From positions 124,001 to 188,000 of the forward strand of contig NZ_BBXE01000018.1 of NCBI RefSeq assembly GCF_001570565.1: a DNA stretch of 64,000 nt, read 5' to 3'. Shown one piece after another: positions 1 to 64,000 of this stretch. The position numbers and the translations under genes are program-made. Within the stretch, counting starts at the first letter, position 1. Each line of letters starts with the position of its first letter. The notes beneath the pieces were generated by a model. It was not told the origin of the DNA, searched no databases, and saw only the letters and a program-made list of their open reading frames with translations. Source of the stretch: Herbidospora yilanensis (GTDB taxonomy: Bacteria; Actinomycetota; Actinomycetes; Streptosporangiales; Streptosporangiaceae).

Positions 1-3000
1 CAGCGGCTCGCCGTCACCAACGGCGGCACCATCCCCGACCGGGGCCTGTTCGGCGTGTTCCTCGTAGGCGAGAAGGCGTCCCGGGTCGGGGAGCTCGACG
101 AGGAGATGGTGTACGAATCCCGCGTCGGCGACGTCTTCGTCCTGGGCGCCACCTCCTGGCGGATCGAAGACATCACGGCCGACCGGGTGCTGGTCTCCCC
201 CGCACCCGGCCTGCCGGGCAAGTTGCCGTTCTGGAAGGGCGACCCCCAGGGCCGTCCGGCCGAGCTGGGCCGGGCGATCGGCGCGTTCGTCCGGGAGCTG
301 GCCGGGGCCGGGCCGGCCGCCGCCGACCGCGTCCGCGAGGCCGGGCTCGACGAGTTCGCGACCGGGAACCTCATCGGCTATCTGGCGGAGCAGCGGGAGG
401 CGACGGGATACGTGCCCGACGACCGCACGCTGCTGGTCGAACGGTTCCACGACGAACTGGGCGACTGGCGGGTGATCATCCACTCCCCCTTCGGCGCGCG
501 GGTGCACGCGCCCTGGGCGCTGGCCATCGGGCGGCGGCTGCGGGAGCGCTACGGGATCGACGTGCAGGCCGTCCACTCCGACGACGGGATCATCCTGCGT
601 GTCCCCGACACCCTCGACGAGGCGCCGAGCGACGTCGCGGCGTTCGACCCGGAGGAGATCGAGCAGATCGTCACCGAGGAGCTCGGCGGATCGGCCCTGT
701 TCGCGGCCCGGTTCCGCGAATGCGCCGGGCGGTCGTTGTTGCTTCCGCGCCGCACCCCCGGGCGGCGCAGCCCTCTGTGGCAGCAGCGGCAGCGGTCGGC
801 GTCGCTGCTGGGCGTGGCGGCCAAGTACGCCGGCTTCCCGGTCGTGCTCGAGACGATGCGCGAGTGCCTGCAAGACGTGTTCGACGTGCCCGGCCTGGTG
901 CGGCTGATGCGCGACATCTCGGCGCGGCGGATCCGGGTGGTCGAGGTGGAGACCCGGCAGGCGTCGCCGTTCGCGGCGTCGCTGCTGTTCAACTACATCG
1001 GCGAGTTCATGTACGAGGGCGACGCCCCCCTCGCCGAGCGCCGGGCCCAGGCTCTGGCGCTCGACACCTCCCTGCTGGCCGAGCTGCTCGGGCAGGCCGA
1101 CCTGCGGGAGCTCCTCGATCCCGACGTGATCGCCGAGACCGAGCGCGAGCTGGCCCGGCTCGACCGCCCGCTGCGCGACACCGAAGACCTGGCCGACCTG
1201 CTCCGGTCCCACGGGCCGCTGCTCGCCGAAGACGTCGCCATCCGCGAAGGCGATCCCGGCTGGCTGGCCGAGCTGGAGCGGTCGCGGCGGGCGATCCAGG
1301 TGCGGGTCGCGGGCGTGCCGCAGTGGGCGGCGATCGAAGACGCCTGGCGGCTGCGCGACGCGCTCGGCGCGCCGCTGCCGGTGGGGGTGCCGCTGGAGTT
1401 CCTCGACGCGCCCGAGACGTCCGCCCGGCCCGATCCGCTGGGCGATCTGCTGTCCCGGCACGCCCGCACCCGCGGGCCGTTCCCGGCCTCGACGGCCGCC
1501 GCCCGGTTCGGGGTGGGGATCGCGGTGGTGTGCGACGCGCTGGCCCGGCTGGCGGCGTCCGGCCGGGTGGTGCCGGGCGAGTTCCGGCCCGGCGGACGGG
1601 GCGAGGAGTGGTGCGACGCCGGGGTGCTGCGGCTGCTGCGGCGGCGGTCGCTGGCCCGGCTGCGCAAGGAGGTCGAGCCGGTGCCGCCCGAGGCGCTGGC
1701 GATGTTCCTGCCCCGGTGGCACGGGATCACGGCCTACGAACCGCCGGGGGGCGCTTCCGGCGATGGGCGCCTCACGCGGTCCGGAGGCCGCCCCGAGCCG
1801 GGGTCGGCCGCCTCCCACCGCGCGATGGATTCGCTGGTCGCCGCCGTCGAGCGGTTGCAGGGGGCGGCCGTTCCGGCCTCGGCGCTGGAGACGCTGGTGC
1901 TGCCGGGGCGGGTGCCCGGATACTCGCCGTCGCTGCTCGACGAGCTGACCTCGTCGGGCGAGGTGCTCTGGGTGGGGCAGGGGGCGCTGCCGGGGGGCGA
2001 CGGGTGGGTGTCCCTCTACTTCGCCGACACCGCGCCGCTGCTGATGCCCGAGCCGGCCGAGATCACCGTGACGCCGGTCCACGAGGCCGTGCTCGATGTG
2101 CTGGCGGGCGGCGGGGCGCTGTTCTTCCGCGACCTGTCGAACCGGGTGGTGCACGACGGGATGCCCGACGACGCCACGCTGGCGGCGGCGTTGTGGGATC
2201 TGGTCTGGTCGGGACGGGTGACGGGCGACACGCTCGCGCCGCTGCGGGCCACGCTGGGAACCGGGAAACCGGCGCATCGTCCGGCGTCGCCGTCGCGGCG
2301 TCGCCGGGCCGTGCTGCCGACGCGGTCGGGGCCGCCGACGGTCGGGGGGCGGTGGTGGCTGCTGCCCGAACCCTCGGCCGAGGCGACGCCGCGGGCCCAG
2401 GCGCAGGCCGAGATGCTGCTCGAACGCCACGGCGTGGTGACACGCGGCGGGGTGACCGCCGAGCGGCTGCCAGGCGGGTTCGCCGCCGTCTACCAGGTGC
2501 TGCGGGCGTTCGAGGAGAGCGGGCGGTGCCGCCGGGGCTACTTCGTCGAGGGGCTGGGCGGGGCGCAGTTCGCGCTGCCGGGGGCCGTCGACCGGCTGCG
2601 GGCGTCCGACCGCAAGGAAGTCGAGGTGCCGGCCCCGGCGCCGGCCGAGGGGGAATACGTCGACCCGTGGACGGCCTGGCGTCCCCGCGAGACCGAGCGC
2701 GAGACGCCGAAGGCGACCGTGATGGCGGCGGCCGATCCGGCCAACCCGTTCGGGGCGGCGCTGCCGTGGCCCGACCGGGGTGGCGACGCCGGGCACCGTC
2801 CGGGGCGGAAGGCCGGAGCGCTCGTGGTGACCGTGGCGGGGCGGCTGGTGCTCTATGTCGAACGCGGCGGGAAGACGCTGCTGTCCTTCGGCGAAGACGA
2901 CCATCTGACCGTGGCGGTGGGGGCGTTGGCGGGGGCCGTGCGAGACGGGGCCCTGGGGCGGCTGACCGTCGAGCGGGCCGACGGCACGGCGATCAACGAC

Positions 3001-3072
3001 TCGCCTCTCGCGGCGGCGCTGGAGGCGGCCGGTTTCCACCCGACACCGCGAGGCCTGCGGATAAGGGGGTGA
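1..3072 (+). CDS. lhr: ATP-dependent helicase Lhr, 3' part (5' end outside window)
   Basis: Lhr-type superfamily 2 nucleic-acid helicase involved in DNA repair. The frame is open from base 1, beginning with residues that read AVTNGGTIPDRGLFGVFL, a block typical of Lhr at the end of the RecA2 domain and start of the winged helix. The N-terminal RecA domain with Walker A and DEAH box is therefore upstream of the window. About 1023 residues are present: winged-helix and beta-barrel region, then the long Lhr C-terminal domain seen in large actinobacterial Lhr (about 1500 residues in the family). A GTG at 55 is internal and is not the start. The protein ends at a TGA 46 bp before the next gene. 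The family assignment is by recognition of the conserved block and length. Confidence 0.88.
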   Translation, partial: QRLAVTNGGTIPDRGLFGVFLVGEKASRVGELDEEMVYESRVGDVFVLGATSWRIEDITADRVLVSPAPGLPGKLPFWKGDPQGRPAELGRAIGAFVRELAGAGPAAADRVREAGLDEFATGNLIGYLAEQREATGYVPDDRTLLVERFHDELGDWRVIIHSPFGARVHAPWALAIGRRLRERYGIDVQAVHSDDGIILRVPDTLDEAPSDVAAFDPEEIEQIVTEELGGSALFAARFRECAGRSLLLPRRTPGRRSPLWQQRQRSASLLGVAAKYAGFPVVLETMRECLQDVFDVPGLVRLMRDISARRIRVVEVETRQASPFAASLLFNYIGEFMYEGDAPLAERRAQALALDTSLLAELLGQADLRELLDPDVIAETERELARLDRPLRDTEDLADLLRSHGPLLAEDVAIREGDPGWLAELERSRRAIQVRVAGVPQWAAIEDAWRLRDALGAPLPVGVPLEFLDAPETSARPDPLGDLLSRHARTRGPFPASTAAARFGVGIAVVCDALARLAASGRVVPGEFRPGGRGEEWCDAGVLRLLRRRSLARLRKEVEPVPPEALAMFLPRWHGITAYEPPGGASGDGRLTRSGGRPEPGSAASHRAMDSLVAAVERLQGAAVPASALETLVLPGRVPGYSPSLLDELTSSGEVLWVGQGALPGGDGWVSLYFADTAPLLMPEPAEITVTPVHEAVLDVLAGGGALFFRDLSNRVVHDGMPDDATLAAALWDLVWSGRVTGDTLAPLRATLGTGKPAHRPASPSRRRRAVLPTRSGPPTVGGRWWLLPEPSAEATPRAQAQAEMLLERHGVVTRGGVTAERLPGGFAAVYQVLRAFEESGRCRRGYFVEGLGGAQFALPGAVDRLRASDRKEVEVPAPAPAEGEYVDPWTAWRPRETERETPKATVMAAADPANPFGAALPWPDRGGDAGHRPGRKAGALVVTVAGRLVLYVERGGKTLLSFGEDDHLTVAVGALAGAVRDGALGRLTVERADGTAINDSPLAAALEAAGFHPTPRGLRIRG

Positions 3073-3118
3073 TCGCCGCCTATGGTGAGGAAAGACACGG
3101 CCGACGCGAGGAGGCGTA

Positions 3119-4045
3119 ATGGCATGGACGGCTGCGGACATCGCCGATCTGTCGGGCAAGGGCGCGATCGTGACCGGCGCGAGCAACGGGCTCGGGCTCC
3201 TCGCGGCAGGTGAGCTGGCCCGGCGCGGCGCGAAGGTCGTCTTCGCGGTGCGCGACGTCACCAAGGGCGAGGCGGCCGCGGCGCGGGTGCGGTCCGCCGC
3301 CCCCAAGGCCGAGATCGTGGTGTCGCGGCTCGACCTGTCCGACCTGTCGTCCGTGCGCGACTTCGCCGGGCGGATGCCCGAGGTGTTCCCCAACGGGCTC
3401 GACATCCTGATGAACAACGCCGGTGTGATGGCGCTGCCCCGGCGGTTGTCGGCCGACGGCTACGAGATGCAGTTCGCGACCAACCACCTGGGGCATTTCG
3501 CGCTCACCGGGCTGCTGCTGTCGTCCCTGTTGCTGCGGCCCGCGCCGCGGGTGGTGACGGTGAGCTCGGGCATGCACAGGCGCGGGCGGATCGACTTCGA
3601 CGACCTCCACGGGAGCAGGCGCTACTCGCCCTACGGGGCCTACTCGCAGTCGAAGCTGGCGAACCTGCTGTTCGCCTACGAACTCCAGCGGCGGGCGGCG
3701 GCCACTCCCCTGTTGTCGCTGGCCGCGCATCCGGGCTATTCGGCGACCGGGCTCCAGGAGGCCGGGCCGCAGATGACGAAGAGCCGGGTCCAGGGGCTGA
3801 TCGTGCGGGCGGCGAACGCGGTCATGGCGCAGCGCGCCGAGATGGGCGTGTTGCCCCAGCTCTACGCGGCCACGGCGCCGGGTGTGCCGCGCGCGGGATA
3901 TTTCGGGCCTGACGGGCGCGGGGAGATGCGAGGGTATCCGAAGCTGGTCTCCAGCAGCGCGGCGTCACATGACGAGACAGCGGCCCGGCGGTTGTGGGAC
4001 GAGTCGGAGCAGATGACGGGCGTGCGATACAGCTTCGCGGGATGA
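3119..4045 (+). CDS. SDR family NAD(P)-dependent oxidoreductase
   Basis: A 308-residue short-chain dehydrogenase resembling the retinol-dehydrogenase/WW-oxidoreductase-like subgroup. The N-terminal Rossmann motif TGASNGLG, the NNAGVM motif and the catalytic YSQSK (Tyr-x-x-x-Lys) are all present, as is the DLSDLSS segment typical of this subgroup. The ATG start has a strong ribosome-binding site, GAGGAGG at 3108-3114, four bases upstream. It follows lhr in the same direction with a 46-bp gap and could be read through from it. The substrate cannot be predicted from sequence. The enzyme is soluble; no signal peptide or membrane segment is seen. Confidence 0.88.
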   Translation: MAWTAADIADLSGKGAIVTGASNGLGLLAAGELARRGAKVVFAVRDVTKGEAAAARVRSAAPKAEIVVSRLDLSDLSSVRDFAGRMPEVFPNGLDILMNNAGVMALPRRLSADGYEMQFATNHLGHFALTGLLLSSLLLRPAPRVVTVSSGMHRRGRIDFDDLHGSRRYSPYGAYSQSKLANLLFAYELQRRAAATPLLSLAAHPGYSATGLQEAGPQMTKSRVQGLIVRAANAVMAQRAEMGVLPQLYAATAPGVPRAGYFGPDGRGEMRGYPKLVSSSAASHDETAARRLWDESEQMTGVRYSFAG

Positions 4046-4158
4046 GCCGGACACTCCTCGCCACGGCCGGTTCCGCGGCGTGAGCCACGACGCTCCTCGT
4101 CACGACCGGTTTCGCGCGGTGAGGCCGGGCGCTCCTCGCCAGGGCCGGTTTCGCGTCA
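4043..4158 (+). repeat. three imperfect tandem repeats of about 39 bp
   Basis: Three copies start at 4043, 4081 and 4120. Each begins TGAG, has the core CTCCTCG and ends with a CGGTT(C/T)CGCG block. The first copy contains the stop codon of the dehydrogenase gene. The copies differ at several positions and lie in the 166-bp gap before the VOC gene. No function is apparent; slippage duplication of the gene end is the simplest explanation. Confidence 0.7.
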
Positions 4159-4211
4159 TCGCGAGACACCGGCCGTTGACCTGGGCACACACCGTCGGTT
4201 GACTGCGGTGG

Positions 4212-4640
4212 GTGAAAGCCAATCGGTCCATTCCGTCCGCCGCGGTCATCCCCGTCCTGATCTATCCCGATGTCCGGGAGGCGGTCGCCTGGCTCACTGG
4301 GGCGTTCGGCTTCGAGGAGCGGGTGCGGATCGGCGAGAACCACCGCTCCCAGCTTCGCCACGGCGATGGAGCGCTGATCATCGCTGACGTGCGCGGCGAG
4401 CGGAGGCCCCCACGCCCAGGAGAGGTGACCCATTCGGTCACCGTGCGCGTGGAGGACGCCATGGCGCACTGCGAGCACGCCCGGGCCTTCGGCGCGCGCA
4501 TCCTCATGGAGCCCACCGATTTCGAGTACGGCGAGCGGCAGTACGCCGCCGAGGATCTCGCCGGCCACCACTGGACCTTCTCCGAGACGCTCGACGACGT
4601 CGCTCCCGAGGAATGGGGCGGGCAGACCGTCACTCCGTAG
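4212..4640 (+). CDS. VOC (glyoxalase/bleomycin-resistance fold) protein
   Basis: A 142-residue protein of the vicinal-oxygen-chelate superfamily. It has the beta-alpha-beta-beta-beta arrangement: an N-terminal VIPVLIYPDVREAVAWL strand and helix with GFEE, a central VTVRVEDAMAHCEHARAFGA and a C-terminal AAEDLAGHHWTFSE. That is the pattern of small VOC proteins annotated as glyoxalase or antibiotic-binding proteins. Glu and His residues suitable for metal binding are present, but the ligand is not predictable. The start is GTG with no clear Shine-Dalgarno sequence. The 3' end overlaps the convergent E2 gene by 11 bp. Confidence 0.75.
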   Translation: MKANRSIPSAAVIPVLIYPDVREAVAWLTGAFGFEERVRIGENHRSQLRHGDGALIIADVRGERRPPRPGEVTHSVTVRVEDAMAHCEHARAFGARILMEPTDFEYGERQYAAEDLAGHHWTFSETLDDVAPEEWGGQTVTP

Positions 4641-5709
4641 CGGTCAGGGCCCTGGTCTCCCGCTGGAGGGCGTTGAGGAAACGGGCGGCGTCGCGGCCGT
4701 TGATCAGGCGGTGGTCGTAGGCCAGGCCGATGTGGGCCACCTGCCGCGATCTCACCTCGGTCCCGTCCAGGTAGAGGACCTCCCGGGGAGCCGTCACGGC
4801 CAGCGCGCAGGCGGTCCCGGGGAAGATGAACGGGATGGCCAGGGTGATGCCGCCGTCGTGGTGGAGGGTGACGGCGATGTTCGCGCCGGCCAGGTCGGCG
4901 GCGCTGAAATCGCCCTTCATCGCGGCGACGCGATATTCCATCAGCCTGGTCGCGACCTCCTGGAGCGTCTTGGTTCCGGCGTCGTGGACGACCGGGACGT
5001 ACAGGCCGTCGCCGGTGTCGAAGGTGACGCCGACGTTGGCGGTCTCCGCGAGCACCGCCTTGGTGCGGTCGTCGCCGAGGGTGGCGAAGAACAGCGGGAA
5101 CTCGGTGTGGAGTCTGGCCACGGCCATGACGAAGAGCTCGGCCAGGCCGACGGGGCGGCGGACCTGTTTCGTCAGCCGGCGGGTGGCGGCGAGTTCCTCG
5201 TCGAGAGCCATGTCGAGGACGGCGTAGGCCGCGGGGATGGTGGAGTGCGAGAGCGTGACCGCCCGGCCGACGGCCTGCTGCACCTTCGACAACGGGGCGG
5301 TGGCGACGGAACTCTCCGCGGCCAGCCGCTCGACGTCGGCCCGCCGGACGACGTTGACGCCCAGGGTGCCGACCTGCTCTTCGGTCACGCCGAGTTCGTC
5401 CATGGCCGCCCGCGCGGGCGCGGTGATCACCGGGCCGGTACGGCTCTCCGGCGTCACCGGAGACTCGATCGGCGCGGGGGCCGGGGCCGACGAGCCGATG
5501 GTCGCCAGCAGGTCGCCCGGGGCGCAGTCGGCCATCAGGGCGACCTCCTGCCGCAACACTCCCGTCGCGTCGGCCGTCACCTCCTCGGCCGACTTGGAGG
5601 TCTCCAGGACGGCCACCGGGTCGCCCTCCTTGACCTCGGTCCCCGTCGCCACCAGCCATTCGACCAGGACGTAGGTGTCGTCGTTGTTGTTGAGCTTGGG
5701 GACCTTCAC
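4630..5709 (-). CDS. 2-oxoacid dehydrogenase E2-like dihydrolipoyl acyltransferase
   Basis: A 359-residue E2 acyltransferase: lipoyl domain (about 1-75, lipoylation motif ETSKS with Lys39), a linker with proline and alanine, a peripheral subunit-binding domain (about 115-155), and a catalytic acyltransferase domain ending in YDHRLINGRD (His333, Asp340). Known E2 enzymes move an acyl group from lipoamide to CoA. The GTG start overlaps the E1beta stop by 4 bp, so it is translationally coupled as the last gene of a five-gene operon that begins with adenylation and condensation-carrier genes. No E3 (lipoamide dehydrogenase) gene is present, so E3 would have to act from elsewhere. It could equally be an ordinary branched-chain, pyruvate or acetoin E2; the operon context argues for a biosynthetic role. 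Confidence 0.88.
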   Translation of the reverse strand: MKVPKLNNNDDTYVLVEWLVATGTEVKEGDPVAVLETSKSAEEVTADATGVLRQEVALMADCAPGDLLATIGSSAPAPAPIESPVTPESRTGPVITAPARAAMDELGVTEEQVGTLGVNVVRRADVERLAAESSVATAPLSKVQQAVGRAVTLSHSTIPAAYAVLDMALDEELAATRRLTKQVRRPVGLAELFVMAVARLHTEFPLFFATLGDDRTKAVLAETANVGVTFDTGDGLYVPVVHDAGTKTLQEVATRLMEYRVAAMKGDFSAADLAGANIAVTLHHDGGITLAIPFIFPGTACALAVTAPREVLYLDGTEVRSRQVAHIGLAYDHRLINGRDAARFLNALQRETRALTATE

Positions 5710-6683
5710 TTGAGGGACTCCAGGACCGTGTCGTGGATGGTGGTTTCGGTCAGCAGGACGGCACGTTCCAGGTGGCTCGCCGTCGGGATGATGCTGTCGG
5801 CCGAGTGGGCCAGCGCGACCGGGTTGCGCAGCACGCCCCACAACTCCCGGTGCAGCACGTGGGCGACCTCGGCGCCCCACGTCCCCCCGGCGGTGCTCTC
5901 CTCGGCGACCACCACCGACCTGGCCTCGCGCGCCACGGCCACCAGCGGGGCCGCGTCGAGGGGGTGGAGGCGGGAGGGCACGAGCAGGGTGCAGACGATC
6001 TCCTGTTCCAGCAGGAGGCGGCGCATGGCGGCGAGGGCGCGGTGGGTGACGCCGCCGGGGGCGATGATCACGCAGTCGGGCGGGGTGTCGACGTGGACGC
6101 GGGCCAGGCCGTCGGTGAGGTCCCAGGTGAACAGGTCGTCCACCTCGTGCATGCGCTTGGTGTAGAGGACCTTGTCCTCGAAGAAGACGCAGGGGCGCTC
6201 GGCGGCGATCATCTGGGTGAAGACGGCGTGGTTGTCGTGCAGGGGGGACATCTCGTAGACGTCGAGGCCGGGCACGCCGATGAAGTGTTTCTGCAGGCTC
6301 TGGCTGTGGGTGGGACCGTAGCCCCGGCCGCCGCCGGTGGGCAGGCGGACGATGAGGCGCATCGGGACGCGGGTGCCGTACATGGAGACGGACTTGGCGG
6401 CGAAGTTCACGATCTGGTCGAACGCCAGTGTGACGAAGTCGCTGAACATGATCTCGACGATCGCGGTGTCGCCGCACAACGCCAGGCCCGCCCCGACGCC
6501 GGTGATGGCCGATTCGCTGATCGGGGTGGTGATGACCCGCGAGGGGAAGCGCGTCGAGAGGCCGCGGGTGGCTTTGAAGGCGCCGCCGTAGGGGTCCAGG
6601 AGGTCCTCCCCGAGGAGGAAGGCCCTCGGGTTCGCGGCGAGCACCTCGTGCAGCGCGTGGTTGAGGTTCTCCACGACTCTCAT
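5706..6683 (-). CDS. 2-oxoacid dehydrogenase E1 beta subunit
   Basis: A 325-residue transketolase-like E1 beta subunit, the partner of E1alpha in a thiamine-diphosphate 2-oxoacid decarboxylase or dehydrogenase. It contains LLGEDLLDPYGGAF near the N terminus (the conserved Glu that activates the cofactor lies in this type of block), PISESAITGVGAGLA, the pyrimidine-binding FSDFVTLAFDQIVNFAAK and a C-terminal transketolase domain. The start is taken as the ATG at 6683, which overlaps the E1alpha stop by 4 bp (ATGA); an upstream in-frame ATG at 6713 would add ten residues inside E1alpha. Length fits acetoin/pyruvate-type E1beta (about 325). Confidence 0.9.
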   Translation of the reverse strand: MRVVENLNHALHEVLAANPRAFLLGEDLLDPYGGAFKATRGLSTRFPSRVITTPISESAITGVGAGLALCGDTAIVEIMFSDFVTLAFDQIVNFAAKSVSMYGTRVPMRLIVRLPTGGGRGYGPTHSQSLQKHFIGVPGLDVYEMSPLHDNHAVFTQMIAAERPCVFFEDKVLYTKRMHEVDDLFTWDLTDGLARVHVDTPPDCVIIAPGGVTHRALAAMRRLLLEQEIVCTLLVPSRLHPLDAAPLVAVAREARSVVVAEESTAGGTWGAEVAHVLHRELWGVLRNPVALAHSADSIIPTASHLERAVLLTETTIHDTVLESLK

Positions 6684-7552
6684 GCGCCCCGCCTCACGGC
6701 TTGTCGGCCCCACGTCGACAGGGGGCGTGCCTTGACCTCACGGACGACGGAGCCGACCAGGTCGCGGGCGCGGGCGTCCGCCTCCGCGAACCCGGTCACG
6801 TCGGACATGTCGCGATACCAGTCGCGGAGCTCGGAGACGCCCGACCGGGTGTCGTCGCCCTTGCTGTGCGGGCCCAGCCGGTTGACGGCGAACTCCACCA
6901 CCAGCGGGGAGCCGGTCCGCACCGCGGCCACCAGAGGGGTCAGCACGGTCCGGATCGCGGAGACGTCGTCGGCGGGCAGGGCCGTGTGCGCGACCCCGAA
7001 GGCCGCGCAGCGTGCCCCGATGGTGCCCGACATGGCCAGTTCGGTCGGCGTGGTCTGCGCGATGCCGTTGTGCTCGACCACGACCAGCAGCGGCAGCCCC
7101 CACAACGCGGCCAGGTTGAGGGACTCGTAGACCGCGCCCTCGCCCCACGTGCCGTCCCCGATGTAGGCGCACGCCAGGGCGCCGGAGCCGCGCAGGTGCA
7201 GGGCCGCGCCGACGGCCACCGGCAGGCTCTCGCCCTGGACGCCCGTCGACAGGTAGCCCTCGCGCAGGATGTGCTGGCTGCCGCCGACGCCGTCGCAGAC
7301 CGCGCCCTCGCGGCCCATGATCTCGGCCAGCAGGCCGGCGGGGTCGTCGAAGCGGGCCAGGTAGTGGCCGTGGCCGCGATGGTTGCTGAAGACGTGGTCG
7401 TCCGGGCCCAGCAGCGGCGCCAGCGCCACGGGGACGATCTCCTGGCCCAGGCAGGTGTGGGTGGTGCCGTTCAGCTCGCCCTTCGCGAACAGGTCGAGCA
7501 GGGCGCGCTCGAAGTGGCGGATGAGCAGGAGCCGGTCGAGATCGGTGGTCAC
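6680..7552 (-). CDS. 2-oxoacid dehydrogenase E1 alpha subunit (thiamine diphosphate)
   Basis: A 290-residue thiamine-diphosphate-binding subunit, short for the family (about 320-400), as in the acetoin-dehydrogenase-like group. The cofactor motif is complete: GDG at 132-134 and the closing Asn at 162. The conserved N-terminal THTCLGQE and the SNHRGHGHYL segment with the His pair used in E1 catalysis are present. GTG start with a 4-bp overlap with the condensation-carrier gene upstream. The 2-oxo acid substrate is unknown. With E1beta and E2 it should decarboxylate a 2-oxo acid and produce an acyl thioester, or a carboligation product if the acyl anion is captured. Confidence 0.9.
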   Translation of the reverse strand: MTTDLDRLLLIRHFERALLDLFAKGELNGTTHTCLGQEIVPVALAPLLGPDDHVFSNHRGHGHYLARFDDPAGLLAEIMGREGAVCDGVGGSQHILREGYLSTGVQGESLPVAVGAALHLRGSGALACAYIGDGTWGEGAVYESLNLAALWGLPLLVVVEHNGIAQTTPTELAMSGTIGARCAAFGVAHTALPADDVSAIRTVLTPLVAAVRTGSPLVVEFAVNRLGPHSKGDDTRSGVSELRDWYRDMSDVTGFAEADARARDLVGSVVREVKARPLSTWGRQAVRRGA

Positions 7553-8964
7553 CTGACGGCCGGTTCCGCCTCGCGGATCGCCTGGACGACGCCCGCGATG
7601 GTCGGGGTGTCGAAGAAGACGTCCAGGGGGACCTCGACGCCGAGGCGTTTGCGCATGCGGGCGATGATCTGGGTGATGGTCAGGGAGTGCCCGCCGAGGT
7701 CGAACAGGTCCTCCTCGTCGCCGATCTCGTCGATGCCCAGCACTTCCTGCCAGATCTCGCGGACGGCGTCGTCCAGGCCGGACGCCTGTGGGGTGCCGTC
7801 CACCGGGCTTTCGGGGTTGTTCATGATGGTGAGAAGGTCCTCCGCTATCCGGGCGACGTCCGGCTCCGTGCCGGAGCCGGCGCCGTACTGCATGATCACG
7901 TAGAGGCCGTCGGGGTGGTCGACGGCCTGGAGGTGCAGGGTGCTGCGTACGGAATGGTTGAAGGCGGCCCAGTCGACCGTGGTCTTCACGCCGGTGAAGA
8001 CCGGGTCGGGGCGCCGTTTGCGGTAGCTGACGGAGACCTGGGCGAGGGCGGTGCGCGGGCGCACTCCCCTGACGGCGCGGGCGTAGGGCACGTGCCGGAA
8101 GCGGTACATCTCGCGCAGGTCGTGGTGGAGGGTCCGGGCGACGTCGGCGACGGTGCCCGCCGGCGCGACGGTGACGGGGAGCTCGTTGACGAACAGGCCG
8201 ATGTTGTCGCGGACGTCCGGGACCCGGGTGGACAGGTCGACGGCGAGGGTCGGGGCCGGGTCGCCGTAGCGGTGCAGCAGGGTGTGGACGGAGGCCAGGA
8301 AGAGCTCGAAGCGCGAGACGCCGGGCAGGTCGGGCATCCGGCCGCGGAAGGTGTGCACCGCCCCTTCGGCGGCCCCGCGTCCGGCCGTGGCCAGGCCGGG
8401 CAGCGGCGTGGCCTCTCCGGGTGGCCGCGCCGCCCAGTAGGCCTTCGCCTCGTCGAGGTCGTCGCGGACCCGTTCGCGTTCCCCTTCGGCGAAGCTCGCG
8501 TACGACATGCCGAGCCGGGGCCGCGACTCGCCGTTGTAGAAGTCGGCCAGGTCCCTGACCAGGATGTCCTTCGACTCGCCGTCGAACACCAGGTGGTGCG
8601 CGACGAACACCAGCGCGTGCCGCTCGGGGCCCAGCTTGGCGAGGGTGAACCGGGCGAGCGGCCCGTTCTCGACGTCGAAGGGCCGCAGGGTCTCCTCGCG
8701 TACGAGCTCATGAAGGTCGCCGGCGACGGTCAGCCGGATCGGCGGGCGTTGTCCGGGCACCATCACGGGCAGCCCGTCGACCTCGGCGACCGCGCTGGAC
8801 AACACCGCGTGCCGCCGGACGACCGCCGCACAGGCCTGGTGGAGCGCGCACGCGTCGAGCCGTCCCTCGAAGTCGACGACCAGCGGCATGTGGTAGGCGG
8901 TCCGGGCCCGTCCCATCCGCTCGGTGATCCACATCCCGGTCTGCGCGAACGACGCCTCGGTCAT
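7549..8964 (-). CDS. Condensation domain - carrier protein didomain (NRPS C-T)
   Basis: A 471-residue two-domain protein. Residues 1-380 form an NRPS condensation domain with the active-site motif HHLVFDG at 123-129. Residues 395-471 form a peptidyl or acyl carrier domain with LFDLGGHSL; Ser427 is the phosphopantetheine attachment site. There is no adenylation domain; the gene just upstream encodes a free adenylating enzyme. The ATG at 8964 overlaps that gene's stop by 4 bp; the longer open frame in this region would run back into the adenylating gene and is not used. It probably joins a carrier-bound acyl donor to an acceptor in assembly of the cluster product. Confidence 0.88.
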   Translation of the reverse strand: MTEASFAQTGMWITERMGRARTAYHMPLVVDFEGRLDACALHQACAAVVRRHAVLSSAVAEVDGLPVMVPGQRPPIRLTVAGDLHELVREETLRPFDVENGPLARFTLAKLGPERHALVFVAHHLVFDGESKDILVRDLADFYNGESRPRLGMSYASFAEGERERVRDDLDEAKAYWAARPPGEATPLPGLATAGRGAAEGAVHTFRGRMPDLPGVSRFELFLASVHTLLHRYGDPAPTLAVDLSTRVPDVRDNIGLFVNELPVTVAPAGTVADVARTLHHDLREMYRFRHVPYARAVRGVRPRTALAQVSVSYRKRRPDPVFTGVKTTVDWAAFNHSVRSTLHLQAVDHPDGLYVIMQYGAGSGTEPDVARIAEDLLTIMNNPESPVDGTPQASGLDDAVREIWQEVLGIDEIGDEEDLFDLGGHSLTITQIIARMRKRLGVEVPLDVFFDTPTIAGVVQAIREAEPAVR

Positions 8965-10337
8965 GGCAGCGCCTTCTTGTCGACCTTGCCGCCCCGGTTG
9001 CGCGGCAGCGTGTCCATCGTGGTGACCTTCGCCGGCAGCTCGTGCGGGGCGAGCCGGTCGATCAGGAACGCCCGCAGGTCCGCGGGGGAGATCTCCTCCC
9101 GGACGACCAGAGCCGCCGCCACCACCGTCCCGAGCACCGGGTGGGGGACGCCGTAGGCGGCGGCCTCGGTGACCAGCGGATGGGCGTGCAGCGCCTCCTC
9201 GATCTTCAGGGTGGAGACCTTGTGGGCGCCCGACTTGACGACGTCGCCGGTCCGGTCGACCAGGAACAGGTAGCCCTCCTCGTCGAGGTAGCCGAGGTCG
9301 CCCATGCGCACCCAGCCGTCGCGGAAGGTGTCCGACGCGGTCTCGCCGAGGTAGGCGCGGGGCGCGGCGGGCGAGCGCATCCACACCTCGCCGACGTCCC
9401 CGGGGGCGGCCGCGGTCCCGTCGGGCGAGCTGATCCTGACCGAGCCGCCGGCCGCCGCGCGGCCCACCGACCCCGGGCGCTCGGGGTCGAAGACCATGAT
9501 CGTCTGAGCGGGGGCGGCCTCGGTGGAGGTGTAGTAGTTCGTGATCATCGCGGCCGGGAACAGCCCGGCCAGCTTCACCGCCACGGCCGAGGGCAGCGGC
9601 GCGGCGGCCGACCCGAGCAGGAGCACGCTGTCGAGGGGCTCGACCCCGGCCGACAGCAGCTCGATGGCCATGGCGGGCACCAGGAACACCGTCCCGGCCT
9701 GGTATTTCGCGATGAGCGAGGCGAACCGGCGTGGGGTGAAGACGGCGGTCGTGACGACGGTGGGGTGCGCGGCGACGGCGTTGACCAGCATCATCTGGCC
9801 GGCGTTGGTCCCGATGGGGAACGCGTGCGCGAGGTGCCCGGAGTGCCGGAAGGCCCGGCGGCGCGGGTCGCGGTGGAGGCCGAAGGCGAGGTTGGCGTGG
9901 GCGGCGGTGACCCCCTTGGCCACCCCGGTGGTGCCGGAGGTGAAGAGGATCTGAGCGGGGTCGGCCGGAGACACCCGAGGGAGCGGGGAAACCGATCCGT
10001 CCATGAAAGTTACATCGCGCAGGATTCTGCCGATTCCAACACGTTCCGCGAGATGTCGGATCTCTCCCTCCGGGGTGCGGTCGGAGATCGGCACCGCGAC
10101 GGCCCCCGCCCGCAGCACCCCCATGAACGCCACCGCGTAGTCGAGCCATCCCGCGTGGGGGAACACCAGCCCCACCGGCTCCCCGGGGCGCACACCTTCG
10201 GTGATCAGCAGGTTCGCCAGACCGTCGGCACGGGAGTGCCAGGCGGCGTAGGTCAGTTCCCCCACCCCGTGGACGATCATGGCGACGCCGTCAGGCTCGG
10301 CGGCGGCGCGGGCCGCCAGCAGATCCGAGAGCGTCAT
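8961..10337 (-). CDS. Free acyl-adenylating enzyme (AMP-dependent ligase)
   Basis: A 458-residue ANL-superfamily enzyme: P-loop-like core LFTSGTTGVAKG, the YYTSTEA motif, GDLGYLDEEGYLF with the conserved Asp, and the C-terminal GGKVDKK with the catalytic Lys. The acid-recognition region lacks the FDxSVW segment that carries the key Asp of amino-acid-activating domains, so a carboxylic acid substrate is more likely than an amino acid. This is an inference. The start is the ATG at 10337, which has GAGGA a few bases upstream; an in-frame TTG at 10349 is less likely. It is the first gene of the leftward operon and may load the carrier of the next gene. Confidence 0.85.
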   Translation of the reverse strand: MTLSDLLAARAAAEPDGVAMIVHGVGELTYAAWHSRADGLANLLITEGVRPGEPVGLVFPHAGWLDYAVAFMGVLRAGAVAVPISDRTPEGEIRHLAERVGIGRILRDVTFMDGSVSPLPRVSPADPAQILFTSGTTGVAKGVTAAHANLAFGLHRDPRRRAFRHSGHLAHAFPIGTNAGQMMLVNAVAAHPTVVTTAVFTPRRFASLIAKYQAGTVFLVPAMAIELLSAGVEPLDSVLLLGSAAAPLPSAVAVKLAGLFPAAMITNYYTSTEAAPAQTIMVFDPERPGSVGRAAAGGSVRISSPDGTAAAPGDVGEVWMRSPAAPRAYLGETASDTFRDGWVRMGDLGYLDEEGYLFLVDRTGDVVKSGAHKVSTLKIEEALHAHPLVTEAAAYGVPHPVLGTVVAAALVVREEISPADLRAFLIDRLAPHELPAKVTTMDTLPRNRGGKVDKKALP

Positions 10338-10378
10338 CGGCTTCCTCAAAGATCGGATGAATACTGCCCGAGCACTGC

Positions 10379-10405
10379 CTTACTGAAAAGATTCTTTCCA
10401 GTTAG
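10379..10405. promoter_or_regulatory. Candidate operator, 27-bp interrupted palindrome (left copy)
   Basis: Arms CTTACTGAAAAG and CTTTCCAGTTAG separated by ATT; ten of twelve positions pair. The AAAG-CTTT centre with TTAG ends resembles sites bound by ROK-family repressors in actinobacteria. Two ROK genes lie 9-17 kb away in this window, but a link is only a suggestion. Confidence 0.6.
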
Positions 10406-10531
10406 GTCAGTCGCCAGTGTGGCACGGTCCGGACGCTCGTCACAAGGGGTCCCAGGCTCCGGCAGCCCAATGGGTTGGGCACGTTTAGAGCTTGTGAGCG
10501 GACGCGGGGCATGCCAGACTGACGCCGTCCG

Positions 10532-10558
10532 CTAATTGCAAAGAACCTTTCCAGTTAG
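10532..10558. promoter_or_regulatory. Candidate operator, 27-bp interrupted palindrome (right copy)
   Basis: Arms CTAATTGCAAAG and CTTTCCAGTTAG separated by AAC; ten of twelve positions pair. The right arm is identical to that of the copy at 10379, and the sites are 153 bp apart, so one regulator could control both divergent operons. Confidence 0.6.
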
Positions 10559-10618
10559 CTTCCCGAGCTGAGGCGTTTGGCCTCTTTGTGCTGCATTCGT
10601 CCGATCACTTGAGGGAAG

Positions 10619-15673
<5,055 letters not shown>

Positions 15674-15871
15674 CGGCGAGCTCACCCCGGCCGACGTGCT
15701 GGCGGCGACCGTGCCGCTGGCCTATCTCGGCGTGACCTCGCTGGCGCAGATGCGGCTCATCGACGCCGTCGAGCGCGAATACGGCGTCGAGGTCGACCTG
15801 AGCGGCGACGTGACGTTCCTCGACAGCGTCGACGGGCTGGCCGCCTGGGTCGAGGCCGCCCGGTCGCCGGC

Positions 15872-17140
15872 ATGACCCGGGCCGTTTTCTCGGGCGGGCG
15901 TACCGGGACGGCGTCGTTCACCTGGGGTCAGCGCGCGATCTGGGAGGCGATCGAGCGGACCCGGCCGGACGACCACTACTTCAACTTCGGCCGGGTGCTG
16001 CCGCTCGGGGCGCGCCCGGCGTCGGTGTCGTCGGCGTTGTGGGCGCTGGGCCGGCTCGTCGAGCGGCACGAGTCGCTGCGCACCCTGGTCGGCGACGGCG
16101 GCCAGGCGCTGCGGGCGAGCGGGGAGCTGCGCGTCCGGACCGGCGACGATCCCGCCACCCTGCTGGCCGACATGACGGCCACCGCGTTCGACTACGCGGA
16201 CGAGTGGCCGCTGCGGGCCGGGCTGGTGCTCTCCCCCACCGGTGAGGTCACCCATCTGGTGCTGGTCTTCTGCCATCTGGCCGCCGACGGGCTGGGCGCC
16301 GAGCAGGCCATCCGCGACCTGCGCCTGCTGCTCCTGCGTGGTGGCGCGCCCGCGGCGCGGCCGCCGCAGCCGATGGACATCGCGCGCTGGCAGGGGTCGC
16401 CCGCCGGCCGCCGGGTGGCGGCCGAGGCGGCGGCGTACTGGGAGGACGCGCACCGGCGCATCCCGCCGACGATGTTCCACGTGCCGTCGGGGGCCGGGGA
16501 GTCGCCGCCCATCTGGCGGGCGTCGCTGCGCTCCCCCGCGGTCGACCTGGCCGCGCAGCGGATCGCGGTCCGGCACGGCACGAGCACCTCCACGGTCCTG
16601 CTGACGGCGGTGACGGCGCTGGTGTCGGAGATGACGGGGCACGAGACGGTGGCGATGTTGCCGATCGTGGGGAACCGGTTCCGGGCCGACACCCGGACGG
16701 CGGTGACCACGATGTCGCAGGAGGGGCTGTTCGTCCTGGACGTGGAGAAGGTGCGGTTCGACGAGCTGCTGGGCCTGGCGGGTCCGGCGGCGCTGCGGGC
16801 GTACCGGAGCGCCTATCACGACCCCGCCGACCGGTCCGCGGCGCTGGAGCGGGTCGCGGCCGACCGGGGGACGGTCGTGCATCCGTGGTGCTGCTTCAAC
16901 GACATGCGCTTCGCCGACAACCCCGTCTACCGCGACGAGGCGCTGATCCGCCGGGCGCTCGGCGAGAGCACGCTGAGCTGGCCGATGTCGCAGGACCAGC
17001 TCAACTGCCGGTTCTGCGTCCATCTGAGCGGGACCATGGACGTGTCGGTGACCGCCGACACCCGCTGGTCGTCGAAGGCCGACATGGAGAGGTTCCTGCA
17101 CGGGCTGGAGACGATGCTGGTCGAAGCGGCACTGCGGTGA
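15872..17140 (+). CDS. Free-standing condensation-domain enzyme
   Basis: A 422-residue single-domain protein of the condensation/chloramphenicol-acetyltransferase fold. The usual HHxxxDG motif reads CHLAADG: the first His is Cys, while the second, catalytic His and the Asp-Gly are kept. Other C-domain landmarks are present in divergent form (an N-terminal TWGQRAIW block and a late NDMRF block). ATG overlapping the carrier gene by 4 bp. It is likely to condense or transfer an acyl group bound to the preceding carrier, for example amide or ester formation. Its divergence leaves the bond type open. Confidence 0.78.
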   Translation: MTRAVFSGGRTGTASFTWGQRAIWEAIERTRPDDHYFNFGRVLPLGARPASVSSALWALGRLVERHESLRTLVGDGGQALRASGELRVRTGDDPATLLADMTATAFDYADEWPLRAGLVLSPTGEVTHLVLVFCHLAADGLGAEQAIRDLRLLLLRGGAPAARPPQPMDIARWQGSPAGRRVAAEAAAYWEDAHRRIPPTMFHVPSGAGESPPIWRASLRSPAVDLAAQRIAVRHGTSTSTVLLTAVTALVSEMTGHETVAMLPIVGNRFRADTRTAVTTMSQEGLFVLDVEKVRFDELLGLAGPAALRAYRSAYHDPADRSAALERVAADRGTVVHPWCCFNDMRFADNPVYRDEALIRRALGESTLSWPMSQDQLNCRFCVHLSGTMDVSVTADTRWSSKADMERFLHGLETMLVEAALR

Positions 17141-18987
17141 TCGCCTACGCCGAGGCGACCTCGTGTCCCCAGGGCCGCCCGCTGACCTTCCGGCTGGACG
17201 GCGACAGCGGCGTCCACGTCCACGACGCCACCACGGGTGCCCACGTGCTGACGACGCGCGCGACCGGCCCGCGCTGGACGCTGGTCGTTCCCGGGCACTG
17301 GCCCAGTTCGCTCTACCGCGCCCACTTCACCGACGCGCCTTCCTCGGAGGTACCGAGGGCGACCGGCGAGTTGCCCGGCGTCAACGTCTCCGGCGACGAC
17401 GAGGTCTACTTCGTCGTGACGCCGTCCGGGCCGAAGAAGCACATCCTGGTGTCCATCCCGTTCGGCACCTGGCAGGCCTACAACCGCGCCGGTGTCCCGG
17501 GTGAGGGCCTCTATTGGACGGAGGACCCGTCGCGCGCGACCGAAGTCACCTTCGACCGTCCGGGCGGCGGCCCCTCCCCCGAACGCTGGGAGGACGGCTT
17601 CCTGCGCTGGCTGCGCCCGGCGGGCTTCGAGGCCGACTTCTGCGACGGCCTCGACCTGTCGCCCGAGCTGCTCGACGGCTACCGCCTGCTCGTGGTCAAC
17701 GGCCACGACGAGTACTGGACCCGCGAGATGCGCGACGCCTGCGAGGAGTTCGTGCGGCGCGGCGGCAACATGGCCGTCTTCGCCGGGAACACCGCCTGGT
17801 GGCAGGCCCGCCTGGAGGGCCGCACGCTGGTCTGCCACCGTGACCCCTTCACCGACCCGGTCGACGACCCGTCGCTGGTCACCGCCGAGTGGTCGGCCGT
17901 CGGCCGCCCGGAGAACACGATGACCGGCGTGTCGTTCCGCGCCGGCGCGGGCACGTGGGGCCCGTCGATGCCGTTGATGAACGAGGAGTCGTACGTCACC
18001 CGCTTCGCCGGCCACTGGGTCTTCGAGGGCACCGGCCTGACCGAGGGCGACAAGTTCGCCCAGGGCGCGCTCGGCTACGAGACCGACGCGGCCGAGTTCG
18101 TCGAGGTCGGCGGCGTGCCGAGAGTGACCTCACGCGACGGCACCCCGTCGTCCTTCACCGTCCTCGCCACGGCCGACCTGCGCCACTGGCGCAGCGGCGG
18201 CCAGGGCGGCTGGGCGACCATGGGCGTCTTCACCTCGGGCCGCGGCACCGTGTTCAACGCCGCCACGGTGAACTGGGGCAACACCCTCCACGACCCGGTC
18301 GTCGACCGCATCACCCGCAACGTCATGACCCGCCTCAGTTCGCCGTACGACGGCTGGGACGTGATCGGCGAACCGTCGGACGTCCGCGCCCTGGCCGCCG
18401 ACGCCCGCGTCCTCTACGGCGTGACGTCCGACGGCGCGCTGATGAGCCGCGAACTGTGCGCCCAGAACCTCCTGTGGCGGCCGATCGGCTGGGCCGGCGA
18501 CGTGACCTGCCTCGACACCCCGCGCGAGGCGGCGGGCACCCGCGGCGTCCTGCTGTACGGGGTGACCCCCGAGGGCATGCTGCGCTCGCGGGCGGCCGTG
18601 GAGGTCCCGGCCCCCTGGACCGACGAGGCCCGGTGCCCGGAGGGAACCGTGGCCCTGGCGATCGCCGACTGCACGTTCTGGGCCGCGACCTCGGAGGGCC
18701 GCCTGTGGGCGATGCCCTTCACCGGCGAGGAGTGGCTCGACCGGGGCCCGTGCGACGCGGTGGCCATGAGCGGCATGAACGGCCGCCTCTACGCGCTGAC
18801 GAGCACGGGCGAACTGGTCACCCGCCGCCCGGACGCGACGGACGAGTGGCGCCCGGCGGGCGACCTCCCCGAGGGCACGACGACGTTCACGGCCCACGCG
18901 GGCCGCTTCGTCGCCACCGCTCCGGGGGAACCGCTGCGCTGGCGGGCGAGCCCGAGGGCCGGAGATCAGAGTTCGACCGGACCGTAG
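17137..18987 (+). CDS. N,N-dimethylformamidase large-subunit-like protein with C-terminal repeat domain
   Basis: A 616-residue protein. Residues about 75-410 match the C-terminal domain of the N,N-dimethylformamidase beta subunit: YNRAG, then VVNGHDEYWTREMRDACEEF, GGNMAVFAGNTAWW and a late GRGTVFNAATVNWG. The last 180 residues hold repeated short blocks such as VLYGVTSDGALMSR, LLYGVTPEGMLRSR and LYALTSTGELVTR, which look like tectonin/beta-propeller repeats. No signal peptide. GTG start at 17137 overlaps the previous stop by 4 bp; the longer open frame from 16885 lies inside the condensation gene. A hydrolase acting on an amide of the product is a possible role. The 3' end overlaps the convergent dipeptidase gene by 22 bp. 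Confidence 0.75.
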   Translation: MIAYAEATSCPQGRPLTFRLDGDSGVHVHDATTGAHVLTTRATGPRWTLVVPGHWPSSLYRAHFTDAPSSEVPRATGELPGVNVSGDDEVYFVVTPSGPKKHILVSIPFGTWQAYNRAGVPGEGLYWTEDPSRATEVTFDRPGGGPSPERWEDGFLRWLRPAGFEADFCDGLDLSPELLDGYRLLVVNGHDEYWTREMRDACEEFVRRGGNMAVFAGNTAWWQARLEGRTLVCHRDPFTDPVDDPSLVTAEWSAVGRPENTMTGVSFRAGAGTWGPSMPLMNEESYVTRFAGHWVFEGTGLTEGDKFAQGALGYETDAAEFVEVGGVPRVTSRDGTPSSFTVLATADLRHWRSGGQGGWATMGVFTSGRGTVFNAATVNWGNTLHDPVVDRITRNVMTRLSSPYDGWDVIGEPSDVRALAADARVLYGVTSDGALMSRELCAQNLLWRPIGWAGDVTCLDTPREAAGTRGVLLYGVTPEGMLRSRAAVEVPAPWTDEARCPEGTVALAIADCTFWAATSEGRLWAMPFTGEEWLDRGPCDAVAMSGMNGRLYALTSTGELVTRRPDATDEWRPAGDLPEGTTTFTAHAGRFVATAPGEPLRWRASPRAGDQSSTGP

Positions 18988-19604
18988 ATCGCCGACTCGC
19001 GCCCCCGCGTCATCGCCCAGTAACGGTCGCCGTAGGACCAGTGCCACCACTCGGTCGGATAGTTGACCAGCCCGACCGCCTCCAGCGCCGTCGCCAGCAC
19101 CTTCCGGTTCTGCACGGCCTCGGCGGAGATGTCGGTCGACGCCGTGTAGCAGGCCCCGTCACTCTGTTCCGGCGTGGCGTTGACCTCGGTGCCCATGTCG
19201 AGTTCGACGCCGTCGTCGCCGCACAGCGTCAGGTCGACGGCGGCCCCGGCCGTGTGGGGCGCGACCTCGACGGGCGACACGAACCGGCTCGCCGCCACGT
19301 GCAGCTCGTCACTCGACATGTCCGGAAATGTCGTGCGCAACGTCTCCCGGTACTCCTCGAACCACTTCCGCTGTAACGACACCGGCCGGTAGCCCTCGAC
19401 GACCATCAGGTGCACGCCCAGTGGCAGCACCACCCGCCGCAGCCGCTCGGCGACCCCCTCGCGCAGGTGCGCGAACGCACCGGCCGGGTCGGCCAAGCGC
19501 AGGTCGACACGGAGGAAAGCGCGCACGTCGACGAGCGGCTCAAGGCAATCGATCACCGGTATGGAGGTCACCCGGGGGTCGGAGATCAGAATGACGTCAC
19601 CCAT
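18966..19604 (-). CDS. D-alanyl-D-alanine dipeptidase (VanX-like, M15 family)
   Basis: A 212-residue zinc dipeptidase. The VanX-type motifs are complete: EGYRP with Arg73, zinc ligands His117 and Asp124 in PHTAGAAVD, and EWWHW with catalytic Glu185 and zinc ligand His188. No signal peptide, so cytoplasmic, as for VanX. The start codon is four bases after the stop of the ROK regulator gene, so the two are probably one transcript. VanX homologues either give glycopeptide resistance or recycle D-Ala-D-Ala from the wall. No vanH or vanA is nearby, and the next genes handle amino sugars, so recycling is the better guess. Confidence 0.87.
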   Translation of the reverse strand: MGDVILISDPRVTSIPVIDCLEPLVDVRAFLRVDLRLADPAGAFAHLREGVAERLRRVVLPLGVHLMVVEGYRPVSLQRKWFEEYRETLRTTFPDMSSDELHVAASRFVSPVEVAPHTAGAAVDLTLCGDDGVELDMGTEVNATPEQSDGACYTASTDISAEAVQNRKVLATALEAVGLVNYPTEWWHWSYGDRYWAMTRGRESAIYGPVEL

Positions 19605-19608
19605 ATTG

Positions 19609-20775
19609 TCAGACCGTATCCGAGAAGACCTGTTCCCTCGCCTCCTCCAGGGCGGCCACCAGCGCCCCCCGGAGCACCGGATTGCCGTCCACCTCCGTCA
19701 CCGCCACCCGGGGCCGGGAGGGACAGACACGCGCCACCTCGTCCTCGACCCGGGCGGCCAGCTCGCGGCCGCCGGCCCGGCCGACGTCGCCCGACAGGAC
19801 GATGAGCCCGGGGTCGAGAACCACCGCCACGGCCGCGACGCCGACGGCCAGGCGGCCGGCGAGCTCGTCGAGGAAGCTCCCGTTCCCCTCGGCGACGGCC
19901 TTGGCGACCAGCTCGGCCACGGGCGCCTCCCCCGGGCCCACACCGTGGGCCAGCGCCATGCCGTGCAGCGCGTCCCCGCCGACCAGGCGCTGGAAGGAGC
20001 CGGACTGGGGGTCGCGCACGTTCGAGGGCAGGGGCTCGCCCGGCACGGGCAACCAGCCGATCTCGCCCGCGCCGCCGGTGATGCCCCGGTGCAGCCGGCC
20101 GCCGAGCATGACGCCGAGGCCCTGGCCTGTCCCGGCCCACATGATGACGAAGTCGTCGAGGCCGCGCGCGGCCCCGTGGGCCTGTTCGGCCAGGGCGGCG
20201 AGGTTGACGTCGTTCTCTATGCGTACCGCCCGGCCCAGGTCGGCGCGGAGCTCGGCCAGCACGCCGAAGTGCCACGCGGGCAGGTCGAAGGAGTAGCGCA
20301 CGTCCCCGCTGCGGGGGTCGACCACGCCGCGGGTCCCGATCACCAGGCCGCTGAGCTGGTCGAGGACGATCCCGGCGCTCTCGCAGGCGCGGAAGAGGGC
20401 GTTGTGCACCAGCTTGACGGGGTCGCGGGCCTCGCTGGGGTCGACGGTCACCTCGGCGATGGCGCGGCCGATGATGTCGGCGACCCCGGCGGTCACGCTG
20501 TCGGGCGAGACCTCCAGCCCGGCGACGTACGCCGATTCGGGGTTGACCGCGTAGAGCGCCGCGTTCGGGCCGCGCCCGCCGGCCCGTTCGCCGGCCGTCG
20601 TGACCAAGCCGCGATCTTCCAGCCGGGCGAGCAACTGACCTGAGGTGACCTTGCTCAGTCCGGTGAGTTCGCCCAGCTCGGCCCGGGTGAGCGGGCCCTG
20701 CAGGAGAAGGAGCTCCAGGGCCGATCTGTCGTTTATCTGCCGGAGCAGCCGGGGCGTGCCGGGGCGTCGGGCCAC
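19609..20775 (-). CDS. ROK-family transcriptional regulator (copy A)
   Basis: A 388-residue ROK regulator: N-terminal winged helix (about 8-65, GPLTRAELGELTGLSKVTSGQLLARLEDRGLV) and a sugar-kinase-like ROK domain with an IENDVNLAALAE block and GGAGEIGWLPVPG. The zinc motif CxCGxxGCxE is absent, and the His of the usual GEIGH is Trp. The start is taken as the GTG at 20775 because the protein then aligns from its first residues with copy B (25806-26984) and has GGGAGA upstream; a GTG at 20796 is the alternative. It is divergent from the binding-lipoprotein gene and probably represses it from the palindrome at 20819. Confidence 0.88.
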   Translation of the reverse strand: MARRPGTPRLLRQINDRSALELLLLQGPLTRAELGELTGLSKVTSGQLLARLEDRGLVTTAGERAGGRGPNAALYAVNPESAYVAGLEVSPDSVTAGVADIIGRAIAEVTVDPSEARDPVKLVHNALFRACESAGIVLDQLSGLVIGTRGVVDPRSGDVRYSFDLPAWHFGVLAELRADLGRAVRIENDVNLAALAEQAHGAARGLDDFVIMWAGTGQGLGVMLGGRLHRGITGGAGEIGWLPVPGEPLPSNVRDPQSGSFQRLVGGDALHGMALAHGVGPGEAPVAELVAKAVAEGNGSFLDELAGRLAVGVAAVAVVLDPGLIVLSGDVGRAGGRELAARVEDEVARVCPSRPRVAVTEVDGNPVLRGALVAALEEAREQVFSDTV

Positions 20776-20818
20776 CGCTGTCTCCCTTCTCGTCACGATC
20801 CGCTAACGCGGGTTTTTT

Positions 20819-20838
20819 TTAAGAAAGTTTCTTGTTAG
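20819..20838. promoter_or_regulatory. Candidate ROK operator
   Basis: TTAAGAAAGTTTCTTGTTAG: an inverted repeat AAGAAA-G-TTTCTT with TTA on both flanks. It resembles known actinobacterial ROK sites (TTAGGAAAnTTTCCTAA type). It lies in the 202-bp gap between the divergent ROK gene and transporter operon, well placed to control both. Confidence 0.6.
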
Positions 20839-20977
20839 TTTAACGGCAGTCACCCCATAGGCAAGCGATCAAGCCTCTGAGGTGCCACAAACGCCGACCG
20901 TCAGCAACCCCAAGGTGCCCGGCCCGCCGACACCTCAACTTGCCTAGACGAGAAGCCGGGAAGGGAGAACCCCCAAC

Positions 20978-22303
20978 GTGAAGATCGTGAAGATCGCCGG
21001 CATCACCGCCGCCCTCGCCCTGGGTGTCGCCGCTTGTGGTGGTGGCGAGACCACCGAATCGGCACCCGCCGCCACCGCCGCCGAATCGGCTCCCGCCGCC
21101 TCCGGTCCCAAGTTCGCCGGTCAGACGCTGACGATGTGGCGTCTCGGTGACTCGAACCCGCCGGCCCAGGCCTATATGGACGACCTGAACGCCGAGTTCC
21201 AGAAGGTCACCGGCGCCACGGTCAAGCTGGAGTGGATCCCGTGGCCGCAGGTGAACGACAAGTTCACCGCCGCCGCCGCGGGTGGCGCCGGCCCCGACGT
21301 CACCGAGATCGGCAACGACCAGGTGCCGCTGTGGGTCAGCCAGGAGGCGCTCAGCCCCATCACCGCCCTCACCAGCGCGGGCGACCAGGCCCAGATCCCG
21401 AAGAACCTCTTCGGCCTGGAGACCATCGACGGCGAGGTCTACGCCGTGCCGTGGGGCGCCGGCACCCGCGCGGTCCTCTACCGCAAGGACTGGTTCGAGG
21501 AGCTGAAGATCGAGGTGCCGAAGACCTGGGACGAGGTCGTCGCCGCCGCCAAGAAGATCCAGGACGAGAAGGGCAAGGACGTCGACGGCTTCGCCTTCAA
21601 CGGCGGCTCCGACGCCAACCACCTCCTCGGCGCCATGGCCTGGGCCGAGGGCGGCGACTACGCCGTCAAGGAAGGCGACAAGTGGGTGGGCAAGCTCACC
21701 GACCCGACCTTCAAGGCCGGCTTCGAGACGTACACGGGCCTGGTGACCGGCGGCCTCTCGGGCAAGTCGCGGCTGACCCAGAACACCGTGGACATCCGCA
21801 CCCGCTTCGCCAACGACAAGGTCGGCATGTACCTGACCGCGTCGTGGGACATCCCCGGCATCGAGACCGACTCCAAGGGCAAGGTGAAGGCCGACCAGCT
21901 CGCCTTCTTCCCGCTCCCCGCCAAGACCGGCGGTGAGGCCCCGGCGTTCTTCGGCGGCAACGACATCGCCGTCTGGGGCACCACCCAGAACGCCGAGCTC
22001 GCCCAGGAGTACATCAAGCTCGCCACGAGCAAGCAGTGGGCCGACCGCTACGCCAAGGACGGCGGTCTGCTCCCGGTCTACCCGGACACCCTGGCCTCGC
22101 TGTCGAGCGACCCGGTCCAGGCCCCGTTCGCGGCGGCGTTCGCCAAGGCCCGGTCCTTCCCGGCCGACCCGAACTGGACCGAGGCGGGCGAGACCAAGGC
22201 GGTGCTGCAGAACGCGGCCCGCTCGGTCATCGAGGGCAAGGCTTCGGCCGATGAGGCGCTCGCGACGGCCAACAAGGAACTCGAAGACATCCTCAACCAG
22301 TAG
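20978..22303 (+). CDS. ABC transporter sugar-binding lipoprotein
   Basis: A 441-residue extracellular solute-binding protein of the family-1 (carbohydrate) class. The signal peptide ends in a lipobox VAAC (Cys20), followed by a Ser/Ala/Pro-rich linker, so it is anchored outside the membrane. The mature part has the usual TLTMWRLGD start and FGGNDIAVW near the C terminus. GTG start with AAGGGAGA about ten bases upstream. First gene of an operon with two permeases; no ATPase gene is present, so a shared MsiK-type ATPase probably serves it. Amino sugars or chitobiose-like oligosaccharides are the likely ligand, judged from the linked hexosaminidase. Confidence 0.9.
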   Translation: MKIVKIAGITAALALGVAACGGGETTESAPAATAAESAPAASGPKFAGQTLTMWRLGDSNPPAQAYMDDLNAEFQKVTGATVKLEWIPWPQVNDKFTAAAAGGAGPDVTEIGNDQVPLWVSQEALSPITALTSAGDQAQIPKNLFGLETIDGEVYAVPWGAGTRAVLYRKDWFEELKIEVPKTWDEVVAAAKKIQDEKGKDVDGFAFNGGSDANHLLGAMAWAEGGDYAVKEGDKWVGKLTDPTFKAGFETYTGLVTGGLSGKSRLTQNTVDIRTRFANDKVGMYLTASWDIPGIETDSKGKVKADQLAFFPLPAKTGGEAPAFFGGNDIAVWGTTQNAELAQEYIKLATSKQWADRYAKDGGLLPVYPDTLASLSSDPVQAPFAAAFAKARSFPADPNWTEAGETKAVLQNAARSVIEGKASADEALATANKELEDILNQ

Positions 22304-22308
22304 CGACG

Positions 22309-23334
22309 ATGACCGACACGTCGATCGCCCGCCGGGGCGGAGGCAACGCCTCCGCCCCGAGCGGGCGCCCCCGCCGCTCTCACCGTCCACCGAAGAAGGC
22401 CTCGGGTCTCAACCCGAAGTACATCCCCTACGCGCTGCTGATCCCCGGCCTGCTGGTCATGGTGGCGCTGCTGCTGTACCCGATGATCCAAGTGTTCATC
22501 ATGTCCTTCCAGAAGGTCGGACTGCCGCAGATCCGGGAGATCAACCCCCGCCCCGCCGAATGGCTGGGCTGGGAGAACTACACCAAGGTCTTCGAGAACG
22601 ACGTCTTCTGGTCGTCGCTGCGCAACACCCTGGTGTTCGCGTTCGTGGCGGTGAGCCTCACCCTGATCGTCGGAACCGCGGTCGGGGTCCTGCTCCAGCA
22701 GCTCAGCAAGCGCATGTCGACCTTCCTGATCATCGGCATCATGTTCGCGTGGGCGGTCCCGCCGGTCGCACAGGGTGTCATCTGGCGCTGGCTCTTCGAC
22801 GCCGAGGCCGGGATCATCAACTGGGCGCTCAACCTGCTGCCGGACTTCCTCTCCAACGCCCTGTTCGGCCGTGCCGACTGGACCGGCGAACCCTGGCTCA
22901 ACGAGGCGTTCACCATCTACATCGTCCTGGTCATGACGGTGGTCTGGGCCTCGTTCCCGTTCATCGCCGTCTCGGTCCTGGCCGGGCTCAAGAGCATCCC
23001 CGGCGAGCTCTACGAGGCCGCCAGAGTCGACGGCTCCGGCCCCTGGAGGACGTTCCGGAAGATCACCTTCCCGCTGCTGAAGCCCGTCTTCGCGGTCCTG
23101 ACGATCCTGTCCATCATCTGGGACTTCAAGGTCTTCTCGCAGCTGTACGTGCTGATGAACGGCCCCACCAACCGTGAGGCGTTCAACCTGTCGATGTTCT
23201 CGTACGCGGAGGCGTTCCGCAGCCCCCCCAAGATGGGCTCCGGCGCCGCCATCGCGGTGATCCTCACGATCATCCTGCTGGTCGTCACCGCGGTCTACGT
23301 CCGCCAGATGGTGAAGTCGGAGGAGGTGCAGTGA
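22309..23334 (+). CDS. ABC sugar transporter permease, MalF-type
   Basis: A 341-residue inner-membrane permease with a 40-residue basic cytoplasmic N terminus and six membrane segments. The EAA loop that docks the ATPase reads EAARVDGSGPWRTFRKITFP. It starts 5 bp after the lipoprotein gene and overlaps the next permease by 4 bp (GTGA). Function as one half of the channel is well supported by family and position. Confidence 0.92.
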   Translation: MTDTSIARRGGGNASAPSGRPRRSHRPPKKASGLNPKYIPYALLIPGLLVMVALLLYPMIQVFIMSFQKVGLPQIREINPRPAEWLGWENYTKVFENDVFWSSLRNTLVFAFVAVSLTLIVGTAVGVLLQQLSKRMSTFLIIGIMFAWAVPPVAQGVIWRWLFDAEAGIINWALNLLPDFLSNALFGRADWTGEPWLNEAFTIYIVLVMTVVWASFPFIAVSVLAGLKSIPGELYEAARVDGSGPWRTFRKITFPLLKPVFAVLTILSIIWDFKVFSQLYVLMNGPTNREAFNLSMFSYAEAFRSPPKMGSGAAIAVILTIILLVVTAVYVRQMVKSEEVQ

Positions 23335-24218
23335 CCGTCACGTCGTACGAGATGAAGCGCATGCGGAAGTCCGCGAAGTTCCGCAAGAAGGCGCGCAAGT
23401 TCGCCCTCAACGCGACCGCCACCGCCGTCTTCATCGTGGCCATGTTCCCCGTGTACTGGATGGTCTCGACGTCCTTCAAGACCAACGACCAGATCTTCAC
23501 CACGGAGTTCATCCCGTTCCCGACCAGCTTCACCTTCGAGCACATCGACCGGGTGCTGAGCGAGGGCGTCGCCGGCAACTCCATCTGGCTCTACCTGCGC
23601 AACAGCGCGATCGTCGCCCTCGGCACGGTCGCGGTGGGCGCGATCTTCTCGCTGCTGGCCGCCACGGCGGTCTCGCGCTTCCGCTTCAAGGGCCGCACCT
23701 CGTTCCTGATCACCCTGCTGGTCGTGCAGATGATCCCGGCCGAGGCCCTGCTCATCCCGCTCTTCCTCAGCATCAAGCGGCTGGGCCTGTACGACCAGTT
23801 GCTCGGCCTCATCGTCGTCAACGTCGGACTGACCCTGCCCTTCGGCATCTGGATGCTGCGCACCTTCGTGGCGGCCGTGCCGAAGTCGCTCGAAGAGGCG
23901 GCGTGGATCGACGGCGCGAGCCGGATGACGACGTTCTGGAAGGTGCTCTTCCCGCTGGTGGCCCCGGGTCTGGTGGCGACCAGCATCTTCTCCTTCATCA
24001 CCGCGTGGAACGAGCTGATCTTCGCGCTGGTGCTGATGAGCGACTCGTCGGGCTACACCATGCCCGTCGCGTTGCAGTTCTTCTTCGGACAGCGGGGCAC
24101 CGACTGGGGCGCCATCATGGCCAGCTCCACCCTGATGACGATCCCCGTCGTCGTGTTCTTCCTCCTGGTGCAGCGGCGCATGGTCTCCGGCCTCGTCGCG
24201 GGCGCCGTCAAGGGCTGA
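23331..24218 (+). CDS. ABC sugar transporter permease, MalG-type
   Basis: A 295-residue permease with six membrane segments and an EAA loop (EEAAWIDGASRMTTFWKVLFP). GTG start coupled to the MalF-type gene. Its basic N terminus (KRMRKSAKFRKKARK) is cytoplasmic. It completes the importer, lacking only an ATPase. Confidence 0.92.
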   Translation: MTVTSYEMKRMRKSAKFRKKARKFALNATATAVFIVAMFPVYWMVSTSFKTNDQIFTTEFIPFPTSFTFEHIDRVLSEGVAGNSIWLYLRNSAIVALGTVAVGAIFSLLAATAVSRFRFKGRTSFLITLLVVQMIPAEALLIPLFLSIKRLGLYDQLLGLIVVNVGLTLPFGIWMLRTFVAAVPKSLEEAAWIDGASRMTTFWKVLFPLVAPGLVATSIFSFITAWNELIFALVLMSDSSGYTMPVALQFFFGQRGTDWGAIMASSTLMTIPVVVFFLLVQRRMVSGLVAGAVKG

Positions 24219-24249
24219 CCGCCCGCCTGTCGTTCCCAGCGCGAGCCAT

Positions 24250-24314
24250 GGCCGGCTTTCGGCCGTCCGCGTCTCGCTTCCCTGAGCGGGTACGGCCCCG
24301 GGACCCGGGGCCGT
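24250..24314 (+). terminator. Two stem-loops between permease and GH3 gene
   Basis: A small hairpin (GGCCG/CGGCC, 24250-24264) and a stronger ten-bp stem (ACGGCCCCGG pairing with CCGGGGCCGT, 24292-24314, three-base loop). No U-run follows. They may reduce read-through or protect the permease mRNA; a separate promoter for the GH3 gene is possible. Confidence 0.5.
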
Positions 24315-24350
24315 GCCCTCCCATGTCCATGATCGGAGTCATGAATTCCC

Positions 24351-25805
24351 ATGCCTGAAGTACCCGCGAGCCACAGCGATCGGGGGCTGCGCCGTCTCGC
24401 GGCCGGCACGCTGCTCGTGACCTTCCGAGGCCTGACCGCGCCCGACTGGGTGCTGGACGGCCTGGCCGGAGGTCTCGGCGGCGTCTGCCTCTTCGGCTTC
24501 AACGTCGAAGGCCCCGGACAGGTCGCCACGCTCACGTCGAGCCTCATGAACGCCGGCGACCCGGTGATCTCGCTCGACGAGGAAGGCGGCGACGTCACCC
24601 GGCTCGCCTACCACGTCGGCAGCGAATACCCGGGCAACGCGGCGCTCGGCGCCGTCGACGACGTCGACCTGACCGAGCGGGTCTACCGCTCGATCGCGGG
24701 CGACCTCGTGAAGGCCGGCGTGAACCTCGACATGGCCCCGTCGGCCGACGTCAACACCGCAGACGACAACCCGGTGATCGGCACCCGCTCCTTCGGCTCC
24801 AACCCGGCGCTCGTGTCCCGCCACACGGTCGCCGCCGTGCGCGGCCTCCAGTCGCTCGGCGTGGCCGCCTGCGTGAAGCACTTCCCCGGCCACGGCGCGA
24901 CCACGGAGGACTCCCACCTGGCCATCCCGGTCGTGGACGCCTCCCTTGAGCTGCTGCGGGAGCGCGAGCTGGCCCCGTTCCGGGCCGCGATCGAGGCGGG
25001 CACCCAATCGATCATGACCGCCCACGTGGCGGTCCCCGCGCTGACGGGCGACACCCCGGCCACGCTCAGCCCGAGGGCGCTGACCACGCTGCTGCGCGGC
25101 GAACTCGGTTACGACGGCGTGGTCGTCACCGACGCCCTCGACATGCACGCCATCACCAAGAGCGTGGGCCTCGGCGGCGGTGCGGTCCTCTCGCTCAAGG
25201 CGGGCGCCGACCTGTTGTGCATGGGCTCCATCCCCACGTACGAGGAGACCGAGGCCGTCGTCAGCGCCATCGTGGCGGCGGTCCGGCAAGGCGACCTGCC
25301 GGTCGAGCGCCTGGAGGAGGCGGTCGCCCGCGCGCGGCGGCTGCGCGACTGGGCCCGCGAGACCCGGGGCCAGCACACCGAGGACACCGTGGTCGGCCTC
25401 CAGGCCGCCCGCCGCGCGGTCCGGATCAGCGGGGCCACGCTGCCCCTGCGCAACCCGTTCGTGGTCGAGATCGACACCCCGCCCACGATCGCCGTGGGCG
25501 ACGTGCCGTGGGGCGTCGCGCCGTGGTTGCCGGAAGCGGAGATCGTCCGGGTGAAGCCGGAGGAGGCCCAGGCAGCCGCCCTGCTCGCGCGGGCCCGGGG
25601 CCGGTCGCTGGTCGTGGTCGTCAAGGACGCCCACCGCTACCCCGCCAGCCGCGAACTGGTGACCGAACTCGTCTCGGCCCGCCCGGACGGCGTCGTCATG
25701 GAGATGGGCCTGCCGATCTGGCGCCCCGACCACGGCGTCCACATCGCCACCTACGGCGCCGCCCGCGCCAACGCCCAGGCGGCGGTCGAACTCCTCACGG
25801 CCTGA
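24351..25805 (+). CDS. GH3 beta-N-acetylhexosaminidase (NagZ-type)
   Basis: A 484-residue glycoside hydrolase family 3 protein. The NagZ signature KHFPGHGATTEDSH is complete (residues 176-189, with the Asp187/His189 catalytic dyad), and the nucleophile is Asp261 in VVTDALDM. It should remove N-acetylglucosamine from chito-oligosaccharides or muropeptides. No signal peptide, so it acts on imported substrate. It ends one base before the stop of convergent ROK copy B. The start ATG has GGAG about a dozen bases upstream. The C-terminal 140 residues are an extra alpha/beta domain as in actinobacterial members. Confidence 0.9.
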   Translation: MPEVPASHSDRGLRRLAAGTLLVTFRGLTAPDWVLDGLAGGLGGVCLFGFNVEGPGQVATLTSSLMNAGDPVISLDEEGGDVTRLAYHVGSEYPGNAALGAVDDVDLTERVYRSIAGDLVKAGVNLDMAPSADVNTADDNPVIGTRSFGSNPALVSRHTVAAVRGLQSLGVAACVKHFPGHGATTEDSHLAIPVVDASLELLRERELAPFRAAIEAGTQSIMTAHVAVPALTGDTPATLSPRALTTLLRGELGYDGVVVTDALDMHAITKSVGLGGGAVLSLKAGADLLCMGSIPTYEETEAVVSAIVAAVRQGDLPVERLEEAVARARRLRDWARETRGQHTEDTVVGLQAARRAVRISGATLPLRNPFVVEIDTPPTIAVGDVPWGVAPWLPEAEIVRVKPEEAQAAALLARARGRSLVVVVKDAHRYPASRELVTELVSARPDGVVMEMGLPIWRPDHGVHIATYGAARANAQAAVELLTA

Positions 25806-26984
25806 CTAGGACAAGAAGATCTCCTCGCGGGCCTGTTCCAGGGCCGCGATCACCGCGCCGCGCAACACCGGGTTGCCGGGCACCTCGGACGTCACGACCT
25901 GCGGCCGGATCGGGCAGATGCGGGCCACCGCCTGTTCGACCCGGCCGGTCAGGGACACGCCCCCGGCCAGCCCGACCTCTCCGGCGAGCACGACCAGCCC
26001 CGGGTCGAGCACCACGCACACCGACGCCACCCCGAGCGCCAGCCGGGAGGCGATCTCGTCGAGCAGCCGGTCGCCCTGGTCGCCCGCGTCGACGGCGGCG
26101 GTCACGCACTCGGCCGCCGTGGCGCCCTCGAACCCGAGGTCGCGGGCCAGGTCGAGCACCGCCACGGAGCTCACCAGCGACTGCAGGCCGCCGGCGAGCG
26201 AGGGCAGCCGCCCCGGCTCCGACCGGACGTCTTCGGCCAGCGGCACCCCGGGCACCGGCAGGTAGCCGATCTCGCCCGCGCTGCCCGAACGCCCGCGATG
26301 CAGCCGCCCGCCGAGCACGACGGCCAGGCCGATGCCGCGCCCGACCCAGAGCAGCACGAAGTCGTCGGCCCGCCGGGCCGCGCCGTTCGACCGCTCGGCG
26401 ATGGCGGCGAGGTTCACGTCGTTCTCGATCCGCACCGACCGCTTCAGGTCGCGCGCCAGCGCCTCGTGGATGCCCTCGTGCCAGTGGGGCAGGTCGAAGG
26501 AGAACTGCACGTCGCCGGTGCGCGGGTCGACGACGCCGGGCGTGCCGATGACGACGCCCTTCAGCCGCGACAACGCGACCTTGGCCGACCGGCAGGCCTT
26601 CACGACCGCGTTGTGCACCATCGAGACGGGGTCGTCGGCACCGCTGGGCGTGGCGGTGACCTCGGCCACCACGTCGCCCTTGATGTCGGCGATGGCCGCG
26701 GTGACGTGTTCGGGACCGACGTCGAGCCCCGCCACGTAGGCGCACGAGGCGATCACGCCGTAGAGGGCCGCGTTGGGCCCCCGGTTCCCGGCCTGCTCGC
26801 CGACGACCTCGACGAGCCCCCGCTCCTCAAGCCGCGACAGCGTCTGGGAGGCGGTCACCTTGGACAGACCGGTAAGGTCACCGATCTGGCCGCGCGTCAG
26901 CGGCCCGGAGGCCAGCAGAAGTTCGAGGGCGGCCCGGTCGTTGATCTCCCGGAGCAACCTGGGCACGCCAGGACGTCGCTCCAT
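25806..26984 (-). CDS. ROK-family transcriptional regulator (copy B)
   Basis: A 392-residue paralogue of the ROK gene at 19609-20775, alike along its whole length (ERRPGVPRLLREINDRAALELL near the start, LRGAVIAALEQAREEIF near the end). The winged helix spans about 5-60. The cysteine zinc motif is missing here too, and GEIGH reads GEIGY. Start set at the ATG at 26984, with AGGAG one base upstream; the open frame extends 14 codons further. It is convergent with the GH3 gene, so the two ROK genes bracket the cassette. An imperfect ROK-like sequence lies at 27021-27045 in its own promoter. Confidence 0.87.
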   Translation of the reverse strand: MERRPGVPRLLREINDRAALELLLASGPLTRGQIGDLTGLSKVTASQTLSRLEERGLVEVVGEQAGNRGPNAALYGVIASCAYVAGLDVGPEHVTAAIADIKGDVVAEVTATPSGADDPVSMVHNAVVKACRSAKVALSRLKGVVIGTPGVVDPRTGDVQFSFDLPHWHEGIHEALARDLKRSVRIENDVNLAAIAERSNGAARRADDFVLLWVGRGIGLAVVLGGRLHRGRSGSAGEIGYLPVPGVPLAEDVRSEPGRLPSLAGGLQSLVSSVAVLDLARDLGFEGATAAECVTAAVDAGDQGDRLLDEIASRLALGVASVCVVLDPGLVVLAGEVGLAGGVSLTGRVEQAVARICPIRPQVVTSEVPGNPVLRGAVIAALEQAREEIFLS

Positions 26985-27110
26985 GCTCCTGCTTTCTATG
27001 ATCGCCCCCGCGAAAACTGTCAACAAACTTTTCCGGCCAGCTTAGCGACTATACGAGCTCCCGGAAATCGACCCTTGATACCGCTCCCACCCGGACGAAA
27101 GGATCAATCC

Positions 27111-28862
27111 ATGCGTCCGGTTGCGGCAGTGACTCTGGGTCTGCTCCTCTTCATGGACGCCGTGCGTGTCCTGTTCCCCTCCCTCATCACCGTCTACGGC
27201 CAGGCCGGCGACACCCCGCCGGAGCAACTGGGCCTCTTCGCGGCGTCGTGGTTCGTCCTCCCGCTGCTCGCCCTGCTCTTACCGGCCAGGTGGGCGCTGC
27301 TCGGCGGCGGCGCCGTCCTGGCCGTGGGCCGCCTCGCCCTCCAGGCCACCGACGGCGGGTTCCCGCAGCTCTATGTGAGCGCCGTGTCGGTCACCGCCGG
27401 CATCGTCTTCCTGTACGGCGCCGCACGGCTCGTGGCCGCACCCCACGCCCGCCTGGCCCTCCCCCTCGGCCTGGCGCTCTCCCAGGCCCTCCACCTGTCG
27501 ATCGGCCACCTCGACCTGGTCTGGCGCGACGGCCCGCTGCCCTGGGTCCCAACGGCCCTGGTCTGCGCGGCCTTCGCGTGGGCCACGCTGGGCGTCACCG
27601 ACGCGGCCGGCCCGGCCCCCGGCGCCCTGTGGTTCGCCTTCGGCCCCGCCTTGCTCCTGACCGGCATGTTCCTCGGCCCGTCGGCCCTGATCGGCAACGG
27701 CGTGACCCCTCATGACCGCCTCTGGCCCACGCTGGCGCTGCTGGCCGCCCTGGCGGTGCTCGCCCTGGCCGGGGCATACGGCCACCCGGCCCAGCTCGCG
27801 CCCGTCCTCATGGTCGTCGCGGCCTGGATCGCCCACGACGACGGTCGTCTCCACGTCGCCACGCTGCCGATCTTCGCCCTGGGGCTGGGATGGTGCCTGC
27901 GCGTGGCGGGGACCCGCCCGGCGGGCCGCCACGCCGGTGGCGCGCTGCTGGCCGGCATGATCCTCTTCTTCGTCGGCACATTCGTCTACTACGCCGCCTA
28001 CGACATGGTCCTCGGCTTCGACAACGCCTACGTCCCGCTGGCGTTCGGCGTCGTGATCGCCGCGACCGCCGTGCGGCTGCCCGACCTGCCCGAGGTCCGC
28101 CCGGCCATCGCTGCGGCGCTGGCGGTGATCGCCCTGTGGACGTTCCCCAAGCCGTCGGGCGTCGAGGGTCCCGGCGTGGCCGTCGACCGCGACGAGTTCA
28201 CGCTGATCACGTACAACATCCGGATGGGATTCGGCCTGTCCGGCACCCTCGACCTGGACCGGATCGCCGACTGGGCCGCCTCGGAGAAGCCCGACGTCGT
28301 GCTGCTCAGCGAGGTCGACCGGGGCTGGTTCCTCAACGGCGGCCACGACGATCTCGACCGCATCGCCACCCGCCTGGGCATGCACTACCACTTCGCCCCC
28401 GCGGCCGACGAACTCTGGGGCGACGCGGTGCTGACCAACCTCCCCATCCGGAACGTCTCCTCGGTACCCCTGGTCACCGAGGGATACCCGACCGGCGCGC
28501 AGGCCCAGAGCGTGACCGTGGAGATCGGCGGCAAGCCAGTCGCCATCGTCAACACCCATCTCCAGGAACCCGAAATCCAGAGCGCCGCGCTGCCCAGCGT
28601 GACGCCCCGCCCGCCGGCCGTGGTGGCCGGCGACCTGAACCTCACCCCCGACGACCCGGCCTTCCGCCGCCTGCTGACCGAAATCGGCCTGACCGACCCG
28701 CTCAAGGGCTTCGGCGACCCGCCGACCTCGCCCGCCGACGATCCGGTCAAACGCATCGACCACGTGCTGCTCAGCCCGGGACTGACGGCCGTCTCCGCCG
28801 AGGTCCCGAAAGTGCCGTTCTCCGATCATCTGCCCGTCGTCATGCGGATCCGCGTCGGCTGA
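27111..28862 (+). CDS. Membrane protein with C-terminal endonuclease/exonuclease/phosphatase domain
   Basis: A 583-residue fusion. Residues 1-355 form about ten hydrophobic segments; residues 362-583 are an EEP-fold domain with all landmarks: YNIRMGF, SEVDRGW with the metal-binding Glu, NTHLQ, AGDLN and the final SDHLPV. Family members hydrolyse phosphodiesters of nucleic acids, lipids or inositol phosphates; this substrate is unknown. The topology would tether the catalytic domain to the membrane. ATG with GAAAGGATC upstream. Divergent from ROK copy B across 126 bp. Confidence 0.82.
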   Translation: MRPVAAVTLGLLLFMDAVRVLFPSLITVYGQAGDTPPEQLGLFAASWFVLPLLALLLPARWALLGGGAVLAVGRLALQATDGGFPQLYVSAVSVTAGIVFLYGAARLVAAPHARLALPLGLALSQALHLSIGHLDLVWRDGPLPWVPTALVCAAFAWATLGVTDAAGPAPGALWFAFGPALLLTGMFLGPSALIGNGVTPHDRLWPTLALLAALAVLALAGAYGHPAQLAPVLMVVAAWIAHDDGRLHVATLPIFALGLGWCLRVAGTRPAGRHAGGALLAGMILFFVGTFVYYAAYDMVLGFDNAYVPLAFGVVIAATAVRLPDLPEVRPAIAAALAVIALWTFPKPSGVEGPGVAVDRDEFTLITYNIRMGFGLSGTLDLDRIADWAASEKPDVVLLSEVDRGWFLNGGHDDLDRIATRLGMHYHFAPAADELWGDAVLTNLPIRNVSSVPLVTEGYPTGAQAQSVTVEIGGKPVAIVNTHLQEPEIQSAALPSVTPRPPAVVAGDLNLTPDDPAFRRLLTEIGLTDPLKGFGDPPTSPADDPVKRIDHVLLSPGLTAVSAEVPKVPFSDHLPVVMRIRVG

Positions 28863-28912
28863 GAGGGGGGACCCAGGTCAACCAGTGCCAACCAGGCGGG
28901 ATAATCGTTTAC

Positions 28913-29380
28913 ATGCGACTTTCTGCGCGTGTCGACTACGCCCTGCGGGCGGCGGCCGAGCTGGCCGCGTCCGGCGACGGCCCGACCACGGTGGGCGAAC
29001 TCGCCAAGGGCCAGGAGATGCCGCCCAAATATCTGGAGAACATCCTGCTCCAGATGCGCCGGGCCGGGCTGGTCCGCGGCCAGCGCGGCCCCGAGGGCGG
29101 CTACGTGCTGGCCCGTCCGGCCAGCCAGATCTCCCTGGCCGACGTGATCCGGGCGGTCGACGGCCCACTGGCCAACGTCCGCGGCGAGCGCCCCGAACAC
29201 GTCGGCTACACCGGCGCGGCCCAGTCTCTCCAGCAGGTCTGGATCGCCCTGCGGGCCAGCGAACGAGCCATCCTCGAAGAGGTCACCCTCGACCAGATCG
29301 CGACGGGCGACCTCCCGAAGCGGGTCACCGACCTCTCCGACGACCCGTCGGCCTGGGACTCCCCCAACGCCCCGGTCTGA
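28913..29380 (+). CDS. Rrf2-family transcriptional regulator
   Basis: A 155-residue regulator with an N-terminal winged helix (RLSARVDYALRAAAELA, PPKYLENILLQMRRAGLVRGQRGPEGGY) and a dimerisation helix. It has no cysteine at all, so it cannot bind the iron-sulphur cluster through the three cysteines of IscR/NsrR; the signal it senses must differ. The stop overlaps the nei2 start by one base (TGATG), so the two are probably co-transcribed. Confidence 0.88.
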   Translation: MRLSARVDYALRAAAELAASGDGPTTVGELAKGQEMPPKYLENILLQMRRAGLVRGQRGPEGGYVLARPASQISLADVIRAVDGPLANVRGERPEHVGYTGAAQSLQQVWIALRASERAILEEVTLDQIATGDLPKRVTDLSDDPSAWDSPNAPV

Positions 29381-30159
29381 TGCCTGAGGGCGACGCCGTC
29401 TACCGCACCGCCGTCCGGCTGCGGGCGGCGCTCGACGACCGGGAACTGACCCGTTCCGACTTCCGGGTGCCCCGCTACGCCACCGCCGACCTGCGCGGGC
29501 GGCGGGTGCTGACCACGGTGAGCCGGGGGAAGAACCTGCTGACCCGGGTCGAGGGCGGCGTGACGCTCCACACCCATCTGCGCATGGACGGATCCTGGCG
29601 GGTCACCAGGGCGGGCACACCCCTGAGGGGCGGCGACGTCGTCAGGGTCGTGCTGGCCAACACTGTTTGGCAGGCCGTCGGGATCAAGCTGGGCGTGGTC
29701 GACCTGCTGCCGACCGCCGGGGAAGACCAGGTCGTCGGGCATCTCGGCCCCGACCTGCTCGGCGACGACTGGGACACGGGGAAGGCCGTCGCCAACCTGC
29801 TGGGAGATCCCGGCCGCACGATCGGGGAGGCCCTGCTCGACCAGCGCAACCTCGCGGGAATCGGCACGATATGGCGGGCGGAGACGCTCTTCGTCGCCCG
29901 CGTCGGGCCGTGGCGGCGCACCGGGGACGTGGCGGATCTGGCGGGGCTGGCCGAAACGGCCCACCGCCTGATGGTGGAGAACAAGAACGAACATGGACCG
30001 GTGACGACCGGCGACCCGCGACCGGGTCGTGCGCTGTTCGTCTACGGCAGGGCACACCTTCCCTGCCGCGTCTGCGGAACGCTCATTGAACGTGGAGAGA
30101 TGGGATCACAACCGCGGGAGCGGTTGATCTACTGGTGCCCGCGCTGCCAGCCGGGCTAG
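29380..30159 (+). CDS. nei2: DNA glycosylase/AP lyase, endonuclease VIII type
   Basis: A 259-residue Fpg/Nei-family base-excision-repair enzyme. It begins MPEGD, so after methionine removal Pro is the Schiff-base nucleophile and Glu the second catalytic residue; PEGD is typical of Nei2 rather than Fpg (PELP). An H2TH region ([17 protein letters not shown]) and a C-terminal zinc finger with Cys229, Cys232, Cys253 and Cys256 are present. It excises oxidised pyrimidines and cuts the abasic site. It is coupled to the Rrf2 gene, and its stop shares the palindrome CTAG with the convergent clgR stop. Confidence 0.9.
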
Positions 30160-30512
30160 GCGGCCACCATGTCCTTGACTTCGGGGAAACCGTCGAACTC
30201 CGGACCGGAGGGCACGGTCTCCGTGATGGGCAGGCGCTCACGCTCGGGCACGTCGGCCAAGACAGGCGCGTGCTGAAGCTCGGCGAGCGCGAACTGATCG
30301 GAGACTTCCCGCAGCACCTGCGAAAGCGGCACACCCAGGGCACCGCAGATCGAGGCGAGCAGCTCGGACGACGCCTCCTTCTGACCACGCTCCACCTCGG
30401 ACAGATAGCCGAGGGAGACCCGTGCCAGCGTGGAGACCTCGCGCAGCGTGCGGCTCTGCCGCACCCTTAGCCGCCGCAGGACGTCGCCGAGAAGCTGACG
30501 CAGCAGGACCAT
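30156..30512 (-). CDS. clgR: ClgR-type XRE-family regulator of Clp proteolysis
   Basis: A 118-residue HTH protein with the ClgR hallmark block [41 protein letters not shown]. ClgR activates clp and other protein-quality genes in actinobacteria. The C terminus is MVAA; ClgR proteins end in a small hydrophobic di-alanine tail that targets them to ClpP, and this one fits. The start is the ATG at 30512 with AAGGGAG upstream; the open frame extends further upstream without homology. Confidence 0.92.
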
Positions 30513-30765
30513 CTGTCGCTCCCTTCCCGGCGCGGGAGTCGTCACGACGCTCCGCGCTTTCGGTTCATATCGCCCGTTCTTTCCACGCCCTTCGTACATA
30601 CTCCTCGCCGTCATCATTGGCTCGCTCGGCCCCTGCGCCGGGCGCGCCGTGGACTTGCTCCTCGCCGATGGCTCACGGACCTCACTCACAGCTCCACCGT
30701 ACCTGTATCGAGCGACACCACGGCAGACCATGGTGAGCATGTTCGCTGGGGACGTAACGCGGTAA
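30513..30765 (-). promoter_or_regulatory. Upstream region of clgR
   Basis: A 253-bp gap between clgR and the upstream cinA gene. It should contain the clgR promoter. I see no terminator hairpin after cinA, so read-through from the rimO-pgsA-cinA operon is possible. A GTTCGC near 30743 recalls half of a ClgR box but lacks the second half, so no site is called. Confidence 0.45.
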
Positions 30766-31263
30766 TCACCCCGAATGTTCCCCCGAATTGGCCTGCAGCA
30801 CACCTAGAAGTAGATCCAAAGCCATCTCACACGTATGGATACGGATGGCTTGGCGGTCTCCGGTCAATCGCAGGTCAACGACTTTCGAGATGTCCGCGGG
30901 ACCACTCAGGCCGCAGAAGACGGTGCCGACGGGCCTGCCGTCCTGGGGCTCGGGGCCGGCCACGCCGGTGACCGCGACCGCCCAGGTCGCGCCGGTGAGA
31001 TTCCGTACACCGGCGGCCATCGCGGCGGCCACGTCGGGATGGACGGCGCCCTCGCGGGCCAGCAGGTCGGCCGGCACGCCGAGCAGCCGGGCCTTCAGGT
31101 CGGTGGCGTAGCTGATCACGCCGCCGACGAAGGCGGCCGAGGAGCCGGCCACACCGGTCACGGTGGCCCCGATGAGCCCGCCGGTGAGGGATTCGGCCAC
31201 GGCGAAGGTCTCACCCCGCTCCGCGAGCAGGGAGACGATCTTCGCTGCGGTCGAGTCGGTCAC
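30766..31263 (-). CDS. cinA: CinA C-terminal-domain protein, NMN amidohydrolase (PncC)
   Basis: A 165-residue protein made only of the CinA C-terminal domain: [20 protein letters not shown] with the catalytic Ser-Thr-Gly, [13 protein letters not shown] and [22 protein letters not shown]. It hydrolyses nicotinamide mononucleotide in pyridine-nucleotide recycling. GTG start overlaps the pgsA stop by 4 bp; the order rimO-pgsA-cinA-clgR is the usual one in actinomycetes. Confidence 0.92.
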
Positions 31264-31901
31264 ACCTGTTCCCTCCGGGCCACCTGGCGCAGTCTGACTG
31301 CCCGCACAACGTAGTCGACGCCGGTCGCCACCGTCACGAGGACGGCGGTTCCCATGGTGGCCCAGCGCACCACGTCGAGCAGGCCCGGCACGAGGAAGAA
31401 CCCGACGGCGAAGATCTGCAGGACCGTCTTGATCTTCCCGCCGGTGCTGGCCGGGATGACGCCGAACCGGATCACCACGAACCGCAGCGCCGTCACGCCC
31501 AGCTCACGGGCGATGATCACGACGGTCACCCACCACGGCAACTCGCCGAGGAGCGACAGGCAGACCAGCGCCGACCCGATGAGCGCCTTGTCGGCGATCG
31601 GGTCGGCGATCTTGCCGAAGTCGGTGATCAGGCCGTATTTGCGGGCCAGGAAGCCGTCGAGCTGGTCGGTGATCGAGGCGAACATGAAGACGCCGAGGGC
31701 GGCCAGCCGCCAGCCGGTGCCTTCGAGGAACAGGAACACGATGAACGCGGGAACGACCAGCAGCCGTACGACCGTGAGCGCGTTGGCGATGTTCCAGGCG
31801 CTCACGGGAGGAGTGGCGGGCTCGACCGGATCGGTCACCACCAGCCGCTCGGGGGTGGCGTCGGCCATGACCGACGGCGGCGGGTCGTTGCTCTGGCTCA
31901 C
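31260..31901 (-). CDS. pgsA: CDP-diacylglycerol-glycerol-3-phosphate 3-phosphatidyltransferase
   Basis: A 213-residue CDP-alcohol phosphatidyltransferase with a 30-residue Pro-rich cytoplasmic N terminus and about five membrane segments. The signature DG-x2-AR-x8-G-x3-D-x3-D reads from [10 protein letters not shown] to [10 protein letters not shown]. It makes phosphatidylglycerol phosphate, or a related phospholipid, in the membrane. It overlaps rimO and cinA by 4 bp each. Confidence 0.9.
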
Positions 31902-33304
31902 GTCGTGGCCTTGATCCTCGCGATCAGGTCAACCCCTTCCGAGTCGACCGCGACGGCGCGGACGATCTGCCCCGGCACCAGGCCGATGCCCTGGACCGTG
32001 ACCGAGCCGTCGACCTCGGGGCCCTGGTGGGCGGCGCGGCCCTCGTAGCCGCCGTCGCCCAGGTCGTCTTCGACGAGCACCGACAACTCGGTGCCGATGC
32101 GGTCTTCCGCCCGCTGGGCGGTGAGCTCCTCGGCCAGTTCGGTGAGGATCGCCACCCGCTCGTCGACCACGTCCTGGTCGAGCTTGCCCTCGAACCCCGC
32201 GGCCTCGGTGCCGTCTTCGTCGGAGTAGCCGAACACCCCGATGACGTCGAGACGCGCCTCTTCGAGGAACGCGACCAGCTCGCCGAACTGTTCCTCGGTC
32301 TCGCCGGGGAAGCCGACGATGAAGTTGGATCGCACGCCCGCCTCGGGGGCCCGCTCGCGGATCTGCTTCAGCAGGCCGAGGAACTGGGCCGGGTCGCCGA
32401 AGCGCCGCATGCGGCGCAGCACCGCGTTGCTGGCGTGCTGGAACGACAGGTCGAAGTAGGGCGCGACGCCCTCGGTGCCGGCGATCACGTCGAGCAGGCC
32501 CGGCCGCAGTTCGGCGGGCTGCAGGTAGCTGACCCGGACCCGGTCGACGCCCTCGACGGCGGCGAGTTGCGGCAGCAGCTTCTCCAGCGCCCGGAGGTCG
32601 CCCAGGTCCTTGCCGTAGGAGGTGGAGTTCTCGCTGACCAGGACGAGCTCCCGCACGCCCTGACCGGCCAGCCAGACGGCCTCGGCCAGCAGGTCTTCGG
32701 GACGGCGCGAGACGTAGGCGCCGCGGAAGGCCGGGATCGCGCAGAAGGTGCAGCGCCGGTCGCAACCCGAGGCCAGCTTCAGCGAGGCGACCGGCCCACC
32801 GGTCAGCCGCCTGCGGAGCGTGCGCGGCCCGGAGGCGGGCGCGAGACCGGCCGGCAGGTCGCCGTGGCCGGGCACCGCGACGGGCGCGGCGTGGCGCTCG
32901 ACCGGGCTGATGGGCAGCAGGGCCCGCCGGTCGCGCGGCGTGTGGGCGGTCAGCGCCCGCCCTTCGAGCACGTCGTCGAGGCGGGCGCCGATGTCGGTGT
33001 AGTCGTCGAACGACAACACCGCGGCGGCCTCGGGCAGCGCCCCGGCCAGCTCGGTGCCGTAGCGCTCGGCCATGCACCCGGCGGCCACGACCTTGGCGCC
33101 CGAGTCGGCCGCCGCGAGGATGGTGTCGATCGAGTCTTTCTTCGCCGACTCGATGAACCCGCAGGTGTTGACCACGATCACGTCGGGGTCGTCGTCACCC
33201 AGTGCCCAGCCCGCGGATTCCAGGCGCGCGGCGAGCTCCTCTGAATCGACCTCGTTGCGGGCGCAGCCCAGCGTGATCATGGAAACGGTTCGGCGTGAAG
33301 ACAT
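31898..33304 (-). CDS. rimO: Ribosomal protein S12 methylthiotransferase RimO
   Basis: A 468-residue radical-SAM enzyme that adds a methylthio group to Asp of ribosomal protein S12. It has an N-terminal UPF0004 domain ([27 protein letters not shown] providing three cluster cysteines), a radical-SAM domain with [13 protein letters not shown], and a C-terminal TRAM domain. The start is the ATG at 33304; the open frame continues upstream into the next gene and that part is not used. The Shine-Dalgarno sequence is weak. Confidence 0.94.
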
Positions 33305-33333
33305 GATGAAGCTACGGTATCGGGGATCGGCCA

Positions 33334-34068
33334 CTACCGGGGACGCGGGATGTCGACCCCGTACGTCCGCTTGACGGTCTCCCCCGCGCGGCCCGGGGCG
33401 CCCAGGTCGCGGCCGTTCACGTTGAGCTGCACCGACCCCGCGTTGCCGAAGGTCAGGCGGGCCTTCTCCTTGATCCGGAAGCTGCGGCTGTCGCCGCTCG
33501 GGATCACGCCCATGAAGACGTTCTTGTTCTTGGCGTCGCGGACCTGGATCCACGCCTCGCTGGTGGCGGTGACCTTCACGGTGACGTGGGTCGCCGCCTT
33601 GGCCGGGGCCGCCGGGGCGGCCGCCGGGGGCGCGGCCTTGACCGCCGCCGGGGCCGAGTCGACCTTGACCGCCTGCTTCTCGGGCGTCTTGATCGCGCTG
33701 CCCATGATGCGCCCGACGCCGAAGACGGCCACGATGGCGAGCGCGACCGCCATCGCGAGCGTCCAGTTCGGCGTTCGGCGTTCGCGCAGCTTGATGCCCT
33801 TGTCGATCGGGTACATCGCACCCACGCCGGGGCGCGGGCCGCCCGTCAGGGCGTCGTACTCCCGGACCAGGGCGTCGCCCTCCAGGCCCAGCTCGCGGGC
33901 CAGGGCCCGCAGGTGGCCCCGGGCGTAGAAGTCTCCGTTGCACGCGGAGAAGTCGTCGCGCTCGATCGCGGCGATGATCGCCTCACGGATCCGGGTGCGC
34001 CGGCTCAGGTCGGCTACGGACAGCCCCCTGTGCTCGCGCGCATCCGAGATCGTTCCACCGATGGACAT
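33334..34068 (-). CDS. RodZ-like membrane protein with HTH and DUF4115 domains
   Basis: A 244-residue protein: N-terminal RodZ/XRE-like HTH ([36 protein letters not shown]), basic linker, one membrane segment (about 105-125), an Ala/Pro-rich extracytoplasmic linker and a C-terminal beta domain ([19 protein letters not shown]). RodZ links the cytoskeleton to wall synthesis in rods; in actinomycetes the role is less clear. Start chosen as the ATG at 34068 because homologues begin MSIG; the frame opens 20 codons earlier. It sits between ftsK and rimO, its usual place. Confidence 0.85.
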
Positions 34069-34127
34069 CTGCGGCCCCCCGCCCATCCCGACGCTGAGTA
34101 GTGAGTTACATTCAATCAGTAACATCA

Positions 34128-36644
34128 CTATTCTGTGGCGGCGGGGTCACCACCCCGGAGATCTGCGAGCAATCCGGCGAGTTCGTCCGGCTTCACCATC
34201 ACCTCACGGGCCTTCGAGCCCTCGCTCGGGCCGACGACGTTGCGCGATTCGAGCAGGTCCATCAGGCGGCCCGCCTTGGCGAACCCGACCCGCAGCTTGC
34301 GCTGCAGCATCGAGGTCGAGCCGAACTGGGTCGTCACGATCAGCTCGGCGGCCTGGATCAGCAGGTCGAGGTCGTCGCCGATCTCCTCGTCGATCTCCTT
34401 CTTCGCGGCCGCCTGGGCGGCCACATCGGAGCGGTATTCGACCTGCATCTGGGTCTTGCAGTGGCCGACGACCTCGGCGATCTCCTTCTCCGACACGAAC
34501 GCGTTCTGCAGCCGCATCGGCTTGCTGGCGCCCATGGGGAGGAACAGGGCGTCACCCTGGCCCACCAGCTTCTCGGCGCCGGGCTGGTCGAGGATGACCC
34601 GCGAGTCGGCGAGCGAGGAGGTGGCGAACGCCAGCCGCGAGGGCACGTTGGCCTTGATCAGGCCGGTGACGACGTCGACCGAGGGCCGCTGGGTGGCGAT
34701 CACGAGGTGGATGCCGGCCGCGCGGGCGAGCTGGGTGATGCGCACGATCGAGTCCTCGACGTCGCGGGGGGCGACCATCATCAGGTCGGCCAGCTCGTCG
34801 ACGATCACCAGCAGGTAGGGGTAGGGCTGGTAGACCCGCTCGCTCCCGGGCGGGGCCACGAGGTTGCCGGCCCGGACGGCCTTGTTGAAGTCGTCGACGT
34901 GCCGGAAGCCGCTGGCGGCCAGGTCGTCGTAGCGGCGGTCCATCTCCCCCACGACCCATTCGAGGGCCTCGGCGGCCTTCTTCGGGTTGGTGATGATCGG
35001 GGTGATGAGGTGGGGGATGCCCTCGTACGCGCTGAGCTCGACCCGCTTGGGGTCGACCAGGACCATCCGGACCTCGTCGGGGGTGGCCCGCATCAGCACC
35101 GAGGTGATCAGGCCGTTGATGCAGGTCGACTTGCCCGCGCCGGTGGCGCCCGCGATGAGGATGTGCGGCATCTTGGCCAGGTTGGCCACGATGGTGCGGC
35201 CCTCGACGTCCTTGCCGAGACCGACGATCATCGGGTGGTGGTCGGCCTGGGCCACCTGCGAGCGCAGCACGTCGCCCAGCGACACCAGGTCCTTGTCGAC
35301 GTTGGGGATCTCCACGCCGATCGCCGACTTGCCGGGGATCGGCGACAGGATGCGCACGTCGGCCGACTTGACGGCGTAGGCGATGTTCTTGGTGAGCGCG
35401 GTGACCTTCTCGACCTTGACCGACGGGCCGAGCTCGATCTCGTAGCGGGTCACGGTCGGGCCGCGGGTGAAGCCGGTGACCTGGGCGTCGATGGCGAACT
35501 GTTCCAGCACGCTGGTCAGCGCGTTGACGACGGTCTTGTTGGCCTTGGTCTCGGCCTTCGGCGCGCTGCCGGGGCGGAGCATCTGGGTGTCGGGCAGCGT
35601 GTAGGGACCGGCCTGCGGCGAGAGCATGAGCTGCTCGACCTTGCGGGGCGCCGGCGTGGGCTCGGGCGGCGGCGTCTGCTGGGCCGAGGGCGGCTCGTCG
35701 GCCGGAGGCGGCGGCAGCGGCTCGTCGTCGACGAGGCCCGGCACGATCTCCGGCGAGTGGTCGGCCGGCTTCTCCCGCAGGATCGGCGTGTCGTAGGGCT
35801 TGACGTGCTCCCCGGGCTCGGGGCGCGGCTGCTTCTTCTTCGGCCTCTTCTCGGAGGAGTTCTCGAAGGGCTTCTGGAACAGCAGCACCTTGATCTCGCC
35901 CAGCCGCTCGGGCACCCGGTGGATGGGCGTCGCGGTGACCACCAGCGCGCCGAACCCGGCCAGCATCAGCAGCAGCGGGATCGTGATGAACGACGGCAGG
36001 ATGCTGTCGGGCGGCGCGGCCACGATGAAGCCGAGCATGCCCCCGGCGGCCGAGACCTTGTCCATCCCGTCGTCGGAGGTGCCCGCCGGATAGGGGGTGC
36101 CGTGCGCGACGTGCACGATGCCGAGGATGCCGGCCGCCAGCGCGGTGAACCCGATCAGCATGCGGCCCGTCTCGCCGTTCTGGTCGGGGTGGCGCAGCAG
36201 CCGCCAGGCGATCAGGCCCATGATCAGCGGCACCGACCAGAAGAGCGACCCGACCGTGCCGCGCACGACCGCGTCGACCACCGTGGCCACCGACCCCTTG
36301 CTGGTCCGCCACGTCATCGCGGCCAGCACGATCGCGCCCGCCAGCACCGCCAGGCCGAGACCGTCGCGCCGGTGGGCGGGGTCGAGGTCGCGCGCGCCGT
36401 TGCCGATGGCGCGCGCCGCGCCGCCGATCGCGTTGGCGATCAGGGTCCAGACGCCGACGACGAGCTTGCCGATCATCAGGAACACCCACGACAGCGGGTC
36501 GTTCCCGGTGCCGACGGGCCGCTTGGGCGGCGCCGGCTTCCGGCGGGGCGGTGGCGCCTTCTTCTTGACGGTCGGGCGGGGGGCGGGACGTGGCGTCTGC
36601 CGAGACGTCGGCCGCTTCCCACCGGAGGACGCACGGGTGGCCAT
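34128..36644 (-). CDS. ftsK: DNA translocase FtsK/SpoIIIE
   Basis: An 838-residue septal DNA pump. It has a basic Pro/Arg/Lys-rich N terminus, four to five membrane segments (about 50-260), a Pro-rich linker, then the motor with Walker A GATGAGKS and Walker [14 protein letters not shown], and a C-terminal winged-helix gamma domain ([33 protein letters not shown]) that reads chromosome polarity sequences. Start set at the ATG of MATRASSGG; ten more codons are open upstream. Confidence 0.95.
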
Positions 36645-36822
36645 GATGGTCACGGTATTGCGCAACCCCGACAATGCCCGGGATTTCCCTCGCGTGTCGG
36701 ACGCGCCGTGCCAACGCTCTCGCCGTCGTGGGTTTCACTGCTTTCTTCCGTTTACGGCTTCGCGTGGTCGGCCATACGACCGGCTTCGGCGTGGTCTTCA
36801 CACCATGGGCGTCCATAAACGA

Positions 36823-36838
36823 GTTCCATGTGACGGAA
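36823..36838 (-). promoter_or_regulatory. Candidate IclR operator 1 (symporter promoter)
   Basis: On the minus strand TTCCGTCACATGGAAC, matching the family TTCC(A/G)(C/T)(T/C)ACA(T/C)(A/G)GAAC found at four other places. It is 40 bp, about four helical turns, from the second copy at 36863. Confidence 0.65.
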
Positions 36839-36852
36839 CGCTATTTCATGTG

Positions 36853-36881
36853 TTGACATGCCGTTCTGTGTAGTGGAATCT
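36853..36881 (+). promoter_or_regulatory. Candidate promoter of the symporter gene
   Basis: A perfect -35 hexamer TTGACA at 36853-36858, and 17 bp later a weak -10 GAATCT at 36876-36881. The predicted transcription start would fall at or next to the ATG at 36888, which has no Shine-Dalgarno sequence, so the mRNA may be leaderless. The second IclR site overlaps the spacer. Confidence 0.5.
36863..36878 (-). promoter_or_regulatory. Candidate IclR operator 2 (symporter promoter)
   Basis: On the minus strand TTCCACTACACAGAAC, differing at two positions from the copy before kdgK. It lies between the -35 and -10 elements, so binding would block RNA polymerase. Confidence 0.7.
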
Positions 36882-36887
36882 CCAGGC

Positions 36888-38372
36888 ATGTCTGCTCTCG
36901 ATTGGTCGGTCCTGGCCGCCTACTTCGTCGTGATGATCGGCATCGGCGTCTGGTCCAAGGGCCGCGTCCACACCGTCATCGACTTCTTCACCGCGCGCGG
37001 GCGCATCCCCTGGTGGCTCGCCGGGATCTCGCACCACATGTCCGGCTACAGCGCGATCATGTTCGTCGCCTTCGCGGCGGTGGCCTACAACTACGGCCTG
37101 GCCATGTACGTCTGGTGGGCCCTCACCATCGGCCTCGGCGTCGGCATCGGCGCGTTCGTGTGGGCGGCGCGGTGGAACCGGCTGCGGGCCGCGCACGGCG
37201 TGGCCTCCCCGCTGGAATACCTGGCCCGGCGCTACAACCTGCCGGCCCAGCAGGTGCTCGCCTACAGCGGGGCGCTGCTGAAGGTGGTCGACATCGCCGC
37301 CAAGTGGGTGGCCATCGCGATCCTCCTCAGAGGGTTCGCGGGCATCCCGATCTTCTGGGGCATCCTGGTCACCGGGCTCGTCACGATGGTCTACATCACG
37401 GCCGGGGGCCTGTGGGCCGACGTGCTGACCGACTTCGGGCAGTTCGTCATCCAGGGCGTGGCCGGGATCGCGATGTTCTTCGCGGTGCTGAGTCACCTCG
37501 ACGGGCTGCCCACGTTGTGGACGATGTGGGACCGGCTGCCCGAAGGCCACGGCGACCCGTTCGCGGGGCCGTACACGGTGACGTTCTTCCTGGCGCTGCT
37601 GTTCATCAAGACCTTCGAGTACAACGGCGGGATGTGGAACCTGGCGCAGCGCTACATGGCCGCGCCGAGCGGCAGCGAGGCGAAGCGGTCGGCGCTGTTG
37701 TCGAGCGTGCTGTGGCTGGTCTGGCCGCTGATCCTGTTCATCCCGATGTTCGCCGCGCCGCTCATCGTGCCGGGCCTGGCCGACGCCGAGGAGGCCTACG
37801 TGAAGCTGGCGCAGACCCTGCTGCCACAGGGGATCATCGGCCTGGTGCTGGCGGGGTTCTTCTCCCACACGATGGCGATGGTCTCCTCCGACGCCAACGT
37901 GATCTCCTCGGTGATCACCCGCGATATCGCGCCCGTGCTGATGCCCCGGTTACGCCGCCTCGCCGACGCGGCGCAGCTCACCTTCGCCCGCGTGACGACC
38001 TTCGTGTTCGTGCTGATCAGCATGGTCATCGCGATCAGCACCGAGGGCCAGGGGGTGGTCCTGAAGATCGTGGTCGACCTGGTGGCGGCGACGATGGGCC
38101 CGATCTCGATCCCGCTGATGCTCGGCATGCTGCCCTGGTTCCGCCGCAGCGGCCCGCTGGCGGCCATCGTGTCGTGGGCGGCCGGGTTGTCGGTCTGGGC
38201 CTACGTGAAGTGGATCGCCGGCTCGAGCGACCAGGCGGTGGTGGTCGGCGTGCCTCTGGTCACGTCTCTGATCCTGTACGTCGCCGTCGGCCTCCTGCGG
38301 CCCGAGCGCACCCGGGACCGCGACGAGCTGATCGACTCGCTGAACGACGACCACGACCCCGCGCGTACCTGA
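36888..38372 (+). CDS. Sodium:solute symporter (SSS family), probable uronate or sugar uptake
   Basis: A 494-residue membrane protein with about thirteen hydrophobic segments. The N-terminal GVWSKGRVHTVIDFFTARGRIPWWLAGISHHMSGYSAI and the YLARRYNLPAQQVLAYSG segments are typical of sodium-driven sugar and organic-acid symporters. Start chosen as the ATG of MSALDWSV; an in-frame ATG ten codons earlier overlaps the promoter. Context (IclR sites; KduI, KduD and KdgK genes) suggests import of galacturonate, glucuronate or unsaturated uronates. Confidence 0.85.
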   Translation: MSALDWSVLAAYFVVMIGIGVWSKGRVHTVIDFFTARGRIPWWLAGISHHMSGYSAIMFVAFAAVAYNYGLAMYVWWALTIGLGVGIGAFVWAARWNRLRAAHGVASPLEYLARRYNLPAQQVLAYSGALLKVVDIAAKWVAIAILLRGFAGIPIFWGILVTGLVTMVYITAGGLWADVLTDFGQFVIQGVAGIAMFFAVLSHLDGLPTLWTMWDRLPEGHGDPFAGPYTVTFFLALLFIKTFEYNGGMWNLAQRYMAAPSGSEAKRSALLSSVLWLVWPLILFIPMFAAPLIVPGLADAEEAYVKLAQTLLPQGIIGLVLAGFFSHTMAMVSSDANVISSVITRDIAPVLMPRLRRLADAAQLTFARVTTFVFVLISMVIAISTEGQGVVLKIVVDLVAATMGPISIPLMLGMLPWFRRSGPLAAIVSWAAGLSVWAYVKWIAGSSDQAVVVGVPLVTSLILYVAVGLLRPERTRDRDELIDSLNDDHDPART

Positions 38373-38377
38373 GGGAG

Positions 38378-38405
38378 AAGGCCCCCATGGCGCGGTGGGG
38401 GCCTT
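38378..38405. terminator. Bidirectional terminator between symporter and tautomerase genes
   Basis: Perfect ten-bp stem AAGGCCCCCA / TGGGGGCCTT with an eight-base loop, placed between two convergent stops. Confidence 0.85.
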
Positions 38406-38413
38406 CGGGGCTT

Positions 38414-38599
38414 CTAGCGGTCGGACTCCAGGACGCCGCCGTTGGCGACGTCGGACTTCTCGATCTCCCAGTACACGATGCGCACCGCCTCGGGGCGGGC
38501 CTTCAGGATGTCGACCGCCGCCTCGGTGACGGCGGCGACGAAGTCCCTGCGCTGGTCCATGGTTCGGCCGGACAGCAGTTCCACGGTGATGTTGGGCAT
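38414..38599 (-). CDS. 4-oxalocrotonate tautomerase-family protein
   Basis: A 61-residue tautomerase starting MPNITVELLSGRTMDQRRDFV; Pro1 after methionine removal is the catalytic base, and an Arg near residue 11 is kept. GGGAGG lies seven bases before the ATG at 38599. Divergent from kdgK, with the IclR site at 38637 in between. It may tautomerise keto-enol forms of uronate breakdown products. The open frame continues upstream, but homology starts at Pro. Confidence 0.85.
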   Translation of the reverse strand: MPNITVELLSGRTMDQRRDFVAAVTEAAVDILKARPEAVRIVYWEIEKSDVANGGVLESDR

Positions 38600-38636
38600 G
38601 ACGTCCTCCCTAGGCGTTGCGTAAAATAAGACCATA

Positions 38637-38652
38637 TTCCACTACATGGAAC
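38637..38652 (+). promoter_or_regulatory. Candidate IclR operator (tautomerase/kdgK divergent promoter)
   Basis: TTCCACTACATGGAAC, an inverted repeat TTCCA-N5-TGGAA and the best copy of the five. It lies between divergent starts at 38599 and 38670 and could repress both. Confidence 0.72.
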
Positions 38653-38669
38653 AACAGAAGAAGGTGCAC

Positions 38670-39599
38670 ATGGATGTGGTCGTGGCAGGCGAACCGCTGG
38701 TCGAATTCTCCGCCGACCACCCGCTGACCGAGGCCGAGACCTTCCGTCTGTCCTTCTCCGGCGACGCCCTGAACGTGGCCGTGGCCGCGGCCGCCGCCGG
38801 GGCCCGCACCGCCCTCGTGGCCCGGCTGGGCGCCGACGAGTTCGGCGAGCGACTGATCCGGTTCGCCGCCGGCCACGGCGTCGACACCCGCTGGCTGACC
38901 CCGGGCCCCGGCCCCACGGGCGCCTACGTGGTGGGCGCCGACCCGTCGGGCGAACGCGCCTTCGCCTACCTGCGGCAGGGGTCGGCGGCGTCCCGCCTGA
39001 CCTCCGCCGACCTGATGGACTCCCCCGCGGCCCTGGCCCGCGTGCTGGTGCTGAGCGGCATCACTGCGGCGTTGTCGGCCACCTGCGAGAAGGCGGTCAG
39101 ATCCGCCTCGGAGAACGCGACCGGCCGGGTCGTCTACGACGCGAACTTCCGGGCCCGCCTGACCGCCCCGGAAGCCGCCGCCGCGACCCTGCGCGCCGTC
39201 GCCCCCCACACGGCGATCGTGAAACTCTCAGCCCCCGCCGACAGCATCGCCCTCGTGGGCACCGCCGATCCGGTCGAGACGGCGCACCGCGTCCGCGGTC
39301 TGGGGGCCCCGTCGGTGGCCGTGACCCTCGGGGCCGAGGGGGTGCTGCTGGCCGAGGGCGAGGTTCTGCACGAGATCCCGGCGGTGCCCGCGCGGCTGGT
39401 CGTCGACCAGACGGGGGCGGGCGACAACTTCACCGGGGCGATGGCGGCCTGGCTGGCCCGGGGCGCCTCCCTGCCGGACGCGGTGAGGGCCGGCGCCGCG
39501 GCGGCGTCGCTTTCCCTCGCGGGTCGCGGCGGAACGGGCCGGGTGGCGGCCGCGGCGGAGATCGAAGAGCTGCTGGGCGACCCGGTCAGCGGCGGGTGA
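38670..39599 (+). CDS. kdgK: PfkB-family sugar kinase, probable 2-dehydro-3-deoxygluconokinase
   Basis: A 309-residue ribokinase-fold kinase: FSGDALNVAVAAAAAGA near the N terminus, and the C-terminal ATP/anion-hole motif DQTGAGDNFTGAMAAWLA with the catalytic Asp. It would phosphorylate 2-keto-3-deoxygluconate to KDPG, the step after KduI and KduD. The ATG at 38670 has AAGAAGG upstream; an ATG at 38646 lies inside the IclR operator and is less likely. No KDPG aldolase gene is in the window. The 3' end overlaps the convergent iclR-type gene by 14 bp. Confidence 0.83.
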   Translation: MDVVVAGEPLVEFSADHPLTEAETFRLSFSGDALNVAVAAAAAGARTALVARLGADEFGERLIRFAAGHGVDTRWLTPGPGPTGAYVVGADPSGERAFAYLRQGSAASRLTSADLMDSPAALARVLVLSGITAALSATCEKAVRSASENATGRVVYDANFRARLTAPEAAAATLRAVAPHTAIVKLSAPADSIALVGTADPVETAHRVRGLGAPSVAVTLGAEGVLLAEGEVLHEIPAVPARLVVDQTGAGDNFTGAMAAWLARGASLPDAVRAGAAAASLSLAGRGGTGRVAAAAEIEELLGDPVSGG

Positions 39600-40350
39600 G
39601 CGTCGTCGGGGCGCCCAGGGCCAGGGAGACCTCGCGGGCCGCCGACACGATCTCGGGGGCCAGTTCCGTCAGCGCCTCGGGTTCGAGGTCCATCGCCAGC
39701 GTCGAGATGGAGATGCCGCCGAGCACCTGGCCGGTGTGGTCGAAGACGGCCGCGCCGACGCAGCGGATGCCGGGCACGTTCTCCTCGTCGTCGACGGCGT
39801 AGCCCGCCGCGCGCACGCCGACCAGGTGGGTGAGCAGTTCCTCTTCACCGGTGAGGGTGTTGGGGGTCAGCTTGACCGGCTGGGTGCGGGCGACGATGGC
39901 GCGGACCTCGTCGTCGTCGAGCTGGGCCAGCACCGCCTTGCCGATGGCCGTCGAGTGGAGGCGCAGGCTCATGCCGACGCGCGAGGGCATCTGGTAGGGG
40001 CGGCGGCCCTCCAGCTTCTCGACGTAGACGGCCTCGTCGCCGCTGCGGATGGCGAAGTGGGTGGTGAAGCCGGTGCGTTCGTGGAGGGCGCGCAGGGCCA
40101 CGGCGGCCTGGCGGGCCGGGTCGAAGCGGCTCATCACGCGCCCGGCCAGGGTGAGGATGCGGGGGCCCGGTTCATAGCCGCCGTTGCCGTCGGTTCTGGC
40201 GAAGCCCCACTCCACCAGGGACTGCAGGATGCGGTGCACCGTCGACTTCGAGACGCCCGTGGCGGCCGCGATGTCGGTGATCCGGTGATGTTCGGCGATC
40301 GCTTCGAGGACCGTGAGCGCCTTGTCGATGGAACTGCCTTCCCTGACCAC
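39586..40350 (-). CDS. IclR-family transcriptional regulator, probable regulator of uronate genes
   Basis: A 254-residue regulator with an N-terminal winged helix (SSIDKALTVLEAIAEHHRITDIAAATGVSKSTVHRILQSLVEWGFA) and a C-terminal ligand-binding GAF-like domain (MSLRLHSTAIGKAVLAQL, GIRCVGAAVFDHTGQVLGGISIS). It resembles KdgR-type members that sense 2-keto-3-deoxygluconate. It is read in the same direction as the kduI-kduD pair and lies 12 bp after it, so it may be the third gene of that operon and regulate itself through the site at 41949. Confidence 0.87.
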   Translation of the reverse strand: MVREGSSIDKALTVLEAIAEHHRITDIAAATGVSKSTVHRILQSLVEWGFARTDGNGGYEPGPRILTLAGRVMSRFDPARQAAVALRALHERTGFTTHFAIRSGDEAVYVEKLEGRRPYQMPSRVGMSLRLHSTAIGKAVLAQLDDDEVRAIVARTQPVKLTPNTLTGEEELLTHLVGVRAAGYAVDDEENVPGIRCVGAAVFDHTGQVLGGISISTLAMDLEPEALTELAPEIVSAAREVSLALGAPTTLTRR

Positions 40351-40362
40351 GCCCCGAGCCTA

Positions 40363-41115
40363 CTAGCGGGCCAGCCAGCCGCCGTCCACGGCCAGAACAT
40401 GACCGTTGACGTAATCCGACGCCGGGCCGGCCAGGAAGACGGCGGCCCCGGCGACGTCCTCGGGGGTGCCCCACCGCCCGGCCGGGATGCGCGCCCTGAT
40501 CGCGGCCTCGCGCGCGGGGTCGGCCCGGAGGGCGGCGGTGTTGGCGGTGGCGACGTAACCGGGAGCGATGGCGTTGACCTGGACGCCGGCCGCCGCCCAT
40601 TCGCAGGCCAGGGCCTTGGTCAGCCCGGCGACGCCGTGCTTGGCCGCGGTGTAGCCGGGGACGGTGACGCCGCCCTGGAACGACAACATCGACGCGAGCA
40701 TGACGATCTTGCCGCCGCGCCGGTCCAGCATGGGGCCCCCGAAGGCCTGGCACAGGAGGAAGACCGCGTCGAGGTTCACGCCGAGCACCTCCCGCCAGTC
40801 GCGGTAGGCGTGCCCGGCGGCGGGGGCACGCCGGATGACGCCGGCGTTGTTGACCAGGACGTCCACCCTCGTGGAGCCGAGCAGCTCGGCGGCGGCCCCC
40901 GGGATCGCCTCCGGCGCGGACAGGTCGAGCACCCAGCGCCGGGCCGTCCGGCCGAGCGCCGCGACCTCGGCCGCCACCTCGTCGAGGTCGTCGCGGTGGC
41001 CGTGCAGGACGAGGTCGGCCCCGGCGCGGGCCAGTCCGACGGCGACGGCCCGGCCGATGCCGGTCCGCGCCCCGGTGACCAGGGCGGTCCTGCCCTCCAG
41101 GGAGAAGGGGTTCAA
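40363..41115 (-). CDS. kduD: 2-dehydro-3-deoxy-D-gluconate 5-dehydrogenase, KduD-type SDR
   Basis: A 250-residue classical SDR: TGARTGIG cofactor motif, NNAG, catalytic Ser before YTAAK, and a C-terminal NGHVLAVDGGW. The beginning NPFSLEGRTALVTGA matches KduD, which reduces 2,5-diketo-3-deoxygluconate to KDG. The start is TTG at 41115, overlapping the kduI stop by 4 bp (TTGA). Coupling to kduI makes the function likely. Confidence 0.87.
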   Translation of the reverse strand: MNPFSLEGRTALVTGARTGIGRAVAVGLARAGADLVLHGHRDDLDEVAAEVAALGRTARRWVLDLSAPEAIPGAAAELLGSTRVDVLVNNAGVIRRAPAAGHAYRDWREVLGVNLDAVFLLCQAFGGPMLDRRGGKIVMLASMLSFQGGVTVPGYTAAKHGVAGLTKALACEWAAAGVQVNAIAPGYVATANTAALRADPAREAAIRARIPAGRWGTPEDVAGAAVFLAGPASDYVNGHVLAVDGGWLAR

Positions 41116-41918
41116 CGCAGGTCGCCGATCGCCACCGGCACCATGTCCTGGTAGTCCTGGTTCTCGCCGCCCATGGCCCACACGAAGGCGTAGCTGCGGG
41201 TGCCGAACCCGCAGTGGACCGACCACGGCGGCGAGACGACCGCCTCGCGGTCGGCCACCACCAGATGGCGCGTCTGCGACGGTTCGCCCATCAGGTGGAC
41301 GACGCGGTCGTCGGGGCCGAGGTCGAAGTAGAGGTAGGCCTCGGTGCGGCGGTGGTGGGTGTGGCAGGGCATGGTGTTCCACATGCTGCCGGGGGCCAGC
41401 ACCGTCACTCCGAGCACGAGCTGGCAACTCCGGATGCCGGCCTCGTGGATGTGCTTGTGGACGACCCGCTCGTTGGCGCCCTCCGGGCCGCCGAGGGCGA
41501 CCTGCTCGGGGTCCTTCGAGAGGGCGGTCGGGTGGCTCGTGTGGGCGGTCGTGGAGACCAGGTAGTAGGCGCCGCCCTCGAACGTCACGTCGAGAGCGCC
41601 TCGGCCGACATAGAGGACGTCCCGGGTGCCCAGCTCGAACACCGAACCGTCGACCGTCACCATGCCGGGCCGGCCGACGTTGACCACGCCCAGCTCACGG
41701 CGTTCGAGGAAGGTCGCGGAACCCAGCGCCGACGGGTTCGGCAACGCCAGGGGCCCGGCGGCCGGGAGCACGCCGCCGAGCACGAGCCGGTCCTCGTGGG
41801 AGTAGAGCAGCCGGACCTCTCCCGGCCGGAACAGCCCGCCGGCCAGGAACCGCGCCCGGAGCTGCTCGTTCGTCATGCCGGGGATCTGGTCGGGTGCGGT
41901 GGCGTGCCGGACGTCCAT
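41112..41918 (-). CDS. kduI: 5-dehydro-4-deoxy-D-glucuronate isomerase KduI
   Basis: A 268-residue cupin-fold isomerase. Zinc ligands are visible: His186 and His188 in PCHTHHRRTEAYLYF, Glu193, and His235 in VHCGFGTRSYAFVWAMGGEN. It converts 4-deoxy-5-ketouronate, formed from unsaturated galacturonate after pectate lyase, to 2,5-diketo-3-deoxygluconate. It is the first gene of kduI-kduD-iclR, with an IclR site 31 bp upstream of the ATG. Confidence 0.93.
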   Translation of the reverse strand: MDVRHATAPDQIPGMTNEQLRARFLAGGLFRPGEVRLLYSHEDRLVLGGVLPAAGPLALPNPSALGSATFLERRELGVVNVGRPGMVTVDGSVFELGTRDVLYVGRGALDVTFEGGAYYLVSTTAHTSHPTALSKDPEQVALGGPEGANERVVHKHIHEAGIRSCQLVLGVTVLAPGSMWNTMPCHTHHRRTEAYLYFDLGPDDRVVHLMGEPSQTRHLVVADREAVVSPPWSVHCGFGTRSYAFVWAMGGENQDYQDMVPVAIGDLR

Positions 41919-41948
41919 CTCTCAACCCTCCCATAAGACGGAACTGCG

Positions 41949-41964
41949 TACCGCTACATAGAAC
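41949..41964 (+). promoter_or_regulatory. Candidate IclR operator (kduI promoter)
   Basis: TACCGCTACATAGAAC, matching the consensus at 14 of 16 positions in its core and right half. It lies in the 49-bp gap between the galM stop and the kduI start. Confidence 0.65.
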
Positions 41965-41967
41965 AGT

Positions 41968-42921
41968 CTAACGCATGGGGAAACGATACTCCGTCCACGA
42001 CCGGAACTCCTCGCCCGGCCGGAGCACGACCGGCGGGAAGCCCGGCTGGTTCGGCGAGTCGGGGAAGTGCTGGGTCTCCAGGCAGAGCCCGGCGTGGGGG
42101 CCGTAGGGGGTGAGCTCGGGGGAGAGCATGCCGCCGGCGTAGAACTGCACGCCCGGCTGGTCGGTGGCCACCTCCATCACCCGGTCGCCGCACTCGACCC
42201 GCATCAGCCCGCCGGGGTTGAGCACGTAGTTGTGGTCGTACGCGCCCCCCATCCGCGCGCCGACCGCCACGGGTGAGCGGAAGTCGAACGGGGTGCCCTC
42301 GACCGGGGCCAGCTCCCCCGTGGGGATCTTGTGCTCGTCGACCGGGGTGTAGGCGTCGGCGTCGATCGTCACCACGTGGCCGAGCACGTCGCCGCCCCCG
42401 GCCAGGTTGAAGTAGCTGTGGTTGGTCAGGTTGAGCACGGTCGGGGCGTCGGTGACGGCGGCGTAGTCGATGCGGAGGGCGCGGGCGGCCGGGGTGGCGG
42501 CCAGGGTGTAGGTGACCGCGACCGACAGGGTGCCGGGATAGCCCTCCTCGCCGTCGGGGCTGACGCGGCGCAGGGTGATCGAGCCGGGCGACGGCTCGGC
42601 CGACCAGACCCGTTTGTCGAACCCGCGCACGCCCCCGTGCAGGGCGGCCGTGCCGTTGTTGCGCGCCAGCCGGTAGGTCGTGCCGTCGAGGTCGAAGCAG
42701 CCGCCGGCGATGCGGTTGCCGTAGCGGCCGACGACCGCGCCGAAGTAGCGGCTGCGGGTCAGGTAGTCGCCGAGGGTGTCGCAGCCCAGCACGACGTCGA
42801 CGCCGTCGACCTCCAGCGACTGGATCACGCAGCCGTAGGTGAGGACCGCGGCGGTCAGCCCGCCGCCGGTCAGGACATGCCGTTCGACCTTCTCGCCGTC
42901 AGGGGTCTGCCCGAAGTTCAT
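41968..42921 (-). CDS. galM: Aldose 1-epimerase (galactose mutarotase)
   Basis: A 317-residue mutarotase. The catalytic His is in NLTNHSYFNLAG and the catalytic Glu in GLCLETQHFPDSPN; GRYGNRIAGG and NNGTAALHGG are also present. It interconverts anomers of galactose or a related sugar released from pectin side chains. The start overlaps the 3' end of the lacI-type gene by 23 bp, so it is probably co-transcribed with it. Confidence 0.93.
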   Translation of the reverse strand: MNFGQTPDGEKVERHVLTGGGLTAAVLTYGCVIQSLEVDGVDVVLGCDTLGDYLTRSRYFGAVVGRYGNRIAGGCFDLDGTTYRLARNNGTAALHGGVRGFDKRVWSAEPSPGSITLRRVSPDGEEGYPGTLSVAVTYTLAATPAARALRIDYAAVTDAPTVLNLTNHSYFNLAGGGDVLGHVVTIDADAYTPVDEHKIPTGELAPVEGTPFDFRSPVAVGARMGGAYDHNYVLNPGGLMRVECGDRVMEVATDQPGVQFYAGGMLSPELTPYGPHAGLCLETQHFPDSPNQPGFPPVVLRPGEEFRSWTEYRFPMR

Positions 42922-43894
42922 GCCTCACCGGTCCCGTCGAGTCGCGGATGATCAGGTTGGTGGCCAGGGTGGCGAGCGCCGGAGTGGCCGTCTCCCCCGC
43001 GCCGACGAGCTGGAGCAGCAGATCGACGGCGGTACGCCCGGCGGCCTCGGCGGGCATGGCGACCGTGGTCAGCTTGGGCCGGCTGACGCGCCCGGCCACG
43101 ATGTCGTCTATGCCGACCACGCTGACCCGGCCGGGCACCTCGACGCCGAGCGCCGTCAAGCCCTCGACCAGGCCGATCGCCATCAGGTCGTTGTAGGCCA
43201 GCACCCCCGTCACGTCGGCCGACGCGACCGCCTCGGCCAGCGCCAGGCCGCCGTGCTCGGTCGGGGAGTTGGGGCCGAAGACGGTCAGGTCGATGCCGGG
43301 CACCGCGCGGGCCGCGTCGGTGATCTCCCTCGACGTCCACGACCCGGCCGGGCCGGCCAGCAGGGCGATCCGGCGGTGGCCGAGCGACACCAGGTGGCCG
43401 ATGGCCTCGCGGGCGCCGCTGCCGACGTCCATCAGGACGTTGGACATGCCCTTCATCCGCCGGTTGACCACCACGAACGGCACGTCCTCGCGGAGCTTCT
43501 CGATGACCCGGTTGGACAGACGCGGGGAGCACAGCAACACGCCGTCGACCTGTTTGGCCAGCGTCTGGATGAGCTCCTCCTCGACCTGCGGGTCTTCGTC
43601 GGTGTCGGCGACGAACACGTGGTAGTCGCGGGTCCGGGCGTGGGCCTGGGCGCCCTTGATCAGGTGGGAGAAGAACGGGTTGGCGATGTCGGCCACGATC
43701 AGGCCGAGGTTGTGGGTGCGCCCGGTGGTCAGGGCGCGCGCGGCCCGGTTGGGCCGGTAGCCGAGATCCTCCGCCGCCGCCAGGACCCTGTTCCTGGTCT
43801 CGGTGTTGACCAGGTGCGGCGCCGAGAACGTGCGCGAGACGGTCGACACATGTACCCCGGACGCCTGCGCCACGTCACGGATCGTCGCTGCCAC
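42899..43894 (-). CDS. LacI-family transcriptional regulator
   Basis: A 331-residue LacI protein: N-terminal HTH (TIRDVAQASGVHVSTVSRTFS), hinge helix NRAARALTTGRT, and a periplasmic-binding-protein-like sensor domain. It is divergent from the ABC-uronate operon; two symmetric TGCAA(A/C)CGGTTGCA sites in the gap are its likely operators. The inducer is probably a pectin-derived sugar. Confidence 0.92.
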   Translation of the reverse strand: MAATIRDVAQASGVHVSTVSRTFSAPHLVNTETRNRVLAAAEDLGYRPNRAARALTTGRTHNLGLIVADIANPFFSHLIKGAQAHARTRDYHVFVADTDEDPQVEEELIQTLAKQVDGVLLCSPRLSNRVIEKLREDVPFVVVNRRMKGMSNVLMDVGSGAREAIGHLVSLGHRRIALLAGPAGSWTSREITDAARAVPGIDLTVFGPNSPTEHGGLALAEAVASADVTGVLAYNDLMAIGLVEGLTALGVEVPGRVSVVGIDDIVAGRVSRPKLTTVAMPAEAAGRTAVDLLLQLVGAGETATPALATLATNLIIRDSTGPVRHELRADP

Positions 43895-43928
43895 GGAGCT
43901 CCTCCCCTTCGTACCTGTCGAAGATTAA

Positions 43929-43942
43929 TGCAAACGGTTGCA
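43929..43942. promoter_or_regulatory. LacI-type operator 1
   Basis: TGCAAACGGTTGCA, a near-perfect palindrome with the central CG typical of LacI-family sites, 35 bp upstream of the lacI-type start. Confidence 0.82.
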
Positions 43943-44014
43943 GCAGTGTCAAGACGGAAAGTCCTTTTCCAAATTGACCCCTTGACGTTTCTGGCGAGTG
44001 AAGGGAATGTTTCG

Positions 44015-44028
44015 TGCAACCGGTTGCA
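44015..44028. promoter_or_regulatory. LacI-type operator 2
   Basis: TGCAACCGGTTGCA, a perfect 14-bp palindrome, 42 bp before the permease start and 86 bp (about eight turns) from operator 1, suitable for looping. Confidence 0.85.
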
Positions 44029-44069
44029 GTCTCGCTCCCCCACAGGCCCCTCGTTAAGGAGTCACGGCC

Positions 44070-44948
44070 ATGCGTGTCGCACGGTCGCGCACCCCCTATG
44101 TCCTGATCGCCCCCGCGGTGATCGCGATGCTCGGGTTCCTCGTCTACCCGATGGGCAGCGTGATCTATTACAGCCTGCAGCACTACGACGTCACCCAGCC
44201 CTGGGACAACGGGTTCGCCGGCCTGGAGAACTTCCGCGTCCTGCTGTTCGAGGACCCGCTCTTCTGGCAGAGCCTCGGTTTCAGCGTGAAGTGGGTGGTC
44301 GTCGAGGTCGTGCTGCAGTTGCTCTTCGGGCTGGCGCTGGCCCTGATCGTCAATGAGACGTTCATCGGCCGCGCGGTCTCCCGGGCGCTCGTGTTCTCAC
44401 CCTGGGCGGTGTCGGGGGTGCTCACGACCGGGATCTGGATCCTGCTCTACAACCCCTCGACCGGGATCTTCCGCTACCTCGCCGACATCGGCATCGGCGG
44501 CTACGACACCGCGCCGCTGGCCGACCCGTCGACGGTGTTCGCGGCGGCGGTGGTCGCGGAGTTGTGGCGCGGGGTGCCGTTCTTCGCGATCCTGCTGCTC
44601 GCCGACCTGCAAACGGTCTCAGGCGAGCTGTACGAGGCCGCGTCGGTCGACGGCGCCAGCCGGATCCGGCGGTTCGTGCACATCACGCTGCCGCACCTCA
44701 AGGACGCGATCATCCTGTCCACCCTGCTCCGCGCGGTGTGGGAGTTCAACAACGTCGACCTGCTCTACACGCTGACCGGCGGCGGTCCCGCCCACCAGAC
44801 GACGACCCTGCCGCTCTACGTGGCCGCCAAGGCCGTCCAGTCGCACGACTTCGGCTACGGCTCGGCGCTGACCACGGCCGCGTTCCTGGTGCTGACCTTC
44901 TTCTCGATCGCCTATCTGAGGCTGAGCAAGTTCGGAGCCCGCTCGTGA
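44070..44948 (+). CDS. ABC sugar transporter permease, MalF-type
   Basis: A 292-residue permease with six membrane segments and the EAA loop EAASVDGASRIRRFVHITLP. ATG with AAGGAG upstream. First gene of a seven-gene operon that ends with its own binding lipoprotein at 50572; no ATPase gene, as is common when MsiK serves several importers. It probably takes up oligogalacturonides or rhamnogalacturonan fragments. Confidence 0.9.
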   Translation: MRVARSRTPYVLIAPAVIAMLGFLVYPMGSVIYYSLQHYDVTQPWDNGFAGLENFRVLLFEDPLFWQSLGFSVKWVVVEVVLQLLFGLALALIVNETFIGRAVSRALVFSPWAVSGVLTTGIWILLYNPSTGIFRYLADIGIGGYDTAPLADPSTVFAAAVVAELWRGVPFFAILLLADLQTVSGELYEAASVDGASRIRRFVHITLPHLKDAIILSTLLRAVWEFNNVDLLYTLTGGGPAHQTTTLPLYVAAKAVQSHDFGYGSALTTAAFLVLTFFSIAYLRLSKFGARS

Positions 44949-45814
44949 CCACGACCTTGATCCGGCCTGTCGCGAAAGCGGCGCCGCCGATCACCAGAAA
45001 ACCCGCGAACCGGGTGAGCCGCTGGCAGATCTACCTGCCGCTGGGCCTCTACCTGCTGTTCACGCTGGTCCCCTTCTACTGGATGGTGGTCTTCGCGTTC
45101 CGGCCGCGCGGTTCGGACTCGCTGCTGCCGTGGCCGGTCACGCTCGACAACTTCGAGCACGTGTGGACCGGCATGGGGTTCTCGGTCTTCTTCCAGAACT
45201 CGCTGCTGGTGGGCGTGGCCTCGCTCATCTCGACCACGGTGATCGCCCTGGCCGGCGGCTACGCCCTGGCCCGCTACGACTTCCGGGGCCGGCAGGCGTT
45301 CCTGGTCGGCATGCTCTGCACCCAGTTCATCCCGGGCGCGATGATGCTGATCCCGCTGTTCGAGATCTTCCGGACGCTCGGGCTGGTCAACTCGCTGTGG
45401 GCGCTGGTGATCGCCGAGACCGTCTTCCAGCTTCCGCTGTCGCTCATCCTGATCAGCGGATTCGTCAAGAACATCCCGATCGAGCTCGAACAGGCGGCCT
45501 GGGTCGACGGCTGCTCGCGGCTGCGCGGCTTCTTCGCGGTCGTGCTCCCGATGTTGCGGCCCGCGCTCGTCGCGGTCGGGTCGTTCGCGTTCATCCACTC
45601 CTGGAACAACTTCCTCTTCGCGCTGATGTTCGTGAACGAACAGGACAAGTTCACCCTGCCGGTCGGCCTGGCCTTCACGATCGGCGAGTTCAGCGCCGAC
45701 TTCGGGGCGCTGGCCGCCGGCGGCGTGGTCGCGGCGGTGCCGGTCGTGCTCGTCTTCGCGGTCATCCAGCGCTATCTCGTGCAGGGCCTGTCGGCGGGGG
45801 CGGTGAAGGGCTGA
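44945..45814 (+). CDS. ABC sugar transporter permease, MalG-type
   Basis: A 289-residue permease with six membrane segments and EAA loop EQAAWVDGCSRLRGFFAVVLP. GTG at 44945 overlaps the previous stop by 4 bp. The stop overlaps the next ATG by one base. The longer open frame from 44564 lies within the previous gene. Confidence 0.9.
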   Translation: MTTTLIRPVAKAAPPITRKPANRVSRWQIYLPLGLYLLFTLVPFYWMVVFAFRPRGSDSLLPWPVTLDNFEHVWTGMGFSVFFQNSLLVGVASLISTTVIALAGGYALARYDFRGRQAFLVGMLCTQFIPGAMMLIPLFEIFRTLGLVNSLWALVIAETVFQLPLSLILISGFVKNIPIELEQAAWVDGCSRLRGFFAVVLPMLRPALVAVGSFAFIHSWNNFLFALMFVNEQDKFTLPVGLAFTIGEFSADFGALAAGGVVAAVPVVLVFAVIQRYLVQGLSAGAVKG

Positions 45815-46698
45815 TGAGAGTACTGGTCACGGGCAGCGCCGGACGGTTCGGGCGCAGTGTGGTGACGGCGCTGGCCGACGCGGGCCACGAGGTGGTCGGC
45901 ATCGACACGGTCGCGGGCACTCCCCCGCAGGCCGTGTGGTTGCCGGCCGACCTGACCGATCCGGGTGAGGCGTTCGGGGTGATGAGCCGGTTCCGGCCCG
46001 ACGCCGTCGTCCACCTCGCCGCCGTCGCGACGCCGTTCTCCCGTACGGACGGGCTGACCTTCCGGGTCAACACGCAACTGGCCTTCAACGTCTGCGACGC
46101 GGCGACGGCGCTCGGCGTCGGGCGGGTGGTCGTGGCCTCCAGCCCGACCGTCATCGGCTACGGCTCGCCCCAGGGGTGGACGCCCTCGTATCTGCCGATC
46201 GACGAGGACCATCCGACGCGGCCGTGGAACGCCTACGCGGTGTCCAAGCTCGTGGCCGAGCAGGTCATGGCCTCGTTCGCGCGGTCGGGCGCCGACACCC
46301 ACTTCGCGGCGGTGCGGCCCTGCTTCGTGGTCGCCCCCGAGGAGTGGGAGGGCGCGCCGACGCAGTCGGGGCACACGATCAGGGAGCGGCTCGACCGGCC
46401 CGGCGTCGCCGGGGTGTCGCTGTTCAACTACGTCGACGCGCGCGACGCCTCCGACCTGGTGCTGACCCTCGTCGACCGGATGCACGAGGTGCCCAGCGGC
46501 GAGGTGTTCTTCGCCGGGGCACCCGACGCGCTGGCCAGGGAGCCGCTGGCCGACCTGCTTCCCCGGGTGATCCCGTCTACGGCCGGCCACGCCGCCGCGC
46601 TGACGGGCACCTCCCCCGCGTTCTCCGCGGCCAAGGCCGGGCGGCTGCTCGGCTGGCAGGCCAAGCGGAGCTGGCGTACCGAGATGGGAGACATCTGA
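45814..46698 (+). CDS. NAD-dependent epimerase/dehydratase-family protein, probable uronate dehydrogenase
   Basis: A 294-residue extended SDR: GSAGRFG cofactor motif, DAVVHLAAVA, a Ser-rich VVASSPTVIGYG and the catalytic YAVSK. The VASS-IGY region and gene context (KdgD-like and lactone-handling genes directly downstream) fit uronate dehydrogenase, which oxidises galacturonate to galactarolactone, although the sequence could also be a sugar epimerase. Starts one base into the permease stop (TGATG). Confidence 0.68.
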   Translation: MRVLVTGSAGRFGRSVVTALADAGHEVVGIDTVAGTPPQAVWLPADLTDPGEAFGVMSRFRPDAVVHLAAVATPFSRTDGLTFRVNTQLAFNVCDAATALGVGRVVVASSPTVIGYGSPQGWTPSYLPIDEDHPTRPWNAYAVSKLVAEQVMASFARSGADTHFAAVRPCFVVAPEEWEGAPTQSGHTIRERLDRPGVAGVSLFNYVDARDASDLVLTLVDRMHEVPSGEVFFAGAPDALAREPLADLLPRVIPSTAGHAAALTGTSPAFSAAKAGRLLGWQAKRSWRTEMGDI

Positions 46699-47553
46699 AT
46701 GGACCTCAGCGGGGTTCTCTTCTTCCCCGTCACCCCCTTCGACGCCGATGGCCGGGTGGCGGAGGGCGTGCTGGCCGAACACGTGCGCGGCGGCCTGGCC
46801 CACGGGCCGGGCGCGGTGTTCGCGGCCTGCGGCACCGGCGAGTTCTCCTCCCTGTCCGAGGAGGAGCACGCGCGGGTCGTCGCGGTCGCCGCCGAGCAGA
46901 CGGCCGGGCGGGTGCCGCTCTTCGCCGGGGCCGGCGGGCCGCTCGGGGCCGCGCTCCGGCACGCCCGCACCGCGCGGGAGGCCGGGGCCGACGGGGTGCT
47001 GCTGCTGCCGCCCGCCGGCCGGGGCCCCCGCTACGCCGACTACGTGCGGGCGGTCGCGGCCGAGGGGGTGCCCGTCATTCTCTACGCGCGCGACCACCTG
47101 GTGTTGTCTCCGCGGGAGGTGCTGACGCTGGCCGGCATCCCGGGCGTCGTCGGGCTGAAGGACGGCGTCGGGGACATCGACCTGACGCAACGGATCGTGC
47201 GGGCGATGGACGGGCGCGACTTCACCTTCTTCAACGGGTTGCCGACGGCCGAGCTGACCATGCCGGCCTACCGGGCGATCGGGGTCGGCCTGTACTCCTC
47301 GGCCGTGTTCGCGTTCGCGCCGGAGATCGCCGTGGCGTACCGGCAGGGGAACGAGCGGCTGCTCTCGGAGTTCTACGTGCCCCTCGTGGAGCTCAGGTCC
47401 AAGGTCCCCGGGTACGCCGTCTCGCTGGTCAAGGCGGGGGTGCGGCTGCGCGGGCTCGACGCCGGGCCGGTCCGGCCGCCGCTGGCCGACCTCGCGCCCG
47501 ACCATCTGGCCGAGCTCGACCGCCTCATCAAGATCGGGCTTGAGCTGACATGA
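46699..47553 (+). CDS. DHDPS-family dehydratase, probable 5-dehydro-4-deoxyglucarate dehydratase (KdgD)
   Basis: A 284-residue class I aldolase-fold enzyme. It opens with SGVLFFPVTPFD, the KdgD-type version of the family start; the GTGEFSSL loop replaces the GTTGE loop, Tyr129 sits in ILYARD and the Schiff-base Lys154 in GLKDGVGD. KdgD converts 5-keto-4-deoxyglucarate to alpha-ketoglutarate semialdehyde with loss of water and CO2. Abuts the upstream gene and overlaps the next by 4 bp. Confidence 0.85.
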   Translation: MDLSGVLFFPVTPFDADGRVAEGVLAEHVRGGLAHGPGAVFAACGTGEFSSLSEEEHARVVAVAAEQTAGRVPLFAGAGGPLGAALRHARTAREAGADGVLLLPPAGRGPRYADYVRAVAAEGVPVILYARDHLVLSPREVLTLAGIPGVVGLKDGVGDIDLTQRIVRAMDGRDFTFFNGLPTAELTMPAYRAIGVGLYSSAVFAFAPEIAVAYRQGNERLLSEFYVPLVELRSKVPGYAVSLVKAGVRLRGLDAGPVRPPLADLAPDHLAELDRLIKIGLELT

Positions 47554-48608
47554 CGCGGATCGCGGGCCTGCACACGCTCCCGCTGCGGGCGGACCTGCCC
47601 CGGCCGTGGGGGCCCGACGTGCCGTACAACCACGTGATCGCCTGCACGCTCGTCCTCGACGACGGGCGGACCGGCACCGGCTTCTCCTGGACCCCCTCGA
47701 TCGGGGCGGCGGCGGTGACCGCCCTGCTCGACCACGACATCGCCGCGTTCGTGAAAGGGCTGCCGGCGCACCCGGAGGTCGTCTGGGACCACCTGTGGCG
47801 GCATCTGCGCGAAGCGGGCGGCGGCGGTGTCACGACCATCGCGATGGCGGCGGTGGACATCGCGTTGTGGGACCTCAGGGCCTCGGCCGACGGCCTCGGG
47901 CTCGCCGACGCGATCGGCCGCCGCCGCGACACCGTGCCGGTCTACGCGAGCGGGGTGAACCGGCACTACCCGCTCGACGAGCTCGTCGAGCAGGCCCGGC
48001 GCTGGATCGGCTATCCCGCCGTGAAGATCAAGGTGGGCCGCGACGACGACGTCGAGCGGGTGGCCGCCGTGCGGGAGGTCCTCGGGCCCGGCACCCTGCT
48101 GATGGTCGACGCCAACCAGCGCTGGGACCTCTTCCGGGCCCGCACGATGATCCGCGAGCTGGAGCCCTTCGGGCTCACCTGGGTCGAGGAGCCGCTGCCC
48201 GCCGACGACCTGCACGGGCTGCGGCGGCTGCGCGAGTCGGTGGACGTGCCCATCGCCGCCGGCGAGAGCCTTTACACGGTCCACGACTTCCGCGCCCTGC
48301 TGGAGGCGGTCGACGTCGTGCAGCCCAACGTCGTCAGGGTCGGCGGCGTCACCCCGCTGCTGCGGATCGCCGAACTGGCCCGCGTCCACGGTGTGCCCAC
48401 CTTCCCGCACCTGCTGCCGGACCTGTCCGCGCAGCTCGCCCTGGCGCTCCCGCTGCCGTGCATGGTCGAGGACGTCGAGGACGCGTCCCTGGCCGCGCTC
48501 GGTCTCCTCGACGGGCCGCCGCCGGTCGAACTCGGCCCCGGCGGAGTGCGGGTCGGCGCCCACTTAGGTCATGGCCTGCGTTTTCCCACCCTGGAGGGCC
48601 GATCATGA
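47550..48608 (+). CDS. Enolase-superfamily enzyme, probable galactarolactone isomerase or sugar-acid dehydratase
   Basis: A 352-residue mandelate-racemase/muconate-lactonizing-type protein. Catalytic KxK is Lys159 and Lys161 (AVKIKVG); metal ligands are Asp187 (VDANQ), Glu213 (VEEPL) and Glu239 (AAGES); His287 in FPHLLP is the opposite base. In the oxidative uronate pathway such an enzyme feeds KdgD from galactarolactone or glucarate. Substrate specificity cannot be read from motifs; context supports this role. Confidence 0.8.
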   Translation: MTRIAGLHTLPLRADLPRPWGPDVPYNHVIACTLVLDDGRTGTGFSWTPSIGAAAVTALLDHDIAAFVKGLPAHPEVVWDHLWRHLREAGGGGVTTIAMAAVDIALWDLRASADGLGLADAIGRRRDTVPVYASGVNRHYPLDELVEQARRWIGYPAVKIKVGRDDDVERVAAVREVLGPGTLLMVDANQRWDLFRARTMIRELEPFGLTWVEEPLPADDLHGLRRLRESVDVPIAAGESLYTVHDFRALLEAVDVVQPNVVRVGGVTPLLRIAELARVHGVPTFPHLLPDLSAQLALALPLPCMVEDVEDASLAALGLLDGPPPVELGPGGVRVGAHLGHGLRFPTLEGRS

Positions 48609-50566
48609 ACGGCACCACCACACGAACCGTCCCGGTGGTCCTGGCCGGGGCCTACGGCCACGGCTGGTGGCACCTGGAGAACCTGCGGCGCCTGACCGAC
48701 GGCGGGCTGGTCCGGCTGGCGGGCGTCTGCGACGTACGCGAGATCGAACCCGGCCTGCTGCGCGGGCTGGGCGACCCCGAGCAGTCGACCGACCTCGGGC
48801 GGCTGATCGAACGGACCGGCGCCGAGGTGACCATCCTGGTCACGCCCATCCACACCCACCGCGACCTGGCGATCCGTGCGCTGGAGGCCGGGTCGCACCT
48901 GCTGCTGGAGAAGCCGCCCGCCTCGACCCTGGCCGGGTTCCGCGAGATCGAGGCGGCCGTGCGGCGGACCGGCCTGGCCTGTCAGGTGGGGTTCCAGAGC
49001 CTCGGCTCGGCGGCGATTCCCGCCATCCGCCGCCTGGTCGCCAAGGGCGTCATCGGCCGGGTGCGTGGCATCGGCGTCGCCGGCGCCTGGGAGCGTCCCT
49101 CGGCCTACTTCACCCGCTCGGCGTGGGCGGGCAAACGCCGCGCCGGGCGGGTCGACGTCATGGACGGCGCCCTCACCAACCCCTTCGCGCACGCCGTCGC
49201 GACCGCCCTGGCCGTGGCCGGGAAGGGCGCGGCCGACGACGTCGCCGGCATCGACGCGGAGCTCTTCCACGCCAACCCGATCGAGGCCGACGACACCTCC
49301 TGCCTGCGCATCCGGTTGTCGGACGGGCCGCCGATCACGATCGCGGTGACCCTCACGGCCGACCGCAGGCACGAGCCCTACGTGACCGTCCACGGCACCG
49401 AGGGGCGGATCACGCTGACGTACACCCTCGACAAGGTGCGGGTGGAGAGCCGGGCGCGCGGCGTGTCCACCACCACCTACGCCCGCGCCGACCTGCTGGA
49501 GAACCTCGTCTCCCACGTCCGCGACGGCGGGCCGCTGCTGGTGCCGCTGCACCGGACGGGCGCGTTCATGCGGGTGCTGGAGGAGATCCGGCTCGCGCCC
49601 GACCCGCTGCCGATCCCCGACGCCCACCAGGAGATCCAGCACGAGAACGGCATCGTGGTCCGCCGCACGATCCCCGGCGTCGCCAACCTGACCGCGCGCA
49701 GCGCCGAGCACCTGGCGCTGTTCTCCGAGCTCGACGTGCCGTGGGCGGCCCCGCGCGCGGTGCTGAAGGCGGCCGGGAGGGTGGTCGCCGAATACAACTG
49801 GCGGCCCGAACTGGCCACCACGCTCTCGCCCCGCCCCTACCTGCATCCGGTGCGGACGCTGGCGGGCGTCCCGGTGACCGAGGTCAACCCGGCCGACCAC
49901 GTCCACCACCTGGGCGCCTCGATCGCGGTCGCCGACGTCTCGGGCCGCAACTTCTGGGGCGGCCGGACCTACGTCAGGGACCGCGGCCCGACCTGGCTGA
50001 ACAACCACGGCGTGCAGAACCACGTCGCCTTCACCCGCCGCGACGAGCACGCCTTCACCGAGACCCTGCGCTGGACCGGCGTCGACGGCCTCGACCTCAT
50101 CGAGGAGAGCCGCCAGGTCACGGCTCACCCGCTGAGCCGGGGCTGGGCCCTCGACGTGGAGTTCACGCTGACCAACCTCACCCGCGAACCGCTCACGATC
50201 GAGAGCTCGGCCACCAAGGGCCGCGCCGGCGCCGGCTACGGCGGCTTCTTCTGGCGGGCCCCCCGCGCGTCGGCCGACCGGACGGCGTTCACCGCGTGGG
50301 ACGACGAGCCGCACGGCAGCCGCGCACCCTGGCTGGCGATGTCGGCCGACGACTGGACGCTGATCTTCGTCCAGGACGCCGACCCGTGGTTCGTGCGCAT
50401 CGACGAATATCCGGGCGCCGGACCGGCGCTGGCCTGGGACGTCCCGCTCGTCATGGAGCGCGAGCTGACCCGCCGGATCGTCACCATCATCGCCGACGGC
50501 CGCCTCACCCGAGCCGAGGCCGCCGCTCTGGCCACAGACATCGGGGACATCCAACGAGAAAGGTAG
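48605..50566 (+). CDS. Gfo/Idh/MocA oxidoreductase fused to a DUF6807 (PmoA-like) domain
   Basis: A 653-residue fusion. Residues 1-365 are a Gfo/Idh/MocA dehydrogenase: GAYGHGW dinucleotide-binding loop, LLEKPPAST with the conserved Lys-Pro, and a C-terminal alpha/beta domain. Residues 375-653 match DUF6807: PYLHPVRTLAG, NPADHVHHLGASIAVADVSGRNFWGG and a late TKGRAGAGYGGFFWR. DUF6807 proteins cluster with sugar catabolism but lack an assigned reaction. ATG overlaps the previous stop by 4 bp; the longer frame from 47606 is a shadow. Confidence 0.82.
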   Translation: MNGTTTRTVPVVLAGAYGHGWWHLENLRRLTDGGLVRLAGVCDVREIEPGLLRGLGDPEQSTDLGRLIERTGAEVTILVTPIHTHRDLAIRALEAGSHLLLEKPPASTLAGFREIEAAVRRTGLACQVGFQSLGSAAIPAIRRLVAKGVIGRVRGIGVAGAWERPSAYFTRSAWAGKRRAGRVDVMDGALTNPFAHAVATALAVAGKGAADDVAGIDAELFHANPIEADDTSCLRIRLSDGPPITIAVTLTADRRHEPYVTVHGTEGRITLTYTLDKVRVESRARGVSTTTYARADLLENLVSHVRDGGPLLVPLHRTGAFMRVLEEIRLAPDPLPIPDAHQEIQHENGIVVRRTIPGVANLTARSAEHLALFSELDVPWAAPRAVLKAAGRVVAEYNWRPELATTLSPRPYLHPVRTLAGVPVTEVNPADHVHHLGASIAVADVSGRNFWGGRTYVRDRGPTWLNNHGVQNHVAFTRRDEHAFTETLRWTGVDGLDLIEESRQVTAHPLSRGWALDVEFTLTNLTREPLTIESSATKGRAGAGYGGFFWRAPRASADRTAFTAWDDEPHGSRAPWLAMSADDWTLIFVQDADPWFVRIDEYPGAGPALAWDVPLVMERELTRRIVTIIADGRLTRAEAAALATDIGDIQRER

Positions 50567-50571
50567 ACACG

Positions 50572-51861
50572 ATGGCCAGACGCCTGCTGTGTGCCCTGTT
50601 GATAGGCGCCGGTCTGACCATGACCGGATGCGGCGGCGACCCCGCCCCGTCCGGCGACGGCACGACCACCATCACCTTCTGGGACGACAACGGCGGCCCC
50701 GCCCGCACGCCGGTGTGGCAGCACATCATCGCCGAGTTCCAGAAGGCCAACCCGAAGATCAAGGTCGAGTACGTGGGCATCCCCATCGCCCAGGTCCAGC
50801 AGAAGTACGACACCGCCATCGCCGGCGGCGGCCTGCCCGACGTGGGCGGCGTGTCGACGGCGATGCTGGCCAACCTCGTGGCGCAGAAGGCGCTCGACCC
50901 CGTCGACCTGTCGGGCCTGCCCCTGAACGAGCAGGTGGTGAACTCGGTCAAGTCGACGGTGCCCGACGGGAAGACGTACATGGTCCCGATGTCCACCAAC
51001 ATGGGGGTCTTCTGGTATCGCACCGACTGGTTCAAGGAGAAGGACATCACCCCGCCCGAGACGTGGGACCAGTTCTTCGACGCGGTCGGCGCGCTCACCG
51101 ACAAGCCGCAGAACCGCTACGGCTTCACCATCCGCGGCGGCGCGGGCTCGATCGCCCAGGCCCTGGAGGTCCTGTACGGCCAGTCGGGCATCCCCCAGAT
51201 GTTCGACGCGAACGGCGTCTCCACGGTGAACGACCCCAAGAACGTGGCCGCGCTGGAGCGGCTGGCCGGCCTGTTCAAGACCAGCACGCCCGAGGCCGAC
51301 GCGACCAACGACTACGCCAAGATGGTCGCCCAGTTCGACGGCGGCTCGATCGCGGTCATGCAGCACAACCTGGGGTCGTACAACGACCACGTGAAGACAC
51401 TCGGCGCCGACAAGGTCGCCGCGCTGCCCGTCTTCCGCCCGGCCGACGGCGCGCCCCGCGCGGTGTTGTCGAACCCGATCGCCGGGATCGGCCTGTTCGC
51501 GAGCGGCGAGAAGAAGGACGCCGCGCTGGCGTTCGCGACGTTCGCCGCCGGCAAGGCGATGAACAGCTACTGGGCCGACAAGACGGGCGTGCTGCCCGCC
51601 AACACCGAGGTGAACTCCGAACCGTGGATCAAGGAACGCCAGCATGTCTCGGCCGCCCTGGACGTGCTGAACGACCCCGCCACGACGGTCGTGCAGATGC
51701 CCTACCACCTGCCGGAGTTCAACGCCATCACCAAGACCGACGCCGAGCCGAACTTCCAGAAGGTCCTCCTCGGGGAACTCTCGGCCAAGGAGTTCCTCGA
51801 CGGCATGGCCACCGCGCTGACCGAGGCCCAGGCCAAGTGGAAGCAGCGCAACGGCGGCTGA
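50572..51861 (+). CDS. ABC transporter sugar-binding lipoprotein
   Basis: A 429-residue family-1 solute-binding protein. Signal peptide with lipobox MTGC (Cys20); the mature part begins TTITFWDDNGG. It starts 5 bp after the oxidoreductase gene and has GAAAGG upstream. It is the binding partner of the permeases at 44070-45814, placed last in the operon, and is followed by a strong terminator. Confidence 0.9.
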   Translation: MARRLLCALLIGAGLTMTGCGGDPAPSGDGTTTITFWDDNGGPARTPVWQHIIAEFQKANPKIKVEYVGIPIAQVQQKYDTAIAGGGLPDVGGVSTAMLANLVAQKALDPVDLSGLPLNEQVVNSVKSTVPDGKTYMVPMSTNMGVFWYRTDWFKEKDITPPETWDQFFDAVGALTDKPQNRYGFTIRGGAGSIAQALEVLYGQSGIPQMFDANGVSTVNDPKNVAALERLAGLFKTSTPEADATNDYAKMVAQFDGGSIAVMQHNLGSYNDHVKTLGADKVAALPVFRPADGAPRAVLSNPIAGIGLFASGEKKDAALAFATFAAGKAMNSYWADKTGVLPANTEVNSEPWIKERQHVSAALDVLNDPATTVVQMPYHLPEFNAITKTDAEPNFQKVLLGELSAKEFLDGMATALTEAQAKWKQRNGG

Positions 51862-51870
51862 CCCCCTTCT

Positions 51871-51913
51871 CCCGTACGTCTCCCGCCTCCTGACCTGGCG
51901 GGAGCCGTACGGG
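51871..51913 (+). terminator. Strong terminator after the ABC-uronate operon
   Basis: Stem of about 16 bp with one mismatch: CCCGTACG and CTCCCGCC pair with GGCGGGAG and CGTACGGG, nine-base loop. A pyrimidine-rich CTCTCTCTTT follows. Confidence 0.88.
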
Positions 51914-51940
51914 CTCTCTCTTTCCCTAGGAGACACCCGT

Positions 51941-53188
51941 ATGCGCAGCATGCTCGTTTTCGCCCTGACGGCCGGCATCCTGGCCGGGCCCGGCCCCGAT
52001 CCGGGCCGGCAGGTGCTGGCGGCCGGGGACGGCTGGGGCTCGCACAGCTCCGGCACGACCGGCGGTTCGGCGGCGCCCGCCTCGAACGTCCACACCGTCT
52101 CGACCCGCGACCAGCTCGTGGCGGCCCTTTCCGCACCCGGCCCGAAGATCATCAAGATCAGGGGCGCCATCGACGGCAACCGGCCCTGTTCGTCGTACGT
52201 GACCGGCGGCTACTCCCTCGACGCCTACCTCCAGGCCTACGACCCCGCGACCTGGGGCCGCGTCGACCCGTCAGGACCGCTGGAGGACGCCCGCGCGGCC
52301 TCGGCCGCCCGGCAGACCGCCCACATCAAGCTCAAGGTCGGCTCGAACACCACGATCGTCGGCGAAGGGAGGACCGCCCGCCTCAAGGGCGTCAACCTGC
52401 ACGTCGACAAGGCCGACAACGTCATCATCCGCAACATCACGTTCGAGGACGCCCACGACTGCTTCCCCCAGTGGGACCCGCTCGACGGCGCCGAGGGCAA
52501 CTGGAACTCCCTCTACGACAACATCTCGCTGACCGGCTCGACCCACGTGTGGGTCGACCACAACACCTTCACCGACGGCGCCAACCCCGACAGCGCCCAG
52601 CCGGTCTACTTCGGCCGCCCGTGGCAGGTCCACGACGGCCAGCTCGACATCACCGGCGGCAGCGACCTCGTGACCGCGTCCTGGAACCGCTTCACCGGCC
52701 ACGACAAGACGATGCTGATCGGCTCGACCAACAACCCGTCACAGGACCTCGGGAAACTCCGGGTCACCGTGCACCACAACCACTTCGAGAACACCCTCCA
52801 GCGGCTGCCCCGGGTCAGGTTCGGCCAGGTGCACGTCTACAACAACTACTACGAGGTGTACGACCCGGCGTCCTTCGTCTACGCGCTGGGCGTCGGCGTG
52901 CAGTCGCAGATCTACAGCGAGAACAACTTCTACCGCCTGGGCCGCGGCGTCGACCCGGCGAAGATCCTCTACAACTGGGGCGGCACCACGCTGACGGCCA
53001 GGGGCGACCTGCTCAGGGTCGGCGGCAAGGTGAGCCCGTTCGACCCGATCGCCGCCTACAACGCCGCCAACGACCCGGACCTGGGCGCCGACGCGGGCTG
53101 GACCCCGACCCTGCACACGGGGATCGACCCGGCGGCAGAGGTGCACAAGGACGTGTCGCGGCACGCGGGCGCCGGCGAGATCGCCTAG
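51941..53188 (+). CDS. Secreted pectate lyase, PL1 family
   Basis: A 415-residue enzyme with a short signal peptide (residues 1 to about 28, cleavage near VLAA-GD). The body is a right-handed beta-helix with the PL1 hallmark HVWVDHNTFTDG, then calcium-site and catalytic-region blocks GHDKTMLIGST and LQRLPRVRFGQVHVYNNYY. It cleaves polygalacturonate by beta-elimination, giving the unsaturated uronides that KduI processes. AGGAGA precedes the ATG. Monocistronic, with terminators on both sides. Confidence 0.92.
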   Translation: MRSMLVFALTAGILAGPGPDPGRQVLAAGDGWGSHSSGTTGGSAAPASNVHTVSTRDQLVAALSAPGPKIIKIRGAIDGNRPCSSYVTGGYSLDAYLQAYDPATWGRVDPSGPLEDARAASAARQTAHIKLKVGSNTTIVGEGRTARLKGVNLHVDKADNVIIRNITFEDAHDCFPQWDPLDGAEGNWNSLYDNISLTGSTHVWVDHNTFTDGANPDSAQPVYFGRPWQVHDGQLDITGGSDLVTASWNRFTGHDKTMLIGSTNNPSQDLGKLRVTVHHNHFENTLQRLPRVRFGQVHVYNNYYEVYDPASFVYALGVGVQSQIYSENNFYRLGRGVDPAKILYNWGGTTLTARGDLLRVGGKVSPFDPIAAYNAANDPDLGADAGWTPTLHTGIDPAAEVHKDVSRHAGAGEIA

Positions 53189-53191
53189 ACC

Positions 53192-53232
53192 GGCGGTTCC
53201 ACGCCTCGACTTGCGGGAGGCGTGGAACCGCC
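53192..53232. terminator. Bidirectional terminator between pectate lyase and aldehyde dehydrogenase genes
   Basis: Perfect 16-bp stem, GGCGGTTCCACGCCTC pairing with GAGGCGTGGAACCGCC, nine-base loop, in the 55-bp gap between convergent stops. Confidence 0.9.
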
Positions 53233-53243
53233 ACGGGCATGCC

Positions 53244-54647
53244 CTATCCGGCCGACAGGACCCCGTCGACCCGGCGCGGGATGCCCAGCGGGTTGTCCTC
53301 GCGCAGTTCGAGGGGCAGCAGCGCGTCGGGCAGGTCCTGGTAGGCGACCGGGGTCTGCCAGCGCCGGATCGCCGTCGCGCCCACCGACGTGTGCATCGGC
53401 GTGGTGCTGGCGGGCCACGGCCCGCCGTGGTGCATGGCCCACGTCACGGCGACGCCGGTCGGCCAGCCGTTCCAGATGACGCGGCCGGCCAGCCGGGCGA
53501 GCTCGGGCACCAGCGGGGCGGCCTCGACCGGGTCGGCCGAGTGGACGGTGGCGGTCAGCGAGCCGGGCAGGTTGCGGAGCACCTCGGGGAGGTCGGAGAC
53601 CTCCTTGTAGGTCACCACGATCGCCGACGGCCCGAACGTCTCCTCGGCGAGCTCCGGCAGGCCCATCGAGAAGGTGGTCAGGTCGGCGGTGTGGACCCGC
53701 GGCGCGACGGCGCCCTCGGCCGGGCCGGCCAGGCCGCGGGCCAGCTCGGTCAGGCGCTCGTCGAGCCGGGAGACGCCCGACTCGAAGCCCTCGCAGATGG
53801 CGGGGGTGAGCATCGGGCCGCCGGTGGTGGCCGAGACGGCGGCCGTGAGGGCCTTCAGGAGCTCGGCGTCGTCGGGCACGAACAGCAGGCCGGGGTTGGT
53901 GCAGAACTGCCCGACCCCGAGGGTGAGGGAGGCGGCGAAGCCCTCGGCGACACGCACCGGGTCGGACAGGGCCGACGGCAGCACGACGACCGGGTTCACG
54001 CTGCCCAGTTCGCCGTAGAACGGGATCGGGTCGGGCCGCTCGTCGATCAGCGCCCGGATCGCCTTCCCGCCGCGCAGCGAGCCGGTGAACCCGACCGCCG
54101 ACACGAGGGGGTGCCGCACGAGTTCCCGGCCGGCGTCGAACCCCTCGACCAGCCCGAGCAGTTCGGGGTCGGGCAGGGCGGCGCGGATCACCTCGGCGAC
54201 CTTCCGCGACAACACCGGGTGCCCGGGGTGGGCCTTCACCACGACCGCGCAGCCCGCCGCCAGGGCGGAGGCCACGTCGCCGCCGGCGACCGAGAACGCG
54301 AACGGGAAGTTGGAGGCGGCGAACACCGCGACGACGCCCGGCACCGGCTGGAACATGCGCCGCACGTCGGGCTTGGGCGGGGTGGCCGACGAATCGGCGT
54401 GGTCGATGATCGCCTCCACGTGCCCGCCGTCGCGCAGGACCCCGGCGAACAGCCGGAACTGGATCGCCGAGCGGGCGATCTCGCCGCGGAGCCGCACCTC
54501 GCCGAGCGAGGTCTCCTCGGCCGCCACCGGCCACAGGTCGTCTTCGGCGGCCAGCAGGGCGTCGGCGACCCGGTCGAGCACGTCGGCCCGCTCGGCGGCC
54601 GGGCGCGTGCGCCAGACCTCTCCGGCGCGGGCGGCTTCGTTGATCAT
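53244..54647 (-). CDS. Aldehyde dehydrogenase, probable alpha-ketoglutarate semialdehyde dehydrogenase
   Basis: A 467-residue aldehyde dehydrogenase of the type that accompanies KdgD. It has ASNFPFAFSVAGGDVASALAAG, Glu213 in YGELGSVNP and the nucleophile Cys249 in GQFCTNPG. It oxidises alpha-ketoglutarate semialdehyde to alpha-ketoglutarate, the last step of the oxidative uronate route. GGAGGG lies six bases before the ATG. A diverged copy of the IclR motif lies 18 bp upstream. Confidence 0.87.
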   Translation of the reverse strand: MINEAARAGEVWRTRPAAERADVLDRVADALLAAEDDLWPVAAEETSLGEVRLRGEIARSAIQFRLFAGVLRDGGHVEAIIDHADSSATPPKPDVRRMFQPVPGVVAVFAASNFPFAFSVAGGDVASALAAGCAVVVKAHPGHPVLSRKVAEVIRAALPDPELLGLVEGFDAGRELVRHPLVSAVGFTGSLRGGKAIRALIDERPDPIPFYGELGSVNPVVVLPSALSDPVRVAEGFAASLTLGVGQFCTNPGLLFVPDDAELLKALTAAVSATTGGPMLTPAICEGFESGVSRLDERLTELARGLAGPAEGAVAPRVHTADLTTFSMGLPELAEETFGPSAIVVTYKEVSDLPEVLRNLPGSLTATVHSADPVEAAPLVPELARLAGRVIWNGWPTGVAVTWAMHHGGPWPASTTPMHTSVGATAIRRWQTPVAYQDLPDALLPLELREDNPLGIPRRVDGVLSAG

Positions 54648-54664
54648 CGAAATCCCTCCGGTTT

Positions 54665-54680
54665 GTACTATGTGACGTTT
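54665..54680 (-). promoter_or_regulatory. Candidate IclR operator (aldehyde dehydrogenase promoter, diverged)
   Basis: On the minus strand AAACGTCACATAGTAC. The core CGTCACAT is identical to operator 1 of the symporter and the right half resembles the kduI site; the left TTCC is lost. Weakest of the five. Confidence 0.45.
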
Positions 54681-54715
54681 TTATGCAGGGAGCCGGAAAA
54701 ATCTTCGGGACGGGT

Positions 54716-54744
54716 TGTCGATTCCGCGAACCCCCGGTCGTCGG
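54716..54744 (+). promoter_or_regulatory. Candidate ECF-sigma promoter 1 (DGPF protein-sigma operon)
   Basis: TGTCGATTC at 54716 and CGTCGG at 54739, start-to-start distance 23 bp. The same two elements at the same distance precede the MFS gene (56351). TGTCGA and CGTC elements fit what is known of ECF42-type promoters. Confidence 0.68.
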
Positions 54745-54782
54745 ATAGGCGAAGGTGACCAAAAACGATCAAGGAGACTCCC

Positions 54783-55124
54783 ATGCCGCAGTACGCCGTC
54801 ATCATCCACTCGCCCGCTCCGGCCGACCCGATGGACCTCACTCCCGACTACGTGGCCCTCCTGGAAGGCTACGGCCAGAAGGTGGCCGAACTGGGCGGCG
54901 TCATCGTCACCGGCTTCGCGCTGCAGCCCAGCACCACCGCCACCTCGATCCGGGGCGACGTCGTCACCGACGGCCCGTTCACCGAGGCCAAGGAGGTCGT
55001 GGCCGGGTTCTTGGTCCTGGAGGCCCCCGACCTCGACGTGGCCCTCGCCGTCGCCAAGGCCAACCCGGCGTGCATCGACGGCGGGGTGGAAGTCCGCCCG
55101 CTGTTCGCCCCGCCCGCCGAGTGA
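54783..55124 (+). CDS. YCII/DGPF-domain protein linked to an ECF42 sigma factor
   Basis: A 113-residue alpha+beta-barrel protein with the DGPF motif (VVTDGPFTEAKE) that gives the family its name. Such proteins are almost always encoded next to ECF42 sigma factors; their biochemical role is not settled. GGAGAC lies before the ATG. It is 3 bp before the sigma gene and downstream of a candidate promoter of that sigma factor. Confidence 0.9.
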   Translation: MPQYAVIIHSPAPADPMDLTPDYVALLEGYGQKVAELGGVIVTGFALQPSTTATSIRGDVVTDGPFTEAKEVVAGFLVLEAPDLDVALAVAKANPACIDGGVEVRPLFAPPAE

Positions 55125-55127
55125 AGA

Positions 55128-56387
55128 GTGACCGACGTCGAAGAGGCGGTCGCCGACGCGCACCGTCGCGAGTGGGCCTTCGTGCTCGCCGCGACGGCGC
55201 GCGTCACCGGCGACTTCGACCTCGCCGAGGAATGCGTCCAGGACGCCTACATCGCCGCCCTGGACGCCTGGGCGCGTGACGGCGTCCCGAGGAAACCCGG
55301 CGCCTGGCTGACCCAGACGGCAAAACGCAAGGCGCTCGACCTGCTCCGCAGGGACAAGGTCTTCCGCGCGAAGATGCCCCTGCTCGTCGAACCGGACGCG
55401 GAAATGAACCTGACCGACGAAACGGACGAGATCCCCGACGACCGGCTCCGCCTGATCTTCACCTGCTGCCACCCGGCGCTGGCCCGCGAGGCCCAGGTGG
55501 CGCTGACCCTGCGGCTGGTGTGCGGCGTCGCCACGCCCGACATCTCCCGCGCCTTCCTGGTGTCCGAACCCACCATGGCCGCCCGGCTGACCCGGGCCAA
55601 GAAGAAGATCGCCGCGGCCCGCATCCCCTACCGGGTGCCCGGCGCGGCCGACCTGCCCGAACGGCTCGACGCCGTGCTGTCGGTGATCCACCTCCTCTAC
55701 ACGACCGGCCACACCGCCCCCTCGGGCGGCGACCTGGTCCGCGCCGACCTGGTCGACCGCGCCGTCGCGCTGACCCGCATGCTGCTGGCCCTCATGCCCG
55801 ACGAGCCGGAGGTGCGCGGGCTGCTGGCGCTGCTGCTGCTCACCGACGCCCGTCGGGCGGCGCGCACCGACGCCGAGGGCAGACTGGTGCTCCTGGAGGA
55901 CCAGGACCGCTCGTTGTGGGACCGGGCCGCCATCGCCGAGGGCCGCGACCTCGCCGTGGCCGCCTTCCGGACCGGCCGGGTGGGGCGGTACGCCGTCCAG
56001 GCGGCCATCGCCTCACTGCACGCCGTCGCCCCGAGCACCGCCGCGACCGACTGGAGACAGGTGGTCGCCCTGTACGACGTCCTGCTCGGGATCTGGCCCT
56101 CCCCCGTGGTGGCCCTGAACCGGGCGGTCGCCGTCGCCATGGCCGACGGCCCGGAGAAGGCGCTGGAGGAGGTCGACCTGCTCGCCACCGACGACCGGCT
56201 GGCCGGATACCACTACCTTCCGGCGGTCCGGGCCGACCTGCTGCGCCGCCTGTCGCGCTTCGGCCAGGCCGCCGACGCCTACCGCGCGGCCATCGCGCTG
56301 GCCGACAACGACGCCGAGAGGGAATTCCTGGAAATCCGTCTCGCCGAGGTTGTCGATTCGGCGGAGGGGTGTTCGTCGGGAGAGTAG
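55128..56387 (+). CDS. ECF42-type RNA polymerase sigma factor with C-terminal TPR-like extension
   Basis: A 419-residue sigma factor, long for an ECF. Region 2 (about 12-75, FDLAEECVQDAYIAALDAW) and region 4 (about 105-165) are followed by the DUF6596 block (RLDAVLSVIHLLYTTGH) and a helical C-terminal extension (NRAVAVAMADGPEKALEEVDLL) that in ECF42 replaces an anti-sigma factor for activity control. LRLIFTCCHPAL is typical. GTG start. Its 3' end contains the promoter of the next gene. Confidence 0.92.
   Translation: MTDVEEAVADAHRREWAFVLAATARVTGDFDLAEECVQDAYIAALDAWARDGVPRKPGAWLTQTAKRKALDLLRRDKVFRAKMPLLVEPDAEMNLTDETDEIPDDRLRLIFTCCHPALAREAQVALTLRLVCGVATPDISRAFLVSEPTMAARLTRAKKKIAAARIPYRVPGAADLPERLDAVLSVIHLLYTTGHTAPSGGDLVRADLVDRAVALTRMLLALMPDEPEVRGLLALLLLTDARRAARTDAEGRLVLLEDQDRSLWDRAAIAEGRDLAVAAFRTGRVGRYAVQAAIASLHAVAPSTAATDWRQVVALYDVLLGIWPSPVVALNRAVAVAMADGPEKALEEVDLLATDDRLAGYHYLPAVRADLLRRLSRFGQAADAYRAAIALADNDAEREFLEIRLAEVVDSAEGCSSGE
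56351..56379 (+). promoter_or_regulatory. Candidate ECF-sigma promoter 2 (MFS gene)
   Basis: TGTCGATTC at 56351 and CGTCGG at 56374, again 23 bp start to start, with the same GGT before the first element as promoter 1. It lies inside the last codons of the sigma gene. Confidence 0.68.
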
Positions 56388-56408
56388 ACGACACGAAGGA
56401 GACCCCCG

Positions 56409-57908
56409 ATGAAGGCGACCCGCCGCGAATGGCTCGGCCTGACGGTCCTGGCCCTGCCCACCCTGCTGATGTCACTCGACGTCAGCGTGCTCTACCTGGC
56501 ACTGCCCCACCTCAGCCGCGACCTCGGGGCGACCGGCACCGAGCAGCTCTGGATCCTGGACGTCTACTCGTTCATGCTGGCCGGGTTCCTGGTCACCATG
56601 GGCACACTCGGCGACCGGATCGGCCGCCGCAGGCTGCTGCTGATCGGCGCGGCGGCCTTCGGGCTCTGCTCGGTGGCCGCCGCCTACGCGAGCAGCCCCG
56701 GGATGCTCATCGCGGCCCGCGCGCTGCTCGGCGTGGCCGGGGCGACGCTGATGCCGTCGACGATGGCGCTGATCAGGAACATGTTCCGCGATCCCAAGGA
56801 GATGGCCACCGCGATCGGCGTCTGGTTCTCCTGCTTCATGGGCGGCATGACCCTCGGCCCGCTGGTCGGCGGCGCGCTGCTGAACCACTTCTGGTGGGGG
56901 TCGGCGTTCCTGCTCGGCGTGCCGGTGATGGCCCTGCTGCTGGTGGTCGGCCCGGTCCTGCTGCCCGAGCACCGCGCCCCGCAGGCGGGCCGCCTCGACC
57001 TGGCCAGCGTCGCCCTCTCGCTGGCCGCGATCCTCCCGGTCGTCTTCGGCCTGAAGGAGATCGCCCGGACCGGCGTGGCCGCCGGATCCCTCGCCGCGGT
57101 CGCCGCGGGGCTCCTGGCGGGATTCGTCTTCGTACGCCGCCAGGCCCGCCTCACCAGCCCGCTGCTCGACCTGAAGCTCTTCCTGAACCGCTCGTTCGGC
57201 AGCGCGCTCGGCACCTCGCTCACCCTGGGCGTGGTGATGGCCGGCATCACCCTCGTCACCTCGCTCTACCTGCAGAGCGTCGCCGGGCTGTCGCCGCTTG
57301 AGGCCGGGTTGTGGATGATCCCGCAGGCCGTCGCGATGGCCGCCGGCATGACGGTCGCCCCCCGCCTGGCCGCCCGCATCCGGCCGGCCCACCTGATGGC
57401 GGCCGGGCTCGTGGTGGCGGCCGCCGGCATGTTCGTGCAGACGCAGACCAGCGTGGCGACCGTGGTCGTGGGCCTGTCGCTGGCCGGGATCGGCATCGCC
57501 CCCACGATGGCCCTGACGATGAACCTGATCATGGCTTCGGCCCCGCCGGAGAAGGCCGGTTCCGCGGCGTCCCTGTCGGAGACCGGCGGCGAGTTCGGCG
57601 TCGCCATGGGCATCGCCACCCTGGGCAGCCTGGCGACCTACGTCTACCGTTCGTCGATCACCGTCTCCGACGAGCAGGCCCGCCAGGGCATCACCGAGGC
57701 GGCGATCGCCGCGCAGCGGATCGGCGGGACGGCCGGCGAGCACCTGCTGGAGGCGGCCCGCGCGGCCTTCACCTCGGGCCTGGTCGTGGTGGCCGCGACC
57801 GGCACCGTGGTCTTCGCCGCCCTGGCCGTGCTGGTCGGCGTGGCCTTCCGGCACCTCCCGGCCATGAACACGCCGGCCGCCGAAGACGAGGCGCTCGTCA
57901 GCGTGTGA
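56409..57908 (+). CDS. MFS drug/proton antiporter, DHA2 (14-segment) type
   Basis: A 499-residue efflux pump with about fourteen membrane segments. DHA2 motifs: LDVSVLYLALPHL in segment 1, LWILDVYSFMLAGFLVTMGTLGDRIGRRRLL (motif A region), RALLGVAGATLMPSTMALIRNMF. AAGGAG before the ATG. Probably the output gene of the adjacent sigma factor. It overlaps the convergent DUF402 gene by 11 bp. Similar along its length to the pump at 61693. Confidence 0.92.
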   Translation: MKATRREWLGLTVLALPTLLMSLDVSVLYLALPHLSRDLGATGTEQLWILDVYSFMLAGFLVTMGTLGDRIGRRRLLLIGAAAFGLCSVAAAYASSPGMLIAARALLGVAGATLMPSTMALIRNMFRDPKEMATAIGVWFSCFMGGMTLGPLVGGALLNHFWWGSAFLLGVPVMALLLVVGPVLLPEHRAPQAGRLDLASVALSLAAILPVVFGLKEIARTGVAAGSLAAVAAGLLAGFVFVRRQARLTSPLLDLKLFLNRSFGSALGTSLTLGVVMAGITLVTSLYLQSVAGLSPLEAGLWMIPQAVAMAAGMTVAPRLAARIRPAHLMAAGLVVAAAGMFVQTQTSVATVVVGLSLAGIGIAPTMALTMNLIMASAPPEKAGSAASLSETGGEFGVAMGIATLGSLATYVYRSSITVSDEQARQGITEAAIAAQRIGGTAGEHLLEAARAAFTSGLVVVAATGTVVFAALAVLVGVAFRHLPAMNTPAAEDEALVSV

Positions 57909-58410
57909 CGAGCCCTTCCAGCTTGTCGAGCCAGCCCCGATGGACGCGCCCGAAAGGCTCCCGCCTCTCGGTGACCGCGTCCATCAGCCATTCGGCGGTC
58001 TGTTCGGCCTGCGCGACGACGTCGGGCGGATAGCCGAACCGCACCCGGTGCTCCTGGAACTCGTCGGCGTCGTCGAGGAAGATCCGGCCGTCGGTCTTGC
58101 GGATCACGTCGAGGTCGAGGTCGATCATCGTGATGTCGACGTCGGAGACGACCGGGACGGTCGTCACGTCGACGTAGACCTCGGTCTCGTGGGGGTGGGC
58201 GTTGAACGAGGCCGTCCACCAGGCGTGCCGCGGGAACAGCATGACGAACGGGAACTCGTAGACGAACTTCGGCTCGTGCCCCTTGCGGGCCGCGATCCCT
58301 TTCCGGTGGCCGGTCCAGACGCCGTGCTCGTCTTCGCCGAGGAGGACGCCGGGGAAGTTCCAGTGGAGGGATTCGTCGTACTTGCGGTAAACGATCGCCA
58401 GGTCCGTCAC
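57898..58410 (-). CDS. DUF402 (FomD/nucleoside-diphosphatase-like) protein
   Basis: A 170-residue DUF402 protein: YRKYDESLHWNFPG, Tyr/Phe-rich strands and the metal-binding DLDLDVIRK-(10)-DADEFQEH region. Characterised relatives (FomD, bacterial nucleoside tri/diphosphatases) hydrolyse phosphate anhydrides with divalent metal. Start chosen as the GTG at 58410; the longer open frame would overlap the divergent SARP gene. The 40-bp divergent gap must hold both promoters. Confidence 0.8.
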   Translation of the reverse strand: MTDLAIVYRKYDESLHWNFPGVLLGEDEHGVWTGHRKGIAARKGHEPKFVYEFPFVMLFPRHAWWTASFNAHPHETEVYVDVTTVPVVSDVDITMIDLDLDVIRKTDGRIFLDDADEFQEHRVRFGYPPDVVAQAEQTAEWLMDAVTERREPFGRVHRGWLDKLEGLVTR

Positions 58411-58450
58411 GTCATCCGACCCTAACCGAAGGTGCGCCAGAATCGGAGGT

Positions 58451-61400
58451 ATGCGTTTCGCCATTCTGGGCCCCCTCGACGTGCGCCGCGACGACGGCAC
58501 CCCCGTCGAGCTCACCGGCCCGCGCGGACGCACCCTCCTCGCCGCCCTCGCCCTCGACGCGGGCAAGGTCGTGCCCACCGCCCGGCTCATCGACGTCCTC
58601 TACGGCGCCACGCCCCCCGCCGGGGCCGCCAACGCCCTCCAGGCCCAGGTCAGCCGGCTCCGCACCGCCCTGGGCGGGCACATCGCCCACACCTCCGCGG
58701 GCTACCGCCTCGACACCGACCCCGGCGACGTCGACGCCCACCGCTTCGAACGCCTCACGGCCGAGCACCGCTTCGCCGAGGCGCTGGCGCTCTGGCGCGG
58801 CCCCGCCCTCGACGGCCTCCCCGAGACCCTGCGCGGCGCCGCCGCCCGCCTGACCGAACTCCACCTGACGGCCTACCTGGGCCTGATCGACACCGAGCCG
58901 GTCACCCCGGCCCTGCTGACCGGGACCGGCGCCGTCCCCGGCCTGCCCGAGATGATCACCCGCCACCCCCTCCACGAGGGCCTGCGCGCCCGCCACATCA
59001 GGCTCCTGGCCGCCACGGGCCGCCCCGCCGAGGCGCTGAGCGCGTACGAGGAGGCCCGCCGCCTCCTCGACGAGGAACTCGGCACGACCCCGTCCGAGGA
59101 GCTGACGGCGGCCTACCTGGCGGTCTTGCGGGGCGAGGTCCCGGCGGCCGACGATCCACGCCCCGCCGAGCCGGGACCGGCCCCTCACGCCACGGCGCCC
59201 GAGCGTGTCGGGGTCCCCGTCCAGTTCACCGCGCTGGTCGGCCGGGAGAACGAACTCGCGGCCGTCCGGGAGATGATGTCCACCGCCCGGCTGGTCACCC
59301 TGACCGGCCCCGGCGGCACCGGCAAGACGCGGGTGGCCGCCGAGGCGTGCGCCACCGCCGGCTCCCCCGTCTACTTCGTCGAACTCGCCCCGCTGGCCGA
59401 CGCCGCCGAGATCCCCCAGGCCGTGCTCAGCACCCTCGGGCTGCGGGAAGGACGGCTGCTCGGGCAGGGCGCCCAGCCCGTCGCCGACCCGGTCGACCGC
59501 ATCGCCGCCGGGATCGGCGACCGCCCGATGCTCATCGTGCTCGACAACTGCGAGCACCTCGTCGAGGCCGCCGCCGGCTTCGCCGGACGTCTGCTGTCCG
59601 CCTGCCCGAGGCTGCGGATCATGGCCACCAGCCGCGAGCCCCTCGCCATCGCCGCCGAGCGGTTGTGCCCGATCCCGCCGCTGGCCCTCCCGCCGTCGGG
59701 GATCGATCCCGCCGACGCCCTCTCCTACCCTTCGGTACGCCTGTTCGCCGACCGCGCCGCCGCCGTGCGACCGGGCTTCTGGGAGTCGGCCCAGCCCGCC
59801 GAGCTCGACGCCGTCATCAGGATCTGCCGCGCCCTCGACGGGCTGCCGCTCGCGATCGAACTCGCCGCGGCCAGGGTCCGCACGCTCCCGGTGACCGACA
59901 TCGCCGACGCCACCGACCCGTTCGCGGTGCTGGCGCGCGGGAGCCGTACCGCCGAACCGCGACACCGCACCCTGCGCGCGGTGATCGCCTGGAGCTGGGA
60001 CCTGCTCGACGACGACGAACGTGTGCTCGCCCGCCGCCTGACCGTCTTCCGCGGCGGCGCGACGCTCAAGGCCGCGCAGGAGGTCTGCGGGCTGCCCCGG
60101 CACGACGTGCTCGACCTGCTCGCCGGGCTGGCCGACAAGTCGCTCATCGAGGTCGCCGGCACCCACTACCGCATGCTCGACACCATCCGGGCGTTCTGCG
60201 CCGAACAGCTCGCCGAAGCGGGTGAAGCGGAGCGGTTCCGGCAGGCCCACGCCGCCTTTTTCCGCGACTTCGCGCTGGCCGCCGACCCCCACCTGCGCAC
60301 GGGCGACCAGCTCGAATGGTTGCGCCGCATGGACGCCGACCACGAGAACATGCTGGCCGCCCTCCGCCACGCCGACCCCGCCGACGCGCTGCTGCTCTAC
60401 TCCGGCCTGACCGGCTACTGGTGGCTGCGCGGCCTGCGCAGCGAGTCGATCAGCTCCGCCACCGAGCTGCTGGCCCGGCTCGGCCCGCGGCCGGAGATGT
60501 CCGAGGAGTTCGCGGTGTGCGTGCTGAGCGCCGTCGTCGGCGGCGTCGCCGACCCCGGGCTGCGCGCCCAGCTCGACCGCGTCGCCGAGTGGCTCGACGG
60601 CTTCCGGGCGCCGAACCGGCAACCGCTGTTGTGGGTGCTCTGGTCGCAGGCCGTCGGCCCGCCCGACCCGGCGCTGGCCGACGACCTGATCGCCCTCCAG
60701 GCCACCTTCGAGCTCGACCCGTGGACCCGCTCCCTGTCGCGGTTCGGCTGGGGCCTGCTGGCCCTGTTCGAGGGCGACCACGTGCGGGCCGAGGAGAACC
60801 TCGCCCCAGCCCTGGCCGGCTTCACCACGATCGGCGACCGCTGGGGCATGTCGATGGCGACGACCGGCCTGGCCGAGGTCGCCGAATGGACCGGCCGCCG
60901 TGCCGAGGCCCTCGACCTCGTCGACCGGGCCCTCGACCTGCTCCAGAAGCTCGGCACCACCGTCGACATCGCCGAGCTGCTGTGCCGCCGGGCCCAGAAC
61001 CGGCTCGTGCTCTCCGAACGGTCCGGCCCGGCCCTGCACGCCGCGATCCACGCCGACTTCTCCCGCGCCGCCGAACTGGCCCGCGAGGCCGGCGCGGTCG
61101 AGATGATCGGCCGGGCCCGCATCGGCCTGGCCGACCTGGCCCGCCTCCACGGTTCCCTCGCCGAGGCCCGCCAACTGGCCGAACAGGTCCTGGCCGAGTC
61201 CGGCGGCGACTGGTTCAGCCTCGACGAGATCCGCGTCGCCGCCAACCTCACCCTGGGCTGGATCGCCTACGCCGAAGGCGACCCCGACCGCACCGAACAC
61301 CACCACCGCCAGGCCCTGTCGTCGGTGTACGTCCAGCGCAACCGCCTCCAGGCCGCCCGCGTGACCGAGGGCCTGGCCGGCGCGGTCTTCCTCCGCGACG

Positions 61401-61606
61401 ACCCGGCGGGCGCGGCGGCCCTCCTCGGCATCAGCACGGCCCTGCGCGAGGGCCTGCCCAGCGACGAACCCGACCCGACCCGCCTGGCCGCCCGCTGCCG
61501 GGCCGTCCTCGGCGAGGCGACCTACGCCGCCGCCCACGCGCGCGGCCTGGAGATGCCGAAAGACCGGCTCATCCCGGTCGTCCTGGAACTGTCCCCGCCC
61601 GCCTGA
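58451..61606 (+). CDS. SARP/AfsR-type regulator with NB-ARC-like ATPase and TPR domains
   Basis: A 1051-residue regulator. Residues 1-90 are an OmpR-type winged helix (FAILGPLDVRRDDG, LIDVLYGATPPAGAANALQAQVSRLRTALG); 95-235 a bacterial transcriptional activation domain; 255-600 an ATPase with P-loop GPGGTGKT at 286-293 and a MLIVLDNCEHL Walker B; the remainder is TPR-like helices. SARPs activate pathway genes by binding heptamer direct repeats. The downstream MFS promoter has such an array, so it is the likely target. ATG start has GGAGGT six bases upstream. Confidence 0.92.
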   Translation: MRFAILGPLDVRRDDGTPVELTGPRGRTLLAALALDAGKVVPTARLIDVLYGATPPAGAANALQAQVSRLRTALGGHIAHTSAGYRLDTDPGDVDAHRFERLTAEHRFAEALALWRGPALDGLPETLRGAAARLTELHLTAYLGLIDTEPVTPALLTGTGAVPGLPEMITRHPLHEGLRARHIRLLAATGRPAEALSAYEEARRLLDEELGTTPSEELTAAYLAVLRGEVPAADDPRPAEPGPAPHATAPERVGVPVQFTALVGRENELAAVREMMSTARLVTLTGPGGTGKTRVAAEACATAGSPVYFVELAPLADAAEIPQAVLSTLGLREGRLLGQGAQPVADPVDRIAAGIGDRPMLIVLDNCEHLVEAAAGFAGRLLSACPRLRIMATSREPLAIAAERLCPIPPLALPPSGIDPADALSYPSVRLFADRAAAVRPGFWESAQPAELDAVIRICRALDGLPLAIELAAARVRTLPVTDIADATDPFAVLARGSRTAEPRHRTLRAVIAWSWDLLDDDERVLARRLTVFRGGATLKAAQEVCGLPRHDVLDLLAGLADKSLIEVAGTHYRMLDTIRAFCAEQLAEAGEAERFRQAHAAFFRDFALAADPHLRTGDQLEWLRRMDADHENMLAALRHADPADALLLYSGLTGYWWLRGLRSESISSATELLARLGPRPEMSEEFAVCVLSAVVGGVADPGLRAQLDRVAEWLDGFRAPNRQPLLWVLWSQAVGPPDPALADDLIALQATFELDPWTRSLSRFGWGLLALFEGDHVRAEENLAPALAGFTTIGDRWGMSMATTGLAEVAEWTGRRAEALDLVDRALDLLQKLGTTVDIAELLCRRAQNRLVLSERSGPALHAAIHADFSRAAELAREAGAVEMIGRARIGLADLARLHGSLAEARQLAEQVLAESGGDWFSLDEIRVAANLTLGWIAYAEGDPDRTEHHHRQALSSVYVQRNRLQAARVTEGLAGAVFLRDDPAGAAALLGISTALREGLPSDEPDPTRLAARCRAVLGEATYAAAHARGLEMPKDRLIPVVLELSPPA

Positions 61607-61612
61607 GCCGAC

Positions 61613-61672
61613 GTCAGCGAGCGGTCAGCGGCCCGTCAGCCGCGTCAGCGGGTGGTCAGCCGCAGGTCAGCG
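61613..61672 (+). promoter_or_regulatory. Array of six direct heptamers, candidate SARP-binding site
   Basis: GTCAGC(G/C) starts at 61613, 61624, 61635, 61644, 61655 and 61666: intervals 11, 11, 9, 11, 11 bp. It fills most of the 86-bp gap between the SARP gene and the MFS gene and ends 20 bp before the ATG. SARPs are known to bind heptamers at 11-bp intervals. Confidence 0.78.
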
Positions 61673-61692
61673 GCCCGGCCCAACCTGGGGTC

Positions 61693-63255
61693 ATGACTTC
61701 CACCACCCCCGCCGCCGCTGGGAAGAAGTGGGGCACGCTGGTCATCTCGTGCCTCGCCATGCTGCTGCTCGCCCTTGACGTCACCGTTCTCCACCTGGCC
61801 ACGCCCAAGCTGGTCGAGGACATGACCCCGTCCGCGACCCAACTGCTCTGGATCCTGGACGTCTACGGCTTCGCCCTGGCCGGTCTGCTGATCACCTTCG
61901 GCAACATCGGCGACCGCATAGGACGCAAGAAGCTCCTGCTGATCGGCACGGTCGCGTTCGGCGCCGCATCCGCGCTGACCGCCTACGCGCCCACCCCCGA
62001 GTTGCTGATCGCCGCACGGGCGCTGCTGGGCGTGGCCGGGGCGACGATCATGCCGTCGACCTTGTCGATCATCCGGAACGTCTTCACCGATCCGAAGGAG
62101 CGCACCGCCGCCGTCGGCATCTGGAGCAGCGTCTCGGCCCTCGGTTTCGCCATCGGCCCGGTGGTCGGCGGCGCCCTGCTCGACCACTTCTGGTGGGGTT
62201 CGGTGTTCCTGATCAACGTCCCCATCACGCTCGTGCTCGTCGTGGTCGGCTCGATCGTCCTGCCGGAGTCGCGCAACCCGAACCCCGGCCGCCTCGACGT
62301 CGTCAGCGTCCCGCTGTCGATCGTCGGCGTCGTCTCCTTCGTGTACGCCTTCAAGGTCGCCGCCCACGACGGCCTCGCCGAGCCCGCGGTCTGGATCTCC
62401 ACCGCGCTCAGCCTGATCACCATGGTCGTGTTCGTGCGCCGGCAGACCCGGCTGGCCGAGCCCCTGATCGACGTGCGGCTGTTCCGGCTGCGCGCCTTCT
62501 CCGGGGCCGTCGGCGCCAACGTGGCGGTCATCTTCGGCACGTTGTCGATCTCGGTGGCCTTCGCCCAGTACTTCCAGCTCGTGCGGGGCTGGTCTCCCCT
62601 GATCGCGGGCCTGGCGGGCCTGCCGGGCGGCGTCGGCGCCGCCATCGCCGGCGGTCTGGCCGGCACCCTGATCATGGCGATCGGCCGGGCCAAGACGGTC
62701 GCGCTGGGCCTGTTCCTGACCTCGGTCGGCTTCTTCCTCTACGGCCTGATCGACGTCGACACCAGCTACGGCTTCATGTTGCTCCCGATGATCGTCGCCG
62801 GTCTCGGCATGGGCTTCACCTTCGCCGTGACCAACGACACGATCATCGCCTCGGTCCCCCGGGAACGCGCCGGCGCCGCCTCCGCGATCTCCGAGACCGC
62901 GACCGAGGTCGGCGGCGCGCTCGGCATCGCCGTCCTGGGCAGCGTCCTGGGCGGCCTCTACACCGGGAACCTGACCGTGCCCACCGGGATCCCGGCCGAG
63001 GCGGCCGACGTGGCCGGCGAGTCGCTGGGCGGGGCCGTGCACGTGGCCTCCCAGCTCCCCGCCCCGCTCGGCGCCCAGCTCCTGGAGGCCGCCCAGCGCA
63101 CCTTCGTCGACTCGATGCACTCGACCCTGGTGGTCGGCGCGGTCTCGATGATCGTCCTGGCCGGAGCCTGCCTCTGGGCGCTGCGCGGCACCCCGAAGGA
63201 GATCCCCGAGGTCATCCTCGACGACGCCGGCCGGGTCGAGGAGCCCGTCGGCTGA
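61693..63255 (+). CDS. MFS drug/proton antiporter, DHA2 type
   Basis: A 520-residue, about 14-segment efflux pump, LLALDVTVLHLATPKL in segment 1, LLWILDVYGFALAGLLITFGNIGDRIGRKKLL, and RALLGVAGATIMPSTLSIIRNVF. It is very similar to the pump at 56409, suggesting local duplication with different regulators. Start is the ATG of MTSTTPA at 61693; the open frame upstream lies inside the SARP gene. Probably controlled by the SARP array. Confidence 0.92.
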   Translation: MTSTTPAAAGKKWGTLVISCLAMLLLALDVTVLHLATPKLVEDMTPSATQLLWILDVYGFALAGLLITFGNIGDRIGRKKLLLIGTVAFGAASALTAYAPTPELLIAARALLGVAGATIMPSTLSIIRNVFTDPKERTAAVGIWSSVSALGFAIGPVVGGALLDHFWWGSVFLINVPITLVLVVVGSIVLPESRNPNPGRLDVVSVPLSIVGVVSFVYAFKVAAHDGLAEPAVWISTALSLITMVVFVRRQTRLAEPLIDVRLFRLRAFSGAVGANVAVIFGTLSISVAFAQYFQLVRGWSPLIAGLAGLPGGVGAAIAGGLAGTLIMAIGRAKTVALGLFLTSVGFFLYGLIDVDTSYGFMLLPMIVAGLGMGFTFAVTNDTIIASVPRERAGAASAISETATEVGGALGIAVLGSVLGGLYTGNLTVPTGIPAEAADVAGESLGGAVHVASQLPAPLGAQLLEAAQRTFVDSMHSTLVVGAVSMIVLAGACLWALRGTPKEIPEVILDDAGRVEEPVG

Positions 63256-63429
63256 CACGTCGGCCGAGTCGCTCCGTTCTGCGGGTAACCGCCCTGAACC
63301 GGGCCCGAATCGATCGCCAGACTCAGGTCGTCGCGAGGCCGGCCTGAGCGGCCGGTTGGCGCCGGATACGGCGGGAGCGCGGAGCGGCGGGCGGTGCCGG
63401 GGTGGGCGGAGCCGTAACGGAGCAGGAGA

Positions 63430-63457
63430 AAGGCCCTTCCCCAGAGGGAAGGGCCTT
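63430..63457. terminator. Terminator of rnj (and possibly the MFS gene)
   Basis: Perfect 12-bp stem, AAGGCCCTTCCC and GGGAAGGGCCTT, four-base loop, eight bases past the rnj stop on the minus strand. Confidence 0.92.
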
Positions 63458-63464
63458 CGCGGGG

Positions 63465-64000
63465 TCAGGCCTCGACGACCACCGGGATGATCATCGGCCG
63501 GCGGCGGTAGGTGTCGCTCACCCAGCGGCCGACCGTGCGGCGGACGACGCGGCGGATCTGCAGCACGTCGGCCACTCCCGCCGCGGCCGTTTCCTGGAGC
63601 GCCTTCTCGATCTGGGGGATCACCGCGTCGAGCGAGTCGGGGTCGATGCCCGATCCGCGCGCCGTGATCTCGGGGCCGCCCGTGAGGCGGCCGGTGGTCG
63701 AGTCGACGACCACCACGATCGAGATGAAGCCCTCGTCACCCAGGATGCGCCGGTCTTTCAGCGCCACCTCGGTGATGTCGCCGACCGAGGTGCCGTCGAC
63801 GAAGACGTAGCCGGCCGGGACCGCGCCGACCACCTTCGCCTGCCCGTCGACCAGGTCGACCACGACCCCGTCTTCGGCGATGACGACGTTCTCCTCGGGC
63901 ACCCCGGTGAGCCGCGCGAGCCGCGCGTGGGCCCGCAGGTGCCGCCACTCGCCGTGGACCGGCATGAAGTTGGACGGTTTGGTGGCGTTGAGGACGTAGA
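63465..64000 (-). CDS. rnj: Ribonuclease J, 3' part (5' end outside window)
   Basis: The frame stays open to the window edge. The visible 178 residues start LNATKPSNFMPVHGEWRHLRAHARLA, the end of the metallo-beta-lactamase/beta-CASP core with its conserved His, followed by the RNase J C-terminal domain and ending RPMIIPVVVEA. RNase J combines 5' exonuclease and endonuclease activity in RNA maturation. In actinomycetes rnj normally lies near dapA and ftsK. Confidence 0.93.
   Translation of the reverse strand, partial: YVLNATKPSNFMPVHGEWRHLRAHARLARLTGVPEENVVIAEDGVVVDLVDGQAKVVGAVPAGYVFVDGTSVGDITEVALKDRRILGDEGFISIVVVVDSTTGRLTGGPEITARGSGIDPDSLDAVIPQIEKALQETAAAGVADVLQIRRVVRRTVGRWVSDTYRRRPMIIPVVVEA

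Follow-up and report, generated by a model that had tools for sequence, protein, structure and literature searches.

A five-gene operon in the genome of the soil actinomycete Herbidospora yilanensis probably encodes enzymes that load a glycolyl group onto a carrier protein. This would be the missing starter, which a condensation domain would join to an acid activated by an acyl ligase, before its passage to an NRPS module, release by a thioesterase, and export. The operon lies in a stretch of 64,000 nucleotides (contig NZ_BBXE01000018.1, or C18, positions 124,001 to 188,000), referred to here as the window, and this reading, to which we assign a probability of approximately 0.65, is founded on the genes, domains, catalytic residues, kinship, and neighborhood observed there.

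Organization of the Operon

The operon occupies positions 4630–10337 of the minus strand, and the organization proposed for it in the first-pass annotation is borne out by the gene coordinates and the Pfam domains, every one of which scores above its gathering threshold. The gene A (8961–10337, ATG at 10337, 458 aa) encodes a stand-alone, acyl-CoA-ligase-like adenylating enzyme (AMP-binding and AMP-binding_C), and is followed by C-T (7549–8964, ATG at 8964, 471 aa), whose product combines a condensation domain and a peptidyl carrier domain in one chain (Condensation and PP-binding). The E1a gene (6680–7552, GTG at 7552, 290 aa; E1_dh) encodes the alpha subunit of a thiamine-diphosphate E1, of DinU/NapB type, and E1b (5706–6683, ATG at 6683, 325 aa; Transket_pyr and Transketolase_C) the DinS/NapD-type beta subunit, both types being supported by the trees. 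The last gene, E2 (4630–5709, GTG at 5709, 359 aa), encodes lipoyl and acyltransferase domains (Biotin_lipoyl and 2-oxoacid_dh), with no peripheral subunit-binding domain detected by Pfam. All four junctions (8964/8961, 7552/7549, 6683/6680, and 5709/5706) are 4-bp start/stop overlaps, and the five proteins are presumably produced together. The lack of a lipoamide dehydrogenase (E3) in the operon, also remarked on previously, is confirmed by a search of the whole genome, which returned 30 matches, none of them on contig C18, with the single match above the curated cut-off being located on contig C28.

The catalytic residues of these proteins are highly conserved. The lipoyl Lys of E2 is kept in all 85 of the 85 loci given, and its catalytic His in the 82 of these 85 loci that could be aligned, while the HHxxxDG motif of the C domain is present in 52/52 loci with an aligned C. 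The carrier Ser is found in 71/71 loci with an aligned carrier, which is not always an orthologue, and the two ligase Lys of A are present, and are invariant wherever they can be aligned. We take all these residues to have their customary roles. In adenylating enzymes, the position that anchors the amino acid follows a Phe-Asp rule, and in A, read by hand, this Phe-Asp is replaced by Phe-Pro. The best solved relative of A is an oxalate-CoA ligase (150 bits), and a HAFPIGTNAGQ stretch is conserved in 52 aligned sequences, including that of the window.

The carrier domain of C-T is of the NRPS type, given its 38% identity to the T of the NRPS and 26% to DinT. Its median identity among 40 loci is 72%, compared with 47% for the C domain, although this difference was dropped as a sign of the partner carrier of E2, because the T and C of the NRPS module itself, used as a control, follow the same trend (57% and 42%, 40 loci).

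The Divergent NRPS Genes

The divergent genes on the plus strand begin with a single 1684-aa protein, C-A-T-TE-MFS (10619–15673), in which Pfam recognizes an NRPS module, a thioesterase, and a fused MFS transporter, and for which code extraction returns DFTKIGHVGK, an Asp/Asn-like code. This gene is followed by T80 (15633–15875, plus strand), a stand-alone carrier protein of 80 aa (PP-binding) and the second candidate acceptor, with its carrier Ser in 37/37 aligned loci and a weak likeness (15–30%) to the DinT-type carriers. The next gene, Cb (15872–17140, plus strand), encodes a 422-aa condensation-like protein with a CHxxxDG motif (Condensation, 32.4 bits, cut-off 30.6), its His and Asp being found in 22/22 aligned loci. 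Cb is adjoined, here and in several relatives, by a gene for an N,N-dimethylformamidase-beta-like protein (17137–18987, plus strand; DMFA2_C, PF20254, 212.5 bits), a possible tailoring amidohydrolase.

A palindromic, operator-like site is found in the divergent promoter region at 10380–10404, with none expected by chance, together with another at 10533–10557, and similar sites are found upstream of A in relatives. An operator in common with the neighboring ROK regulator was considered and rejected: the ROK promoter region has AAGAAAGTTTCTT, and the spacing there is unlike that of the twin palindromes, so no regulator is claimed for them.

Kinship of the E1 and E2 Proteins

The closest named relatives placed in the trees are DinU and DinS of the dnacin cluster, with identities of 63% for E1a (DinU), 55% for E1b (the E1b part of DinS), and 38% for E2. 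These values are comparable with the published identities of the pairs DinU–NapB (68%) and DinS–NapD (59%), and, in the passages available, SclQ2–QncN (61%) and SclQ3–QncL (51%), which supports the assignment of the window proteins to the same family. The dnacin locus itself was recognized by its gene lengths (336/754/76/306/909 aa) and domain content against the published table, although two published proteins, DinV (706 aa) and DinW (486 aa), correspond there to a single 1187-aa frame, and the published 613-aa DinR6 to one of 632 aa from the first start; the domains fit in both cases.

In the careful tree, the window and DinU/DinS fall into a single clade of 26 rows (100/100, branch 0.93), to which the group of RenH (renieramycin), a protein 36% identical to the E1b of the window, is the sister, forming 30 rows jointly (100/100, branch 0.92). 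The acetoin-dehydrogenase and PDH/BCDH-like E1s lie outside the window/DinU/DinS clade. Dnacin is the only named carrier-loading set placed in this tree, the Nap, Qnc, and Scl sets being tied in by the published identities. The columns fixed in the clade include Y122, P124, and T125 of E1b and T30, T31, T33, and C34 of E1a, which are common to the window and dnacin and rare outside the clade, while E1b H126, E1b E57, and E1a H229 are conserved in every row, both in the clade and in the 15 outside E1 rows. The 68-row tree and the 49 clade rows of this comparison of columns include two identical pairs. Against NCBIfam, E1a and E1b both score highest with models for the pyruvate dehydrogenase E1, but do not reach the cut-offs of these models.

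Neighborhood of the Family

The arrangement had been regarded as unusual, and as one in which such subunits are rarely wired so tightly to NRPS parts, although neither view survives comparison with other genomes. The A-C-T-E1a-E1b-E2 layout recurs in 43 of the best 80 of at least 575 relatives, in several genera, and an NRPS or carrier piece is present in the fetched stretch of 78 of these 80 (the exceptions being loci L064 and L073), rather than the arrangement being unique to one strain, with its orthologues in primary-metabolism loci. Short overlaps are also found in the dnacin locus, where the E1a/ACP and ACP/E1b-E2 junctions are of 4 bp, and in Streptomyces NBC_01136, where the ACP/E1a, E1a/E1b, and E1b/E2 overlaps are of 4, 10, and 8 bp, respectively. 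The operon is thus neither unique nor unprecedented, and represents one branch of a widespread natural-product E1/E2 family.

Among the best 80 of at least 575 relatives, E2 follows E1b directly in 79 as scored by script, and visual inspection shows the same order in the remaining one (L096). A carrier adjoins E1a in 56/79 family loci from this set, leaving 23/79 without, and in 15/22 further non-identical clade loci, leaving 7/22 without; these 22 remain after five loci identical to members of the 80 (L104–L108) were dropped, the count having been 18/27 before. By contrast, no carrier was found beside E1a in 17 hand-picked E1 loci outside the clade, placed there by the tree or by identity, of which L158, L159, L160, and L162 have annotated neighbors, while the remainder are not proven to belong to primary metabolism. 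The four RenH-type loci, including RenH itself, likewise lack a carrier directly adjacent to E1a. The carriers were detected with a profile built from seven carriers of this analysis, toward which its sensitivity is biased, after a simple motif had missed most of them.

In five inspected clusters without an adjacent carrier, the more distant upstream carrier is closest to the T of C-T (26–32 of 63–68 residues, five carriers compared). These include a second cluster in the same genome, on contig C20, where 1.4–1.6 kb, including a glycosyltransferase gene, separate E1a from the nearest carrier upstream. The identification of a 632-aa frame (L143:12270–14168) as an E1a-E1b fusion in the second copy in this genome was rejected, given that Pfam finds only E1b domains.

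Proposed Mechanism and Alternative Explanations

In naphthyridinomycin biosynthesis, NapB/NapD are reported to charge a carrier with a two-carbon unit taken from a ketose phosphate, and DinU/DinS are their published homologues. Kinship with this system points to the ketose donor, while the glycolyl product, the choice of carrier, the order of condensation, and the role of A are likewise inferred in the following scheme. E1a and E1b, with thiamine diphosphate, would cleave a ketose phosphate, such as xylulose 5-phosphate, into a two-carbon dihydroxyethyl-thiamine unit. This unit would become a glycolyl thioester on the lipoyl arm of E2, from which the acyltransferase domain of E2 would transfer the glycolyl to the carrier, on its phosphopantetheine arm, rather than to CoA, with the dihydrolipoyl group being reoxidized by the ordinary E3 of the cell. 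The acceptor is most likely the T of C-T, encoded directly upstream of E1a, with T80 as the alternative. The A protein would activate a second carboxylic acid, lacking an alpha-amino group, which the C domain would couple to the glycolyl unit, and the resulting acyl starter would enter the C-A(Asp/Asn)-T-TE-MFS module, with release by the TE and export by the MFS domain. As a more tentative extension, the C domain may esterify the glycolyl hydroxyl with the acid from A, delivered on T80, to give an O-acyl-glycolyl starter derived in half from a sugar phosphate, a feature that might extend throughout the Streptosporangiaceae, with varying amino acids following it.

The carrier might instead be primed with an acetyl, propionyl, or other acyl group by a decarboxylating 2-oxo-acid complex, with, for example, hydroxypyruvate or pyruvate as the donor, although we regard this as unlikely. 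The pepteridine system, with an E1, an E2 fused to C and T, and no E3, is a published proposal of this kind in the passages available, and the NCBIfam matches and the conservation of E1b H126 and E1a H229 in all 15 E1 rows outside the clade are consistent with it. However, E1a and E1b lie within the DinU/DinS clade, away from the acetoin-, pyruvate-, and branched-chain-like E1s, in a tree that contains no pepteridine E1, and bear the residues particular to that clade. The route from E1/E2 through an acyl-lipoamide to the carrier, as suggested by the first-pass annotation, has good support as a class, given the kinship with DinU/DinS and NapB/NapD and the carrier beside E1a, but a ketose phosphate would be, on the grounds of this kinship, a likelier donor than a 2-oxo acid. 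Its other suggestion, a carboligation on a carrier-bound acyl group, is disfavored.

It is quite improbable that E1a and E1b form a transketolase that extends an acyl group, either carrier-bound or already finished, by two carbons, through carboligation or a C–O bond. There is a precedent in Rif15, a two-subunit natural-product transketolase with a 2-ketose donor, which acts on rifamycin S and, in the portions of the source available, is active in vitro with only thiamine diphosphate and Mg (PMC6002545). Carboligation needs no E2, whereas here E2 follows E1b throughout the best 80 of at least 575 relatives, with its lipoyl Lys (85/85) and His (82/82) conserved. More improbable still is that the operon supplies the cell at large with free glycolyl-CoA, or with some other acyl-CoA, with the proximity of the NRPS being incidental. 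Coenzyme A is the usual acceptor of the 2-oxoacid_dh family, to which E2 belongs, and the distance between carrier and E1a in the C20 cluster favors this view, but the 4-bp overlaps that join the operon to C-T, the repetition of this linkage in the 43 relatives, and the absence of carriers beside E1a in the 17 loci outside the clade all argue against it.

The nrps-6 Cluster

The cluster has been published as Herbidospora nrps-6, with the predicted product “?-Asn” and the proteins C/T and C/Aasn/T-TE (PMC4599437). The lengths in the window, 471 (C/T) and 1684 aa (C/Aasn/T-TE), are exactly those of the third strain column of the nrps-6 table, while 471 and 1677 aa are possible for the H. daliensis and H. 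sakaeratensis loci. The table gives the NRPS proteins only, with the first unit as “?”, and the word “dehydrogenase” does not appear in the main text, as far as it is accessible (PMC4599437). Glycolyl loading would replace this “?” with a concrete starter, a two-carbon unit from central sugar metabolism, in a cluster that all five type strains of Herbidospora have conserved. From the survey, moreover, the NapB/NapD-type loader does not seem peculiar to the tetrahydroisoquinoline antibiotics, but rather a cassette reused, alongside carriers of at least two kinds, in many NRPS clusters of actinomycetes, which provides a sequence handle for glycolyl-primed peptides that module-based prediction leaves unknown.

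Comparison with Known Systems

The Herbidospora set differs from the primary 2-oxoacid and acetoin dehydrogenase complexes, with its E1 proteins outside these groups and no E3 on contig C18, and from Rif15, whose two subunits act without an E2, which is present and conserved here. The pepteridine locus of Photorhabdus (plu2792–plu2799), compared by its description in the passages available, also has E1, E2, C, and T, with no E3, and direct priming of the carrier is proposed. In that locus, E2 carries C and T as fused domains, and 2-oxo acids are the proposed source of the acyl groups, whereas the C-T and E2 of Herbidospora are separate, with no E2-C-T fusion.

The scleric acid cluster of Streptomyces sclerotialus (SclQ1–4 with SclN, SclT, and SclE) also has separate E1a, E1b, and E2, and each cluster, compared by description, has one C-A-T module, a thioesterase, and an MFS transporter, with glycolyl being the proposed building block in the scl pathway. 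The SclQ1 protein is a stand-alone ACP, and the passages available name no stand-alone ligase or C-T, unlike Herbidospora, where the NRPS has the TE and MFS fused to it and an Asp/Asn-like code, rather than one for Pro. The scl genetics, as described there, provide partial support only, given that residual product persisted without sclQ1–4 and glycolic acid restored its level.

The closest likeness is with NapB/NapC/NapD and DinU/DinT/DinS, with E1a, E1b, and E2 of one clade (Nap by published identities only), a carrier encoded beside E1a, tight overlaps, and acyl-ligase and NRPS genes in the cluster. In dnacin, E1b-E2 is one 754-aa protein, and a discrete 76-aa ACP from another subfamily serves as the carrier, whereas E1b and E2 are separate in Herbidospora, and a PCP fused to C takes the place beside E1a. 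Neither this T nor T80 belongs to the discrete ACPs of the DinT subfamily, so the operon is not a plain member of the NapB/C/D, DinU/T/S, QncN/M/L, and SclQ1–4 sets. It has, nevertheless, E1 subunits in the dnacin clade, the E2 Lys and His, and a carrier adjoining E1a, as in a carrier-loading set, and other natural-product pathways already provide examples of pyruvate-dehydrogenase-like sets of this type.

Operon and neighbouring genes

Our best reading of the E1/E2 set, part of the minus-strand operon at 4630-10337, is that of a glycolyl loader akin to NapB/NapD of naphthyridinomycin, whose acceptor would be either a PCP fused to a condensation domain or a small carrier on its own. The first-pass annotation had placed these genes in a five-gene operon with 4-bp overlaps at all four start/stop junctions and no E3, and all three points were borne out. 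Translation of the minus strand yields five open frames in exact fit, with a 4-bp overlap at each junction. They encode an adenylating enzyme, A (458 aa, Pfam AMP-binding), the condensation-carrier protein C-T (471 aa, Condensation and PP-binding), E1a (290 aa, E1_dh), E1b (325 aa, Transket_pyr and Transketolase_C), and E2 (359 aa, Biotin_lipoyl and 2-oxoacid_dh). A search of the 7.85 Mb Herbidospora yilanensis genome returned no lipoamide dehydrogenase match on the contig of the window, and one above the curated cut-off elsewhere.

Divergent from A, a plus-strand gene (10619-15673) encodes a single NRPS module, C-A-T-TE, with a fused MFS exporter, in one protein of 1684 aa. It is followed, on the same strand, by a stand-alone carrier (T80) and a condensation-like protein (Cb), both recognized by Pfam, and then by an N,N-dimethylformamidase-beta-like protein (17137-18987), which recurs in clusters of several relatives. 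The TE and MFS pieces adjoin on the same strand in 44 of 80 loci, the best 80 of 575 relatives in a scan of genome contigs, which suggests that release is coupled to export.

The cluster is adjoined at 18966-20796 by genes for a VanX-like D-Ala-D-Ala dipeptidase and for a ROK regulator, which in turn have a sugar ABC transporter and a glycosidase of family 3 as neighbours. The dipeptidase and the regulator are both present, on either side of the cluster, in 9 of these best 80 fetched stretches.

Twin palindromes, TAACTGGAAAGnnnCTTTnCAnTTA, at 10380-10404 and 10533-10557, separate A from the NRPS gene. Their chance expectation in the window is 0, and the only further near-match in the genome, with 2 mismatches, is found at C20:131942, on another contig. 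When as many as 6 mismatches are allowed, a cut-off set without a chance-rate estimate, 33 of the best 80 loci have a similar site in the gap that separates A from its divergent neighbour.

Kinship of the E1 proteins

The renieramycin E1, RenH, was taken from the renieramycin plasmid in a plasmid collection, and the dnacin locus from a search of 327 genomes in the family of a Saccharothrix relative. This locus was recognized by its domain content, including aminodeoxychorismate-synthase-like and HpaB domains at the places expected for DinV and DinW, and by gene lengths of 336, 754, 76, 306, and 909 aa, identical to the tabulated lengths of DinQ, DinS, DinT, DinU, and DinR4 (PMC7570522).

The E1a of the window is 63% identical to DinU and its E1b 55% to DinS. 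For RenH the two values are 43% and 36%, and for an acetoin-dehydrogenase operon 34% and 35%; other actinomycete E1s beyond the clade give 26-40% and 28-41%. A careful tree, built on 43 rows drawn from the 153 E1a/E1b pairs found, puts the window and dnacin within one 26-row clade (100/100, branch 0.93). Sister to this clade is the RenH group (100/100, branch 0.92), and the E1s treated as primary-type, including the acetoin-dehydrogenase operon, lie outside. A quick tree of 68 rows gave the same grouping. Across 49 clade, 4 RenH-type, and 15 outside rows, E57 and H126 of E1b and H229 of E1a, which we take to be cofactor and catalytic residues, never vary. Many further columns show little or no variation within the clade, dnacin included, and differ in most outside rows.

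Three E1 pairs from the family of the Saccharothrix relative (L126, L127, and L132) fall with RenH, which comes from a sponge symbiont, and NRPS pieces were mapped in the two wider regions that belong to them (L141 and L142). The main clade also includes a member from a cyanobacterium, Desmonostoc (L094), and one on a Paenibacillus plasmid, where a type I PKS and two small ACPs are its neighbours (L102).

Arrangement and the candidate carrier

The order A, C, T, E1a, E1b is found in 43 of the best 80 loci (39 by script, and four Herbidospora loci missed by its spacing rule). E2 follows E1b in 79 by script and in the 80th (L096) by inspection, and 78 contain some NRPS or carrier piece. A carrier adjoins E1a in 56 of the 79 loci with a complete E1 pair. 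The same holds for 15 of another 22 non-identical loci of the clade, but for none of four RenH-type loci or 17 E1 loci outside the clade. Separate frames for the C domain and for a carrier of 76 to 79 aa lie directly 5' of E1a in L047, L059, L067, and L074, and the fused C-T of the window is thus one of two states of one arrangement. Other clade loci, such as that of Streptomyces NBC_01136, have a discrete ACP in the carrier position.

A second cluster in the same genome (L143:5398-18628, contig C20) has an E1a, E1b, and E2 of like type and a C-A-T-TE-MFS protein of its own. Its other genes encode a stand-alone carrier, an APH-type kinase, an aldose epimerase, a glycosyltransferase, and a glycosidase of family 1; this stretch showed no pair of ligase and C-T.

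Gene position makes the T of C-T the favoured candidate for loading by E2. This domain is an ordinary NRPS carrier, 38% identical to the T of the NRPS, 66% to the stand-alone T of L047, and 26% to DinT, and T80 is weakly similar (15-30%) to DinT-type carriers. Five loci were inspected among those where no carrier adjoins E1a (L143, L052, L068, L075, and L086), and in each, a carrier 1.4 to 3 kb upstream, located in L143 between the NRPS and the glycosyltransferase gene, scores best against the T of C-T (five carriers compared). This supports, short of proof, carriers of this type as the candidate partner of E2. In the simplest scheme, based on domain order, glycolyl would be placed on the T of C-T, as acceptor, and T80, charged with the acid that A activates, would be the donor; the C domain would join the two, and the joined starter would then pass to the Asp/Asn module. 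The converse assignment of the carriers is possible.

The ligase and the peptide

Amino-acid-activating domains carry Phe-Asp at a position where A, read by hand, has Phe-Pro. A is closest to acyl-CoA ligases, and an alignment of 52 sequences, that of the window among them, shows its stretch HAFPIGTNAGQ to be conserved. The code of the NRPS, DFTKIGHVGK, recurs in the near relatives, at times with one letter changed, and is Asp-like by the usual code tables. Farther relatives have extra modules with DILQ... codes, which we take to be Gly, and an unassigned DTED... code, and terminal modules assumed to be Asp-, Ser-, or Cys-like. Many of these retain A, C, T, and E1/E2 while the module codes differ, which points to a conserved starter and a changing peptide.

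The closest named proteins to E1b among the matches listed (94-96%) come from four Herbidospora species. When the type strains of Herbidospora, five in all, were surveyed in 2015, cluster nrps-6 was listed as conserved in every one, with the composition C/T + C/Aasn/T-TE, a software call of Asn for the NRPS, and the predicted product '?-Asn' (PMC4599437). Its third strain column lists 471 and 1684 aa (PMC4599437), the lengths of C-T and C-A-T-TE-MFS in the window. The 471 and 1677 aa of the last two columns are possible frame lengths in the H. daliensis and H. sakaeratensis loci. The main text of the survey nowhere uses the word 'dehydrogenase', so the E1/E2 part seems to have been left unremarked there (PMC4599437). 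A glycolyl loader would supply the first unit, '?', of nrps-6.

Comparison with known loaders

Papers citing the primary work state that QncN, QncL, and QncM direct how a C2 glycolyl unit is formed and attached, and that in dnacin the homologues of NapB/NapD are assumed to derive a hydroxyethyl unit from xylulose 5-phosphate and to hand it to the ACP DinT (PMC6335953, PMC7570522). A like glycolyl role was proposed for SclQ1-4 in scleric acid, where deletion reportedly left residual product and glycolic acid restored production (PMC6335953). The literature searched, which covered few subscription journals, provided no description of the arrangement with ligase, C-T, and TE-MFS. Published identities within the family are 61% for SclQ2-QncN and 51% for SclQ3-QncL (PMC6335953), and 68% for DinU-NapB and 59% for DinS-NapD (PMC7570522), and those between the window and dnacin fall in this range. 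The loader chemistry is already known, and its arrangement here is a variant.
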